A stretch of 44,021 nucleotides of DNA, taken from Opitutales bacterium. GTDB lineage: Bacteria > Verrucomicrobiota > Verrucomicrobiia > Opitutales > Oceanipulchritudinaceae. The notes under the pieces are model-generated. The model worked only from the letters and a program-made list of their open reading frames with translations. It had not been told where the DNA came from and searched no databases. Each line of letters begins with the position of its first letter. The first letter of the stretch is position 1. Positions 1 to 44,021 of this stretch are shown piece after piece. The stretch lies in contig SLLG01000239.1 of the NCBI GenBank assembly GCA_007134215.1, positions 1 through 44,021 of the forward strand, in the 5' to 3' direction. The position numbers and the translations under genes were made by a program.

Positions 1-175
1 GATGGCGTCAACATTTTTGTTTGTAAAACTCCAATTAAATCACAGAAATGCGCGTAATTCCCCTGTTTATGCGGACCCCCAGACGACGCGGCCCTCAAAA
101 ACTCACAAGAAAAGCAATCGGAAACCGATTTTCAGCGCCCTGCGGTCAGCCAACGCCTCCTTTCGCAACGGGTTC

Positions 176-195
176 GACGGAGGCGTGCCTCCGTC
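176..195. repeat. Perfect 9-bp palindromic repeat with 2-nt centre
   Basis: The arms GACGGAGGC (176-184) and GCCTCCGTC (187-195) pair perfectly around GT. The tail that follows (CGTCGCTACGGG) resembles the tail after the palindrome at 38161-38183 (CCGACTACGGG). Both are likely members of dispersed REP-like palindromes in non-coding DNA. Confidence 0.5.
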
Positions 196-268
196 GCTAC
201 GGGTTCGCCTGGTCGCGCCTCCGGTAGCTGCCGGACCTTGGGGCGCGGTCGGTGTCGCCGGCCGCGGC

Positions 269-354
269 GTCGACCTGACCGGCGATGGAGTCACCAACCT
301 GCAAGCCTTCGTTTTCGGCCTCGACCCATGGGCGAGCAACAGCCCGTCGATGGG
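269..354 (+). pseudogene. Remnant of a Ca-binding (TSP3-like) C-terminal repeat of a secreted protein
   Basis: The stretch 1-453 has no intact gene. In the plus frame that is open across it, 269-354 reads as DLTGDGVTNL followed by AFVFGLDPWASNS. This matches the D-x-GDG-x-x-NL-x-x-x-x-x-G-x-DP pattern of calcium-binding TSP3-type repeats, which commonly close large secreted proteins of Verrucomicrobiota. The flanking residues are not recognisable, no signal peptide or upstream domain is present, and the frame runs into the antisense end of rtcB. I infer a decayed 3' end of a gene lying left of the window or a truncated copy. The match is short, so chance similarity cannot be excluded. Confidence 0.35.
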
Positions 355-436
355 CATTCTCCCCGTGCGGGCGGGCGACGACACGGACCATGAACGAAAA
401 CTCCATCGCGAGCAGAGTCGCCCCGACGCGCTCAAG

Positions 437-453
437 GGCGGAGGGGCTCCGCC
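437..453 (-). terminator. Hairpin directly after the rtcB stop
   Basis: On the minus strand a perfect 7-bp stem (GGCGGAG/CTCCGCC) with a 3-nt loop begins next to the rtcB stop codon. There is no U-tract, so it may be a transcript-end hairpin and not a classical intrinsic terminator. Confidence 0.35.
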
Positions 454-1665
454 TCAGTCCTCCGGTTTGTCGCCGGGCGGGCTCATTTTGACGATTTTCG
501 GATCGAAGCGGGCGACGGGCTCGACGAGGTCGGTCTGGGCGGCCATGACTTGGTGGATGTCCTTGTAGACGCCGGGCACCTCGTCGATCCCGGCGGAGAG
601 GACTTCGACGCCGCGCTCGGCGAGCAGCTTCTTCGTGTCGCTCCAGGTGAAGGTCCGGGCCGCTTGTTTGCGGCTCATGACGCGCCCTGCGCCGTGGGCC
701 GCGCTGTGGAGGGAGGCGGGCTCGCCCTTCCCGCGCACGACGAAACCCGGCGCGGCCATGGAGCCGGGAATGATCCCGAGAACGTCCGGCCCCGCCGGTG
801 TCGCCCCCTTGCGGTGGACAATGACTTCGCGCGTGCGGCCGCCGATGCGGTGGGATTCCTTCCACGCGAAGTTGTGGTGATTCTCGACGTCGAGGATGAC
901 CTTCGCGCCGATGCGCCTGGCGATGTGGCGGTGGATGAGGGCGTGGTTGGCGGCGGCGTAGTGCCCCATGAGGTTCATGGCTTCCCAGTATTCGCGGCCC
1001 GCTTCGTCGCCGAGGTCGAGCCACGCGAGGTGCTTTAGTTGCTTGGGCAGGTCGGCGTGCCGGTCCATCGCGATACGGCTGTAGTGGGAGCACACCTGCG
1101 CCCCGGTGCCGCGCGAACCGCTGTGGCTGAGGAGGGCGAGGTAATCGCCGGGCGGCACGCCGAGGCTGTCGTCATAGACGGTGAGCGCGCCGAACTCGAC
1201 GAAGTGGTTGCCCGATCCGCTCGTGCCGAGTTGCGCCCACGCTCTGTCGCGGAAGCGCTTGGTGACGGGCGAGACGTTCCAGTCGCGGTCCATGACGTCG
1301 TGTTCGCGGCGCTCGCGGAAGGATGCGCCGATGCCGAAGCGCGTCTCGTTCTCAAGGGCCTTGGCGAGGCGGTCGCGCTGCCCCGGAAGACCGGCGGCGG
1401 GCTGGTCGTAGACGGAGAGCTTCATGCGGCAGGCGATATCGACGCCGACGGCATAGGGGATGACGGCGCCTTCCGTGGCCAGGACACCCCCGATGGGCAA
1501 CCCGTAGCCAAGGTGCGCGTCGGGCATGAGCGCTCCCGCCACGGAGACGGGCAGCGCGCAGGCGTTGGCCATCTGCGTGACGGCCTGCTCCTCGAGGCCG
1601 TCGCCCCACTGCCGCCACGGCGCGGGCGTCTCACGCGGCGTGAATCCCGATAAAGAGGTTTTCAT
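454..1665 (-). CDS. rtcB: RtcB-family RNA-splicing ligase (short form)
   Basis: RtcB joins RNA ends carrying 2',3'-cyclic phosphate or 3'-phosphate to 5'-hydroxyl ends, using GTP and Mn2+, in tRNA splicing or RNA repair in the cytoplasm. The 403-aa product carries the family signatures in order: MPDAHLGYGLPIGG (about residues 48-60), the metal site VGVDIAC (D76, C79), GSGNHFVE, HSGSRGTG, HRKGATPA, and near the C-terminus HGAGR followed by SRKQA, the guanylylated-histidine region. At about 400 aa it is the short RtcB type; E. coli RtcB is 408 aa and many archaeal forms are longer. The ATG at 1665 is chosen because family similarity starts right after it; an extension toward 1848 has no RtcB-like sequence and crosses two hairpins. 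No archease or RtcA neighbour is visible, so it appears to stand alone. Confidence 0.93.
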   Translation of the reverse strand: MKTSLSGFTPRETPAPWRQWGDGLEEQAVTQMANACALPVSVAGALMPDAHLGYGLPIGGVLATEGAVIPYAVGVDIACRMKLSVYDQPAAGLPGQRDRLAKALENETRFGIGASFRERREHDVMDRDWNVSPVTKRFRDRAWAQLGTSGSGNHFVEFGALTVYDDSLGVPPGDYLALLSHSGSRGTGAQVCSHYSRIAMDRHADLPKQLKHLAWLDLGDEAGREYWEAMNLMGHYAAANHALIHRHIARRIGAKVILDVENHHNFAWKESHRIGGRTREVIVHRKGATPAGPDVLGIIPGSMAAPGFVVRGKGEPASLHSAAHGAGRVMSRKQAARTFTWSDTKKLLAERGVEVLSAGIDEVPGVYKDIHQVMAAQTDLVEPVARFDPKIVKMSPPGDKPED

Positions 1666-1681
1666 GGTTCCAAGCCATACC

Positions 1682-1797
1682 CGGCGGGGCAGCCCGCCGC
1701 AAGAATTCGCGCAAACATCGCGGTGAACCCAACCGTCAAGACCCTGCACCGCAAGGAGTTCAGTCAAGGGTTCACGATGCCGGGTGTTTCCGGCATC
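1682..1797. other. Gap upstream of rtcB with two perfect hairpins
   Basis: The gap 1666-1934 holds no gene. Two perfect dyads are visible: CGGCGGG/CCCGCCG with a 4-nt loop at 1682-1699, just upstream of the rtcB start, and GATGCCGG/CCGGCATC with a 6-nt loop at 1776-1797. The second lies downstream of the oxygenase fusion gene and could end its transcript. The first would sit in the rtcB leader. Confidence 0.4.
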
Positions 1798-1934
1798 CAC
1801 GGGTTCAACACCTTTCAGACGACGGCGGGCGGTCCGGACCCCCGGCACGACGCGGAGGCCGCGGGAATACCGCCTCGTAAATCATCTCGTTTGCGCCGAC
1901 GCCGGGTGCAGGACCCGGAGCGCCGCCACGGCGT

Positions 1935-4241
1935 TCAGAATGCGTCGAAGGCGATTTGGTCGTCGGCCACGCCAAGTTCGCGGAGCATTTTGGTGCAGGC
2001 TTTGACCATCATGGGCGGTCCGCAGAGATAGAATTCGACGGCCTTCGGATTGGGATGCTCTTCGAGGTAATGCAAGAGGACGACTTCGTGGATAAACCCG
2101 GTCGCACCGTTCCAGTGGTCTTCCTCGAGCGGTTCGGAGAGCGCCGGATGAAAGCTGAAGTTCGGATGCTCACCCGCCAGACCTTCGAAATAGTCGTCGT
2201 AGAAGATTTCCTGCCGCGAACGCGCTCCATACCAGTAGCTGATCTTCCGGCGGCTCCTTTCATTTTCGAGAAGGTGGGCCAGGTGCGCGCGCATGGGCGC
2301 CATGCCGGCCCCGCCGCCGATGTAAACCATCTCCCGTTGCGTCGGCTTGATGTGGAAGTCGCCGAAGGCACCGATGGCCGTCACCACGTCGCCCAGCTTG
2401 AGGCTGAAAACGTAGCTGGAACCGACACCCGGCGGACAGTCCTGCCCCGGCGGGGGCGTGGCGATCCGGAGGTTGAACGCGAGGGTGCGCTCCGTCACGG
2501 GGTTGCTCGCGAGAGAGTAGTTATTGCGCCGCCCGCTCTCCGGATTGCGGGCGACCAGGTCGAAGACGTGCTGCCGCTTCCAGACGGTGGCGTACGGCTC
2601 GGGAATATCGAAGTCGCGGAAGCGGATCTCCCCGTATGCCGGGATATCGAGCTGCATGTAGTCGCCGGGAATGAAGTCGATTGTCTCCTTCGGATCGACG
2701 GGTTCGAGGACCAGCTCTTTGATGAAAGTGGCGACGCTGCGGTTGCTCACGACCTTGAGCGTGTAGGTCTTCTGCGCGCGGGCACCCTCCCCTCCGGCAC
2801 GCTCGACATTCAGCCAGATACGCCCGTTGCGCTCCTCGGCGGGATAGGTTGCGAGCCCGCGGCAAACGGGCGCGCGGGCGGGCGAGCCGTCTTTGAGGTT
2901 GAAGCGGCCGTTGTGTTTCGGGCACTCGATCATTTTGCCGATGACGAGACCGTCCGCGAGGTGGGTATTGCCGTGTGTGCAGATACCGTCGGTGGCGTGC
3001 AGCCCGCCCTCGTCGTCGCGCATGAGGGCAAAAGTCTTTTTCCCGTGGTCGAAACGAATCACATCCTCCGCTCCGAGGTCGGCGGCGGCGCAAATCTCCA
3101 GCCAGCCGTCGGCGTCCGGCTCGTCGCCGGAGCGGTGCAGCCCCTCTTCGACGCGCTTCTTCGGCTCGGGCAGCGTCACCTTCACGTGATGCGTGGGGTC
3201 CTTCACCTGCTTCAAGACGGTGGGGATGATTTCCTTCCAGCAAGCCCAGAGACCCGGGTACGGCTTGGGCATGTCGTCCTTCACCAACGCATGCAGCTTG
3301 GGAAGGTTGTGGTAGGGAACGAGCGGAAACATATGGTGCTCAATGTGGTAGTTCATATTCCAATACAGGAACCGGTGCACCGCATTGGAATAAAATGTCC
3401 GGCAGTTGAGCCGGTGGTCGAGGACGTTCTCCGCCAGGCCCGCGTGCTGGGTATAGCCGTAGACGGGCATGAGCCAGCTCCCGAAGAAATTCGCCAGACC
3501 GACGAGGAGAAGCGGCAGGATACTGCCCACCGCAATCGAGACAACGACGACGGCCGCGTATATGGCCACGTAGACGCGGGCGCGGCGGTAGACCTTGGGA
3601 TACTCACTCTCCGGGATGAAGGTCTTTTCCTCCTCCGCCATCTTCCCGAAACTGTGCAGAAGAATGCGGCGGTAATATTTCAAATACACACCCCAGTTGA
3701 AGAAGCTGAGAACAAGCGCCTTGATGTCGGGCGGGCGCGGCACGGCGATCTCCGGATCGCGCCCGACGATGATGGTGTCGCTGTGGTGCCGCGTGTGGCT
3801 CCAGCGCCAGACAACCGACTCGCGCATGACCATGAAGGAGGCGATCTCGTACAGAGCGTTGTTCATCCAGTCTGTCTTGAAGGCCGTGCCGTGTCCGGCC
3901 TCGTGCCAGCGGGAGTCGGAAGTCGAGGCATACAGGGCGGCGTAACAGAGGTAGGGCACGACGACCCACCACGACCCCCAAAGCGCAATCGTCGCCGCGG
4001 CGAAGCCGATGATCAGGCCGAACCAGAGAATCGTGTCGCGGATCGCGGGGCCGTCGCGCCGCTCCAATAGCTTGCGCATCGCCGCACGCGGCACGGGGCA
4101 TTGGTACCAGTCTGCCTCGGCAAGGCCCAGCTCGACGGCGCGGTGGGCGTTCTCACCGGTCAGGCTGTAGTCGAGAATCTTCGGAGGGCGCATGAGGGTC
4201 GCGGTGCCCTCACCGTGATCGAGGTCCATTGGATGTTCCAT
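1935..4241 (-). CDS. Self-sufficient MocD-MocE-reductase fusion: membrane di-iron oxygenase, Rieske ferredoxin and NqrF-like NADH reductase
   Basis: One 768-aa protein carries three redox modules. Residues about 60-350 are a fatty-acid-desaturase-fold membrane oxygenase with hydrophobic segments near 71-105 and 223-258 and three histidine clusters: HEAGH (113-117), HTRHH (149-153) and NYHIEHH (298-303). Residues 380-480 are a Rieske [2Fe-2S] domain with ligand pairs CTH (421-423) and CPKH (440-443); its surrounding sequence closely resembles MocE. Residues 490-768 are a ferredoxin-reductase module with the FAD motif YSLAS (575-579), the nucleotide motif GGGAGMAP (642-649) and CGPPMM (740-745); its C-terminus resembles NqrF. 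In rhizobia MocD, MocE and MocF are separate proteins for rhizopine O-demethylation. Electron flow NADH to FAD to Rieske to di-iron is inferred. The substrate is unknown; an O-methyl sugar or cyclitol is possible. Confidence 0.85.
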   Translation of the reverse strand: MEHPMDLDHGEGTATLMRPPKILDYSLTGENAHRAVELGLAEADWYQCPVPRAAMRKLLERRDGPAIRDTILWFGLIIGFAAATIALWGSWWVVVPYLCYAALYASTSDSRWHEAGHGTAFKTDWMNNALYEIASFMVMRESVVWRWSHTRHHSDTIIVGRDPEIAVPRPPDIKALVLSFFNWGVYLKYYRRILLHSFGKMAEEEKTFIPESEYPKVYRRARVYVAIYAAVVVVSIAVGSILPLLLVGLANFFGSWLMPVYGYTQHAGLAENVLDHRLNCRTFYSNAVHRFLYWNMNYHIEHHMFPLVPYHNLPKLHALVKDDMPKPYPGLWACWKEIIPTVLKQVKDPTHHVKVTLPEPKKRVEEGLHRSGDEPDADGWLEICAAADLGAEDVIRFDHGKKTFALMRDDEGGLHATDGICTHGNTHLADGLVIGKMIECPKHNGRFNLKDGSPARAPVCRGLATYPAEERNGRIWLNVERAGGEGARAQKTYTLKVVSNRSVATFIKELVLEPVDPKETIDFIPGDYMQLDIPAYGEIRFRDFDIPEPYATVWKRQHVFDLVARNPESGRRNNYSLASNPVTERTLAFNLRIATPPPGQDCPPGVGSSYVFSLKLGDVVTAIGAFGDFHIKPTQREMVYIGGGAGMAPMRAHLAHLLENERSRRKISYWYGARSRQEIFYDDYFEGLAGEHPNFSFHPALSEPLEEDHWNGATGFIHEVVLLHYLEEHPNPKAVEFYLCGPPMMVKACTKMLRELGVADDQIAFDAF

Positions 4242-4463
4242 GGCGGGTGTATCAGGTTATTGGTGGGTGAAAGTAGAAGAAGAGGCCCGTTCAATGTCCA
4301 CGACTCCACCCCGCGGCCGTCCGGCAGACAGCCGAAGGCACGCCGGCCGACTTGAGGACGCCTGCGGGGTAGATGCATAAGCGATCATACTACGCCATAT
4401 AAGCCGCACAGGTCTTCTCGGATTCCGCACAAAAGTTTGCGGATTTTGTCCGGCGCGTCGCTC
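4242..4463. other. Non-coding gap with GC-rich dyads
   Basis: This 222-bp gap separates two minus-strand genes. It contains an AT-richer stretch just upstream of the oxygenase fusion start and a GC-rich imperfect dyad around 4310-4375, with CCCCGC and GCGGGG as outer arms. The dyad could end the upstream URO-D transcript. No small gene is convincing. Confidence 0.3.
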
Positions 4464-5726
4464 TCAGGGGGTGCCGTTGAATTCGTGCACGGCCTCAATC
4501 ATAGCGACGACGTTTTCAATCGGGGTGAGCGCCTGCACATTATGGATGGCATTGAAGACGAATCCGCCGCCGGGGGCGAAAATCTTACACCTTTCGAGAA
4601 CCTCCGCGCGCACCTCCTCCGGCGTGCCGAAGGGCAGGGTTTCCTGCGTGTTCACTCCGCCGCCCCAGAAGGTGATGCGGTCGCCGTATTTGTCCTTGAG
4701 CAAGCGCGGCTCCATGCCGGCGGCGGAGCACTGCACGGGGTTGAGGATGTCGAAACCGGAATCGATGAAGGTATCGATGAGCGGTTCGACAGCCCCGCAG
4801 GAGTGCTTGAACGTGCGCCAGTTTGTGTTCGCGTGGATCCAATCGTTGATTCGCTTGTAGCGCGGCAACCAAATCTCACGTACGGCGGGCACCCCGCAGA
4901 AGAGCGAGGCCTGGGTGCCGAAATCCGTGCCGCAAACAACCACGATGTCAATCACGTCCCCGGCGATCTCGTGCAGGCGGGCCATGTTCTGCAAGGCGAT
5001 CTCAGCCTGGCGGTCAAAGACTTCCATGACAAAGTCCGGCTCACTGGCCACCGTCATGTACCAATCAGCCACCCCGCGGACGCCTTTCGGGTGTTTCAGA
5101 AAGGGAGCGGGCACAAGAGCGATGTCTCCGAGGCAGGTGCCGTTGAGATGCACGCTGATGGCGCGTCCGCACGTGCGGTAACGCTCCGCTTCGGTCTTCC
5201 AGTAGTCCGCCTCCTCTTCGCTCATCGGGCCGAACTCTTCGAGATTGTCCTCCACGCGCAGGTCGTCTTCGTCGAAGTCCGGATCCACCCGCTCGATCGC
5301 GTCGAAGAAATACCCGGTCTTCGGCATGTGGCCGCTGGCCGGAACACTGCGGTCGCCCTGTGGGAAAATATAAGTGTCGCCCGCCGCGCTGGTCTCCGTC
5401 TGGAAAAACTTGGAGACGAGCACGTCCTGCCCCCATGGAGTGGTCCACGGCTTCCAGTTCTCGTTGGGGAAACCGAAGATCGTGCGCCGCGGAAAGATCG
5501 GCTGCACATCAAGGCCCATGGCATCGAGGAGATCCTCCTCCACCTCGCCGAGCATCTGGTAGGGCTCGCAGACACGCACCGGTCGGGGCTCAAGGGCGTA
5601 GTGCCGCCGCAGCCCCTCCACGACGCTGCAATGAATACCCGTGATAAAGGAGCTGCCGAAGTCCATGGGCAGGCGGTCGGCCTCCCGGTGGTCAACGACG
5701 GCGCGGATGCGTTCTTTGCTGGTCAT
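4464..5726 (-). CDS. URO-D superfamily protein of the MtaA/methyltransferase type
   Basis: The 420-aa product belongs to the uroporphyrinogen decarboxylase superfamily, in the branch that includes MtaA-type zinc-dependent methylcobamide methyltransferases. It opens with TSKERIRAVVDHREADRLPMDF, the usual N-terminus of that branch. It contains HSCG at about residue 305 and a later NPVQC, which together resemble the His-x-Cys...Cys zinc site. True haem-pathway HemE proteins are shorter and lack this site, so a role in haem synthesis is unlikely. Start: the ATG at 5726 is preceded by a GGGAG ribosome-binding site sitting in a small dyad; the upstream extension to 5858 has no family similarity. 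It is divergent from an AraC regulator and co-directional with the oxygenase fusion downstream, suggesting a catabolic role, perhaps in methyl-group handling. No corrinoid protein is adjacent. Confidence 0.75.
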   Translation of the reverse strand: MTSKERIRAVVDHREADRLPMDFGSSFITGIHCSVVEGLRRHYALEPRPVRVCEPYQMLGEVEEDLLDAMGLDVQPIFPRRTIFGFPNENWKPWTTPWGQDVLVSKFFQTETSAAGDTYIFPQGDRSVPASGHMPKTGYFFDAIERVDPDFDEDDLRVEDNLEEFGPMSEEEADYWKTEAERYRTCGRAISVHLNGTCLGDIALVPAPFLKHPKGVRGVADWYMTVASEPDFVMEVFDRQAEIALQNMARLHEIAGDVIDIVVVCGTDFGTQASLFCGVPAVREIWLPRYKRINDWIHANTNWRTFKHSCGAVEPLIDTFIDSGFDILNPVQCSAAGMEPRLLKDKYGDRITFWGGGVNTQETLPFGTPEEVRAEVLERCKIFAPGGGFVFNAIHNVQALTPIENVVAMIEAVHEFNGTP

Positions 5727-5729
5727 AGT

Positions 5730-5748
5730 GAAATCTCCCGCAGATTTC
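5730..5748 (-). promoter_or_regulatory. Dyad enclosing the ribosome-binding site of the URO-D gene
   Basis: GAAATCT (5730-5736) and AGATTTC (5742-5748) pair perfectly around 5 nt, three bases upstream of the ATG at 5726. Read on the minus strand, the GGGAG Shine-Dalgarno lies in the loop and right arm. It could be an operator for the divergent AraC regulator or an RNA hairpin limiting translation. Confidence 0.4.
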
Positions 5749-5869
5749 GGCGAACAGGACGCCCGATTAGGCACACTGTTCATGCCGGACACTGATATGA
5801 AGAATATTAATCGAAGTAGCCGTGTTTGTCTTCTCGCTATTTGTCCGCTTCCTTGCATATTTTGTCGGC

Positions 5870-6814
5870 ATGCTGGAAGACCTGAAGTTACGCCCCGGCT
5901 ACGAGGGCTTCCTCTTTCTCGCCGAGTCCGTCCGCAACCCTCCGGTCCTGCGGCCGCACCGCCACGTCGAACTCGAGCTGAACCTCGTGGCCGAGGGGTC
6001 GATCACCTACATCGTTGACGGCGAGCGCTTCACCTTCCGGAAGGGTGCCCTTCTGTGGTTTTTCCCGGCGCAGTTGCACCAGCTTGTCGACCGCACGGCG
6101 GACGCCGCTTACTACGTGGCCGTCTTCAAGCCGGACCTCATCCGACGTTCCTGCCGCGGTCCGCGCTACAAGGATCTGAAGAGACAGAAACCGAGAGGCA
6201 GCGGTATCCTGCAGACCGAGCTGCCGCCCCGCGACTTCGATGACCTGCGGCGCGAGATGGACGCGCTCATCGAGGACGGACTCGATCCCGACCTCTTGAA
6301 CCGGGAGGCGGGTTTCGGTTTGAGCGCGGGATTCAGTTTCCGGCACAACGACCCCGACTGGTTGAATGCCGGCCTGCGCCACCTTCTCCTCTACGGCTGG
6401 CGCCTCCAACAAGGCCGCAGCGGTTCCAAGCAATCCGTCGCGCTCCATCCGGCGGTGCGGAAGGCGCTCGCGATGATCGACCGCGAGACCGCGACCTCCG
6501 ACGACGCCAAGGCGCTCGCCCGCCGCTGCGGCGTCAGCGACGCCTACCTCAGCCGACTCTTCCACAGGCAAGTCGGTGTCACCTTGACAAGGTACCGGAA
6601 TTCCATTCGCATCAGCCGATTCTGGGACGCATGGCGGCGGAACGGACAAGACAACCTCCTCGAAGCTGTCTACAAGGCGGGCTTCGGAAGCTATGCGCAG
6701 TTCTTCCGTGTCTTCACCGAAACTTACGGGAAAGGCCCGCGCGAAGCCCTGCGGGCAGGCGCGAAGGTATCGGATGGATCGGGCGTTGATCAAAAATCGA
6801 CCTTCACCGGATAA
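5870..6814 (+). CDS. AraC-family transcriptional regulator with N-terminal cupin
   Basis: A 314-aa regulator. Residues about 15-90 form a cupin-like sensor domain with RPHRHVELELNLVAEG and a following FRKGALLWFFPAQLHQL, typical of sugar-sensing AraC proteins. The C-terminal 100 residues carry the two AraC helix-turn-helix motifs, including ARRCGVSDAYLSRLFHRQVGVTLTRY-type sequence and the second helix pair ending GSYAQFFRVFTETYGKGPREAL. The start at 5870 (MLEDLKL) is preferred over 5822 because the extra residues are hydrophobic and unlike the family. It is transcribed divergently from the URO-D gene, 143 bp apart, so that gene and the oxygenase fusion are its likely targets. Its 3' end overlaps the convergent PIN-toxin gene by 25 bp. 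Confidence 0.88.
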   Translation: MLEDLKLRPGYEGFLFLAESVRNPPVLRPHRHVELELNLVAEGSITYIVDGERFTFRKGALLWFFPAQLHQLVDRTADAAYYVAVFKPDLIRRSCRGPRYKDLKRQKPRGSGILQTELPPRDFDDLRREMDALIEDGLDPDLLNREAGFGLSAGFSFRHNDPDWLNAGLRHLLLYGWRLQQGRSGSKQSVALHPAVRKALAMIDRETATSDDAKALARRCGVSDAYLSRLFHRQVGVTLTRYRNSIRISRFWDAWRRNGQDNLLEAVYKAGFGSYAQFFRVFTETYGKGPREALRAGAKVSDGSGVDQKSTFTG

Positions 6815-7182
6815 TCTCTCCAGCGCGCATCGTCGGTAAGGGCCGTTGCCCCGGCTTCTATCGCCTGGGCAATAAGAAGGCGGTCGAATGGATCACGGTG
6901 ATGATCCGGCAAGGTATCCATACGGCAGATCTCATGAAGTTCGAGCGGGATTTGGCGAAACCCGTGCTTTGACACCAAAGTGCGGGCAAAGTCCTCGGTA
7001 GTGTCGTCCAGGCGCAACTTACCGATTCTCCTTTTGATCGAAATTTCCCAGATAGACACCAAGCTGAAGAGAATTTCGTGTTCACCCTCCGGGTTCTCCA
7101 AAACATCGTCCCATTTGTGCGGCAACCGGGGATCGTCTTGCCGCCACCACAACAGCACATGGGTATCGAGAAGGTAGCGCAC
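6790..7182 (-). CDS. PIN-domain toxin of a type II toxin-antitoxin pair
   Basis: The 130-aa protein is a PIN-domain ribonuclease. It starts MRYLLDTHVLLWW, giving the first acidic residue (D6), has an SxxSIWEISIKRRIGKL segment with the conserved Glu, and ends with HRDPFDRLLIAQA, which holds the later acidic residues, then LTDDARWRDY. This is the typical layout of short VapC-like toxins that pair with Phd/YefM antitoxins. It lies 6 bp downstream of the antitoxin gene on the same strand. Such toxins cleave tRNA or other RNA when free; the target here is not predictable. Confidence 0.9.
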   Translation of the reverse strand: MRYLLDTHVLLWWRQDDPRLPHKWDDVLENPEGEHEILFSLVSIWEISIKRRIGKLRLDDTTEDFARTLVSKHGFRQIPLELHEICRMDTLPDHHRDPFDRLLIAQAIEAGATALTDDARWRDYPVKVDF

Positions 7183-7188
7183 CCGGAC

Positions 7189-7449
7189 TTACCCCATGTA
7201 TTCCCGCATTTCTTCGATGGGCTCGCAAAAATCCTCCGCAACCCAAATCTTTCCCTTCATATCACCCCTTTTTCTTTGGGAATCCGGCGCCGTCCGCTCA
7301 ATCGGCCGCAACTCCGCCACCGGCACACCGCGCTGCGTGATGATGAAGCGCTTGCCCGCCCGCGTCTGCCGCAACAGCTTGGAAAGCTCCGTCTTCGCAG
7401 CAAAAGCGCCTATCCGGGTGGGCTTTTCTTCTGTGGCCGATATTTTCAT
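7189..7449 (-). CDS. Phd/YefM-family antitoxin
   Basis: An 86-aa protein with the Phd/YefM DNA-binding N-terminus: IGAFAAKTELSKLLRQTRAGKRFIITQRGVPVAEL-type sequence, in which the antitoxin folds over DNA, followed by a charged, probably unstructured C-terminus that would neutralise the PIN toxin. The gene precedes the toxin, as usual for autoregulated pairs. Two copies of AACTAGTT lie just upstream of its start and are probable operators. Confidence 0.9.
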   Translation of the reverse strand: MKISATEEKPTRIGAFAAKTELSKLLRQTRAGKRFIITQRGVPVAELRPIERTAPDSQRKRGDMKGKIWVAEDFCEPIEEMREYMG

Positions 7450-7453
7450 GCTA

Positions 7454-7474
7454 AACTAGTTTGAAAAACTAGTT
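7454..7474 (-). promoter_or_regulatory. Twin palindromic operators of the phd-PIN operon
   Basis: The 8-bp palindrome AACTAGTT occurs at 7454-7461 and 7467-7474, centres 13 bp apart, 4 bp upstream of the antitoxin ATG. Paired palindromes at this place are the known architecture of Phd-type autorepression, in which Phd dimers bind adjacent sites. Repressor binding here is inferred. Confidence 0.65.
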
Positions 7475-7552
7475 GGCACTGTCAAGCCGTTTTCGACCGA
7501 AGGATGCCCGCTTCCGCGGCAACCGGTCCGTCTGCGGGCACCGAAAATCCCG

Positions 7553-8863
7553 TCAGGCATAGGCATCGGCGGCGAACTCGCGTTCGCCGTCGGTGCCTTG
7601 GTGGCCGGTCGGAAGAGTGGCGGCGGCGGCGGGTGAGAACCTCAGCCGCACGGCGAGGACTTGCCCAGCCATGGCATTGACCGGAAGACCGCGCAGACGC
7701 AGAACCGGCTCGGCATCAACAAGTGGCCCGTATCCGGGCAGGCGGTTCACGACACACTCGACGGGGCTGCCGTCATTGAGGAGGACGGCCTCATCCGGCA
7801 GAACGCCAATGGGACGCAACCGCACCGCATCGGTCGTCGGAGGCTTGTGCAGGATGACATACACGGTTTCCCCGCGCCGTGTGAGGAGGACGTGGCGGTT
7901 GTCCGAGAGGCCAGAGGCGGGCACCGTCCCGTCGAAGGCCTCGCGCACCGGCTTGAGCCATTTGCCGATACGCCTGAGGCGGGCCGCATCATCGGGGGCG
8001 AAGGTGCCGTCGGCACGGGGACCCACGTTGAGGAGGTAATTTCCACCCTTCGCCAGCACCTTGGCGATGCTGTGCCGGAGGTGGAAATCGCTGTAGTGAT
8101 CCTCGTCCTCTTTCCAGCCCCACGAATAAAGCCCCACGGACTGGCACGCCTCGGTGGGCCCGGCAAAGGCCTCATCCGCATTGATGGCATTGTCCCAGTC
8201 GCGCTCCGGAGTGCGGAAATCGCCCGCCCCGAAACCCCGCGGGTTAATGACCGCGGCTGGCTGTAGCTCTCGGATGAGGTCGTGAAAGGACTCATCCCTG
8301 TGCTTCATCACGTTGGCATCCCACCACCAGCCGTGAATTGGCCCGTATTGAGTGAGCAGCTCGCGCATCTGCGCACGGACATAATCAAGGTAGGCTTCGA
8401 GGCCGGGCGAGTCGCCCGGTTGCGGCTGCGCGAACTCATAGGGCCGCCCGGCGTGAGGGTAGCCGGGGTGGTGCATGTCGGGAATCGAATAATACAAACA
8501 CAGCGGCATGCCCTGCTTCCGGCAGGCCTCGCTGAGGAGCCGCAAAACATCTCGCCCATACGGTGTATTTGTAATCTTGAAGTCCGTGTACTTGCTATCC
8601 CAGTTGCAGAATCCGTCGCAGTGCTTCGTGGTGAAGACCACATACTCCATGCCTGCGGCGCGCGCCGCATCGAGCCAAGCATCCGGATCGAAGCGATGAG
8701 GGTGGAACTGCGCGAGGTAGCGCCCGTAGTCTTCCCGCGAGACGGGCCAGCGCCAAATCTCCTGCTCATGCCAACCCTTGATAGCATACAGGCCCCAGTG
8801 GACAAAGAGACCAAAGCGTTTTTCGAAGAACCAGTCGCGGGCGTCATGGAAGCGTTTCATCAT
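7553..8863 (-). CDS. Alpha-L-fucosidase, GH29
   Basis: The 436-aa enzyme has the GH29 landmarks: WFFEKRFGLFVHWGLY (residues 11-26), TTKHCDGFCNWDSKYTDFKI (about 78-97) and the nucleophile segment GWWWDAN with the catalytic aspartate near 182. KGGNYLLNVGPRADG closes the barrel, and a small beta domain follows. GH29 enzymes release alpha-L-fucose with retention; the pairing with sulfatase, GH43 and GH10 genes in this window suggests algal or plant glycans. No signal peptide is visible, so it is probably cytoplasmic and acts on imported oligosaccharides. Two adjacent ATG codons (8863 and 8860) start the homologous part; a TTG at 8875 is less likely. It is divergent from the LamG-like gene. Confidence 0.9.
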   Translation of the reverse strand: MMKRFHDARDWFFEKRFGLFVHWGLYAIKGWHEQEIWRWPVSREDYGRYLAQFHPHRFDPDAWLDAARAAGMEYVVFTTKHCDGFCNWDSKYTDFKITNTPYGRDVLRLLSEACRKQGMPLCLYYSIPDMHHPGYPHAGRPYEFAQPQPGDSPGLEAYLDYVRAQMRELLTQYGPIHGWWWDANVMKHRDESFHDLIRELQPAAVINPRGFGAGDFRTPERDWDNAINADEAFAGPTEACQSVGLYSWGWKEDEDHYSDFHLRHSIAKVLAKGGNYLLNVGPRADGTFAPDDAARLRRIGKWLKPVREAFDGTVPASGLSDNRHVLLTRRGETVYVILHKPPTTDAVRLRPIGVLPDEAVLLNDGSPVECVVNRLPGYGPLVDAEPVLRLRGLPVNAMAGQVLAVRLRFSPAAAATLPTGHQGTDGEREFAADAYA

Positions 8864-9046
8864 TCTGCGGCACAATGGGGTTTCGGTTCGTATTCTGTCA
8901 TTTGGAACCGCCGGGAAGATTCATTGGTGACGGACGAAGGCGCCAATTCGTTTTCGTTGCAATCGTTAAGTGCAAACCGCCGCTTTACGATTAAAACGCA
9001 ACTCGCCTTGCAGCTTGGAAAAGCGGAGACGAAAAGAGTGGAAACC

Positions 9047-9811
9047 ATGATACCCTATGGCCCCCAACTTCGCGGCACCCCGGCGAATCAGCATGGACGG
9101 AGGAACCGTTTGCCGGTTTTGCTGTGCGCGGGTCTGCTGCTCACACAACCGATGAACGGCGCGGAGGAACGGGATGGCTTTTTCTTTACGGAGGCGCCGG
9201 AGGCGGTTGAAACACGGCCCGGACCGCCGGCCGGACCAGCGGGAACGCTCTCCTTCCAATTTGTCCTCGACGGCATCGAAACAACCCTCGAACTGCCGCA
9301 CCGTGCCGCCGGGCGCGGCTACACGGAGGGCACCCTCGCGGAGCTGCCGTTTGGGCGGGCGTGGCTCTTTTTCGGTGCCGGCGGGGGCGGTCTCAACCTC
9401 GCGTGGGAGAACGCCGAGGGGGAGAGCCTCCTCGCGCAAATGAGCCTGAGCCGGCTCAAAGGCAGCCAACCGTATCACCTCGCCATCGCATGGGATTTCG
9501 AAAAGGATCTGCTGCGCATGTGGCTCAATGGCGTGGATCAGGGCGACCTGCTGCATTCGCGCGCCGGAAGCAACATCACTCCCGGGGCCCTGACCGATAC
9601 CCTCAAGGTCGGCGGCGGGCTGCGCGACCGCGAGTTTTTCGAGTGGTACGACCGCCACAATGTTCCCGCCGGAAAGGTTGAAAATTCCGCTCCGAAGAAG
9701 AAAACTTTGGGCTGGGGCCAGTTCGCCAAGGGCGCGGCCCAGTTCCGCGGCGCGGCCGGCACCCTCGTGCTCGCCATCGACGGTCTCCGCCGCCTCGCCA
9801 CAACGCCCTGA
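9047..9811 (+). CDS. Secreted protein with a concanavalin-like (LamG-type) domain, unknown function
   Basis: A 254-aa protein. The start at 9047 gives a basic N-terminus, a hydrophobic core LPVLLCAGLLLTQPMN and a cleavage-like GA-E, which together look like a signal peptide; purine-rich AAAAGAGTGG precedes it. The body contains LNLAWENAEG and YHLAIAWDFEKDLLRMWLNG, the pattern of LamG/concanavalin-A-like lectin folds (a W-containing strand followed by 'W-x-NG'). No catalytic motif is recognised. It shares a 183-bp divergent promoter region with the GH29 fucosidase, so it may bind the same glycan. An alternative is a structural surface protein. Confidence 0.65.
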   Translation: MIPYGPQLRGTPANQHGRRNRLPVLLCAGLLLTQPMNGAEERDGFFFTEAPEAVETRPGPPAGPAGTLSFQFVLDGIETTLELPHRAAGRGYTEGTLAELPFGRAWLFFGAGGGGLNLAWENAEGESLLAQMSLSRLKGSQPYHLAIAWDFEKDLLRMWLNGVDQGDLLHSRAGSNITPGALTDTLKVGGGLRDREFFEWYDRHNVPAGKVENSAPKKKTLGWGQFAKGAAQFRGAAGTLVLAIDGLRRLATTP

Positions 9812-9941
9812 AACTCTCCCGCCGTGGCACCACACCATCCCGGCGTGAACACTCCGGATCCTTCGGATGACCAACGGGAACCAAAGTGGCGAGCCCGCTT
9901 CGGAAGGAACCGGGATGCTCTTCTGCCCCGTCCGGACACGT

Positions 9942-11039
9942 TTACGCTTTGGCCCTCGTGCGCTGGCGGGGGCTCTGCCGACGGCCGGCATGGATTTTTT
10001 TGGCGGCGCGGGCGCTTTCGCCCTGCGGGCGAACCGTACCGCGGTCGACCCAACTGCCCTCGATCATCATGGTTTTCGGATGCGTTGGCACCCCGCGCTC
10101 GTTGCGGATGATGTGGGCTGTGAGGATGTCGGCGGCGGCGGACCCGATGATGTCCGCGCACTGCTTCACGCCGCTGAGCTTTCCAAAATCCGCGGAAATG
10201 GAAATCGCGCCGCAATCCCCGGGCATCCGCAGGCCAGCGGCTTCAAGGAACGCTTCCAGTATCCAGTCCTCTGTCACGATAATCACATCGGGTTCGTAGC
10301 GGCGGTACCAGGCAAGCATCTCACGCGGATCGTTCCCTTCCGGAAGCGGGGGAATGGCCTCCGCTTCCATACGGTCGCGGAGATAGGAGTAATAGGCCCC
10401 GAACCATGCGTAGTTGTCCCGTCCGAGACTGTTCCGGCAGGACACCAGCCCCGGACGCCGGTAGCCGAGTTCCCGGACTTTCTGCATAGCCAGCACCATA
10501 TTGCTGTAATGGTGCGGGATGACTTTATTCAATCCGGGATCATGAAAGCGCTCTTCCGTGCAGATCAGGGAGACCACCTCCCAATCCATCCTGAACGAGG
10601 TCAACTCCGTCGGAAAAGGCGGGAGAAGGACGCCTTCAATACCCCGCGACTGGAGAATGGAAGTGATCCGCTGCGGACTGAGACGCGGTTGAAAGACCGG
10701 GAGCCGGGTCATTTGGTACCCAAGTTTTTCAAGCCGCTCCTCTGCCGAAGCAATGAGTGTGTTGGTGTAGGGGTCTGCCTTGAACGCCTTCCTCTCCTCA
10801 AAAAGGTCGATCACCGCGACAAAGGACCGAGTCTCGATCTTCTGATTCATCCGGATGCGGGTCATCAGTTTGACGATGTCCGGATCCGGCACGTAACCCA
10901 TCTCGTCAGCGGTTTTGCGGATGGCCGCACGGGTGGACTCCTTGATTTTCGGGTGGTTGCGCAGCGCGTAGGAGACGGACATGACCGAGTACCCGGTTTT
11001 GCGGGCGATGTCGACCAAGGATACGCGTGATTTCCCCAT
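9942..11039 (-). CDS. LacI-family transcriptional regulator of the adjacent glycan locus
   Basis: The 365-aa protein has the LacI helix-turn-helix at the N-terminus (VSLVDIARKTGYSVMSVSYALRNHPKIKESTR, residues 6-37, broken here for description) followed by the hinge region and a periplasmic-binding-like ligand domain. Toward the C-terminus ADILTAHIIRNERG then MMIEGSWVDRGT form the closing strand region typical of this LacI subgroup. It is the last gene of the minus-strand locus starting at 20827. A dyad just upstream of its start recurs, 16 of 19 bases identical, in the divergent promoter at 20879-20897, so it likely represses itself and the locus. The ligand is presumably a sugar released by the GH43 or other enzymes. 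Confidence 0.92.
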   Translation of the reverse strand: MGKSRVSLVDIARKTGYSVMSVSYALRNHPKIKESTRAAIRKTADEMGYVPDPDIVKLMTRIRMNQKIETRSFVAVIDLFEERKAFKADPYTNTLIASAEERLEKLGYQMTRLPVFQPRLSPQRITSILQSRGIEGVLLPPFPTELTSFRMDWEVVSLICTEERFHDPGLNKVIPHHYSNMVLAMQKVRELGYRRPGLVSCRNSLGRDNYAWFGAYYSYLRDRMEAEAIPPLPEGNDPREMLAWYRRYEPDVIIVTEDWILEAFLEAAGLRMPGDCGAISISADFGKLSGVKQCADIIGSAAADILTAHIIRNERGVPTHPKTMMIEGSWVDRGTVRPQGESARAAKKIHAGRRQSPRQRTRAKA

Positions 11040-11040
11040 T

Positions 11041-11059
11041 TCGGTTTACCTTACAACAG
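11041..11059 (-). promoter_or_regulatory. Candidate LacI operator in the lacI leader
   Basis: Minus strand CTGTTGTAAGGTAAACCGA, ending 2 bp before the lacI start. It shares 16 of 19 bases, including the uninterrupted 13-base core TGTAAGGTAAACC, with the site at 20879-20897. The AAGG in it may also serve as the ribosome-binding site, so repression and translation initiation signals overlap. Confidence 0.55.
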
Positions 11060-11145
11060 CGGGTCGCCGTGTCGAGACGAAAAGGAGCCATGAGACGATT
11101 GATGCGGGCGATGTCTCTGGACGAAAGATTGATGCACCCAAAGTA

Positions 11146-11200
11146 GAAGCGGCATCCTGCCGCTTGTTGACCGGTGCCTCAAGCGGCAGGATGCCGCTTC
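11146..11200. repeat. REP-like palindrome pair (BIME-like)
   Basis: Two hairpin units face each other: GAAGCGGCATCCTGCCGCTTG (11146-11166) described as AAGCGGC-ATCCT-GCCGCTT, and its exact reverse complement at 11180-11200, separated by 13 nt. Each unit is itself a 7-bp stem with a 5-nt loop, and the two together form a 21-bp perfect inverted repeat. The flanks read GTA and CCACT. The element fills the gap between the GH43 and lacI genes. Confidence 0.8.
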
Positions 11201-11253
11201 CACTATGGTAACCGGCACCTTGCCGGTTGCTTTCCGTGAATCTGCGGCCAACT

Positions 11254-12849
11254 TCATCCAGCGGAGGACTCATAACGGATCTCCGGAAACTCCGCCGCAG
11301 TGCGGGCGTTTCGTCCGTTACCGGAGGCATAGGGTCCAAGGACAACACCGGTCCATCCCGTTGCCAGTTCTGTCGAAAGGAGCCGCAGCGGACAGCGGTC
11401 GAGGGTCTCGAGCGTACCGGGATCCGCGCCCGCGCGCAAGGTGTAGTGCGTGTAATCGCCGGACACCTCAAGGTGGCAGACCTCACCGGCAAAGGGAATT
11501 CTTCCCATCACCTGCTCCATGTCGAGAATCCGCCGCCGCACCAACAGAAAAGACCCGCCGGATTCCCTTCGCAAGAGCAGCGAAACATGAAAAGTGTCGC
11601 TTTGGCGGAGGGCCAATCCCGCCTCTTCGCCAATGTTCCCGGGACGAAACCGCATTACGGCGCGCATCTTGAAGTGAAAATGCTCCTGGCGGCGCCCGAT
11701 GAAGGCGGGAGTGGCACAATCCGCCAATGAACGCGCGTTGCCCCGCAAGCGCACCCCGCCCCCGGGCAGCGGCGAACACTCCGCCGGTGAAAGGGGTGCC
11801 CGTAGCGTGGACCATTGTAGGGCGAGGCGGTCGTTTTCGAAAACCGCATCCGCCGCGGGTGCCGGCCACGGGCACGGGGTGAGCGCGGGAGCGCGCATGG
11901 TGGCGCTGATCGGCCGGTTTCCATTGACCACCGGCCATCCATCGACCCACTCCACCGGAGCAAGAAAGGTCTCACGTCCCATGACGTGAAAATTGTATCC
12001 AAAACGCGGATCATGCCGCGTGCCCAGAAAAACCATCCACCATGAACCGTCATGCGCTTCGACAAGATCCCCGTGCCCGGTGTAGCGGATGCCATGGGGA
12101 ACGAGATGGCGGTGGGTCAGAATGGGATTGTGAGGACAGGGCGTGAACGGACCCCAGGGTGACTCGCTCCGCCCCACTGTGATCATGTGTCCATAGCCGG
12201 TCCCGCCCTCCGCGCAGAGCAGGTAATACCAGCCGTTGGCCTTGTAGAGGTGCGGGCCTTCCGCGTCCGTCGAAGCAAACGGTCCGGAGATGCGACGCAC
12301 GGGTTGGAGCAGGCGACCGCTGGTCACGTCGATCTCCGCCTGTACGGTCGATCCGCGCTCGCGGCGCGTGTAATACACCCGACCGTCGTCGTCGAAGAAC
12401 AGCGACGGATCGAAGCAGCCCTGATCCACACACACGGGCTCCGACCACGCCCCGGCGGGATCCTCCGCCGTGACGTAGAAATTCCCCGAGCCGCCGACGT
12501 CAGTCGTGATCAGGTAGAAGCGGCCGTCATGATGGCGCAAGGTGGGCGCGAAGATTCCCTGCGAGCTGGGCCGTGCGGCGAGGTCGAGCTGCGACCGTCG
12601 CGTAAGGGCATGGCCGATCGGACGCCAATGCACGAGGTCACGGCTGTGAAAGAGCGGCACGCCGGGAAAGTACTCAAACGAACTGACGCCAAGGTAGTAA
12701 TCCCCCCCCACCCGGCAGATGGACGGATCGGGATGAAAGCCGGCAATGACCGGATTGGCAAAAGTGCGCGGCCACGGTTCGGCTCCGGGCTTGGCGCCGT
12801 GCACGCTGCGTGCAGGCGGCGGTCCGGACGCAACAAGGGGATCAGCCAT
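11254..12849 (-). CDS. GH43 glycosidase (beta-xylosidase / arabinofuranosidase type)
   Basis: The 531-aa enzyme shows the three GH43 catalytic acids: general base Asp41 in FHPDPSIC, the pKa-modulating Asp147 in CFDPSLFFDDDG, and general acid Glu197 in DAEGPHLYK. The five-bladed propeller is followed from about residue 330 by a beta-sandwich with FRPGNIGEEAGLAL and HYTLRAG, the accessory domain usual in longer GH43 xylosidases. No signal peptide is seen. The ATG at 12849 is preferred to the TTG at 12864. It would cleave xylose or arabinose from imported oligosaccharides, acting downstream of the secreted enzymes and TonB receptor of the same locus. Confidence 0.9.
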   Translation of the reverse strand: MADPLVASGPPPARSVHGAKPGAEPWPRTFANPVIAGFHPDPSICRVGGDYYLGVSSFEYFPGVPLFHSRDLVHWRPIGHALTRRSQLDLAARPSSQGIFAPTLRHHDGRFYLITTDVGGSGNFYVTAEDPAGAWSEPVCVDQGCFDPSLFFDDDGRVYYTRRERGSTVQAEIDVTSGRLLQPVRRISGPFASTDAEGPHLYKANGWYYLLCAEGGTGYGHMITVGRSESPWGPFTPCPHNPILTHRHLVPHGIRYTGHGDLVEAHDGSWWMVFLGTRHDPRFGYNFHVMGRETFLAPVEWVDGWPVVNGNRPISATMRAPALTPCPWPAPAADAVFENDRLALQWSTLRAPLSPAECSPLPGGGVRLRGNARSLADCATPAFIGRRQEHFHFKMRAVMRFRPGNIGEEAGLALRQSDTFHVSLLLRRESGGSFLLVRRRILDMEQVMGRIPFAGEVCHLEVSGDYTHYTLRAGADPGTLETLDRCPLRLLSTELATGWTGVVLGPYASGNGRNARTAAEFPEIRYESSAG

Positions 12850-12908
12850 GGAATGCGGCCTCAATTACTGAAATGCGGGGTCGTTCTTGCATCAGGGTCA
12901 TCGAGAAA

Positions 12909-12927
12909 AAGCGGCAAGATGCCGCTT
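12909..12927. repeat. REP-like palindrome, single unit
   Basis: AAGCGGC-AAGAT-GCCGCTT, followed by CCAC, in the gap between the GH43 gene and the first tandem secreted-protein gene. It has the same arms and flank as the pair at 11146-11200, with a changed loop. Confidence 0.7.
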
Positions 12928-12952
12928 CCACGGAAGCACACCGCGCAAACTC

Positions 12953-13918
12953 TTATCGGATGACAAAGGCCCATGCACCCTCGGACGCCACGTTTGCGGC
13001 GGGCAAATACATCCAGCCTTCGATGGAAAGGATGTAAACAAAGTCCTCCACCGGATAGATCCAGCCGAGGAACTCGCCCGTGTCGACCCAGCCCGATGCT
13101 TCGATTTCGTAACCGGCCCATGTTTCGGGATCCGGGTCGGCGGGATCACCTTCCGCGATAACAACCTCCCAGTAGGCACCCGAGAGAACTGTTCCCTCGC
13201 GGGTGAGCCACTCCGGATTGTTTGGCACATCGAGCTTATCCTCCATTGCCTCGGGGAAGAAAACGATGCCCCATGGGGTGTCCGCCGCCATCGAACCGGC
13301 GCCAATGGCCGCGTGGACGGCCGCCGTGAGGTCGACTTGCAGGTTGTATTCCATCTGGATGCGGTTGGTCACGGGGTCCATTTCCGCCGCGTTGAAGTTG
13401 GCCCGCAACGGCGTCGTTTCCTCGGGACTGAACGCCGTGACCTTGACGGCGTCATCGTAATTCCACGGCCAGGTGTTGGCGAAAGTCGGGAACTGCCCTT
13501 CCGGAATATTCAGCCCGGGAACGAGCCAAACCGAAACGGTCACACCTGGATCGACCGGAAAATCCGCGTCGCGTTCGTGCCAGAGAACGTCGCCGCGCAA
13601 GGTGATGCTTCCCGCGCCGTCGAGCATGGCGTGGAGGTCGGCGAGCGGTGCGCCGTAGACGGTGTCGCCTTCCGCGCGCGCCCCCGCGAAGCGGATGAAG
13701 CTGTACCAAATCCCCTGCGGGTTGACACCCACATTGTTCGCCCAGTTGGAACCGGTGCCGTTGGTCCACTGGTTGAAGCTCTGGCCGTCGAGGATTGTGT
13801 TTGTGCGCAGCCGGCCGGAATCAAACCGCGGATGGATTTGAATGACCTCTTCCGCGGCGAGCATTCCGACCGAAGCCGTCCCGAGGAAAAGGAGAAGGAG
13901 TGTTTTGATGGATTTCAT
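12953..13918 (-). CDS. Secreted protein A of a tandem paralogous pair, unknown function
   Basis: A 321-aa protein with a clear signal peptide (MKSIKTLLLLFLGTASVGMLAA, cleavage after AA). The body begins EEVIQIHPRFDSGR and is rich in beta-strand patterns and tryptophan (NQWTNGTGSNWANNVG, GIWYSFIRFAG, VSVWLVPGL). The last 55 residues form a separate aromatic module: SGWVDTGEFLGWIYP, then GWMYLP, then GAWAF. It is about as long as, and strongly similar to, the next gene upstream (14070-15023). It lies between a TonB receptor and a GH43 enzyme in one co-directional run, so glycan binding at the cell surface is a reasonable guess. No catalytic residues or known domain are recognised. Confidence 0.8.
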   Translation of the reverse strand: MKSIKTLLLLFLGTASVGMLAAEEVIQIHPRFDSGRLRTNTILDGQSFNQWTNGTGSNWANNVGVNPQGIWYSFIRFAGARAEGDTVYGAPLADLHAMLDGAGSITLRGDVLWHERDADFPVDPGVTVSVWLVPGLNIPEGQFPTFANTWPWNYDDAVKVTAFSPEETTPLRANFNAAEMDPVTNRIQMEYNLQVDLTAAVHAAIGAGSMAADTPWGIVFFPEAMEDKLDVPNNPEWLTREGTVLSGAYWEVVIAEGDPADPDPETWAGYEIEASGWVDTGEFLGWIYPVEDFVYILSIEGWMYLPAANVASEGAWAFVIR

Positions 13919-13999
13919 GGTGTTTGATTATTTCCGGATTAACGTAAAAGCGTATTAGCGTCTGTGTGGTTGGCATTCGCCGCTTGACGAGCGGCTCAA

Positions 14000-14018
14000 A
14001 AGCGGCGAGACGCCGCTT
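14000..14018. repeat. REP-like palindrome with partial second unit
   Basis: AAGCGGC-GAGAC-GCCGCTT at 14000-14018, followed by CCACT. A partial opposed arm (CGCCGCTTGA) lies just before it at about 13980-13988, so this looks like a shortened form of the pair at 11146-11200. It fills the gap between the two tandem secreted-protein genes. Confidence 0.7.
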
Positions 14019-14069
14019 CCACTTTGGTTGCGTCCGAACAGTTCTTTGACCCTTGGTATATTAGAAAAA

Positions 14070-15023
14070 TCAACGGATGGAGAACGCCCACGCCCCATCG
14101 GAGGCGACATGGCTCTCGGGGAGGTACATCCAGCCCTCAAGATCGAGGACATAGACGTAATCTTCCAGCGGGTACACCCAGCCGAGAAAGGCACCGGTGT
14201 CGACCCAACCGCTCTCTTCAATGGGAAAACCGGCCCACGCGGCAGGCGGCGGATCGTCGCCCTCGGCCAAGACCACCTCCCAGAAACCGCCGTGCAACAC
14301 CGTCTGCCGTCGGTCGATCCACTGCGGGTTGTTCGGAACATCGAGCTGGTCCTCCATTTCCTCAGGGAAGAGCACAATGCCCCACGGCGTAGTCGGGCTC
14401 ATGTGTCCGGCGGCGATGGCGGCCTTGACCTCCGCCGTCAGGTCGATCCGCAGCGCGTAGGCCATCTTGTCGCGGGTGTCGATGGGATTAAACTCCGCGT
14501 CATCCCAGCTGTCCCGCAAGGGTTCCATATCCTCCGGCGCGAAGCTGGTTACTTTCACCGAATGGAGGTAATTCCAAGGCCATGTGTTGCCAAACCCGGG
14601 AAGACTGCCCTCCGGAATCTCCAGGCCCGGAACAAGCCAGACGGAAACGGCGACACCCGGCGAACCGGGGAAGTCGGGATTGATCTCCAGCCAGTTCACA
14701 TCGCCGCGGAGGGTGATCGATCCAGCGGCGTCGAGGCGTTCGTGCCAATCAGCGAGGGTCAACCCGTACAATTGGCCGGCTTCCGGGCGCTGTCCGGCAA
14801 AACGGATGAAACTGTACCAGATGCCGCGGCTCTCGTTCCAGCCGACATTGTTCGCGCGGGAGGAGCCGGTGCCATTCGTCCACTGTGCGAAGTCCGTCGT
14901 GGCGAGATCGTTTGTGGCCACACGACCGGAGTCAAAGAGCGGATGAATCCGGACCACCTCTTCGGCGGAAGCAGCTGAAGCCGCGGTCAAGATCACTGCG
15001 AGAAGATATTTAGGGTATTTCAT
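14070..15023 (-). CDS. Secreted protein B of a tandem paralogous pair, unknown function
   Basis: A 317-aa paralogue of the downstream gene, colinear over its full length: signal peptide ending ASA, then EEVVRIHPLFDSGRV, QWTNGTGSSRANNVG, RGIWYSFIRFAG, SITLRGDVNW, VSVWLVPGLEIPEG, NTWPWNY, TPWGIVLFPEEMEDQLDVPNNPQW, and the C-terminal module SGWVDTGAFLGWVYP / GWMYLPE / GAWAFSIR. The pair arose by tandem duplication and both copies are intact, so both are probably used. The gene starts 39 bp downstream of the TonB-receptor stop, which supports co-transcription. The C-terminal module resembles that of the 1056-aa beta-helix protein at the head of the locus. Confidence 0.8.
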   Translation of the reverse strand: MKYPKYLLAVILTAASAASAEEVVRIHPLFDSGRVATNDLATTDFAQWTNGTGSSRANNVGWNESRGIWYSFIRFAGQRPEAGQLYGLTLADWHERLDAAGSITLRGDVNWLEINPDFPGSPGVAVSVWLVPGLEIPEGSLPGFGNTWPWNYLHSVKVTSFAPEDMEPLRDSWDDAEFNPIDTRDKMAYALRIDLTAEVKAAIAAGHMSPTTPWGIVLFPEEMEDQLDVPNNPQWIDRRQTVLHGGFWEVVLAEGDDPPPAAWAGFPIEESGWVDTGAFLGWVYPLEDYVYVLDLEGWMYLPESHVASDGAWAFSIR

Positions 15024-15062
15024 GTTATTTACGTATTAGGATGCTGAGTATTGCGAAAGACA

Positions 15063-17615
15063 TTAGAAACGACTCTTGAGTGTCAGATAAACGGTTCTCG
15101 GTTCCTGCGGCATCCCTCCGGGATGAAGATACTTGCGGTTGGCAAGATTGCGCCCGTTGATCTGGACCGTGTGCTCGAAGCGGTTGCCCGTTGCGAAGGT
15201 GTAGGCAATCATGGCGTCGAAGAGAATCTGCGAGCCGAGGAGAACCTCTTTTTCGACGGCATCATCTGTTCCGACGAAGCTCGCTGCCGCCGGATTTTCC
15301 GTGCGCAGTTGGAAGCTGCCGTAGCGCCTGTCCAGCCAATTGAATCCGCCTCCAACAGAGAGTCCGTCAAAACGACCGTCGCTGAAGGTATATTTCGTCC
15401 AGAGGCCGATCTGGTGCTCCGGCACGGAAATACTCGGTGTATTGACGGGAATCTGGTTGCCCTCGCGGATTTCTGCGACGTTCTGGTTGAGAATCTCCAC
15501 CGAATCCAGATACGCGTAGGTAAGGACCCACTGCCAGTTGTCGGTGGGGCGGAAGAAGAGCTCCGTTTCAAAACCCTCCACACGGCGTCCGTTGTTCTGG
15601 TTGCCGATAATCGCGGTCTGCTGGTTGCCGCTGTCGTCGACGGCACCGGGCACGGCAAAGGAGAACGACTTCGGCACGCCGCTGAGTTCCACACGGAAGA
15701 GCGCGAACGAACCAGAGAGACGGTCGTCGAAGAGATCGAATTTCGCGCCGATCTCATACCCCGTTCCGCTGATCGGTGTAAGCGGTTCCGGATCGGTGAA
15801 AACGCGTTCGCCCGGCGGTTTCTCCAGCTCGGCCGCGATTTCGCTGTCAGATTTGATCCGGTTGACAAAACCGTTTTGCGGTCGGAACGACTCACTGTAC
15901 GACGCGTAAAGGTTGATTTGCTCATTGAGCCGATAAGACGTGCCCAACTGGAAGGTCGTTTCCTCCGAGGTGTTCAGCGGGAGACCGGGCCGCTCCACAC
16001 GCTGGGACTCCTCTTTGTCGTAACGGATGCCGCCAAGAATGAGCAGCCGGTCGTCGAGGAAGCGGCTGAGGTTGGAAATGAAGGCAGAGTAGTTCTTTCG
16101 GTCCTGAAAGTTCTGGGGCTGGAGCGGGCGGTTGAGATCGATCTCGAAGCGACCGGGAACGAGGAAGGCCGAACCGGTGACCGGATTGAAGGGATCCTCC
16201 GCCACGGCATCGGCGATCTCGGGGTTGACAATATTGCTGCCCCCGCCCGTCGCCACCGATCCGCGGAAGTTGTCATTCATGTGCTCAAGACCGATGAACG
16301 TCTGGTTCTCCACATCGCCAAGGTTCCAACGGCCGGTGATCTCGAGCTGCCCGGTAAAATCGAAATTCCGCCGCTTGAAGTGGTTCCATGAATACCCGGC
16401 GGCTTTGTCGCCGGAGAGGCCGAGTGCCCAGATGTCACCCCACGCCGAGCGCCGGACAATGTTGTGGTGTACGACATAGAGGCGCGAGGCCCACGCATCG
16501 CCGAGCTGCTGCCGGACCTCGAGCGAGACCGTGTGCTGGTCGACATCATTGAAGGCGTTGGCGGGCACGAAATTATTGCGCCGCCCCCAGAACTCGGCGT
16601 ATCCGTTCCAAAACCGATTGCCCTCCGAAGAGGCTGTGTAGAACAAATACGGCTGCCCCGTGCCCGGATCGGTGAATTCCACCGGCGGGTTCAGTGCGTA
16701 GCTGTCGCGCGGGTCCTGCCCGGCGAGAACGCGCACGCCGAGATTTTCCACCGGTTCGGTGAATCCGGCTACAAGCTCCTGGAAGATCTCACGCCATTGC
16801 GTGTTGTATTCGGGAAGCGGGCTGGCGTTGAAGGAGTTCTGGTTCAGGTAGTCCCACTGCACGGTGACCGTTGTTTGGCGGAAGGGTTTGTATTGAAGCA
16901 ATCCCGACCAAAACGAGCGCTCGTCCTCGGTGTTCTCGCGCCAGCCGCCGTCACGCTTGTAGGAGGCGTCAAAGCGGTAGAGCACTTCGTGGCGTCCGTC
17001 GTCGCGCCCCGCGTAGAGGGGGCCGGTATGGTTGATCTGCGCGCGGTAGTGACCGTAGCTGCCCCACGTGAACTGAACATCCGTGCGAAACTCGTCGAGC
17101 GGGCGCATCGTGAGGTAGTTGACGATCCCGCCCGGCTCGACTTGCCCGTAGAGAAGCGACATCGGCCCCTTCACGACCTCGACCCGTTCGACGTTTGTCA
17201 TATCCTGGCTGTAGAGTTGGTTGATGCCGTTCCGTTTCGAACGAAGCGTGCGCAGGCCGCGGATGTAGAAACCACCTGTCTCCTCGGCAGTAGTGGAAGC
17301 CCCTTGGGTCACCCCGGCGGTGAAGCGCACGGAGTCCTCGAGGGTGAGCGAATAGGTGTCCTCCAGAAACTCCCGCGTAAGGGAAGTGATCGTCAGCGGC
17401 ACTTCGCGGATGATGGCGTTGAACCGCGTGGCCGAAAGGGTGTTGCGCACCTGGTAGCCGCGCACCTCGCCTCCGGTCACGGTAAAGGGATCGAGCAAAT
17501 AGACATCATCATCGTCCAACTGTGCGTGAAGCGTCCCGGAAAGGACGACAACCGTTGCGGCAAGGGCACCGCATATACGGCGTAGAGTCCGCGGGATCTG
17601 ATGGTATTGATTCAT
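15063..17615 (-). CDS. TonB-dependent outer-membrane receptor
   Basis: The 850-aa protein has a signal peptide (hydrophobic ICGALAATVVVLSGTLHAQ) and a plug domain from about residue 40 with FTVTGGEVRGYQV, TAGVTQGAS..GFYIRGLR, and VERVEVVKGPMSLLYGQVEPGG, the standard plug signature. The remainder is a 22-strand-type barrel that closes with the C-terminal aromatic RTVYLTLKSRF. It would import a ligand too large for porins, using TonB energy. The layout resembles siderophore-type receptors of Verrucomicrobiota that have been recruited to glycan uptake. It has no SusD neighbour; instead two tandem secreted proteins follow it and a secreted beta-helix protein precedes it by 41 bp. Glycan oligomer import is therefore the likelier role. 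Confidence 0.93.
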   Translation of the reverse strand: MNQYHQIPRTLRRICGALAATVVVLSGTLHAQLDDDDVYLLDPFTVTGGEVRGYQVRNTLSATRFNAIIREVPLTITSLTREFLEDTYSLTLEDSVRFTAGVTQGASTTAEETGGFYIRGLRTLRSKRNGINQLYSQDMTNVERVEVVKGPMSLLYGQVEPGGIVNYLTMRPLDEFRTDVQFTWGSYGHYRAQINHTGPLYAGRDDGRHEVLYRFDASYKRDGGWRENTEDERSFWSGLLQYKPFRQTTVTVQWDYLNQNSFNASPLPEYNTQWREIFQELVAGFTEPVENLGVRVLAGQDPRDSYALNPPVEFTDPGTGQPYLFYTASSEGNRFWNGYAEFWGRRNNFVPANAFNDVDQHTVSLEVRQQLGDAWASRLYVVHHNIVRRSAWGDIWALGLSGDKAAGYSWNHFKRRNFDFTGQLEITGRWNLGDVENQTFIGLEHMNDNFRGSVATGGGSNIVNPEIADAVAEDPFNPVTGSAFLVPGRFEIDLNRPLQPQNFQDRKNYSAFISNLSRFLDDRLLILGGIRYDKEESQRVERPGLPLNTSEETTFQLGTSYRLNEQINLYASYSESFRPQNGFVNRIKSDSEIAAELEKPPGERVFTDPEPLTPISGTGYEIGAKFDLFDDRLSGSFALFRVELSGVPKSFSFAVPGAVDDSGNQQTAIIGNQNNGRRVEGFETELFFRPTDNWQWVLTYAYLDSVEILNQNVAEIREGNQIPVNTPSISVPEHQIGLWTKYTFSDGRFDGLSVGGGFNWLDRRYGSFQLRTENPAAASFVGTDDAVEKEVLLGSQILFDAMIAYTFATGNRFEHTVQINGRNLANRKYLHPGGMPQEPRTVYLTLKSRF

Positions 17616-17656
17616 AGGGTAAATGACGATTGCTTACGGTCGACGGGGTTTCGGGC

Positions 17657-20600
17657 TCACTCGCGCCACTCGCCGGTGGAGGCATCATAGAAGGCGGAGC
17701 TGCCGACGCTTCCACGGGCGTAGAGCCAGTCTTCGGCAGCGCTGTCGTAAAACCACGGATAGAGGTCGCGCCGGGTCCAGAGCCAGCCGAAGCCTTCCGT
17801 CCACATCCACGCGCTCGCGAGCGTGCCCGGCGGCACATGGAAGTAGCGGCCCAGCTCCGCCGACCACGCCCAATCGCCCGCGAACAGCGTATAGTGGCCG
17901 AGGTCCGGATGGTAGACTTCATCCGCGGCATAGCCGACAAAGCCGTCCCAGAAGGTGAAGCCCGCCGTCGTGCCTTCCACAACGAGTGCGGGACGGTAAG
18001 CCGCCGCCACGGTCGCATCGGGCGAATACCACTCGACGTAGTTGTTCTGTCCGTCGTCGTTCGGCGTAGAGCGGAGCTGAAGCCCCAGATAGTGGCGGCC
18101 TTCCGTGATGCACGCCCGCAACGCATCCCGGATGGGAAAGGCGGAAGATGTATTCACCGCAAAACTGTCCGCATCCTGCCTGGTGACAAAGGAGGCCTCC
18201 CGTCCAAAGGCTGCCGCGGTTACCACGCCGAAGACAGGTTCGGTGATGCGGTAGAGATTCACATCGAGAGGATTGACCAGCGCGCGGGGGGTCACCTCAT
18301 AGGTCGCCACCCGGATCGCGTCAGCCGCACCTCGCAACCGGTAAATATCGAGCTCGGCATGCAACCTGACCTCGGTGTCCTGAGCGTGTGTGGCGACGGC
18401 CTCGTCGCCCGTGCGGAGCATGAGCGCTTCGATGGCCGCGTTACCCTGGCCGTTCCGCGGTGGCCGGTCGTCAATCCGGCGGAACTGCCCCCGCTGCGGG
18501 CGCAGGACCAGTCGCTCGCCGAGGACGACGGACACCGCGAAAGTTTCAAAGGTCTCGTGCAGGCCGTTGCGCACGCGCACGCCGATTTCGTAGTCGCCTA
18601 CCCTACTGAAATGAGCGCGCGCCGTTGCCGCTGCGGGGTTGTCGAACGACACCTCGCCAGGTCCGCTCACACGGGACCAGTGCACCGACGGCACCCCCGG
18701 TCCGTTTCCTTCGACCTCCGCAATGAGAACCGCGCCGTCCTGCAAGTCGGGAACACGGGTGTGGAAAACCCGCACCTCCGGCGCGGAGCTTGTGGCGTCG
18801 TCGGCATAGCGGCTGGTGTAGAGCGGAATCATTGCTCCCGCCGCCCCCGGCCCCGCCCGGCTAAGCGTATCGCGGTGGACCACTATTGGATCGGTCGTTG
18901 GGAGGCGGCGGCGTTCACCGTCGCGGTATTCATCGCTGATGAACCGGTGGCGGAAATTCCAGTTCGGCGGGCCATGCACTTCGACAGCGCGTTCCAGAGC
19001 CGATACCGTGATCTGCGCGTCCTCAACAAAAAAAACGGGGGTATCAAAAGGCTCCAGCTCGACGCCGTGACTTACGTTCATAACCCCTCCCAGCAGTTCG
19101 AATCGAGCCTGGTCGTGGGCGTAAATCATCGGCCCCTGCTGCTCACCGAACTTCGCGCCGAACATCCAGAAGTCGCCGCCGCTCATGACAAGCATAGGCA
19201 AAGCCATTTCCGGATTGAACTGAAAGGCCCACGACTGCTGATCGTGAATCACCCAGCTCGCCAAGTCCGGCCGAAACTGCTGCCCACCGGGGACATTGCA
19301 CACATTGGTGATGAAGAGGCGTCCCGTCGAAGGATCGTTTCGATACACGCCGCCGGAGATCCAGAAAATATCCTTGAGGATAAGATCCGCGTTGGAGCGG
19401 TTGTGGATCAGGTATTCCTTCAGGTTATGCTGCCATTCCCCCCAGATTTGTTCGATGATGACTGCGGGATGGTCACTCACGCCCAGCTCAAAGACCGGCT
19501 TGCCGCTCCCTGTGAGGGGAAAGGCCAAGTGGATCTGCGCGTAGTTACTGGCGATGCGTTTGACGGAGGGACCGATCCGTATCGTGTCGCTGACCACAAA
19601 ACGGCCGGGCTTAAGGAAAATTGTTTCGGCACCTGACATCATCGCCTCGCGTAGGTAGGCGGTGTGATCGCTTCGGCCCGCAGGGTCGACCACGAGCCAG
19701 TCGTGGGGAGCGTCCCATTCGACGACCGGAAACTCCGGCTCCGGCAGGTAGAGAAAATCTTCAGGCGCATGCTCCCAGACCTTGTATGCCGGTCCATTGC
19801 GGTAGCTGCCGTCCGCCCCAGTCGCCTCCACCCGGCTGCCATTGTCATTGAGCAAGTAGCCGTATCCGGTCTGTGTGACGTTGCGCAGGTAAAAGAAATC
19901 GCCGTTTCCGATAAGGGCAGACCCCTCTGCCGTGAGGCCTTCGGGCGTCCGGAATTCCGCGTTGAGGAAAAGGATGTTTCCGTCGCGGAACACGCTGTCG
20001 AGGACGGGCACGGTGTTTTCACTCCTGAGGTTGTAGATTGTCACCGGCTTGCGGTGCGTCCGAATGCCAACCTGACGCTGCCCGATAAGGTCGATATCCT
20101 TCAAGACCCAGGAGTAGACCGACGTGATTGTGTTATCCATGCGGATTCCGATATCAAATCCCTCGATACGAACATTTTCAGCAATTGCCGGAGCCGAGAT
20201 GGCAGAGGAGAGATCCAGGCCGACAGAGCCTGCCCCATCGGGATCGAGCGAGCGGATCGTCACGTTGCTCATCCGGGTGACGTTGTTTCCCTGGAACCGC
20301 ACGGCCACGGCACCCGGGTTGCCCGCGCCGACCTCAACCGTGAAGTTTTCGAAGGTATTGAGAAATCCATTGTTCGTCCAATCGCCCTCAAAATAGCTGA
20401 TCACCGGCGTCCGCCGGGCGGCGTCCTGAAAAGCCGTCGTGTTGTCCGGCACAAAGAGCGTAACGCCCTCGCGGCTCTCGCCCTGCATCAGGATGTACTG
20501 GCCACCTGGCGTGCGCGTCTCCAGAACCACCGGTTCCTCAATCCGGTAACGCCCGTCCGGAAAATAAACAAACATCGGCACGCCGACCGGCCACGTGCGG

Positions 20601-20827
20601 GCATGAAGCGAGGCGGCCAGAATTGCCGCTGAGCTGTCCGACTCTCCCGTCGGGTCCGCATTGAACGGTGCCTGCGTCACATCGACGACAAAGCCACCCC
20701 CGTCCGGGTAGCCTATGTGTTCGCGGGAACCGGTCATCGCCGCCGCTCCCGCCGACAGGACACAGCACGCAAGGACGGAAAGAAGGAAATTCGCGCGGGG
20801 TATTCTCAAGGGTATCGCCAACATCAC
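17657..20827 (-). CDS. Secreted right-handed beta-helix (pectate-lyase-superfamily) protein with C-terminal GW module
   Basis: A 1056-aa secreted protein. After a signal peptide (to about residue 30) the start of the mature part, VDVTQAPFNADPTGESDSSAAILAA, is the classic opening of Pectate_lyase_3 proteins, followed by PVFVYFPDGRYRIEEPV-like sequence and many parallel beta-helix turns to about residue 650. A PKD/Ig-like segment follows (VHWSRVSGPGEVSFDNPAAATARAHFSRVGDYEIGVRV region) and then a DNRLRE-like beta domain. The last 90 residues are an aromatic module (FAGDWAWSAELGRYF, GFGWLWTRRDLYPWFY, WLYARG) seen at the ends of Opitutales extracellular proteins, perhaps for surface retention. Catalytic residues cannot be assigned, so lyase or hydrolase activity on a pectin-like or algal glycan is inferred. 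It heads the minus-strand locus behind a LacI-type operator. Confidence 0.85.
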   Translation of the reverse strand: MMLAIPLRIPRANFLLSVLACCVLSAGAAAMTGSREHIGYPDGGGFVVDVTQAPFNADPTGESDSSAAILAASLHARTWPVGVPMFVYFPDGRYRIEEPVVLETRTPGGQYILMQGESREGVTLFVPDNTTAFQDAARRTPVISYFEGDWTNNGFLNTFENFTVEVGAGNPGAVAVRFQGNNVTRMSNVTIRSLDPDGAGSVGLDLSSAISAPAIAENVRIEGFDIGIRMDNTITSVYSWVLKDIDLIGQRQVGIRTHRKPVTIYNLRSENTVPVLDSVFRDGNILFLNAEFRTPEGLTAEGSALIGNGDFFYLRNVTQTGYGYLLNDNGSRVEATGADGSYRNGPAYKVWEHAPEDFLYLPEPEFPVVEWDAPHDWLVVDPAGRSDHTAYLREAMMSGAETIFLKPGRFVVSDTIRIGPSVKRIASNYAQIHLAFPLTGSGKPVFELGVSDHPAVIIEQIWGEWQHNLKEYLIHNRSNADLILKDIFWISGGVYRNDPSTGRLFITNVCNVPGGQQFRPDLASWVIHDQQSWAFQFNPEMALPMLVMSGGDFWMFGAKFGEQQGPMIYAHDQARFELLGGVMNVSHGVELEPFDTPVFFVEDAQITVSALERAVEVHGPPNWNFRHRFISDEYRDGERRRLPTTDPIVVHRDTLSRAGPGAAGAMIPLYTSRYADDATSSAPEVRVFHTRVPDLQDGAVLIAEVEGNGPGVPSVHWSRVSGPGEVSFDNPAAATARAHFSRVGDYEIGVRVRNGLHETFETFAVSVVLGERLVLRPQRGQFRRIDDRPPRNGQGNAAIEALMLRTGDEAVATHAQDTEVRLHAELDIYRLRGAADAIRVATYEVTPRALVNPLDVNLYRITEPVFGVVTAAAFGREASFVTRQDADSFAVNTSSAFPIRDALRACITEGRHYLGLQLRSTPNDDGQNNYVEWYSPDATVAAAYRPALVVEGTTAGFTFWDGFVGYAADEVYHPDLGHYTLFAGDWAWSAELGRYFHVPPGTLASAWMWTEGFGWLWTRRDLYPWFYDSAAEDWLYARGSVGSSAFYDASTGEWRE

Positions 20828-20878
20828 TTTTCAATCTCTTCCCCTCCGCCCCGCCCGTCAATGCGCCCGGCAGCCCGA

Positions 20879-20897
20879 TTGGTGTAAGGTAAACCAA
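20879..20897. promoter_or_regulatory. Candidate LacI operator in the divergent promoter of the glycan locus
   Basis: TTGGTGTAAGGTAAACCAA is an imperfect dyad (7 of 9 base pairs around the central base), about 52 bp upstream of the beta-helix gene and 43 bp upstream of the sulfatase gene. It matches the lacI leader site in 16 of 19 bases. A repressor here could shut both divergent transcripts. Confidence 0.6.
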
Positions 20898-20939
20898 ACA
20901 AGGCATCGCAATTCGAAAGGCAGATGCGACCGTGGCGGC

Positions 20940-22184
20940 ATGTCAGGTTCACCGCGTCCAAACATCCTGCTGATCAACACCCACGACAGCGGCCGCTATT
21001 TCGGCTGTTACGGGGTGACGACGGCACGCACACCGCATGTCGACAGGCTCGCGGGCGACGGAGTGCTCTTCGCGAATATGACGGCGGCCTCGCCGATTTG
21101 CTCGCCGAGCCGGGGAGCTATGGTGACGGGCCGCTGGCCCCAGCGCAACGGACTCCTCGGCCTCACGCACCACGGTTTCCGGCTCAACGAAGGCGAACGG
21201 CACATGGCGGTGCTCTTCCGGGAGGCGGGGTATGCCACCGCTCTCTTCCATTTTCAGCATGTCGCCGCAAAGGAAGCATGGGCGGACCTCGGCTTCGATG
21301 CATTCCTCGCCCGCTCCCGCGACGACGAGGAACCCGTCTACCCGAAGATGGCGCGTCCCGCGCCGGAGGTCGCCTCCGCTTTCACCGCGTATTTGGATAC
21401 CCGCGAAACGGAGCGGCCCTTTTTTGCCCAGATCAATTTCAATGAAACACACACGCCTTTCGACTTCGGGGGCGTGCGGCCCGACCGCGCGCGCGGAGTC
21501 ACCGTGCCACCGTGGATCGAGGCCGACGCGGACGCGGATGCGCACTTCGCCCGCCTGCAGGGTGCGGTCAACGCCCTCGACACGGGCGTGGGCATCCTCC
21601 TCGACGCCCTGCGGCAAAACGGGCTCGAAGAAAACACGGTCGTCCTCTTCGCCACCGACCACGGATTCGAAGGCGCCCGCGACAAATGGTCGTGCTACGA
21701 GGCGGGCCTCGGTATCGCCGCCATCGCACGCTGGCCGGCGGCGGGGATCGCGGGCGGGCGGCGTATCGAGGCGCCGGTCTCCAATGTCGACATCCTCCCC
21801 ACCCTGCTCGACCTCGCGGGCATCGCGGCACCCGGTGCCCTCGACGGCCTGAGCCTCGCCCCCGCCCTTCGGGGTGAAGCCGAGGCCGATCCGGAGCGCC
21901 CGGTCTTCGCCGTCTACCACAACAGCGGCATCCGCAGCGTGCGGACGGGCAACTGGAAACTCATCCGCAACTTCTCGGCGGAACCGTATGTTGAGGATCC
22001 ACCCGCCACGCTCCGGAAGCGCAAGCCCCGGCATCCGCGACCGCCCGTCGAACTCTATAATCTTTCCGTCGACCCCCATGAACTCCACAACCTCGCCGCC
22101 GAACGGCCTGAAATGGCGCGCGAACTCGACCGGCACCTCGCCGGGTGGATGCGCGCGGTGAACGATCCCATCCTTCCCCAATGA
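20940..22184 (+). CDS. Formylglycine-dependent sulfatase (S1 family, SGSH-like)
   Basis: A 414-aa sulfatase. The N-terminus RPNILLINTHDSGRYFGCYG carries the metal-binding acids, and CSPSRGAMVTGRWP holds the C-x-P-x-R modification site in which Cys54 would be converted to formylglycine by a sulfatase-maturing enzyme not present in this window. A later ATDHGFEG supplies the second metal acid and histidine. The THD opening and short length resemble the heparan N-sulfatase-like group of type I sulfatases. No signal peptide is visible, so action on imported sulfated oligosaccharides is likely. The stop codon overlaps the start of the next gene (ATGA), so the two are translationally coupled. It is divergent from the beta-helix gene. 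Confidence 0.92.
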   Translation: MSGSPRPNILLINTHDSGRYFGCYGVTTARTPHVDRLAGDGVLFANMTAASPICSPSRGAMVTGRWPQRNGLLGLTHHGFRLNEGERHMAVLFREAGYATALFHFQHVAAKEAWADLGFDAFLARSRDDEEPVYPKMARPAPEVASAFTAYLDTRETERPFFAQINFNETHTPFDFGGVRPDRARGVTVPPWIEADADADAHFARLQGAVNALDTGVGILLDALRQNGLEENTVVLFATDHGFEGARDKWSCYEAGLGIAAIARWPAAGIAGGRRIEAPVSNVDILPTLLDLAGIAAPGALDGLSLAPALRGEAEADPERPVFAVYHNSGIRSVRTGNWKLIRNFSAEPYVEDPPATLRKRKPRHPRPPVELYNLSVDPHELHNLAAERPEMARELDRHLAGWMRAVNDPILPQ

Positions 22185-23392
22185 AACCCATCAACGTCTG
22201 TATCATCGGTGCGGGACAGTTCTCGCAGTGTTTCGTCCCACTCTACCAAGCGCATCCGCTTGTGGGCGAAGTCTCGCTCTGCGAGGTCCTGCCGGAGCGC
22301 CTCAAGGCCGAAGCCGGGCGCCTCGGCGTGGCCCGGCGCTTCACACGCTATGCCGATGTCCTCGCCGCGCGCGATATCGATGCGGTGGCGCTGTTCACGC
22401 AACGCTGGGCGCACGCCCCCATGGCCCTCGAAGCGCTCAATGCGGGCAAACACGTCTACAGCGCCGTGCCCGCCGCCACCACCCTCGACGAGCTGCACGC
22501 CCTCACCGAAGCCGTGCAACGCACCGGTCTCACTTACATGATGGGCGAGACCAGCCTCTACTACGGCAGCCGCCTCTTCATGAAAGAGAAGTGGGATGCC
22601 GGGGCCTTCGGACACTTTGTGTATGGGGAAGGTGAATACTACCACAACATGACGCATGGCTTCTACGAGGCCTTCCAGTATTCCGGGGGTAAAGACTGGA
22701 AGCAGACGGCGAGCTATCCGCCCATGCTGTATCCCACCCACTCCCTTTCCATGATCCTCTCCGTCACGGGCGCGCGCGCCACCAAGGTGGCCTGCCTCGG
22801 TTACACCGACCGCCACGACGACGGCGTCTTCCGCGCCGATGTCTCGCAGTGGCGGAACACCTTCTCCAACCAGACCGCCCTCATGCGCACGAGCGACGGC
22901 GGCATGCTCCGCGTCAATGAGTTCCGCCGCCTCGGCCAGAGCGGCGGGCGCTCCGTGCGCGGCAGCCTTTACGGAACGGAGGGTGCCTTCGAGGAGCAGA
23001 CAAACGGCGCCCTCTGGACCAACCGCGACATGGACGGCGCGGAGGATGTCGAACCCCGCCTCCACTGCAAAGGCGTCCACTCCCACGAACAATGGGAAGC
23101 GGTCAAGGTCGACGTCGCCCTGAAAGGAGAGTTCACGAGCGGTTTTGCACCCGTGCATCAAAAACACCGCGGCCGCCTGCCCGCTGCCTACAAAACCCAG
23201 CCCAACGGCCACGAGGGTTCGCATCAGTTCCTCACCGACGACTTCGTCACCGCCGTCTGCCGCGGGCAACTGCCCTCCTGCTCCGTGTGGGACGCCGCCC
23301 GCTACAACGCCCCCGGCATCGTCGCCCACGCCTCCTCCCTGCGCGAAGGTGAGTGGCTCGACATCCCTGACTTCGGCTCGCCAATGCAATAG
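22181..23392 (+). CDS. Gfo/Idh/MocA-family oxidoreductase lacking the EKP lysine
   Basis: A 403-aa NAD(P)-dependent sugar oxidoreductase-like protein. The Rossmann motif is IIGAGQFSQ at residues 8-16. At the position where most family members have EKP, this one reads YSAVPAATT, so the usual catalytic lysine is replaced. The C-terminal substrate domain has MGETSLYYGSRLFMKEK and THSLSMILSVTGA. It overlaps the sulfatase gene by 4 bp and may work on the desulfated sugar, or have lost classical dehydrogenase chemistry. Downstream lies a block of decayed sugar-catabolism genes, suggesting the operon was once longer. Confidence 0.85.
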   Translation: MKPINVCIIGAGQFSQCFVPLYQAHPLVGEVSLCEVLPERLKAEAGRLGVARRFTRYADVLAARDIDAVALFTQRWAHAPMALEALNAGKHVYSAVPAATTLDELHALTEAVQRTGLTYMMGETSLYYGSRLFMKEKWDAGAFGHFVYGEGEYYHNMTHGFYEAFQYSGGKDWKQTASYPPMLYPTHSLSMILSVTGARATKVACLGYTDRHDDGVFRADVSQWRNTFSNQTALMRTSDGGMLRVNEFRRLGQSGGRSVRGSLYGTEGAFEEQTNGALWTNRDMDGAEDVEPRLHCKGVHSHEQWEAVKVDVALKGEFTSGFAPVHQKHRGRLPAAYKTQPNGHEGSHQFLTDDFVTAVCRGQLPSCSVWDAARYNAPGIVAHASSLREGEWLDIPDFGSPMQ

Positions 23393-23414
23393 CCCCGCCC
23401 ACAACGAACGCCAC

Positions 23415-23541
23415 GTAGAATTCCGCTGGAATCCGTTTGTTCCCCCCGGCAAAGCCGCCTGGGAGGACGTGGCCCGCTTCCTGCTCGAGCGTTCCTACCG
23501 GAAACCGCTGCAACTCGAGACATCACCCGAAACCCATCGCG
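23415..23541 (+). pseudogene. C-terminal fragment of a sugar isomerase/epimerase-like TIM barrel
   Basis: This frame reads VEFRWNPFVPPGKAAWEDVARFLLERSYRKPLQLETSPE in short pieces: 'FVPPGKAAWEDVARFLLE' and 'YRKPLQLETSPE'. The pattern (PPG-x-G/A-x-x-W...L...Y-x-x-P-L-x-L-E) is the last helix and strand of AP-endonuclease-2 / xylose-isomerase-like barrels. No upstream part or start codon exists; the frame continues back only into the neighbouring gene in another frame. Confidence 0.45.
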
Positions 23542-23841
23542 TCTGCACGGACCCGACAAAGGCCCGCTCACTTTACGGGCAAGCCACGGGGCCGTCTTCG
23601 CGCGCAGGCGGCGGCGGGCGAAGTAGGTTGGGTCGGTTGTCAGTTGCAAGCGCCAATCCGCCCCGGCCGCCGACAAGGGAACGGCTTCGCCCGGTTGGCA
23701 GGGCGCGGTGCGGAAACGGGTGCGGCGCGAGCCCTCGTGCTCGGCAACGATGAGGGAGCTTCTGAAAGGCAGGCTTTGGAGCATGCTGGAAATTCATCCG
23801 GGCCGCGATCACGGTCAAGGCGGCCTTGGTGTCGATCGAAT

Positions 23842-24054
23842 TTATGGTAAAGCCTTTTGCTGTCGCGCGCTGAAGCTCACCGAATACGGCAGATCCTGCA
23901 TCGTTGTGCCATCCATCCAAGTGCCATCGATGAGGGTGTGCTTACGGTGGTCGGGTTTGCCGGACTCGTTGCGGATGAGGTGGGCAGTGAGGATGTCGTC
24001 CCGCAACCAGAATTCCTGAAAGTCGGCCCCCAAGTTGGCGTCGCGCCACGGCAA
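23842..24054 (-). pseudogene. C-terminal remnant of a second LacI-family regulator
   Basis: The 70 codons include DDILTAHLIRNESGKPDHRK and LIDGTWMDGTTM, which align with ADILTAHIIRNERGVPTHPK and MIEGSWVDRGTV at the C-terminus of the intact LacI protein at 9942-11039. A natural stop codon ends the fragment. The DNA-binding domain and most of the ligand domain are missing. The residues before the match do not continue the LacI family, so the break lies near 24030. Confidence 0.75.
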
Positions 24055-24122
24055 GCGTCCAGACCCACAACTGTGGCCGGGTGGCCATCCTGGCCAACGG
24101 CTTTGTGGCCCCTGCGCCTCGT

Positions 24123-24219
24123 CCCCCCGGCGGCATCGGTCCGGATAACCTCGGCGACTACCTCGCCTGCCCCTTCGTCATCGCCGTCGGCGGCTCGTAG
24201 CTCACCGACCGCAAAAGCG
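24123..24219 (+). pseudogene. KDPG-aldolase (Eda-like) C-terminal remnant with a nonsense codon
   Basis: The frame reads PPGGIGPDNLGDYLACPFVIAVGGS, then TAG, then LTDRKSAA. Intact KDPG/KHG aldolases have PTGGI-x-x-x-N-x-x-x-YL...V-x-x-GGSW at this place, so the TAG at 24198-24200 replaces the conserved tryptophan codon TGG by one base change. Everything upstream of about 24120 is missing. KDPG aldolase splits KDPG to pyruvate and glyceraldehyde 3-phosphate in uronate and gluconate breakdown. Confidence 0.65.
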
Positions 24220-24279
24220 CCGCCCATCCGACAAACAGAGCAAAGGCGTGCAGACAACGGGAAACCGCTTGAGGCGAAA

Positions 24280-25158
24280 TCACTCCGGCTTGCGGCAGAC
24301 GCAACAATACCCGCAGAGATGGTCGCGGTAGCGTTCGAAGAGCGCGCGGATCCTCCGCACACGGTCGGAAGCCACGGGATCCATGAGCGTATTGGCGAGA
24401 AAACCGATCGCTTTTTCGGCACCTTCGTCTTCGAGCAGCCGATACGGTTCGAGGAGATGAACGGGACGCTTCGCTTCGTCCACAATTGTGAATCCCTGGT
24501 TCTCAAGTATCTCCCGCCACCGGGCGGTCGTCTGCGGGCGTGCGGGGTGGCACACGGCGCGGACGAGTTTGCGGCGGATGCGTTCTCCCAGTTCAACGGA
24601 TGTGGTTTCGGCAACGAGCGAAATCTCTTGCATGGCGAAGCGTCCGCCGGGACGGAGGACGCGAAACACCTCACGTAGGATCCGTTCCTTGTCCTCGTCA
24701 GAATGAATCGTAAGCATGGATTCTCCGTAGACAACAGTTGCGCTCCCGTCGCCGAAGGGCAGCGGGTCAACGGCATCGGCGTGAATACAACGCCGCCCCG
24801 CCGCGCCATCGAAGCCGGCCCGCAGAAGTGCTGCCGCGCGGGAGTCCCGCTCGATGGCGGCATAGCTGCGGGGATTGCGCTCAAGGGTGAGGCACGCTGT
24901 CACGCCCATCCCCGGAGCATACTCGACTACATCGTCTTCCGGCCCGATCTGAAGGTTCTCCAGCATCCATTTCGTCAATCCGATGCCCCCGGGCCGCAGC
25001 ACGCGTTTGCCAAGGCTGGCGAAGAGCCAGAAGCCCGGCATTGTGCGACGGTCGAGGCCGTCCCACGGATAGCGGCTGGCGCCTATGGATGAGGGGGCGG
25101 CGGCAGCGGTTGCCGGTCCGTCGCGGAGAGCTGTGTTTTCTTCAAACATGGTATGCAT
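24280..25158 (-). CDS. Class I SAM-dependent methyltransferase with a Cys-rich tail
   Basis: A 292-aa protein of the Rossmann-fold methyltransferase type: a leading GKRVLRPGGIGLTKWML, motif I VVEYAPGMGVTACLTL, an acidic strand end AAIERDS, ATVVYGESMLTIHSDEDKERIL and LRPGGRFAMQEISL. The C-terminus LCGYCCVCRKPE packs four cysteines into seven residues, which could bind a metal ion. The gene starts 3 bp after the EamA stop, so it is the third gene of a TonB receptor-EamA-methyltransferase operon. Substrate unknown; methylation of a metallophore-like or metalloid compound is possible but only inferred from context. Confidence 0.85.
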   Translation of the reverse strand: MHTMFEENTALRDGPATAAAAPSSIGASRYPWDGLDRRTMPGFWLFASLGKRVLRPGGIGLTKWMLENLQIGPEDDVVEYAPGMGVTACLTLERNPRSYAAIERDSRAAALLRAGFDGAAGRRCIHADAVDPLPFGDGSATVVYGESMLTIHSDEDKERILREVFRVLRPGGRFAMQEISLVAETTSVELGERIRRKLVRAVCHPARPQTTARWREILENQGFTIVDEAKRPVHLLEPYRLLEDEGAEKAIGFLANTLMDPVASDRVRRIRALFERYRDHLCGYCCVCRKPE

Positions 25159-25161
25159 AAA

Positions 25162-26079
25162 TCAGCGAGTGCCCGCGAAAAGCAGCCCCGCCGTGCCGCC
25201 GAGGGCGAGGAGACACCCCACATAGTAAGTCCATCCTGGGCGCGCCTTTTCGAGGGCGTAGGCAAAGGGCACGGTGAGAAGGGTGGCCGTGGCGGCGACG
25301 GACTGCACGAGCCCGGGATTCTCTACGAGGCTGATCGCCCAGAGCATGCACGTGACCCCGAGGACCGGCCCGAAGAGCGCGTTCATCGCGACCCACACAG
25401 GCGCGGGCAGGGGCGAAACGTGGGCCTCGACAGGCGCGGGCGGGCTCCTCCGGCGCCCGGCGATGAGCACCGTCGCGCCGTAAAGAAGCACGGCGACACA
25501 CAGACCGCCTGCGAGACGCTGGTAGGCGGCGCTGGAGAAGGCGATGGTTTCCCCCGCCTCACCGAGAAGATTGAAGGCGTGGCGCGAAATGTTGAAACTG
25601 ATCGCTTGAAAGAGCGACGCGGCGAGGGCCAGCGAACACCCCGCCAGCACTCGGGCGCGTTTCAGATTCGGGATCGGGCCGGGCGTCATGCCGACGATGA
25701 CCCCGCACAGGATCAAACCGGCGAACAGCATCTGTTCCCAGCTCAGGACGGCCCCGAGGACGATCCACCCGATGGCAGTGGCGAAGACGGCTGCACCGCA
25801 TTCGACCAAAAGCAGCGCGAGGGTGGAACCGATCCTGCGCAGAGCCTGAAACATGCACCAGCCCCCGAGGCCGAAGCCGATCGCGCCCGCGAGGAGAAAC
25901 CAAGGCGTCACCCCGCCGCCGAATCCGCTGCCAAAGAGATGCGCCCACGTACCGAGGATGATAAGCGCGCCGACCAGTCGCCACGCGTTGGCCCGGCCCG
26001 CGCCGAGCAGACGCGACGACTGGTTCGCGCAGATACCGGTGAGGGCAAAGAGAAAGGCGGTGAGAACGGCCGCGTGCAT
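25162..26079 (-). CDS. EamA/DMT-family membrane transporter
   Basis: A 305-aa inner-membrane protein with about ten hydrophobic segments in two repeats, the arrangement of EamA drug/metabolite transporters. The second repeat closes with MLWAISLVENPGLVQSVAATATLLTVPFAYALE, typical for this family. It lies 15 bp downstream of the TonB receptor stop and 3 bp upstream of the methyltransferase. EamA proteins near receptors and SAM-dependent enzymes export metallophores in some opine-metallophore systems; here the opine dehydrogenase is absent, so such a role is only a hypothesis. Confidence 0.9.
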   Translation of the reverse strand: MHAAVLTAFLFALTGICANQSSRLLGAGRANAWRLVGALIILGTWAHLFGSGFGGGVTPWFLLAGAIGFGLGGWCMFQALRRIGSTLALLLVECGAAVFATAIGWIVLGAVLSWEQMLFAGLILCGVIVGMTPGPIPNLKRARVLAGCSLALAASLFQAISFNISRHAFNLLGEAGETIAFSSAAYQRLAGGLCVAVLLYGATVLIAGRRRSPPAPVEAHVSPLPAPVWVAMNALFGPVLGVTCMLWAISLVENPGLVQSVAATATLLTVPFAYALEKARPGWTYYVGCLLALGGTAGLLFAGTR

Positions 26080-26094
26080 GGGATATCAATGTGG

Positions 26095-28140
26095 CTACCA
26101 TGAATACGCGAGGCGAGCCTCTACGCGGCGTCCGTTGCCCGGCAGAAAAATCGGCTGGTCCGGACCCGCCGCCTCGTCGAGCACCCCCGCCGTGCTCGCG
26201 ATGTAGCGCCGGTTAAAGAGGTTGGACACCCGCACGGCGGCTTCCCAACCGTCCGGGTGTGTCCGCCCCGCCTCCAGCGACCAGACCGCGAATCCTCCCG
26301 CCGAAAGAGTGTTGGCGTGGTCCGCGAAATTCTTGCCCGCCTGCCAGAATGCACCGGGCGCAACAAACCAGCCGCCGCCGCTCTCCCCCCGCAGGCCCGC
26401 CGCACCGGCGTGCCGCGGCAGTCCGCCCAAGCGGTTCCGCCCGTAGACGGGGTCGCCGTCGAAGCGCACCTCATTGAATTGCCACGTCGCCCATCCGTGC
26501 CAGGCAATATCCGCCCCCTCGTGGATCCGGCGGCTGACCGACGCTTCCCATCCCGCATGCACGGTACGGTCGGCGTTCACCGTGCCCCGCGCCGCGCCGG
26601 CCTCGTCCCGCAAACGCAGGAATTCGCGGCGCCAGAATGCGTAGTGGGCGGAAGCGGACCAGACAAACCCGCCGTGCGTGCCGCGCGCCGTCAGTTCCAG
26701 TGAATCCGCGCGTTGCCAGCGAAGCGCCGTGCTGCGCAGCTCCGGCACGGGCGGCGGCGGATTCAGGACGGTGAAAAGCAGGTCATCAAAGGTCGGCGGT
26801 TCGTACCCGCGTGCCCACGACAATGCGAGCGTTGTCGCTTCGTGCGGCGAATACACCCATGCGACGCGCGGACCTGCTTTTACGTCGGACAGATTCTGCT
26901 CGGTGGACTCCGCGCGCTCAAAGCGTTCTCCGGTACGGCGGCGCGCCGCGATGGCGGACACTCCCGCCTCCACCGTATGGTTGTCCGCGAGGAAGACCCG
27001 GTGGTCCACGCCCGCCGTGGCGGACGCCGGCCGCAAGCGATTCTCACCGGTGAGCGCGCCGCGCCTCCCGCCGTCCGTGGCGAAGCGGGTCGCGTCCGCG
27101 CTGCCCGTCCGGGCGAGCAGACTCACGTTTGTTTCCTGACGCACCTCGCTCTCCCATTCGTGCCGCGCCTCCGCAAAGACCGCCGCCTCCCGGCCCCGTG
27201 TATCCGAAATGCCGTTGGGCAAAAGCTGGAAGAATGAATCCTCATGGTAGGCAAGGCTCATGCCCGCGGAGAGAAAGCCGGTCGAACGGTCCGTTGTCAC
27301 CCGCACGCCGAGCTGGGCGTACTCCGTCTCGCGGCGCGGCTTGTCCTGCACCACGCGCACGAAATTCCCGCGCGGGTCGTCGAGGGCGGCGCTCTTCGGG
27401 AGCGGCCCGGGAACATCGAATCGCGGGCGGCTCACAAACAACTGCACCGTTGCTTCCGAATGCTCCCCCAATTCTTTTCGCATCACCCCGAGCGCCGTTT
27501 CCCGCCGCTGCGCCGACCGCTCCCGCCAGCCGTCCGAATGCGTCCAGGAGCCCTCCGCTCCCCACGAAACCGAGTCCCCCTGCCCGGCCTGCCGCAGCAA
27601 GAGCGCCGTCGTTTCGTTGCTCCCGTACACAACGCGCGCGGAACCGCCTTCCGCGCCAAGCCCCGATGCCGTCCAAAGTGAAAGCGAGCCGCCGAGAGCG
27701 GGCACCCCCGCCGCCGGTCCGCCCGCGAGAACAGCACGGTCCAGCCAGCCCGCCTCCACGAGGGCGAGGTTGAACGACCCGTCCGCGAAACTGAGCGGAA
27801 ACCCGTTGAGGGATAGCTCGACGCCCCGGCTCAGCGGCGCGCTCTGGATGCCCGAACCACGCACCGAAAGCCGCGGCGGATCAAAACCGCCGAAGCTCTC
27901 CTGCACAAGCAGTCCGGGAATCCGCCGCAAGGCCTCCCGCAAAGGCCCGCCGCCCGGTGCCGCCGCCGGAGTACCAAACCGCGCCACGGACAATCCCGCC
28001 CCGGACACCGCCTCTTCCATCGCCGTCACCGTTAGCCCGGGCAGATCATGGACGCGCTCTTCCGCAAAACCGCTCACCGCCGCAATCCCGCAAAGGAGTC
28101 CGCCGGCGCAGAGCCGCATCGTCTTTCGGTTCATTGCCAT
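26095..28140 (-). CDS. TonB-dependent receptor, probably iron/metal related
   Basis: The 681-aa receptor has a signal peptide (MRLCAGGLLCGIAAVSGFAEE) and a plug domain with LPGLTVTAM, LREALRRIPGLLVQESFGG, PRLSVRGSGIQSAPLSRGVELSLNGFPL and ALGGSLSLW. The barrel ends in GRRVEARLAYSW, with a terminal aromatic residue. The start at 28140 is preceded by AAAGGTGCTG, a usable ribosome-binding site; longer open frame to 28722 has no receptor-like sequence. A Fur-like box lies about 45 bp upstream. The gene heads an operon with an EamA exporter and a methyltransferase, so import of a metal chelate is more likely than glycan import. Confidence 0.9.
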   Translation of the reverse strand: MAMNRKTMRLCAGGLLCGIAAVSGFAEERVHDLPGLTVTAMEEAVSGAGLSVARFGTPAAAPGGGPLREALRRIPGLLVQESFGGFDPPRLSVRGSGIQSAPLSRGVELSLNGFPLSFADGSFNLALVEAGWLDRAVLAGGPAAGVPALGGSLSLWTASGLGAEGGSARVVYGSNETTALLLRQAGQGDSVSWGAEGSWTHSDGWRERSAQRRETALGVMRKELGEHSEATVQLFVSRPRFDVPGPLPKSAALDDPRGNFVRVVQDKPRRETEYAQLGVRVTTDRSTGFLSAGMSLAYHEDSFFQLLPNGISDTRGREAAVFAEARHEWESEVRQETNVSLLARTGSADATRFATDGGRRGALTGENRLRPASATAGVDHRVFLADNHTVEAGVSAIAARRRTGERFERAESTEQNLSDVKAGPRVAWVYSPHEATTLALSWARGYEPPTFDDLLFTVLNPPPPVPELRSTALRWQRADSLELTARGTHGGFVWSASAHYAFWRREFLRLRDEAGAARGTVNADRTVHAGWEASVSRRIHEGADIAWHGWATWQFNEVRFDGDPVYGRNRLGGLPRHAGAAGLRGESGGGWFVAPGAFWQAGKNFADHANTLSAGGFAVWSLEAGRTHPDGWEAAVRVSNLFNRRYIASTAGVLDEAAGPDQPIFLPGNGRRVEARLAYSW

Positions 28141-28185
28141 CAGCACCTTTCTGAAGAAAAAAACACACCCTTCAAGCTGTTTATT

Positions 28186-28204
28186 GCGACTGAGTCTCCT
28201 TATC
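28186..28204 (-). promoter_or_regulatory. Fur-like operator upstream of the TonB receptor operon
   Basis: Minus strand GATAAGGAGACTCAGTCGC agrees with the 19-bp Fur consensus GATAATGATAATCATTATC at 13 positions, and its core GACTCAGTC is a perfect dyad. It lies about 45 bp upstream of the receptor start, where a repressor would cover the promoter. Confidence 0.5.
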
Positions 28205-28510
28205 AATCGAATCCATAAGGGCGATAAGTTGTGAAGGGCTTCCCGCAACGCTGCCACACACACAACCCGCCCATTTTGCAGATCCGTTCGAAATGGGCTT
28301 TTTCGACGGGCTGAATCGAGAGGCACTGGCCGCTCTTGCGAACAAGAGACGGTAAGGGGTGATCTTGGAGACGCGGGGCATTTGTTTGAAAAGTTAGACG
28401 ACGAGGCTGGCCCCGCCGCCGACGAGGAGATCCGCGCCGTAAAAGTGGGAAGCCGCTCGGAACGAAGAAAGGCGCAGGCATCGGCATATCGCTCCGCCAT
28501 GCCTGGACAT

Positions 28511-28525
28511 CCGGCACCGTGCCGG
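28511..28525 (-). terminator. Hairpin downstream of the GH10 gene
   Basis: CCGGCAC and GTGCCGG pair around one base, 7 bp beyond the GH10 stop. The stem would end the xylanase transcript, though no U-tract follows. Confidence 0.35.
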
Positions 28526-28531
28526 GCACAA

Positions 28532-30391
28532 TCACTCCCTCCTGCGCGGTTCGCCGGGAATGACGACGTGGAGGGTGCGGCCTTCGGGGGTGAGTTCGAT
28601 GCGGCGGAGGACGGGTTCGCGGTCTTTGTAGGTGACGGTGACCTCGTGGCGGCCTTGGAAGGCGCGGAGGGCGGCTTCGCCGGATGAGCCTGTCTCCACG
28701 GTTTCTTCCGTCCACCATTCACCGTAGACGAGGTTGCGGTAGGCGGCGAGGTTGGGCTTTTCCGTCCAGTCGCGGCGGATCATGGCCCCGCTGTCGCCCA
28801 TCCAGTGGGCACCGCCCCAGAAGCCCCACATAATGAAGGCCTCGGTGGCCGGGTGGGCGAACCAGGCCTTGAGAAAGTCAGCCGTGTAGGCGGCCTGGAG
28901 GGCGTCGTTGGGGAGGTTCATGTCGAACTCCGAGATCATGACGGGCAGCTGCAGCTCATCATGGACTTTGTCGATGATGGACCACACGTCCTCCGGGGCG
29001 GTGAGCCTGTCCGACCAGAAGTGTCCCTGGAATCCGATGACATCAATGGGCGCGCCGAGATCGATGAGTTCCCGGCAGAAGGCGACGAAGCCCTCGCACC
29101 GCCGGGGACTGCCGCCATTGCCGACGATGTCGAACTCGTTGATGACAAGGCGGACACCGGGCATGGCGTCGTGCGCTTCCTTGAACCACCCGGCGACGCG
29201 CTCCATGCCGACCAGTTCGATGACGTTGCGGTGACTCATGGGTTCGTTGACGACATCCCACCAGCGCACGTAGTCCTTTGTCGCGCCGCCGATGTCGCGG
29301 ATGTGGGCGAGGACGGCGGCCTGCACGGTATCGGGCGATTCCTCCAGTTCGCGCAGCCACTCGGGCGTGAAGCGCCAGCTCCCCCACACGAGGGTGTGTC
29401 CCTTGGTGTAGATCCGGTTGTCGCGGAGCCATTCGAGCGAATCCACCGACCACCGTTGGTCGCGGATGCCGGCGCCCACCGCTCCCGACCACTGCGGCCA
29501 CTTGAGGTCGTTCTCGTAGACGACGGTATTGAAATTTTCGAGCAGCGCCTCGCGGTAGCGCGGATTGTCTTTGAACCATTGGCGGCGCACGGCCTCGGTA
29601 TCGGGATGCTGCTCCGGATCAAACCACCGGTCGGCGTCGATCATACGGGCTGCCACACCCGCCGTGCCGAAGGGATAAGCGTGCCGCAACTGCCTCACGG
29701 CGACGGTCGCTCCCGGCAAGGGATTGCCCTCGCGGTCGCTCACGACGACGGTGAGACCGGCCATGCGGTGCTCTTCGATGCGTTTGCGCGCCTCCGCCCG
29801 CCACGGGGCGTCCGCGCTCTGCCCGCGATAGCTGATGACGCCGGCGGTGAGAGCATCGGGGTCCCCGTCGGGGCCATGGTTGGTGAGGGAGAGCGCCTTC
29901 ACCGACACCGGACGGTGAAAATAGGACATTGCCGCGAGAAGCACAGCCTCCCCCGCTCCAAAGGCACGGGGCGAGACATAAGCAAAGCGAAAGCGCTCCG
30001 CGCCCGTGCCCACGAGCACGATCTGGCGGAAATCCGCGTTCGGATTATAGGTCCGCTCCGTGTCTATGGGCAGAACGGAGAGGACAAGTCCGGCCTGACC
30101 GGCGTCTCCGTCACGGCCCTCCTCATCGGCCGCTTCCAGCTCGATCTCAATAGAAAGCACATCGCCCGCCTCGACCGCAAAAGGCAGCGGAAACACGGGA
30201 GTGGCCTCAAGCCCGCGCGAGACGCGCAGCACTCCGCCCTCCGCGAAGGCGTCCGCCGGGGCGTCGGCGGTCACCGTGCCGTCGCTTTGCCGCCACTGCG
30301 GGGAGGGGGCGGCGGATACGGTGCCACCGCCCACGGCGGTTACGGAAAAAACCAGGGAAAGAAGGGGCAGTGTCGGTCGGATCCATTTCAT
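28532..30391 (-). CDS. Secreted GH10 endo-beta-1,4-xylanase
   Basis: A 619-aa secreted enzyme. After the signal peptide (to about residue 28) comes a beta-rich N-terminal domain (30-180) that could bind carbohydrate, then the GH10 barrel: KGHTLVWGS (330-338), the acid/base WWDVVNEP with Glu383, INEFDIVG, VIGFQGHFWS, and the nucleophile VMISEFD with Glu488, then IMWGFWGGAHW. The size of the N-terminal domain makes it longer than single-domain xylanases. It would cut xylan or a related polymer outside the cytoplasm; the GH43 enzyme elsewhere in the window could finish the products. A 7-bp dyad lies 28 bp upstream of the start. Confidence 0.93.
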   Translation of the reverse strand: MKWIRPTLPLLSLVFSVTAVGGGTVSAAPSPQWRQSDGTVTADAPADAFAEGGVLRVSRGLEATPVFPLPFAVEAGDVLSIEIELEAADEEGRDGDAGQAGLVLSVLPIDTERTYNPNADFRQIVLVGTGAERFRFAYVSPRAFGAGEAVLLAAMSYFHRPVSVKALSLTNHGPDGDPDALTAGVISYRGQSADAPWRAEARKRIEEHRMAGLTVVVSDREGNPLPGATVAVRQLRHAYPFGTAGVAARMIDADRWFDPEQHPDTEAVRRQWFKDNPRYREALLENFNTVVYENDLKWPQWSGAVGAGIRDQRWSVDSLEWLRDNRIYTKGHTLVWGSWRFTPEWLRELEESPDTVQAAVLAHIRDIGGATKDYVRWWDVVNEPMSHRNVIELVGMERVAGWFKEAHDAMPGVRLVINEFDIVGNGGSPRRCEGFVAFCRELIDLGAPIDVIGFQGHFWSDRLTAPEDVWSIIDKVHDELQLPVMISEFDMNLPNDALQAAYTADFLKAWFAHPATEAFIMWGFWGGAHWMGDSGAMIRRDWTEKPNLAAYRNLVYGEWWTEETVETGSSGEAALRAFQGRHEVTVTYKDREPVLRRIELTPEGRTLHVVIPGEPRRRE

Positions 30392-30418
30392 GGTCCCCTA
30401 CCTTTGGACCGCCCGTGC

Positions 30419-30436
30419 CACCGGACAATTCCGGTG
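30419..30436. promoter_or_regulatory. Perfect dyad between the HAD and GH10 genes
   Basis: CACCGGA (30419-30425) and TCCGGTG (30430-30436) pair perfectly around 4 nt. It lies 28 bp upstream of the GH10 start and 31 bp after the HAD stop, so it is either an operator for the xylanase or the end hairpin of the HAD transcript. Confidence 0.4.
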
Positions 30437-30467
30437 CCGGATTACGGTAAAGGAGGTGACCGTGGCG

Positions 30468-31199
30468 TCACGCCTCTTCCGGTTGCCGACTTTGTCCGGC
30501 CCGGCGCGCTGCTTCCAGGGCCTCGCGCACGGCATCGAGGTCGGGAAGGACGGCGGCGGCGCGGGCACGGACTTCCGGTGGCACCGGTGCGATATCGGGC
30601 ACAAGGATGGTGGGGATGCCCGCGGCGGTGGCGGCGAGGACGCCGTTGGGGCTGTCTTCGACGGCGAGGCAGCGCTCGGGGGCCGCGCCGAGGGCGCTGA
30701 CGGCGCGGGCGAAAATCTCGGGGTGCGGCTTGCTGTCGGCGACTTCATCGCCGCAAACGAGCGCGGCGAAGCGTCCCCCGAGGCCGGCGTACTCCAGCTT
30801 GGCCTCGGCCAGCCGGCGGCTCGTCGACGTCGCCACAGCGAGCGGCACGGCGGCGGCGCGCAGAAAATCGAGCAGCGCGACCAACCCCTTCTTGTGCGGC
30901 ACGGGCGCTTCGTGCAGCAGACGCCGGTAGCGGTCATTTGCCTCGCGCACGAAGGCGTCGAGATCGCACTCGGCGGGCATGACAGCGGCAAGCCGGGCGC
31001 GGTAGCCCGCCTCGCTCTGGCCGATCATCGTCTCGTAGAAGCCTTCCGGCATGCGGTGGCCCGTGGCCTCCTCCGTCGCCCGCCATGCGAGGAGCGACAC
31101 CCGCTCGGTGTCGAGCAGCGTGCCGTCCATGTCAAAGACGATGGCGGCGGGCCATGACAGCGCCGCTCCGCGTTTCGCGTCGCATCCGATTTCATTCAT
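30468..31199 (-). CDS. HAD-superfamily sugar-phosphate phosphatase / beta-phosphoglucomutase-like
   Basis: A 243-aa HAD hydrolase with all four motifs: VFDMDGTLLDTE (nucleophile Asp23 and acid Asp25), the motif II VATSTSRR, the motif III lysine in VADSKPHPEIF and motif IV AVEDSPNGVLAA. The alpha-helical cap between motifs I and II (TEEATGHRMPEGFYETMIGQS) marks subfamily I, which includes sugar-phosphate phosphatases and beta-phosphoglucomutase; the exact substrate cannot be told. It starts 51 bp from the divergent Nif3 gene. Confidence 0.9.
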   Translation of the reverse strand: MNEIGCDAKRGAALSWPAAIVFDMDGTLLDTERVSLLAWRATEEATGHRMPEGFYETMIGQSEAGYRARLAAVMPAECDLDAFVREANDRYRRLLHEAPVPHKKGLVALLDFLRAAAVPLAVATSTSRRLAEAKLEYAGLGGRFAALVCGDEVADSKPHPEIFARAVSALGAAPERCLAVEDSPNGVLAATAAGIPTILVPDIAPVPPEVRARAAAVLPDLDAVREALEAARRAGQSRQPEEA

Positions 31200-31250
31200 A
31201 GGCGGGGATTGGTGTTGAGGCCGGGCGGCGGGCTGGCAAATCATTCCTCC

Positions 31251-32006
31251 ATGCCAGAACTGCGCGACATCCTCGACTTTTGTGACGAACGCACCCGCCG
31301 CTCCTTCGTGAAGGATTTTCCGGGGGCGGAAAACGGCTTGCAGATCGAGAACGACGGAACCGTCTCCAGGATCGGGGCGGCGGTGGACGCGAGCGAGTCG
31401 GCCTTCCGGAAGGCCGTCGACGCCGGGGTCGATTTCCTCATCGTCCACCACGGGCTCTTCTGGGGCGGCACGCGTCCGTTCACCGGTCCGTTCCGGCGCA
31501 AGCTCAAGCTTGCCCTCGACAACAACCTCGCCGTCTACAGCAGCCACCTGCCGCTCGACGCCCATCACGAGATCGGCAACAACATCCTCCTTGCCCAAGC
31601 CCTCGGACTGGAAGCGCACGGCGGATTTGTTCCCTACGAGGGCGTCAACATCGGTCTCCTCGCCAAGGCCGGGCTCACGCGCGCGGACCTGCGCGAACGT
31701 CTCGCCACCCTCTTCCCGGCGGGATTCACCGCCATCGAGAAAGGGGCGGAAGAGCTGGAGCACATCGGCATCCTCACCGGCAGCGGACGCAGCGCCCTGC
31801 CGGAGCTGCGCGCCAACGCCTGCGACACGCTCGTGACCGGCGAGCTGCGCCAGGAGCACTTCACCTTCGCCGAGGAAGAAGGGCTCAACCTCTACCTCTG
31901 CGGACACTACGCCACGGAGACTTTCGGGGTCCGCGCCCTCGCCGACGAAACCGCCCGCCTCTTCCGCCTGGAGTCCATCTATCTCGACACCGGCTGCCCG
32001 CTCTGA
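31251..32006 (+). CDS. Nif3-like dinuclear-metal-centre protein
   Basis: The 251-aa protein is a NIF3/YbgI family member. It has ENGLQIE near the start, the AAVDASESAFRKAVDAGVDFLIVHHGLFWGG segment with the paired metal histidines, YSSHLPLDAHHEIGNN, TGSGRSALPELRANACDTLVTGEL and the C-terminal CGHYATETFGVRAL with the last metal ligands. Members form toroidal hexamers with two metals per subunit; proposed roles include GTP cyclohydrolase-like or quality-control functions. The ATG at 31251 begins the family match; a TTG at 31209 is less likely. Confidence 0.92.
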   Translation: MPELRDILDFCDERTRRSFVKDFPGAENGLQIENDGTVSRIGAAVDASESAFRKAVDAGVDFLIVHHGLFWGGTRPFTGPFRRKLKLALDNNLAVYSSHLPLDAHHEIGNNILLAQALGLEAHGGFVPYEGVNIGLLAKAGLTRADLRERLATLFPAGFTAIEKGAEELEHIGILTGSGRSALPELRANACDTLVTGELRQEHFTFAEEEGLNLYLCGHYATETFGVRALADETARLFRLESIYLDTGCPL

Positions 32007-32128
32007 GGGGTTGGCACCGGGATAATGGGGGCGGCGCACGGTCCCGGCCGCGCTAAACACTTCATTTTGGCCGGTTCGCGTAATTGGCGTTGCATTATCG
32101 CAGGTTCTCATTAGAAATCCTAACTGCA

Positions 32129-33013
32129 ATGAAAAGCCTGACTATTCCATACACTGTATCCGCAGCCTTCGCGGGCCTCGCTCTGTGCGCCGGTCTCGCC
32201 GCCAACACCATCACCTACAATTTCCTCATCAGCGCCTCCGAGGAGGTGCCGGCACCGACCACGACGGGAAGCGCCGGCTACGCCACCGTGGAACTCGACA
32301 CCGCCGCCAACGAGCTGGCATGGAACATCGTCTATACGGGGCTGACTCCGTCCGCCGCGCATTTCCACGGCAACGCCGCCGCCGGGTCGACCGCAGGTGT
32401 CAAAGTCGGTATCGGGGCACTTCCCAGCCCCATGGTCGGTTCGGCATCGATTTCCGCACAGGATGTCACCGACATCCAGAACGGCTTGTGGTATGTGAAC
32501 ATTCACACGAGCCTCAATGCGCCCGGCGAAATCCGCGGGCAGGTGGAGACCCAGCTACCCTTCACCCCAAACCTTCTCCTCGCGGGCGCGAACGAGGTTC
32601 CCGAAGTTGCTGCCGCCTCCGCCGGCGCGGCGCTCGTCACCTACAACATCAACACAATGGAACTCTCGTGGGAACTCGCCTACCAGGGAATCGCCGGGGG
32701 TGCGACGGCGATGCACTTCCACGGCCCGGGGGGCCCGGACGTCAACGCGGGGGTGCGGTTGGACATTGAAGCTCTCGGGACCGGCGGTCTGAGCGAATAC
32801 AATTTCGGTTCTTCGATCCTTACCGCTTCGCACGCGGACGAGTTGCTCGACGGTCTCTGGTACATCAACATCCACTCCGCCGCCTTCCCCGGCGGTGAAC
32901 TGCGCGGACAAGTCATGCCCGTGGTTATTCCCGAGCCGTCGGCGTTCGCCCTCTTCTTCGGGCTCGCGGCCATCGCCGCGCTCGTCGCCCGCCGCCGCCG
33001 CCGGACGACGTAA
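32129..33013 (+). CDS. Exported protein with two CHRD domains and a PEP-CTERM sorting signal
   Basis: A 294-aa exported protein. The signal peptide ends near residue 25 (AGLAA). Two CHRD (chordin-type) domains follow at about 28-148 and 152-270, each with the pattern AHFHG / LWYVNIHT..APGEIRGQV and MHFHGPGG / LWYINIHSAAFPGGELRGQV. The C-terminus has VIPEPSAFALFFGLAAIAALVARRRRR, the PEP motif, hydrophobic helix and basic tail of exosortase-processed proteins. CHRD proteins bind metals or other extracellular partners in unknown ways. It is convergent with aroQ (gap 9 bp). Confidence 0.93.
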   Translation: MKSLTIPYTVSAAFAGLALCAGLAANTITYNFLISASEEVPAPTTTGSAGYATVELDTAANELAWNIVYTGLTPSAAHFHGNAAAGSTAGVKVGIGALPSPMVGSASISAQDVTDIQNGLWYVNIHTSLNAPGEIRGQVETQLPFTPNLLLAGANEVPEVAAASAGAALVTYNINTMELSWELAYQGIAGGATAMHFHGPGGPDVNAGVRLDIEALGTGGLSEYNFGSSILTASHADELLDGLWYINIHSAAFPGGELRGQVMPVVIPEPSAFALFFGLAAIAALVARRRRRTT

Positions 33014-33022
33014 CGCCAAGCC

Positions 33023-33457
33023 TCAGCGGGCGGCGAGGTAGCGCAGGGCCGCGAGGTAGCCGTCGAATCCGAGTCCGGAAATGACGGCCCCGCACGCCGG
33101 CGCGGTCATCGACGTATGCCGGAAGGCCTCACGGCGGTAGATGTTGGAGATGTGCACCTCCACGGCGAGCAACCCGCTGCCGGCGACGGCGTCGCGCAGG
33201 GCCACGCTCGTGTGGGTGAGGCCGCCGGGATTGATGACCAGACCGGCGCAGCCGCCGTCGGCGAGCGCCGCGATCCTGTCGATCAACGCTCCCTCGTGAT
33301 TGCTCTGGAAGAAAGACACCTCCACACCGAGCGCCGAGGCTTCCGCACGCACGCGGTCTTCGAGGTCGGTGAGCGTGGCGGTCCCGTAGACCTCCGGCTC
33401 GCGTTTTCCGAGCCGGTCGAGGTTCGGCCCGTTGAGGATGGCGAATTCACGTCCCAT
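33023..33457 (-). CDS. aroQ: 3-dehydroquinate dehydratase, type II
   Basis: AroQ dehydrates 3-dehydroquinate to 3-dehydroshikimate in the shikimate pathway. The 144-aa product has the family opening [20 protein letters not shown] with the catalytic tyrosine, [31 protein letters not shown], and the active-site histidine region [18 protein letters not shown]. Type II enzymes are dodecamers of about 145-150 residues, which fits. It sits alone on the minus strand, after a 240-bp gap that contains two strong hairpins. Confidence 0.95.
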
Positions 33458-33697
33458 TGCGCCGGAACGATCTCCGCCCGCGCGCCCGGAGGCAATCCGA
33501 AATCCGCGTACAAGGGGAGGCCCGGAGCTATGGCCCCGGGCCTCCTTGCTTTGCTAACCTCTCTTATCTGGTCTGTGCTGCTATCTGTGCCTTACTATCT
33601 CCATGGTCAGCTCTCGCTGACCTGCTTGCTGTCCAAAACAAAAAGAACATACCCTGAATCTGCCTAATGTAAACACGGTTACTCCGAAAAAGTTGCA
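33458..33697. other. Structured 240-bp gap between the Deg protease and aroQ
   Basis: No gene is seen. GGAGGCCCGG (33516-33525) and CCGGGCCTCC (33536-33545) form a perfect 10-bp stem with a 10-nt loop. GGTCAGC (33605-33611) and GCTGACC (33616-33622) form a 7-bp stem whose loop reads GAGA on the minus strand, a GNRA-type tetraloop. Both would be in the aroQ leader, or in an unrecognised small RNA. No U-tract marks a terminator. Confidence 0.5.
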
Positions 33698-35191
33698 TTA
33701 ATTTCGCACCGCCAGGTAGCCGAAACGGCCCCGGTCGAAAATGTAGAGCTTGTTGGCCCCGCGGCGCAGGAGGCGACGGGCGTCGGCGACGGATTCGACG
33801 GGACGGTCGTTGAGTTCGACGAGGACCATGCCCTCGCGCAGCGTGCGGGCGAAGGGCGACCGGGGTTCCACATTTGTGATGACCACGCCCTCCACGTTGT
33901 TGGGAATACGATAATCGTCGCGCCGTTCGGGCGTGAGCGAGGCAACGGTCACACCATCGAGGAACGGCGCCTCGCCGGCCGTGAGCCCGGCTTCCTCGAG
34001 GTCGCCGAGGACCACTTCGAGATTCATGCGCTCGCCTTCGCGCTGCACGGTGATGTCAACGGCGGTTCCCGGCGGCGTCTGCGCCACTTGGAGGCGGAAA
34101 TCATTGGCGTTGCGGACAGCGCGCCCGTTGAACTCGAGGACGACATCGCCGCGGCGGATGCCGCTCTCATCGGCGGGCAGCCCCTCCTCGACATCCTGGA
34201 TGAGAACGCCGCGGGTATCGGGCAATCCGAAAGCTTCGGCCATGACATCGGTGATATCGCCGATGCTTACTCCTAGAAAACCGCGGCGGATGGTGCCCGT
34301 GGTGGCGAGGTTGATGAGAATCGAGTGCGCCATCGCGCTCGGTATCGCGAAACCAATGCCGATACTGCCGCCGGTGCGGGAGAGAATAGCGGTGTTGATA
34401 CCGACGAGGCGGCCCTTGGCGTCGATGAGCGCGCCGCCGGAATTGCCCATGTTGATGGCGGCGTCGGTCTGGATGAAATTCTCGTAGGAGTCGTCGCCGA
34501 GGATATTGAGGTGCCCGCGGCCGGTGGCGGAGACGATCCCCTGCGTGACGGTCATGCCCACGCCCATGGGATTGCCGATGGCGAAGACGATATCGCCGAC
34601 AACGAGGTTGTTGCTGTCGGCGATCGGCAGGTAAGGCAGATCGTCGGCGTCAATCTTCAAAACAGCGACATCCGTCCGGGAATCGCGCCCGACGACACGG
34701 GCGGGAAGCTCGCGCTCGTCGTTGAGGCGCACGAGGATTTCGTCGGCGATCTCGTCGGAGCGTCCCGCGATGACGTGGTTGTTCGTAAGAATATAGCCGT
34801 CGCTGGAAACAATCACCCCGGACCCCATGCCTTCCGGAAGTTTGCGCTCCTCGACCGTCGGCCCCTCCCCGCCGCGGGGGTTCGGCATGGGCGGCAAGCC
34901 GAAGAAGCGGCGCATGAACTCCTGGCGCGGGTCGACGCCGCCGCGCACGACCTGCACCACGCGCGAGGTATGGACGGAGACCACGGCGTGCGTCGCGTTG
35001 CGCAGCACATGGGAATAGCTGACAACCTCCACGGGATCGCGTTGCAGATCCTCCGTGAGCAGCGGCACCCGTTCGGAAATGGACGGGTCCAGAAAATCCT
35101 CTTTGTCCGCGAGGAGCGGAAGAGCCGCGACCAAAGCCATCCCGAGGAGGGACAGCCGGGGAAACGGAAAGATTTTCTTCGATAGCACCAT
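33698..35191 (-). CDS. HtrA/Deg-family periplasmic serine protease with two PDZ domains
   Basis: The 497-aa protease carries a signal peptide (ending ALPLLA, about residue 28), a trypsin-like domain with the catalytic triad His139 (TNNHVIA), Asp174 (RTDVAVLKID) and Ser251 (GNSGGAL), and two PDZ domains (about 315-400 with RRGFLGVSI, and 420-497). Deg proteases degrade or refold misfolded envelope proteins in the periplasm. The start at 35191 gives the signal peptide directly; longer frame to 35287 runs through the promoter. A near-consensus sigma-54 promoter lies 28-44 bp upstream, and the divergent NtrB/NtrC-type pair is the probable activator. Confidence 0.95.
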   Translation of the reverse strand: MVLSKKIFPFPRLSLLGMALVAALPLLADKEDFLDPSISERVPLLTEDLQRDPVEVVSYSHVLRNATHAVVSVHTSRVVQVVRGGVDPRQEFMRRFFGLPPMPNPRGGEGPTVEERKLPEGMGSGVIVSSDGYILTNNHVIAGRSDEIADEILVRLNDERELPARVVGRDSRTDVAVLKIDADDLPYLPIADSNNLVVGDIVFAIGNPMGVGMTVTQGIVSATGRGHLNILGDDSYENFIQTDAAINMGNSGGALIDAKGRLVGINTAILSRTGGSIGIGFAIPSAMAHSILINLATTGTIRRGFLGVSIGDITDVMAEAFGLPDTRGVLIQDVEEGLPADESGIRRGDVVLEFNGRAVRNANDFRLQVAQTPPGTAVDITVQREGERMNLEVVLGDLEEAGLTAGEAPFLDGVTVASLTPERRDDYRIPNNVEGVVITNVEPRSPFARTLREGMVLVELNDRPVESVADARRLLRRGANKLYIFDRGRFGYLAVRN

Positions 35192-35219
35192 GATTTGCAC
35201 GTTCTTTGCATAATAGGAA

Positions 35220-35235
35220 AACAAGACTCGTGCCA
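35220..35235 (-). promoter_or_regulatory. Sigma-54 (-24/-12) promoter of the Deg protease gene
   Basis: Minus strand TGGCACGAGTCTTGTT matches the sigma-54 consensus TGGCACG-N4-TTGCW at all positions but one (the C of the -12 GC is T). It lies 28 bp upstream of the protease start, so the transcript start would be about 15-18 bp before the ATG. The neighbouring regulator has the GAFTGA loop that contacts sigma-54. Confidence 0.65.
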
Positions 35236-35251
35236 AAATTCCCGGAATTTT
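35235..35251. promoter_or_regulatory. Perfect 8+1+8 dyad beside the sigma-54 promoter
   Basis: AAAATTCC-C-GGAATTTT, touching the upstream edge of the sigma-54 element. A second perfect dyad, AAAATG-AA-CATTTT, lies at 35263-35276. Either could bind the response regulator of the divergent operon. Confidence 0.5.
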
Positions 35252-35361
35252 ATTAGTCGATGAAAATGAACATTTTAGAAATATCAAAAAAATTCAAGCC
35301 CCCTCCGGCGGCACCCTTGATGGAAAGTTTCTGACCAGCGCCCCGACAAGCAAATATCCAG

Positions 35362-36741
35362 ATGACCCTACTCCAACGATTCACGATCCTCATCACCACG
35401 GCGGCGGCCACCCTTGTGCTTCTCGGCGCCGCTTCGTGGATGCTCTACGGCGAATTCCGGCAGATCGGCCGCTACGTGGAGGAGGTGCGCAGCGAGGGCA
35501 CCCGCATCGCCGACCAATACCTCGTGCGCGTGCGCGCGATCGACGTGGCCCTCATGCAGTACGAAGTGCGCAAGGACCAGGCGTCGTGGTCGCAGTTTGT
35601 CGAGCAGAGCCGGGCGCTCGACAGCTGGCTGCGCCAGCGCGCGGAGTACCTCGCCACCCCCGAGGAAAAAGACGCCCTCGTGCGCATCCACAACACCTAC
35701 GTCGAGTTCATCGAACGGGCGCGCATCTACGAGGGCAACCGGTTCGTCGCCGACATGTTCACGCCCAAGCGCATCGCCCGTGCCAATCTTGAAAACACGA
35801 TCAGCAACCTGCTCAGCCTCGGCAATGATCTCTCCAACGCCCACCAGGCGCGGCTCGCGGGGCTCTTCAAGGAAACGCGCGACGCCCTCCAGCTCATCGC
35901 CGTATTCACGGTCGCGGCCTTCATGACCCTTGTCGGGATGCTCACATGGCAGGGCGTCGAACTCTACCGCCGCTACGTCGCGCCCCTGCGCCTGCAAGTC
36001 ATCGAACAGTCCGAGCGGCTCGAGCGCCAGGAAAAGATCGCCTCGCTCGGCATGCTCGCCTCCGGCGTGGCCCACGAGATCCGCAATCCCCTCGCCGCCA
36101 TCAAGGCGCGCCTCTACACACTGCGAAAAGCGGTGCGCCCGGATGCATCGGCCACCGAAGACGCCGACATCATCCAGGGCGAGATCAACCGCCTCGAAGA
36201 CATCGTGGGCGACTTCCTCAAGCTCGCCCGCCCGCCCGACCCGCAGATCGGTCCGGTCGCCGTCGACAACGTCCTCGCCGAAGTGGCCGAGCTTCTGCGC
36301 CCGGACTTCGAAACGCGCAACATCCGCATCGAGACCGGGGGATCAACGGGTGTGACCGCGCAGCTCGACCGCGAGCAACTCAAGCAGTGCCTCATCAATC
36401 TCGCGCAAAACGGCGCGGAAAGTATCGACGGCGCCGGCGCGATCACCCTCGGCTCGGACGAGGCCGAGGTCGACTGGGAAGGCCGCCGCCGGAAGACGCT
36501 GTGCATCCGCGTCGCGGACACCGGCTGCGGCATCCCCCACGACATCCAGCGCCGCCTCTTCGATCCGTTCTTCACGACGAAGGCGGACGGCACGGGCCTC
36601 GGCCTTGCCTTGACGCAGCGGCTCGTCAACGGCATGGGTGGTCGCATTGCTTTCCAAACCCAGCCGGGCAGCGGCACCATCTTCAACCTTTACTTCCCGT
36701 TTGATGCCTCCCCAGGAAATCCTCATCGTCGAGGACGATGA
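35362..36741 (+). CDS. Membrane sensor histidine kinase, NtrB-like
   Basis: A 459-aa sensor kinase. Two membrane segments (about 9-29 and 177-196) frame a roughly 145-residue helical periplasmic sensor with no recognisable domain. The kinase core has the phospho-acceptor box SGVAHEIRNPLAAIKARL with His238, the N box LINLAQNGAESI, the G1 box VADTGCGIP, F box FDPFFTTK and G2 GTGLGLAL. The gene overlaps the response-regulator gene by 38 bp, so the two are expressed together. It is divergent from the Deg protease gene, and envelope stress is a likely signal (inferred). Confidence 0.95.
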   Translation: MTLLQRFTILITTAAATLVLLGAASWMLYGEFRQIGRYVEEVRSEGTRIADQYLVRVRAIDVALMQYEVRKDQASWSQFVEQSRALDSWLRQRAEYLATPEEKDALVRIHNTYVEFIERARIYEGNRFVADMFTPKRIARANLENTISNLLSLGNDLSNAHQARLAGLFKETRDALQLIAVFTVAAFMTLVGMLTWQGVELYRRYVAPLRLQVIEQSERLERQEKIASLGMLASGVAHEIRNPLAAIKARLYTLRKAVRPDASATEDADIIQGEINRLEDIVGDFLKLARPPDPQIGPVAVDNVLAEVAELLRPDFETRNIRIETGGSTGVTAQLDREQLKQCLINLAQNGAESIDGAGAITLGSDEAEVDWEGRRRKTLCIRVADTGCGIPHDIQRRLFDPFFTTKADGTGLGLALTQRLVNGMGGRIAFQTQPGSGTIFNLYFPFDASPGNPHRRGR

Positions 36742-38128
36742 ATCCCTCGCGGCCTCCCTCGCCAAAGTTCTCGAGTCCGAAGGCTACCGCGTCACGGTCG
36801 CCCATACGGGGGACGAGGGCTGCCGCCGCATCGAGGAAGACGGCGATTCCATCTCCCTCGTCCTTACGGACCTGCGCCTTCCCGGTGCCTCCGGGCTCGA
36901 CCTTGTGGGGTACGCGAAGGAGAAGCACCCCCACCTGCCGGTCATCCTCGTCACCGCCTTCGGCACGGCCGACACCGCCATCGAGGCCACCAAGCGCGGG
37001 GCCTTCGATTACATCCTCAAGCCCTTTGAGATGCCGGAGATCCTCGACCTCGTCGAACGGGCACTCAAACAGGCCGCCCTTGCCCGCGAAACCGTGCGGC
37101 TCACCGACGGCTCGACCGGCGACGGCGGCACCGACGGCGACGCCATGGTGGGCACCAGCCGCCCCATGCAGGATCTCTACAAGGGCATCGGGCGCGTCGC
37201 CGCCAACGAGGCCAACGTCCTCATCCGCGGCGAAACCGGCTCCGGCAAGGAACTCGTCGCCCGCGCCATCCATCAATACGGCCCGCGCAAGAACAAGGCG
37301 TTCATCGCCGTAAACTGCGCTGCCATTCCGGAAACTCTGCTCGAAAGCGAACTCTTCGGCCACGAAAGGGGGGCCTTCACCGGGGCCGACTTCCGCCGCG
37401 TGGGCCGCTTCGAGCAGGCCGACGGCGGCACCCTCTTCCTCGATGAAATCGGCGACATGCCGATGACCGTGCAGGCCAAACTCCTGCGCGTCCTCCAGGA
37501 CCGCGCGATCCAGCGCCTCGGCGGCAAAGAACTGATCCCCGTCGACGTGCGCGCCATCTTCGCCACGCACCAGCCGCTCGAGGCCATGATCCGCGACCGC
37601 CGCTTCCGCGAGGACCTCTTCTACCGCGTCAACGCCCTCGAACTCCATGTTCCCGCCCTTCGCGAGCGCCCGGAGGACATTCCCGGCCTCGTGCGTTACT
37701 TCCTCGGGCGCCACGGCGCCGAAAGCGGATCGCAGATTCCCAGCCTCCAGCCCGAGGCCCTCGACCGCCTGCGGGCACACCCGTGGCCGGGCAACGTGCG
37801 CCAGCTCGAGAACACAATCCGCAAGCTTGTCCTCCAGGCGCGCGGGTACGTCATCACTTCCGACCATGTCGACGCTCTCCTCGCCGGCAGCGAAGCACCC
37901 GAAGGCACCTCCCTCGCCCAACGCGTCGCCACCCTTCTCGAAGAAGCGCAAACCCTCGAAGGCGGCGACCTTCACGCCCGCGTCGTCCACGAAGCCGAAG
38001 CCGAACTCATGCGCCAGGCCATGCAACGCTCCGGCGGCAACATCGCCCAGGTCGCCCGCTGGCTCGGAATCTCCCGCGTCACCCTACGCGAAAAACTCAA
38101 GCAGCACAGTCTCTACCCGCCCAGATAA
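36704..38128 (+). CDS. NtrC-family sigma-54-dependent response regulator
   Basis: A 474-aa regulator. The receiver domain has the acidic pair near residue 11 and the phospho-acceptor Asp56 in LTDLRLP, with the conserved Lys in YILKPF. The AAA+ domain has Walker A GETGSGKE (176-183), the sigma-54 contact loop GAFTGA (223-228), Walker B TLFLDEIGD (243-251) and WPGNVRQLEN. The C-terminus holds a Fis-type helix-turn-helix (GGNIAQVARWLGISRVTLREKL). It overlaps the kinase gene. The Deg promoter next door is of the sigma-54 type, so that gene is the first candidate target. Confidence 0.96.
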   Translation: MPPQEILIVEDDESLAASLAKVLESEGYRVTVAHTGDEGCRRIEEDGDSISLVLTDLRLPGASGLDLVGYAKEKHPHLPVILVTAFGTADTAIEATKRGAFDYILKPFEMPEILDLVERALKQAALARETVRLTDGSTGDGGTDGDAMVGTSRPMQDLYKGIGRVAANEANVLIRGETGSGKELVARAIHQYGPRKNKAFIAVNCAAIPETLLESELFGHERGAFTGADFRRVGRFEQADGGTLFLDEIGDMPMTVQAKLLRVLQDRAIQRLGGKELIPVDVRAIFATHQPLEAMIRDRRFREDLFYRVNALELHVPALRERPEDIPGLVRYFLGRHGAESGSQIPSLQPEALDRLRAHPWPGNVRQLENTIRKLVLQARGYVITSDHVDALLAGSEAPEGTSLAQRVATLLEEAQTLEGGDLHARVVHEAEAELMRQAMQRSGGNIAQVARWLGISRVTLREKLKQHSLYPPR

Positions 38129-38516
38129 ACACAGCCCCGCTGAACGGACCGGCCGTTCTGGTCGGGCGATGCATCCGCCCGACTACGGGCCCGACTCTGA
38201 AACGGAAGCTTGTCTGCGAGCGAACGCTTAACCGAGCGCAAGCCGCCCTACTCCCTTATATCGAAACGCAGGATGCCTTGCTCGAACGGCGAAGTGTCAA
38301 AGTGGCGCGGATTCTCCGGGTCCACGAAGTTCAATCGTGGCGCTCTCACGAAAAACCTCGGGTTTTTCGAAATTCCCCGACGTGAAGTATACAATTGCAA
38401 AAACGAAAAGAAGAACGAACAGAAAAGTCCCGTGCAATGCCACTCTGTCAAACCATCTCATGCGTCAATTAAAATGGCCTGACTGACACCAATGCAAACG
38501 CTTCGCACCCCCTTGC
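38129..38516. other. 388-bp gap after the two-component operon
   Basis: The gap holds hairpin-forming sequence at 38142-38158 (GAACGG/CCGTTC), the palindrome at 38161-38183 and a stem CGAAAAACC/GGTTTTTCG with a 3-nt loop at 38349-38369 that could end transcripts on either strand. A 67-codon TTG-start frame on the minus strand (38248-38451) is not called: it has no ribosome-binding site or known residues. Confidence 0.5.
38161..38183. repeat. Perfect palindromic repeat after the response-regulator gene
   Basis: GTCGGGCG-ATGCATC-CGCCCGAC: an 8-bp stem with a 7-nt loop, followed by TACGGG. The tail resembles that of the repeat at 176-195, and it may also serve as a transcript end for the two-component operon. 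Confidence 0.5.
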
Positions 38517-39383
38517 TTACAGCATCGTGCCGTCTCGGGTGACGCGGTCTTGGAAGGCGTCGAGGAGTTTGAGGGTTTGTTCGCCGGGGCTGCCGCTGCC
38601 GATCCTGCGTCCGTCGACTTCGACGACGGGAATCAACTCGGCCGCCGTGCCCGTGAGGAAGATCTCGTCCGCCGTCCACACTTCGTAGCGGGTGATGTTG
38701 GTCTCCGCGCAGGCGATACCCTCCGCCTCCATGATTTCGAGGACGGCCCCGCGCGTGATGCCCTTGAGCGCGCCGGCGTGGGAGGGCGGCGTGGCCCAGC
38801 GGTCCTTGTGACGGAGGAAGATATTGTCGCCCGTGCACTCGGCCACATAGCCTTGGTCGTTGAGCATGATGGCCTCGAGACAGCCCGCGAGTCCGGCGTC
38901 GGCCTTGGCCATGATGTTGTTGAGGTAGTTGAGCGACTTCACCATGGGCGGAAGGGCCGCCGGGTTGATGCGGCGTGTGGGCGAAGTGATAATGCGCAGC
39001 CCCTGCGTGTAGAACTCCTTCGGGTAGAGCGCGATCTTGTCGGCGATGATGATGACCTGCGGATTTTTGCAGTTCTTGTGGCTGAGCCCGAGCGTGCCGA
39101 CCCCGCGCGTGACGACGAGACGGATATAGCCGTCGCTCAGTCCGTTGACGCGGCAGGCCTCGCAGACGGCGTCGGACAGCTCCTGCCGCGACATGGGCAG
39201 GTCGAGGAGGATGGCCTTGGCCGACATTTCCAGCCGTTCAAGGTGCTCCTCCAGCTTGAAAACGCAGCCCTTGTAAAGGCGGATGCCCTCGAAGACGCCG
39301 TCGCCGTAAAGCAATCCGTGATCGAAGACCGAGATCTTCGCGTCCGCTTCGTCGACAAACCCGCCATTGATATAGACTTTCAT
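38517..39383 (-). CDS. ilvE: Branched-chain amino acid aminotransferase (class IV, PLP)
   Basis: The 288-aa enzyme moves amino groups between glutamate and branched-chain 2-oxo acids, the last step in valine, leucine and isoleucine synthesis. It shows the class IV signatures VFDHGLLYGDGVFEGIRLY (19-37), the PLP lysine in MVKSLNYLNN (Lys149), EAIMLNDQGYVAECTGDNIFL, GITRGAVLEI, and the closing EIFLTGTAAELIPVVEVDGRRIG. Its length and GDGVFEG motif fit the IlvE-like group better than aminodeoxychorismate lyase, though D-amino acid transaminase is not fully excluded. The start at 39383 places MKVYINGGFV at the N-terminus, as usual. Confidence 0.88.
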   Translation of the reverse strand: MKVYINGGFVDEADAKISVFDHGLLYGDGVFEGIRLYKGCVFKLEEHLERLEMSAKAILLDLPMSRQELSDAVCEACRVNGLSDGYIRLVVTRGVGTLGLSHKNCKNPQVIIIADKIALYPKEFYTQGLRIITSPTRRINPAALPPMVKSLNYLNNIMAKADAGLAGCLEAIMLNDQGYVAECTGDNIFLRHKDRWATPPSHAGALKGITRGAVLEIMEAEGIACAETNITRYEVWTADEIFLTGTAAELIPVVEVDGRRIGSGSPGEQTLKLLDAFQDRVTRDGTML

Positions 39384-39440
39384 GATGCGGCAGGAGTGTT
39401 GCGGGCAAAGCACCCGCTGTCTAGCCTCTCTTGCGCGGTA

Positions 39441-40643
39441 TCAGCGGCCGCCGGACGCCGGAGGGCCGCCGCGCGCATAGTCGAGGATACGGTCGTGCGG
39501 GCCTTCCCGCGCGGGCGCGGCGAGAGTCTCGCGCAACCGGGCGGCGCCTTCGGTCGTCGCCTTGAGGCGCTCCGCGTCGTGCAGGCACACCCGCAGCTCG
39601 CGGGCGAGATTCGCCGCCGTCGCCTCGCCCTGGATGTATTCGGGGTAGAACGGTTGCTCAAGGATGAGGTTGGCGATGCCGAGGTAGGGCACGCTGACGA
39701 CCCGGCGCCCGATGAAGTAAGTGAGCGGGTGGGCGCGGTAGACGATGGCGCCGGGAATCCCGGCGAGGGCGCAGGCCAGCGACATCGTGCCGGAACTCGT
39801 GAGGACGGCCCGCCCGCCCGCCTCTTCCCCGGCGGGAACAAGGTCGAGCCGCGGAAGCAGGCGGTCGCCCCCTTCGGCGGTGTGGATTTTCTCGATGAGC
39901 GCGCGCGCTCCGGGACTCGGGTAGATCACCGTGACGGCGTCGAGCCATCCCTCGCGGCGGGCCTGCGCCGCCCCCCGCAGCATGGCGGGCAGGATCCGCC
40001 CGATGGGCTGGAGCCGGCTGCCGGGCAGCAGCAGAACGGGGCCGTCCGCGTCGAACCGCAGCGGAGGCGCCGCCCCCGGCAAGAGGAAGGGATGGCCGAC
40101 AAAGCGGGTGTCGAGGTCGGTGTCGGCGAAGCAGTCGACCTCGAATGGAAAGATCACGCCGACTTCGTCGAGCACCTCCGCCATGCGGAACCGGCGCCCT
40201 GCTTTCCATGCCCAGATTTGCGGCGAGATGTATCCATAGACCGCCGTCGGCCCGCCGCCCTTCCGGCTGATACCCGCCCTCTGGAGGGCCGCCGCGAAGC
40301 GCAGATTGAATCCCGGGTAGTCAACAAGCACGACGACACGCGGCCGGTGTTCCTCCACCCAGTGCAAGAGCGCGTCGAAGAGGCGTTTGAAGTAGCGGTA
40401 GTGGCGCAGCACTTCGACCAAACCCACGACCGATGTCGCCGTGAGGTCGTGCAGGAGCGCGGCCCCCGCCGCCTCCATGCGCGTGCCCCCCACCGCCGCG
40501 ATGGAAAGCTCCGGCGCCTTTTTCCGTATCCCCCGGATCACTTCGGCGGCATGCTCGTCGCCGGAGTGTTCGCCCGCGATGAAGAGCACGTCCACCCGCC
40601 GCCCGTCCATGCCGGGCAGCTCGATATGCGAATCGTCCGCCAT
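39441..40643 (-). CDS. lpxB: Lipid-A-disaccharide synthase
   Basis: LpxB joins UDP-2,3-diacylglucosamine and lipid X to form the lipid A disaccharide at the inner membrane. The 400-aa product has VLFIAGEHSGDEHAAEVIRG (family: GE-x-SGD), VGGTRMEAAGAALLHDLT, VVLVDYPGFNLRFA, YISPQIWAWKAGR, FPFEVDCFA, FVGHPFL, LLLPGSRLQPIGRILP, LTSSGTMSLACALAGIPGAIVYRAHPLTYFIGRR and VPYLGIANLI, all typical. It proves a lipid-A-making outer membrane, consistent with the TonB receptors. It lies 16 bp downstream of a Gfo/Idh oxidoreductase gene, probably in one operon. Confidence 0.96.
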   Translation of the reverse strand: MADDSHIELPGMDGRRVDVLFIAGEHSGDEHAAEVIRGIRKKAPELSIAAVGGTRMEAAGAALLHDLTATSVVGLVEVLRHYRYFKRLFDALLHWVEEHRPRVVVLVDYPGFNLRFAAALQRAGISRKGGGPTAVYGYISPQIWAWKAGRRFRMAEVLDEVGVIFPFEVDCFADTDLDTRFVGHPFLLPGAAPPLRFDADGPVLLLPGSRLQPIGRILPAMLRGAAQARREGWLDAVTVIYPSPGARALIEKIHTAEGGDRLLPRLDLVPAGEEAGGRAVLTSSGTMSLACALAGIPGAIVYRAHPLTYFIGRRVVSVPYLGIANLILEQPFYPEYIQGEATAANLARELRVCLHDAERLKATTEGAARLRETLAAPAREGPHDRILDYARGGPPASGGR

Positions 40644-40659
40644 GGAATGAAGAGATCCG

Positions 40660-41622
40660 CTAGCGCATGGCCGCGCGGATTTGCGCGGTCACCTGCATCG
40701 CCACCTCAAGGGCCGACTTGCCGAGCTGCCCGCCCACTTTCGGGTCGCGAGCGCGGCGGATGCAGTCGGTGAAGGAGAGAAGTTCGAGCTTCAGCGGTTC
40801 ATCGCGCTCGATCGGGATGTCCTCTTTGTCGAGGGCGAGCCCCTGTTTGCGGATAAGGTGTCCCTTCTGCTCCATGAAGTTTAGGGAGAGGTAGGCCTCC
40901 GGCTGGAAGACGCGGATCTCCCGCACCTTCTTGAGGCTCACACGGCTCGTGTTGATATTCGCCACGCAACCGCCTTCGAAGACGATACGCGCGTTGGCGA
41001 TGTCCTCCGTCGGCGAAAGGACGTTCACGCCCACCGCCTCGATCCGTTCGATGGGCCGCTTCACCAGTTCGAGGATGATGCCGATGTCGTGGATCATGAG
41101 GTCGAGAACCACGCCCACTTCCGTGCCGCGCGGCGTGAACGGGGCCAAACGGTCCGCCGCGATGAAGCGCGGATTGCTCACCGCCGATTCAAGGTAGCCC
41201 ATGACCGGATTGAAATGCTCGATGTGCCCCACCTGCACAAGCACGCCGACGGCTTTGGCCGCCTCCAATACGCGCTCGGCCTCCTCAAGGCTCGAGCAGA
41301 TGGGCTTTTCGATCAGCAGGTGACAACCCCTCTCAAGGAGCGGCAGCGCCACCTCGCAATGCCGGTCCGTCGGCACAACCACGCTCACGGCGTCGCAGGC
41401 CCCCGCCAGTTCCTCCGGTGACGCAAACACCCGCGCGCCGTGCCGTTCCGCCACTTCCGTCGCGCGCGCACGGTCGGCGTCGTAGACCCCCGCGAGTTCC
41501 ACGCCTTCCAACTCCGCATACACCCGAGCATGGTGCTGGCCGAGCGAGCCCACCCCGATTACCCCGCACTGCAAAGGCTTTTCGCGTTCCATCCCTCCGA
41601 AAATGGGCTTTTCCCCCGCCAT
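40660..41622 (-). CDS. Gfo/Idh/MocA-family oxidoreductase next to lpxB (GnnA candidate)
   Basis: A 320-aa dehydrogenase with Rossmann motif GVIGVGSLGQHHARVY (about 19-34), the catalytic-lysine motif LLIEKPICSS, and the C-terminal substrate domain (QVGHIEHFNP, DLMIHDIGIILELV, NINTSRVSLKKVREI). HIEHFNP and DLMIHDI are found in UDP-sugar dehydrogenases of lipid A clusters. Its gene is 16 bp from lpxB, which matches the known placing of gnnA (UDP-GlcNAc 3-dehydrogenase for amide-linked lipid A). The GnnB aminotransferase partner is not in the window. Alternatively it serves another sugar. Start at 41622 or 41592 (the latter has GGAGG too close); 41622 is used. Confidence 0.85.
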   Translation of the reverse strand: MAGEKPIFGGMEREKPLQCGVIGVGSLGQHHARVYAELEGVELAGVYDADRARATEVAERHGARVFASPEELAGACDAVSVVVPTDRHCEVALPLLERGCHLLIEKPICSSLEEAERVLEAAKAVGVLVQVGHIEHFNPVMGYLESAVSNPRFIAADRLAPFTPRGTEVGVVLDLMIHDIGIILELVKRPIERIEAVGVNVLSPTEDIANARIVFEGGCVANINTSRVSLKKVREIRVFQPEAYLSLNFMEQKGHLIRKQGLALDKEDIPIERDEPLKLELLSFTDCIRRARDPKVGGQLGKSALEVAMQVTAQIRAAMR

Positions 41623-41895
41623 GGCGACGCAAAATTGTTTTTACAAACGCTCTCGTAAATCTGCCTATTTTTTACACCTCCGCATTCAGCGCACCTTTGG
41701 TAGGGTTAAAAAACGATGAAAATTAGATATAATTACCTATTCAATTGCGAGGGCCTTTCCCTTTGCCCTAACCATTCTCGTGTTTTCTGCAACCTGCCGC
41801 TTCCCGGCGGTGCCACTGTCGCCCTTGCAATGAGACTCAACCGCCCGACCTATCTTGCCCTGACCGGCCCCGCCGCCCGGTGCAGCGGCCGCACA

Positions 41896-42405
41896 ATGCC
41901 GCGGGCCGGCGCCCGCGCGGGGTTCAGCCTCGTCGAGGTCGTCGTCGCCATGGTCCTGCTCGCCATTCTCGCCGCCGGGCTCATTTCCTCCACGATGCAA
42001 ATCCGCAAAGCGGCGGATTCGAACATGCGCGAGGCCCTTGCCGTAGCGGTCGGCACGGGCTTTCTGGAGCAACTCATCTCCGCCGAGTTTCCGCTTCTGC
42101 AGATTGCCGCCGACAACAATGTCCTGTGGGACTTCTTCACCCGCGACGGCTCGCCCGAGCCCATCCGCATCCGCCCGGTCGGTTACGACGGCGAAGCGGA
42201 CTCGATTGAAATCCCCCTCGTCACCGACACAGATGGCAACGAATCCGTCACCATGCCGCTTCAGGTCCTGCCCATGGTGGAGCGCGCCGAGGGCAACCCT
42301 GACAACGCGCTCAACATTGTCGTCCGAATCCGCTGGAACGAAGCCCTCTCGAAGGAGGAGCGCACCCGTTCCTTCGTCTACGTGCGCTCGCGCGTGCCAC
42401 GCTGA
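41896..42405 (+). CDS. Type IV pilus / type II secretion pseudopilin (first of cluster)
   Basis: A 169-aa pseudopilin. The short basic leader MPRAGARAG is cut by prepilin peptidase before F of the class III signal GFSLVEVVVAMVLLAILAAGLI, whose Glu at +5 and hydrophobic helix are typical. The rest is a small globular domain with little similarity (VERAEGNPDNALNIVVRIRW near the end). The frame is open from 41716; an ATG at 41830 would give a longer leader, which is less usual. The 273-bp region 41623-41895 upstream contains AT-rich sequence near 41660-41740 where a promoter could lie. The three pseudopilin genes are spaced 35 and 5 bp apart. Confidence 0.85.
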   Translation: MPRAGARAGFSLVEVVVAMVLLAILAAGLISSTMQIRKAADSNMREALAVAVGTGFLEQLISAEFPLLQIAADNNVLWDFFTRDGSPEPIRIRPVGYDGEADSIEIPLVTDTDGNESVTMPLQVLPMVERAEGNPDNALNIVVRIRWNEALSKEERTRSFVYVRSRVPR

Positions 42406-42440
42406 CCGCCCCCCGCCACACCACGAACATCCCGTACTGA

Positions 42441-43136
42441 ATGAAAGACCGCCGCCCATCGATACGCAAACGCTCCGCCCGGGCCGGACTCACCCTCGTC
42501 GAGCTGATGTTCGCGCTTGCTTTGTCCGGGCTCGTCCTCGCCGCCTTCCATCAGCTCGTTCTAGGGACGGGCCGCAGCCTCTTCGACAGTACCAACAAGC
42601 TCCTCATCACGAAAGATGTGCGCGCCTTCACCAACGAGATTTCCCGGTCCGGCCGCAGTGCGCGCGACTTCCGCATATACACCTCTCTGCAGGACCTGAG
42701 CGAACGGCATTCGGGCCAGAGCGGCGACGTCCTCGCCCTCGTCTGGGCCGAACCCGAATCCATCGAGGAGGCGTCGCCGGGCCGGGCGCAGCGGTTTTTC
42801 ATCACCCGCATCGTCATCTACGCGCGCGAACCGGAGCCGGGCCAGACGGAGGGACCCGTGTGGCGCTACGAACAGCACTACGCGCTTCCGGACGCGGGTG
42901 AAGGCACCGGGGGCACCGACTCCGCGCAGCACACCGTCCGCGCCCTCGTCGGCGACATCCTGGGCACGGCCGAACGGCGCCGTGTCCTCCAGCTCTCGCG
43001 CGGTCTCGCCGACGAGAAGCTCTTCTTCTACAGCCGTCTCGGGGAGTCCGTCGTCGTCAACGGCGAAATCTACCACGGCAATGACCACCGCCGCATGACC
43101 AATACCTACAATTTCACGATCAGCCCGAGAGGATAA
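42441..43136 (+). CDS. Pseudopilin / PilW-like minor pilin
   Basis: A 231-aa prepilin-like protein with a 15-residue basic leader and the class III signal AGLTLVELMFALALSGLVLAAF (cleavage after Gly, Glu +5). The globular part includes LITKDVRAFTNEISRSGRSARDF, the length and order of PilW/GspJ-type minor pilins. It lies 35 bp after the first pseudopilin and 5 bp before the third, so the cluster makes a minor-pilin complex that primes a pilus or a secretion pseudopilus. Confidence 0.85.
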   Translation: MKDRRPSIRKRSARAGLTLVELMFALALSGLVLAAFHQLVLGTGRSLFDSTNKLLITKDVRAFTNEISRSGRSARDFRIYTSLQDLSERHSGQSGDVLALVWAEPESIEEASPGRAQRFFITRIVIYAREPEPGQTEGPVWRYEQHYALPDAGEGTGGTDSAQHTVRALVGDILGTAERRRVLQLSRGLADEKLFFYSRLGESVVVNGEIYHGNDHRRMTNTYNFTISPRG

Positions 43137-43141
43137 GCGCC

Positions 43142-44021
43142 ATGAAAACCATATCTCCGGAAAATGCCTCCGCACGCCGCCGCGGTTCGACCATCGGCGT
43201 CATCCTCGTCTTCACGATGGCCATCGGTCTCGTCATCGCCTCCTCGTTCAATTACACCGTCACGGAGTCGCGCCTAAACCAATCCGATCTCCTCGCCAAC
43301 GAGGCCCGCCTCGCCGCCGAGAGTGTGCTCGAGCACGGCATGGCACAACTGCGGCGGCGCTTCGACCGCACGCACCAGCTCACAGCCATGGAACTCCGGC
43401 CCGACCGGCCCACGGCGCTGCGGCTTGAGACCGATTTTCTCCGTTTTCTGCAGCACCGCAGCGGCTCACGCGTCGTCGCGCCGCCCGGCCTCGGCGACTC
43501 CGGCGGTCCCGGCCAAGGGCAGGGACAGGGCCAAGGCCAGGGTGCGAACCAAGGCAGCGGCGGCGGCGCGGCATGGCCCAACCACCAATCCTTTGTCAGC
43601 CGCCCTATCTCCCTCGGCGGAGTCGTTCTCAATCAGGGCGACCCGGTTATCGTCGACATCGACTCGAACGAACTGCTGCCCGAGCAGGGCATGGACTTCT
43701 TCCAGAGCGCCGCCGTGCGCGAGGTCCGGCTCTACGCCCGCGCACGCGTCAACGCCGGGCGCTGGGGCGACCGCGACGCCTACACCCGCAAGACCTTTCA
43801 GGTCATCGACGAGTCCCTCTACCAGTTCGCCGTCTATTACAGCGATGTTCTCGAAGTATGGCCCGGTGCCACGATGGACCTCGGCGAAGGCGGCCCGATT
43901 TACGGTCGCGAAGTTTGGCTCGGTGCCGGGGCCAGATTCAATGTTCACGGCCGCGTCATGGCCCCCGACGGGTTTTTCGTCGGGCGCCATCCCGATTCGG
44001 GGCGCGCCGGCGAAACGGCAA
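43142..44021 (+). CDS. PilX/GspK-like minor pilin, partial (runs off the window)
   Basis: At least 293 residues are read from the ATG at 43142 with no stop before the window end. The N-terminus RRRGSTIGVILVFTMAIGLVIASSFNYTVTESRL has one hydrophobic helix preceded by basic residues, like PilX/GspK proteins that lack a clean prepilin motif. LANEARLAAESVLEHGMAQL is the usual following helix. Residues about 120-138 form a low-complexity Gly-Gln repeat (GPGQGQGQGQGQG ANQGSGGG), unusual for this family and perhaps a flexible linker. The C-terminal part seen (LGEGGPIYGREVWLGAGARFNVHGRV) recalls right-handed beta-helix turns. Confidence 0.8.
   Translation, partial: MKTISPENASARRRGSTIGVILVFTMAIGLVIASSFNYTVTESRLNQSDLLANEARLAAESVLEHGMAQLRRRFDRTHQLTAMELRPDRPTALRLETDFLRFLQHRSGSRVVAPPGLGDSGGPGQGQGQGQGQGANQGSGGGAAWPNHQSFVSRPISLGGVVLNQGDPVIVDIDSNELLPEQGMDFFQSAAVREVRLYARARVNAGRWGDRDAYTRKTFQVIDESLYQFAVYYSDVLEVWPGATMDLGEGGPIYGREVWLGAGARFNVHGRVMAPDGFFVGRHPDSGRAGETA

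Follow-up and report, generated by a model that had tools for sequence, protein, structure and literature searches.

An aromatic module with a strong C-terminal preference on diverse, mostly exported proteins of an Opitutales bacterium

Tandem paralogues and two module types in a polysaccharide-use region

The stretch of DNA analyzed here (the window; 44,021 nucleotides) carries on its reverse strand two adjacent genes whose products end alike. Paralogue 1 (12953..13918, 321 aa) consists of a signal peptide, a body resembling a carbohydrate-binding module (CBM) and an aromatic module of ~57 aa, hereafter type A, while paralogue 2 (14070..15023, 317 aa) combines a signal peptide, a body of the same kind and again a type A module. 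The module occupies 12956..13123 in paralogue 1, where it runs up to the stop codon, and 14073..14240 in paralogue 2, as located by profile and sequence search (both reverse strand). The C-terminal ends read WAGYEIEASGWVDTGEFLGWIYP...GWMYLP...GAWAFVIR and WAGFPIEESGWVDTGAFLGWVYP...GWMYLP...GAWAFSIR, respectively. With 66% identity over the mature part and type A at both ends, the pair is confirmed as the tandem duplication with a shared aromatic end that the original prediction had described, and the same pair is kept in another metagenome-assembled genome (MAG; locus L107). It is flanked downstream by a GH43 glycosidase gene (11254..12864, reverse strand; PF04616, E 2.8e-86) and on the other side by an adjoining gene for a TonB-dependent receptor (15063..17615, reverse strand; PF00593, E 3.1e-37; PF07715, E 1.3e-15), within a polysaccharide-use region (window 7553-30391) that includes a fucosidase, a LacI regulator, GH43, GH10 and two TonB-dependent receptors.

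A third protein of the region, the 1056-aa beta-helix type protein (Pect-lyase_RHGA_epim; 17657..20827, reverse strand), ends in a Trp/Tyr-rich module of ~87 aa, type B (17666..17926, reverse strand). Profiles of the two types can be aligned along 43 columns of their first halves, with a probability of 96.6 and an E of 6.8e-10, the alignment behind type A including a typed consensus among its rows. The end of this protein, which had been thought similar to that of the paralogues, is thus related to it but belongs to a distinct and longer type. Trp, Tyr and Phe account for 22% of residues in the modules versus 10% in the bodies.

When the predicted model of the paralogue 1 body was compared with known folds, the leading matches were 8wab, a chondroitin-sulfate-binding CBM (Z 12.2, rmsd 3.3, 159 aligned), and 7vbo, an alginate-binding CBM (Z 12.2, rmsd 3.2, 160 aligned), with the third-ranked match below both at Z 8.6; by Foldseek alone, Eph receptor domains ranked above the two CBMs, and the model itself is of moderate confidence (whole-model mean pLDDT 71.8). 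The translated signal peptide of neither paralogue contains a lipobox cysteine. With a body of CBM type and a signal peptide that lacks this cysteine, the window paralogues look like surface glycan-binding proteins that would be anchored by their module.

Modeled alone, type A gave a confident prediction with short beta strands (pLDDT 90.2, pTM 0.74), and the module is therefore predicted to fold autonomously. No known fold could be assigned to it, since searches returned only matches at noise level: Foldseek against the PDB found nothing significant (best E 5.2), and VIA ranked RBM10's OCRE domain highest (Z 2.7, rmsd 3.2, 51 aligned). These null results do not prove the fold new. Pfam gave no convincing match to type A in 20 modules scanned and NCBIfam no module match in the window proteins, while the type B profile had a single match in the PDB, to phage-like XepA (E 0.0093, domain E 0.18). 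The OCRE match, weak as it is, is the best structural pointer to a protein-protein docking module, dockerin-like or OCRE-like, that assembles proteins on a surface scaffold, and a common docking tag would account for the unrelated bodies described below. However, a Z of 2.7 lies in the noise range by VIA's own note and no receptor or scaffold protein was recognized in an analysis that included no systematic search for one, so that we consider docking very unlikely.

Carriers and taxonomic range of the module

Far from being limited to the two paralogues, type A or B occurs in 72 ORFs of the bacterium's own genome (domain E<=0.01; 4.44 Mb in 374 contigs), with the architectures A (9), AA (7), B (55) and split B (1). 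For this census, stretches around matches were fetched, some weak matches being left out, and stop-to-stop ORFs of >=90 aa were scanned; some of the weak type B matches counted, e.g., C267, are doubtful. The underlying searches of the genome, which show a recurrence beyond chance, found 19 places with a single-module query at E<=10 (among them 12 below 1e-5), 36 with the first profile at E<=1 (21 below 1e-14, mostly members of the profile) and 64 with the type B profile at E<=0.01, part of which are type A sites.

The expectation that the module sits on several proteins with differing bodies was borne out by these 72 ORFs, whose Pfam bodies are unrelated. Bodies were scanned in 69 of the 72, three being too short, and the best 25 of 27 and the best 25 of 34 families were listed. 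Among the matches listed, subtilase (3), FG-GAP (3), Stf0 sulfotransferase (2) and FGE-sulfatase (2) recur, and serpin, cyclophilin, endonuclease I, GSDH, pectate lyase, RGL11, chondroitinase B, GH16, GH88, TonB_C, TraB, purple acid phosphatase N, PQQ, Reprolysin, AhpC-TSA and PATR occur once each. Further cargo was recognized by eye in relatives (L117, L112 and L115), including a multihaem cytochrome-like protein (L117:2531-4171) with many CxxCH haem-binding motifs and a type A module at its end.

Since lyases and glycosidases (GH16, pectate lyase, chondroitinase B, RGL11, GH88) make up many of the carriers, the module is rich in aromatic residues and the window holds a polysaccharide locus, we considered whether it is a substrate-targeting carbohydrate-binding module that guides polysaccharide-degrading enzymes to external polysaccharide. 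This appears quite improbable: the diversity of bodies argues against one external substrate, or each enzyme's own substrate, as the common target, for subtilase, serpin, cyclophilin, endonuclease I, TraB, AhpC/Redoxin, TonB_C and Stf0 bodies are unlikely to share one, and the body of the window paralogues is already CBM-like in fold.

Type A was found in 16 of 17 genomes of the bacterium's own family, and 2 of the 38 other genomes of the order gave a marginal match (E ~2e-4); in a sample of the phylum it appeared in at least 4 of 387 genomes, all of the own family. Type B was likewise present in 16 of 17 family genomes, but also in 11 of the 38 others of the order and in at least 9 of the 387 phylum genomes, two of them beyond the order; the phylum figures are lower bounds because few candidates were scored per genome. 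In the genomes sampled, type A is thus limited to one Opitutales family, and type B is wider. A scan of genome contigs placed 17 loci in named relatives, mostly Opitutales MAGs, several of which carry the label CSSed, presumably for soda-lake sediment. PMC13274419 describes the GTDB family T3Sed10-336 as Verruconatronaceae and reports that it is abundant in alkaline environments and degrades polysaccharides, and we infer that this soda-lake family is the one to which our bacterium belongs. The term 'C-terminal' occurs in neither PMC13274419 nor PMC7356697, and among the open-licence PMC papers listed by searches for an earlier account of the module, none gave one in its title or abstract opening.

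Placement, export and the question of a sorting signal

Among the 70 ORFs with a visible 3' end, the module lies within 35 aa of the stop in 61 and within 12 aa in 55, and in 14 of 15 type A proteins the tail after the module is only 0-4 aa. The same placement was seen in 20 stretches from three relatives, where 35 aa or fewer separate the module from the stop in all 22 module ORFs (19 from G007 and three Stf0 proteins, one each from G012, G001 and G007); the 19 sampled in G007 outside the sulfotransferase all end 0-4 aa after it, in a sample that is not random because the stretches were chosen from the top type A matches. Carriers are also enriched in signal peptides. A home-made rule (charged start, hydrophobic core and small-x-small site) scored as positive 56 of the 63 carriers whose 5' end is visible, versus 74 of 240 controls (Fisher p 2e-17), a contrast that is only approximate because the greedy control ORF set includes spurious frames. 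Two of the seven negatives (C299, C26, C227, C239, C186, C267 and C100) have a plausible signal peptide further into the ORF, as judged by eye (C299 and C26), and two are Stf0 sulfotransferases (C227 and C239). Anchoring through a lipobox was rejected as an explanation, with 4 of 57 signal-peptide-positive module ORFs against 7 of 74 controls and hence no informative difference.

The strong C-terminal bias (61 of 70, and 19 of 19 in G007), like the enrichment in signal peptides, also fits a signal at the C-terminus that a dedicated machine of the outer membrane would read for sorting or secretion, as happens with PEP-CTERM or type IX secretion system (T9SS) tails. Other features of placement speak against such a signal. 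In 9 of the 70 ORFs the module is N-terminal or internal (C248, C140, C180, C313, C186, C26, C100, C78 and C197), and in one of them, the PL1-like lyase C248, it follows directly after the signal peptide. Two type A copies occur in 7 of the 72 carriers, one of which (C367:13891-14394, L021) encodes hardly anything beyond a signal peptide and its two modules, so that these are nearly free-standing. The module proteins share no extreme C-terminal residue. An internal module was also seen in C80, an ORF cut by the contig end. Upstream of a two-module protein, a 73-aa ORF (L105:2653-2871) is made up almost entirely of one type A module and may be a fragment.

The own genome has 30 PEP-CTERM matches and 3 exosortases, and in the window itself an ORF at 32084-33013 (forward strand) has a PEP-CTERM-like tail, so that PEP-CTERM and module systems coexist on this contig. 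Yet none of the 70 module ORFs shows a PEP-like motif and only one ends in a hydrophobic tail, 4 of 277 control ORFs having the PEP-CTERM pattern, and another genome (G010) has modules but neither an exosortase nor a PEP-CTERM match. PEP-CTERM/exosortase was accordingly rejected as the partner of the module and is a separate system in the own genome. One exosortase gene (C270, L174; 15235-16014) does lie beside a module protein (16157-17665), which is of cyclophilin type, carries a type B module in degenerate form and is encoded directly upstream of it; as a single case without a PEP tail, this pair was not accepted as a system. T9SS was discarded as well, for TIGR04183 had no match in the own genome and one match each in 2 of 19 genomes. 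The common processing gene that had been expected to co-occur with the module was therefore not found among these candidates.

A further group of carriers bears on the same question. Stf0 sulfotransferases (PF09037) number 5 in 4 of 19 genomes, two in the own genome (C227 and C239) and one each in G012, G001 and G007, and all five have a C-terminal type B module; loci combining the two are L168:3922-5415, L162:614-2269 (minus strand), L203:3426-5249 and L205:7027-8541. In the four whose start is visible, the sulfotransferase motif lies, as judged by eye, ~10 residues from the N-terminus, which leaves no space for a signal peptide; the fifth is truncated. For type B, these four bear on a condition that the original prediction had named as refuting it, the module's presence in proteins that have no signal peptide. 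The Stf0-module proteins are presumably cytoplasmic. Another carrier (C100:26128-26931, L188) has its type B module at the N-terminus and a TonB_C domain, and is presumably periplasmic. If both placements are right, surface location is not the module's sole role.

Given the modules that are not C-terminal, the tandem copies, the Stf0 carriers and the lack of a partner system, we consider a sorting signal unlikely. What had been proposed as sorting or surface retention does not stand as a strict sorting signal, while surface retention is still the best reading, and the module is better termed a domain for anchoring or binding that strongly prefers the C-terminus.

Envelope anchoring and comparison with known systems

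Among PDB entries, the only matches of a type A profile built from natural sequences alone were 7pl5 (9.7e-4), 4cnl (1.8e-3) and 7pl2 (0.049) at E<=10. Both 7pl5 and 7pl2 are the choline-binding module of LytB, and 4cnl is a pneumococcal surface protein that we take to be a choline-binding protein. The matches persist after removal of the typed consensus row, a second alignment with 24 of 26 rows from other genomes again put 7pl5 (0.0018) and 4cnl (0.092) on top, and column-permuted and reversed profiles (one control each, a small number) gave no choline-binding match; an earlier, smaller profile had reached 7pl5 only at E 0.084. The alignment covers mostly the second half of type A (27-53 of 57). 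Foldseek comparison of type A with these modules was not significant (7pl2, E 5.2; 7pl5, E 9.3), and Pfam choline-binding models had no match at E<=1 in 20 modules. At the level of sequence, common descent and convergence would fit this likeness alike. LicD adds phosphocholine to glycans, and its family (PF04991) was found in none of the 17 family genomes and in 2 of 55 overall, which counts against a choline-glycan ligand; a LicD-made phosphocholine glycan was therefore rejected as the ligand.

Our preferred reading, held with moderate confidence, is that the module is a small all-beta domain which anchors exported proteins non-covalently on the producer's envelope, in the manner of choline-binding repeats. 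It draws on the predicted fold of the module alone, its mobility across unrelated proteins (C-terminal, N-terminal, internal, tandem and nearly alone), the choline-binding-like second half of type A and the mostly signal-peptide-bearing carriers. After export by Sec, the protein would cross the outer membrane by an undefined route and then dock through its module, whose exposed Trp and Tyr residues would bind a repetitive ligand of the envelope; a surface glycan is the likeliest candidate, a choline group a less likely one. In the window paralogues, the CBM-like body would catch polysaccharide while the end module would hold the protein beside the TonB-dependent receptor.

If the Stf0 carriers are indeed cytoplasmic, the ligand would also occur inside the cell, which favors a self-made glycan or lipid. 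On this basis the modules might all recognize one envelope component made by the cell itself, perhaps a glycan or lipid that is sulfated. The Stf0-type B proteins would act on it inside the cell before its export, which would account for their carrying the module; we regard this as a long shot. The surroundings of the Stf0 genes are as follows. A GT2 gene directly precedes that of C227, while those of C239 (L162) and G007 (L205) are preceded by an ORF of 231-241 aa that has no Pfam match and by a BioF/serine-palmitoyltransferase-like gene, an assignment with scores below the NCBIfam cut-offs; the G007 gene also lies downstream of a glycosyltransferase, with an ABC exporter carrying a Wzt_C domain nearby. 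Were the proposal true, the enzyme that makes the ligand and the some seventy proteins docking on it later would share a single recognition module.

Together, these results indicate that the module is real and widespread and probably a variety of the non-covalent anchoring modules, and we found no earlier description of it. To our knowledge, little has been established on how diderm bacteria outside Proteobacteria and Bacteroidota retain enzymes at their surface. With 72 ORFs carrying it in a 4.4-Mb genome and no Pfam match, the module would be a main route of surface retention in this family, and it offers a handle for annotating many hypothetical proteins.

Several known systems invite comparison with the module. 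Like PEP-CTERM, it is one C-terminal region found on dozens of unrelated exported proteins per genome, but it is a folded domain, as predicted, rather than a tail, and may be placed N-terminally. The T9SS C-terminal domain, which is folded, of ~70-80 aa and present on many exported proteins, resembles it in these respects, whereas the aromatic module is not strictly C-terminal. The window paralogues recall SusE/SusF-type proteins in their CBM-like body and adjoining TonB-dependent receptor; unlike these they have no lipobox cysteine, and the C-terminal module is proposed to replace the lipid anchor of the Bacteroidota proteins. In choline-binding repeats, aromatic hairpins grip envelope ligands and serve as non-covalent anchors on exported proteins. 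Type A shares their W-x-Y...W-x-Y-L...W hairpin spacing, but the module forms a single unit of ~57 or ~87 aa instead of long rows of repeats, and it occurs here in Verrucomicrobiota.
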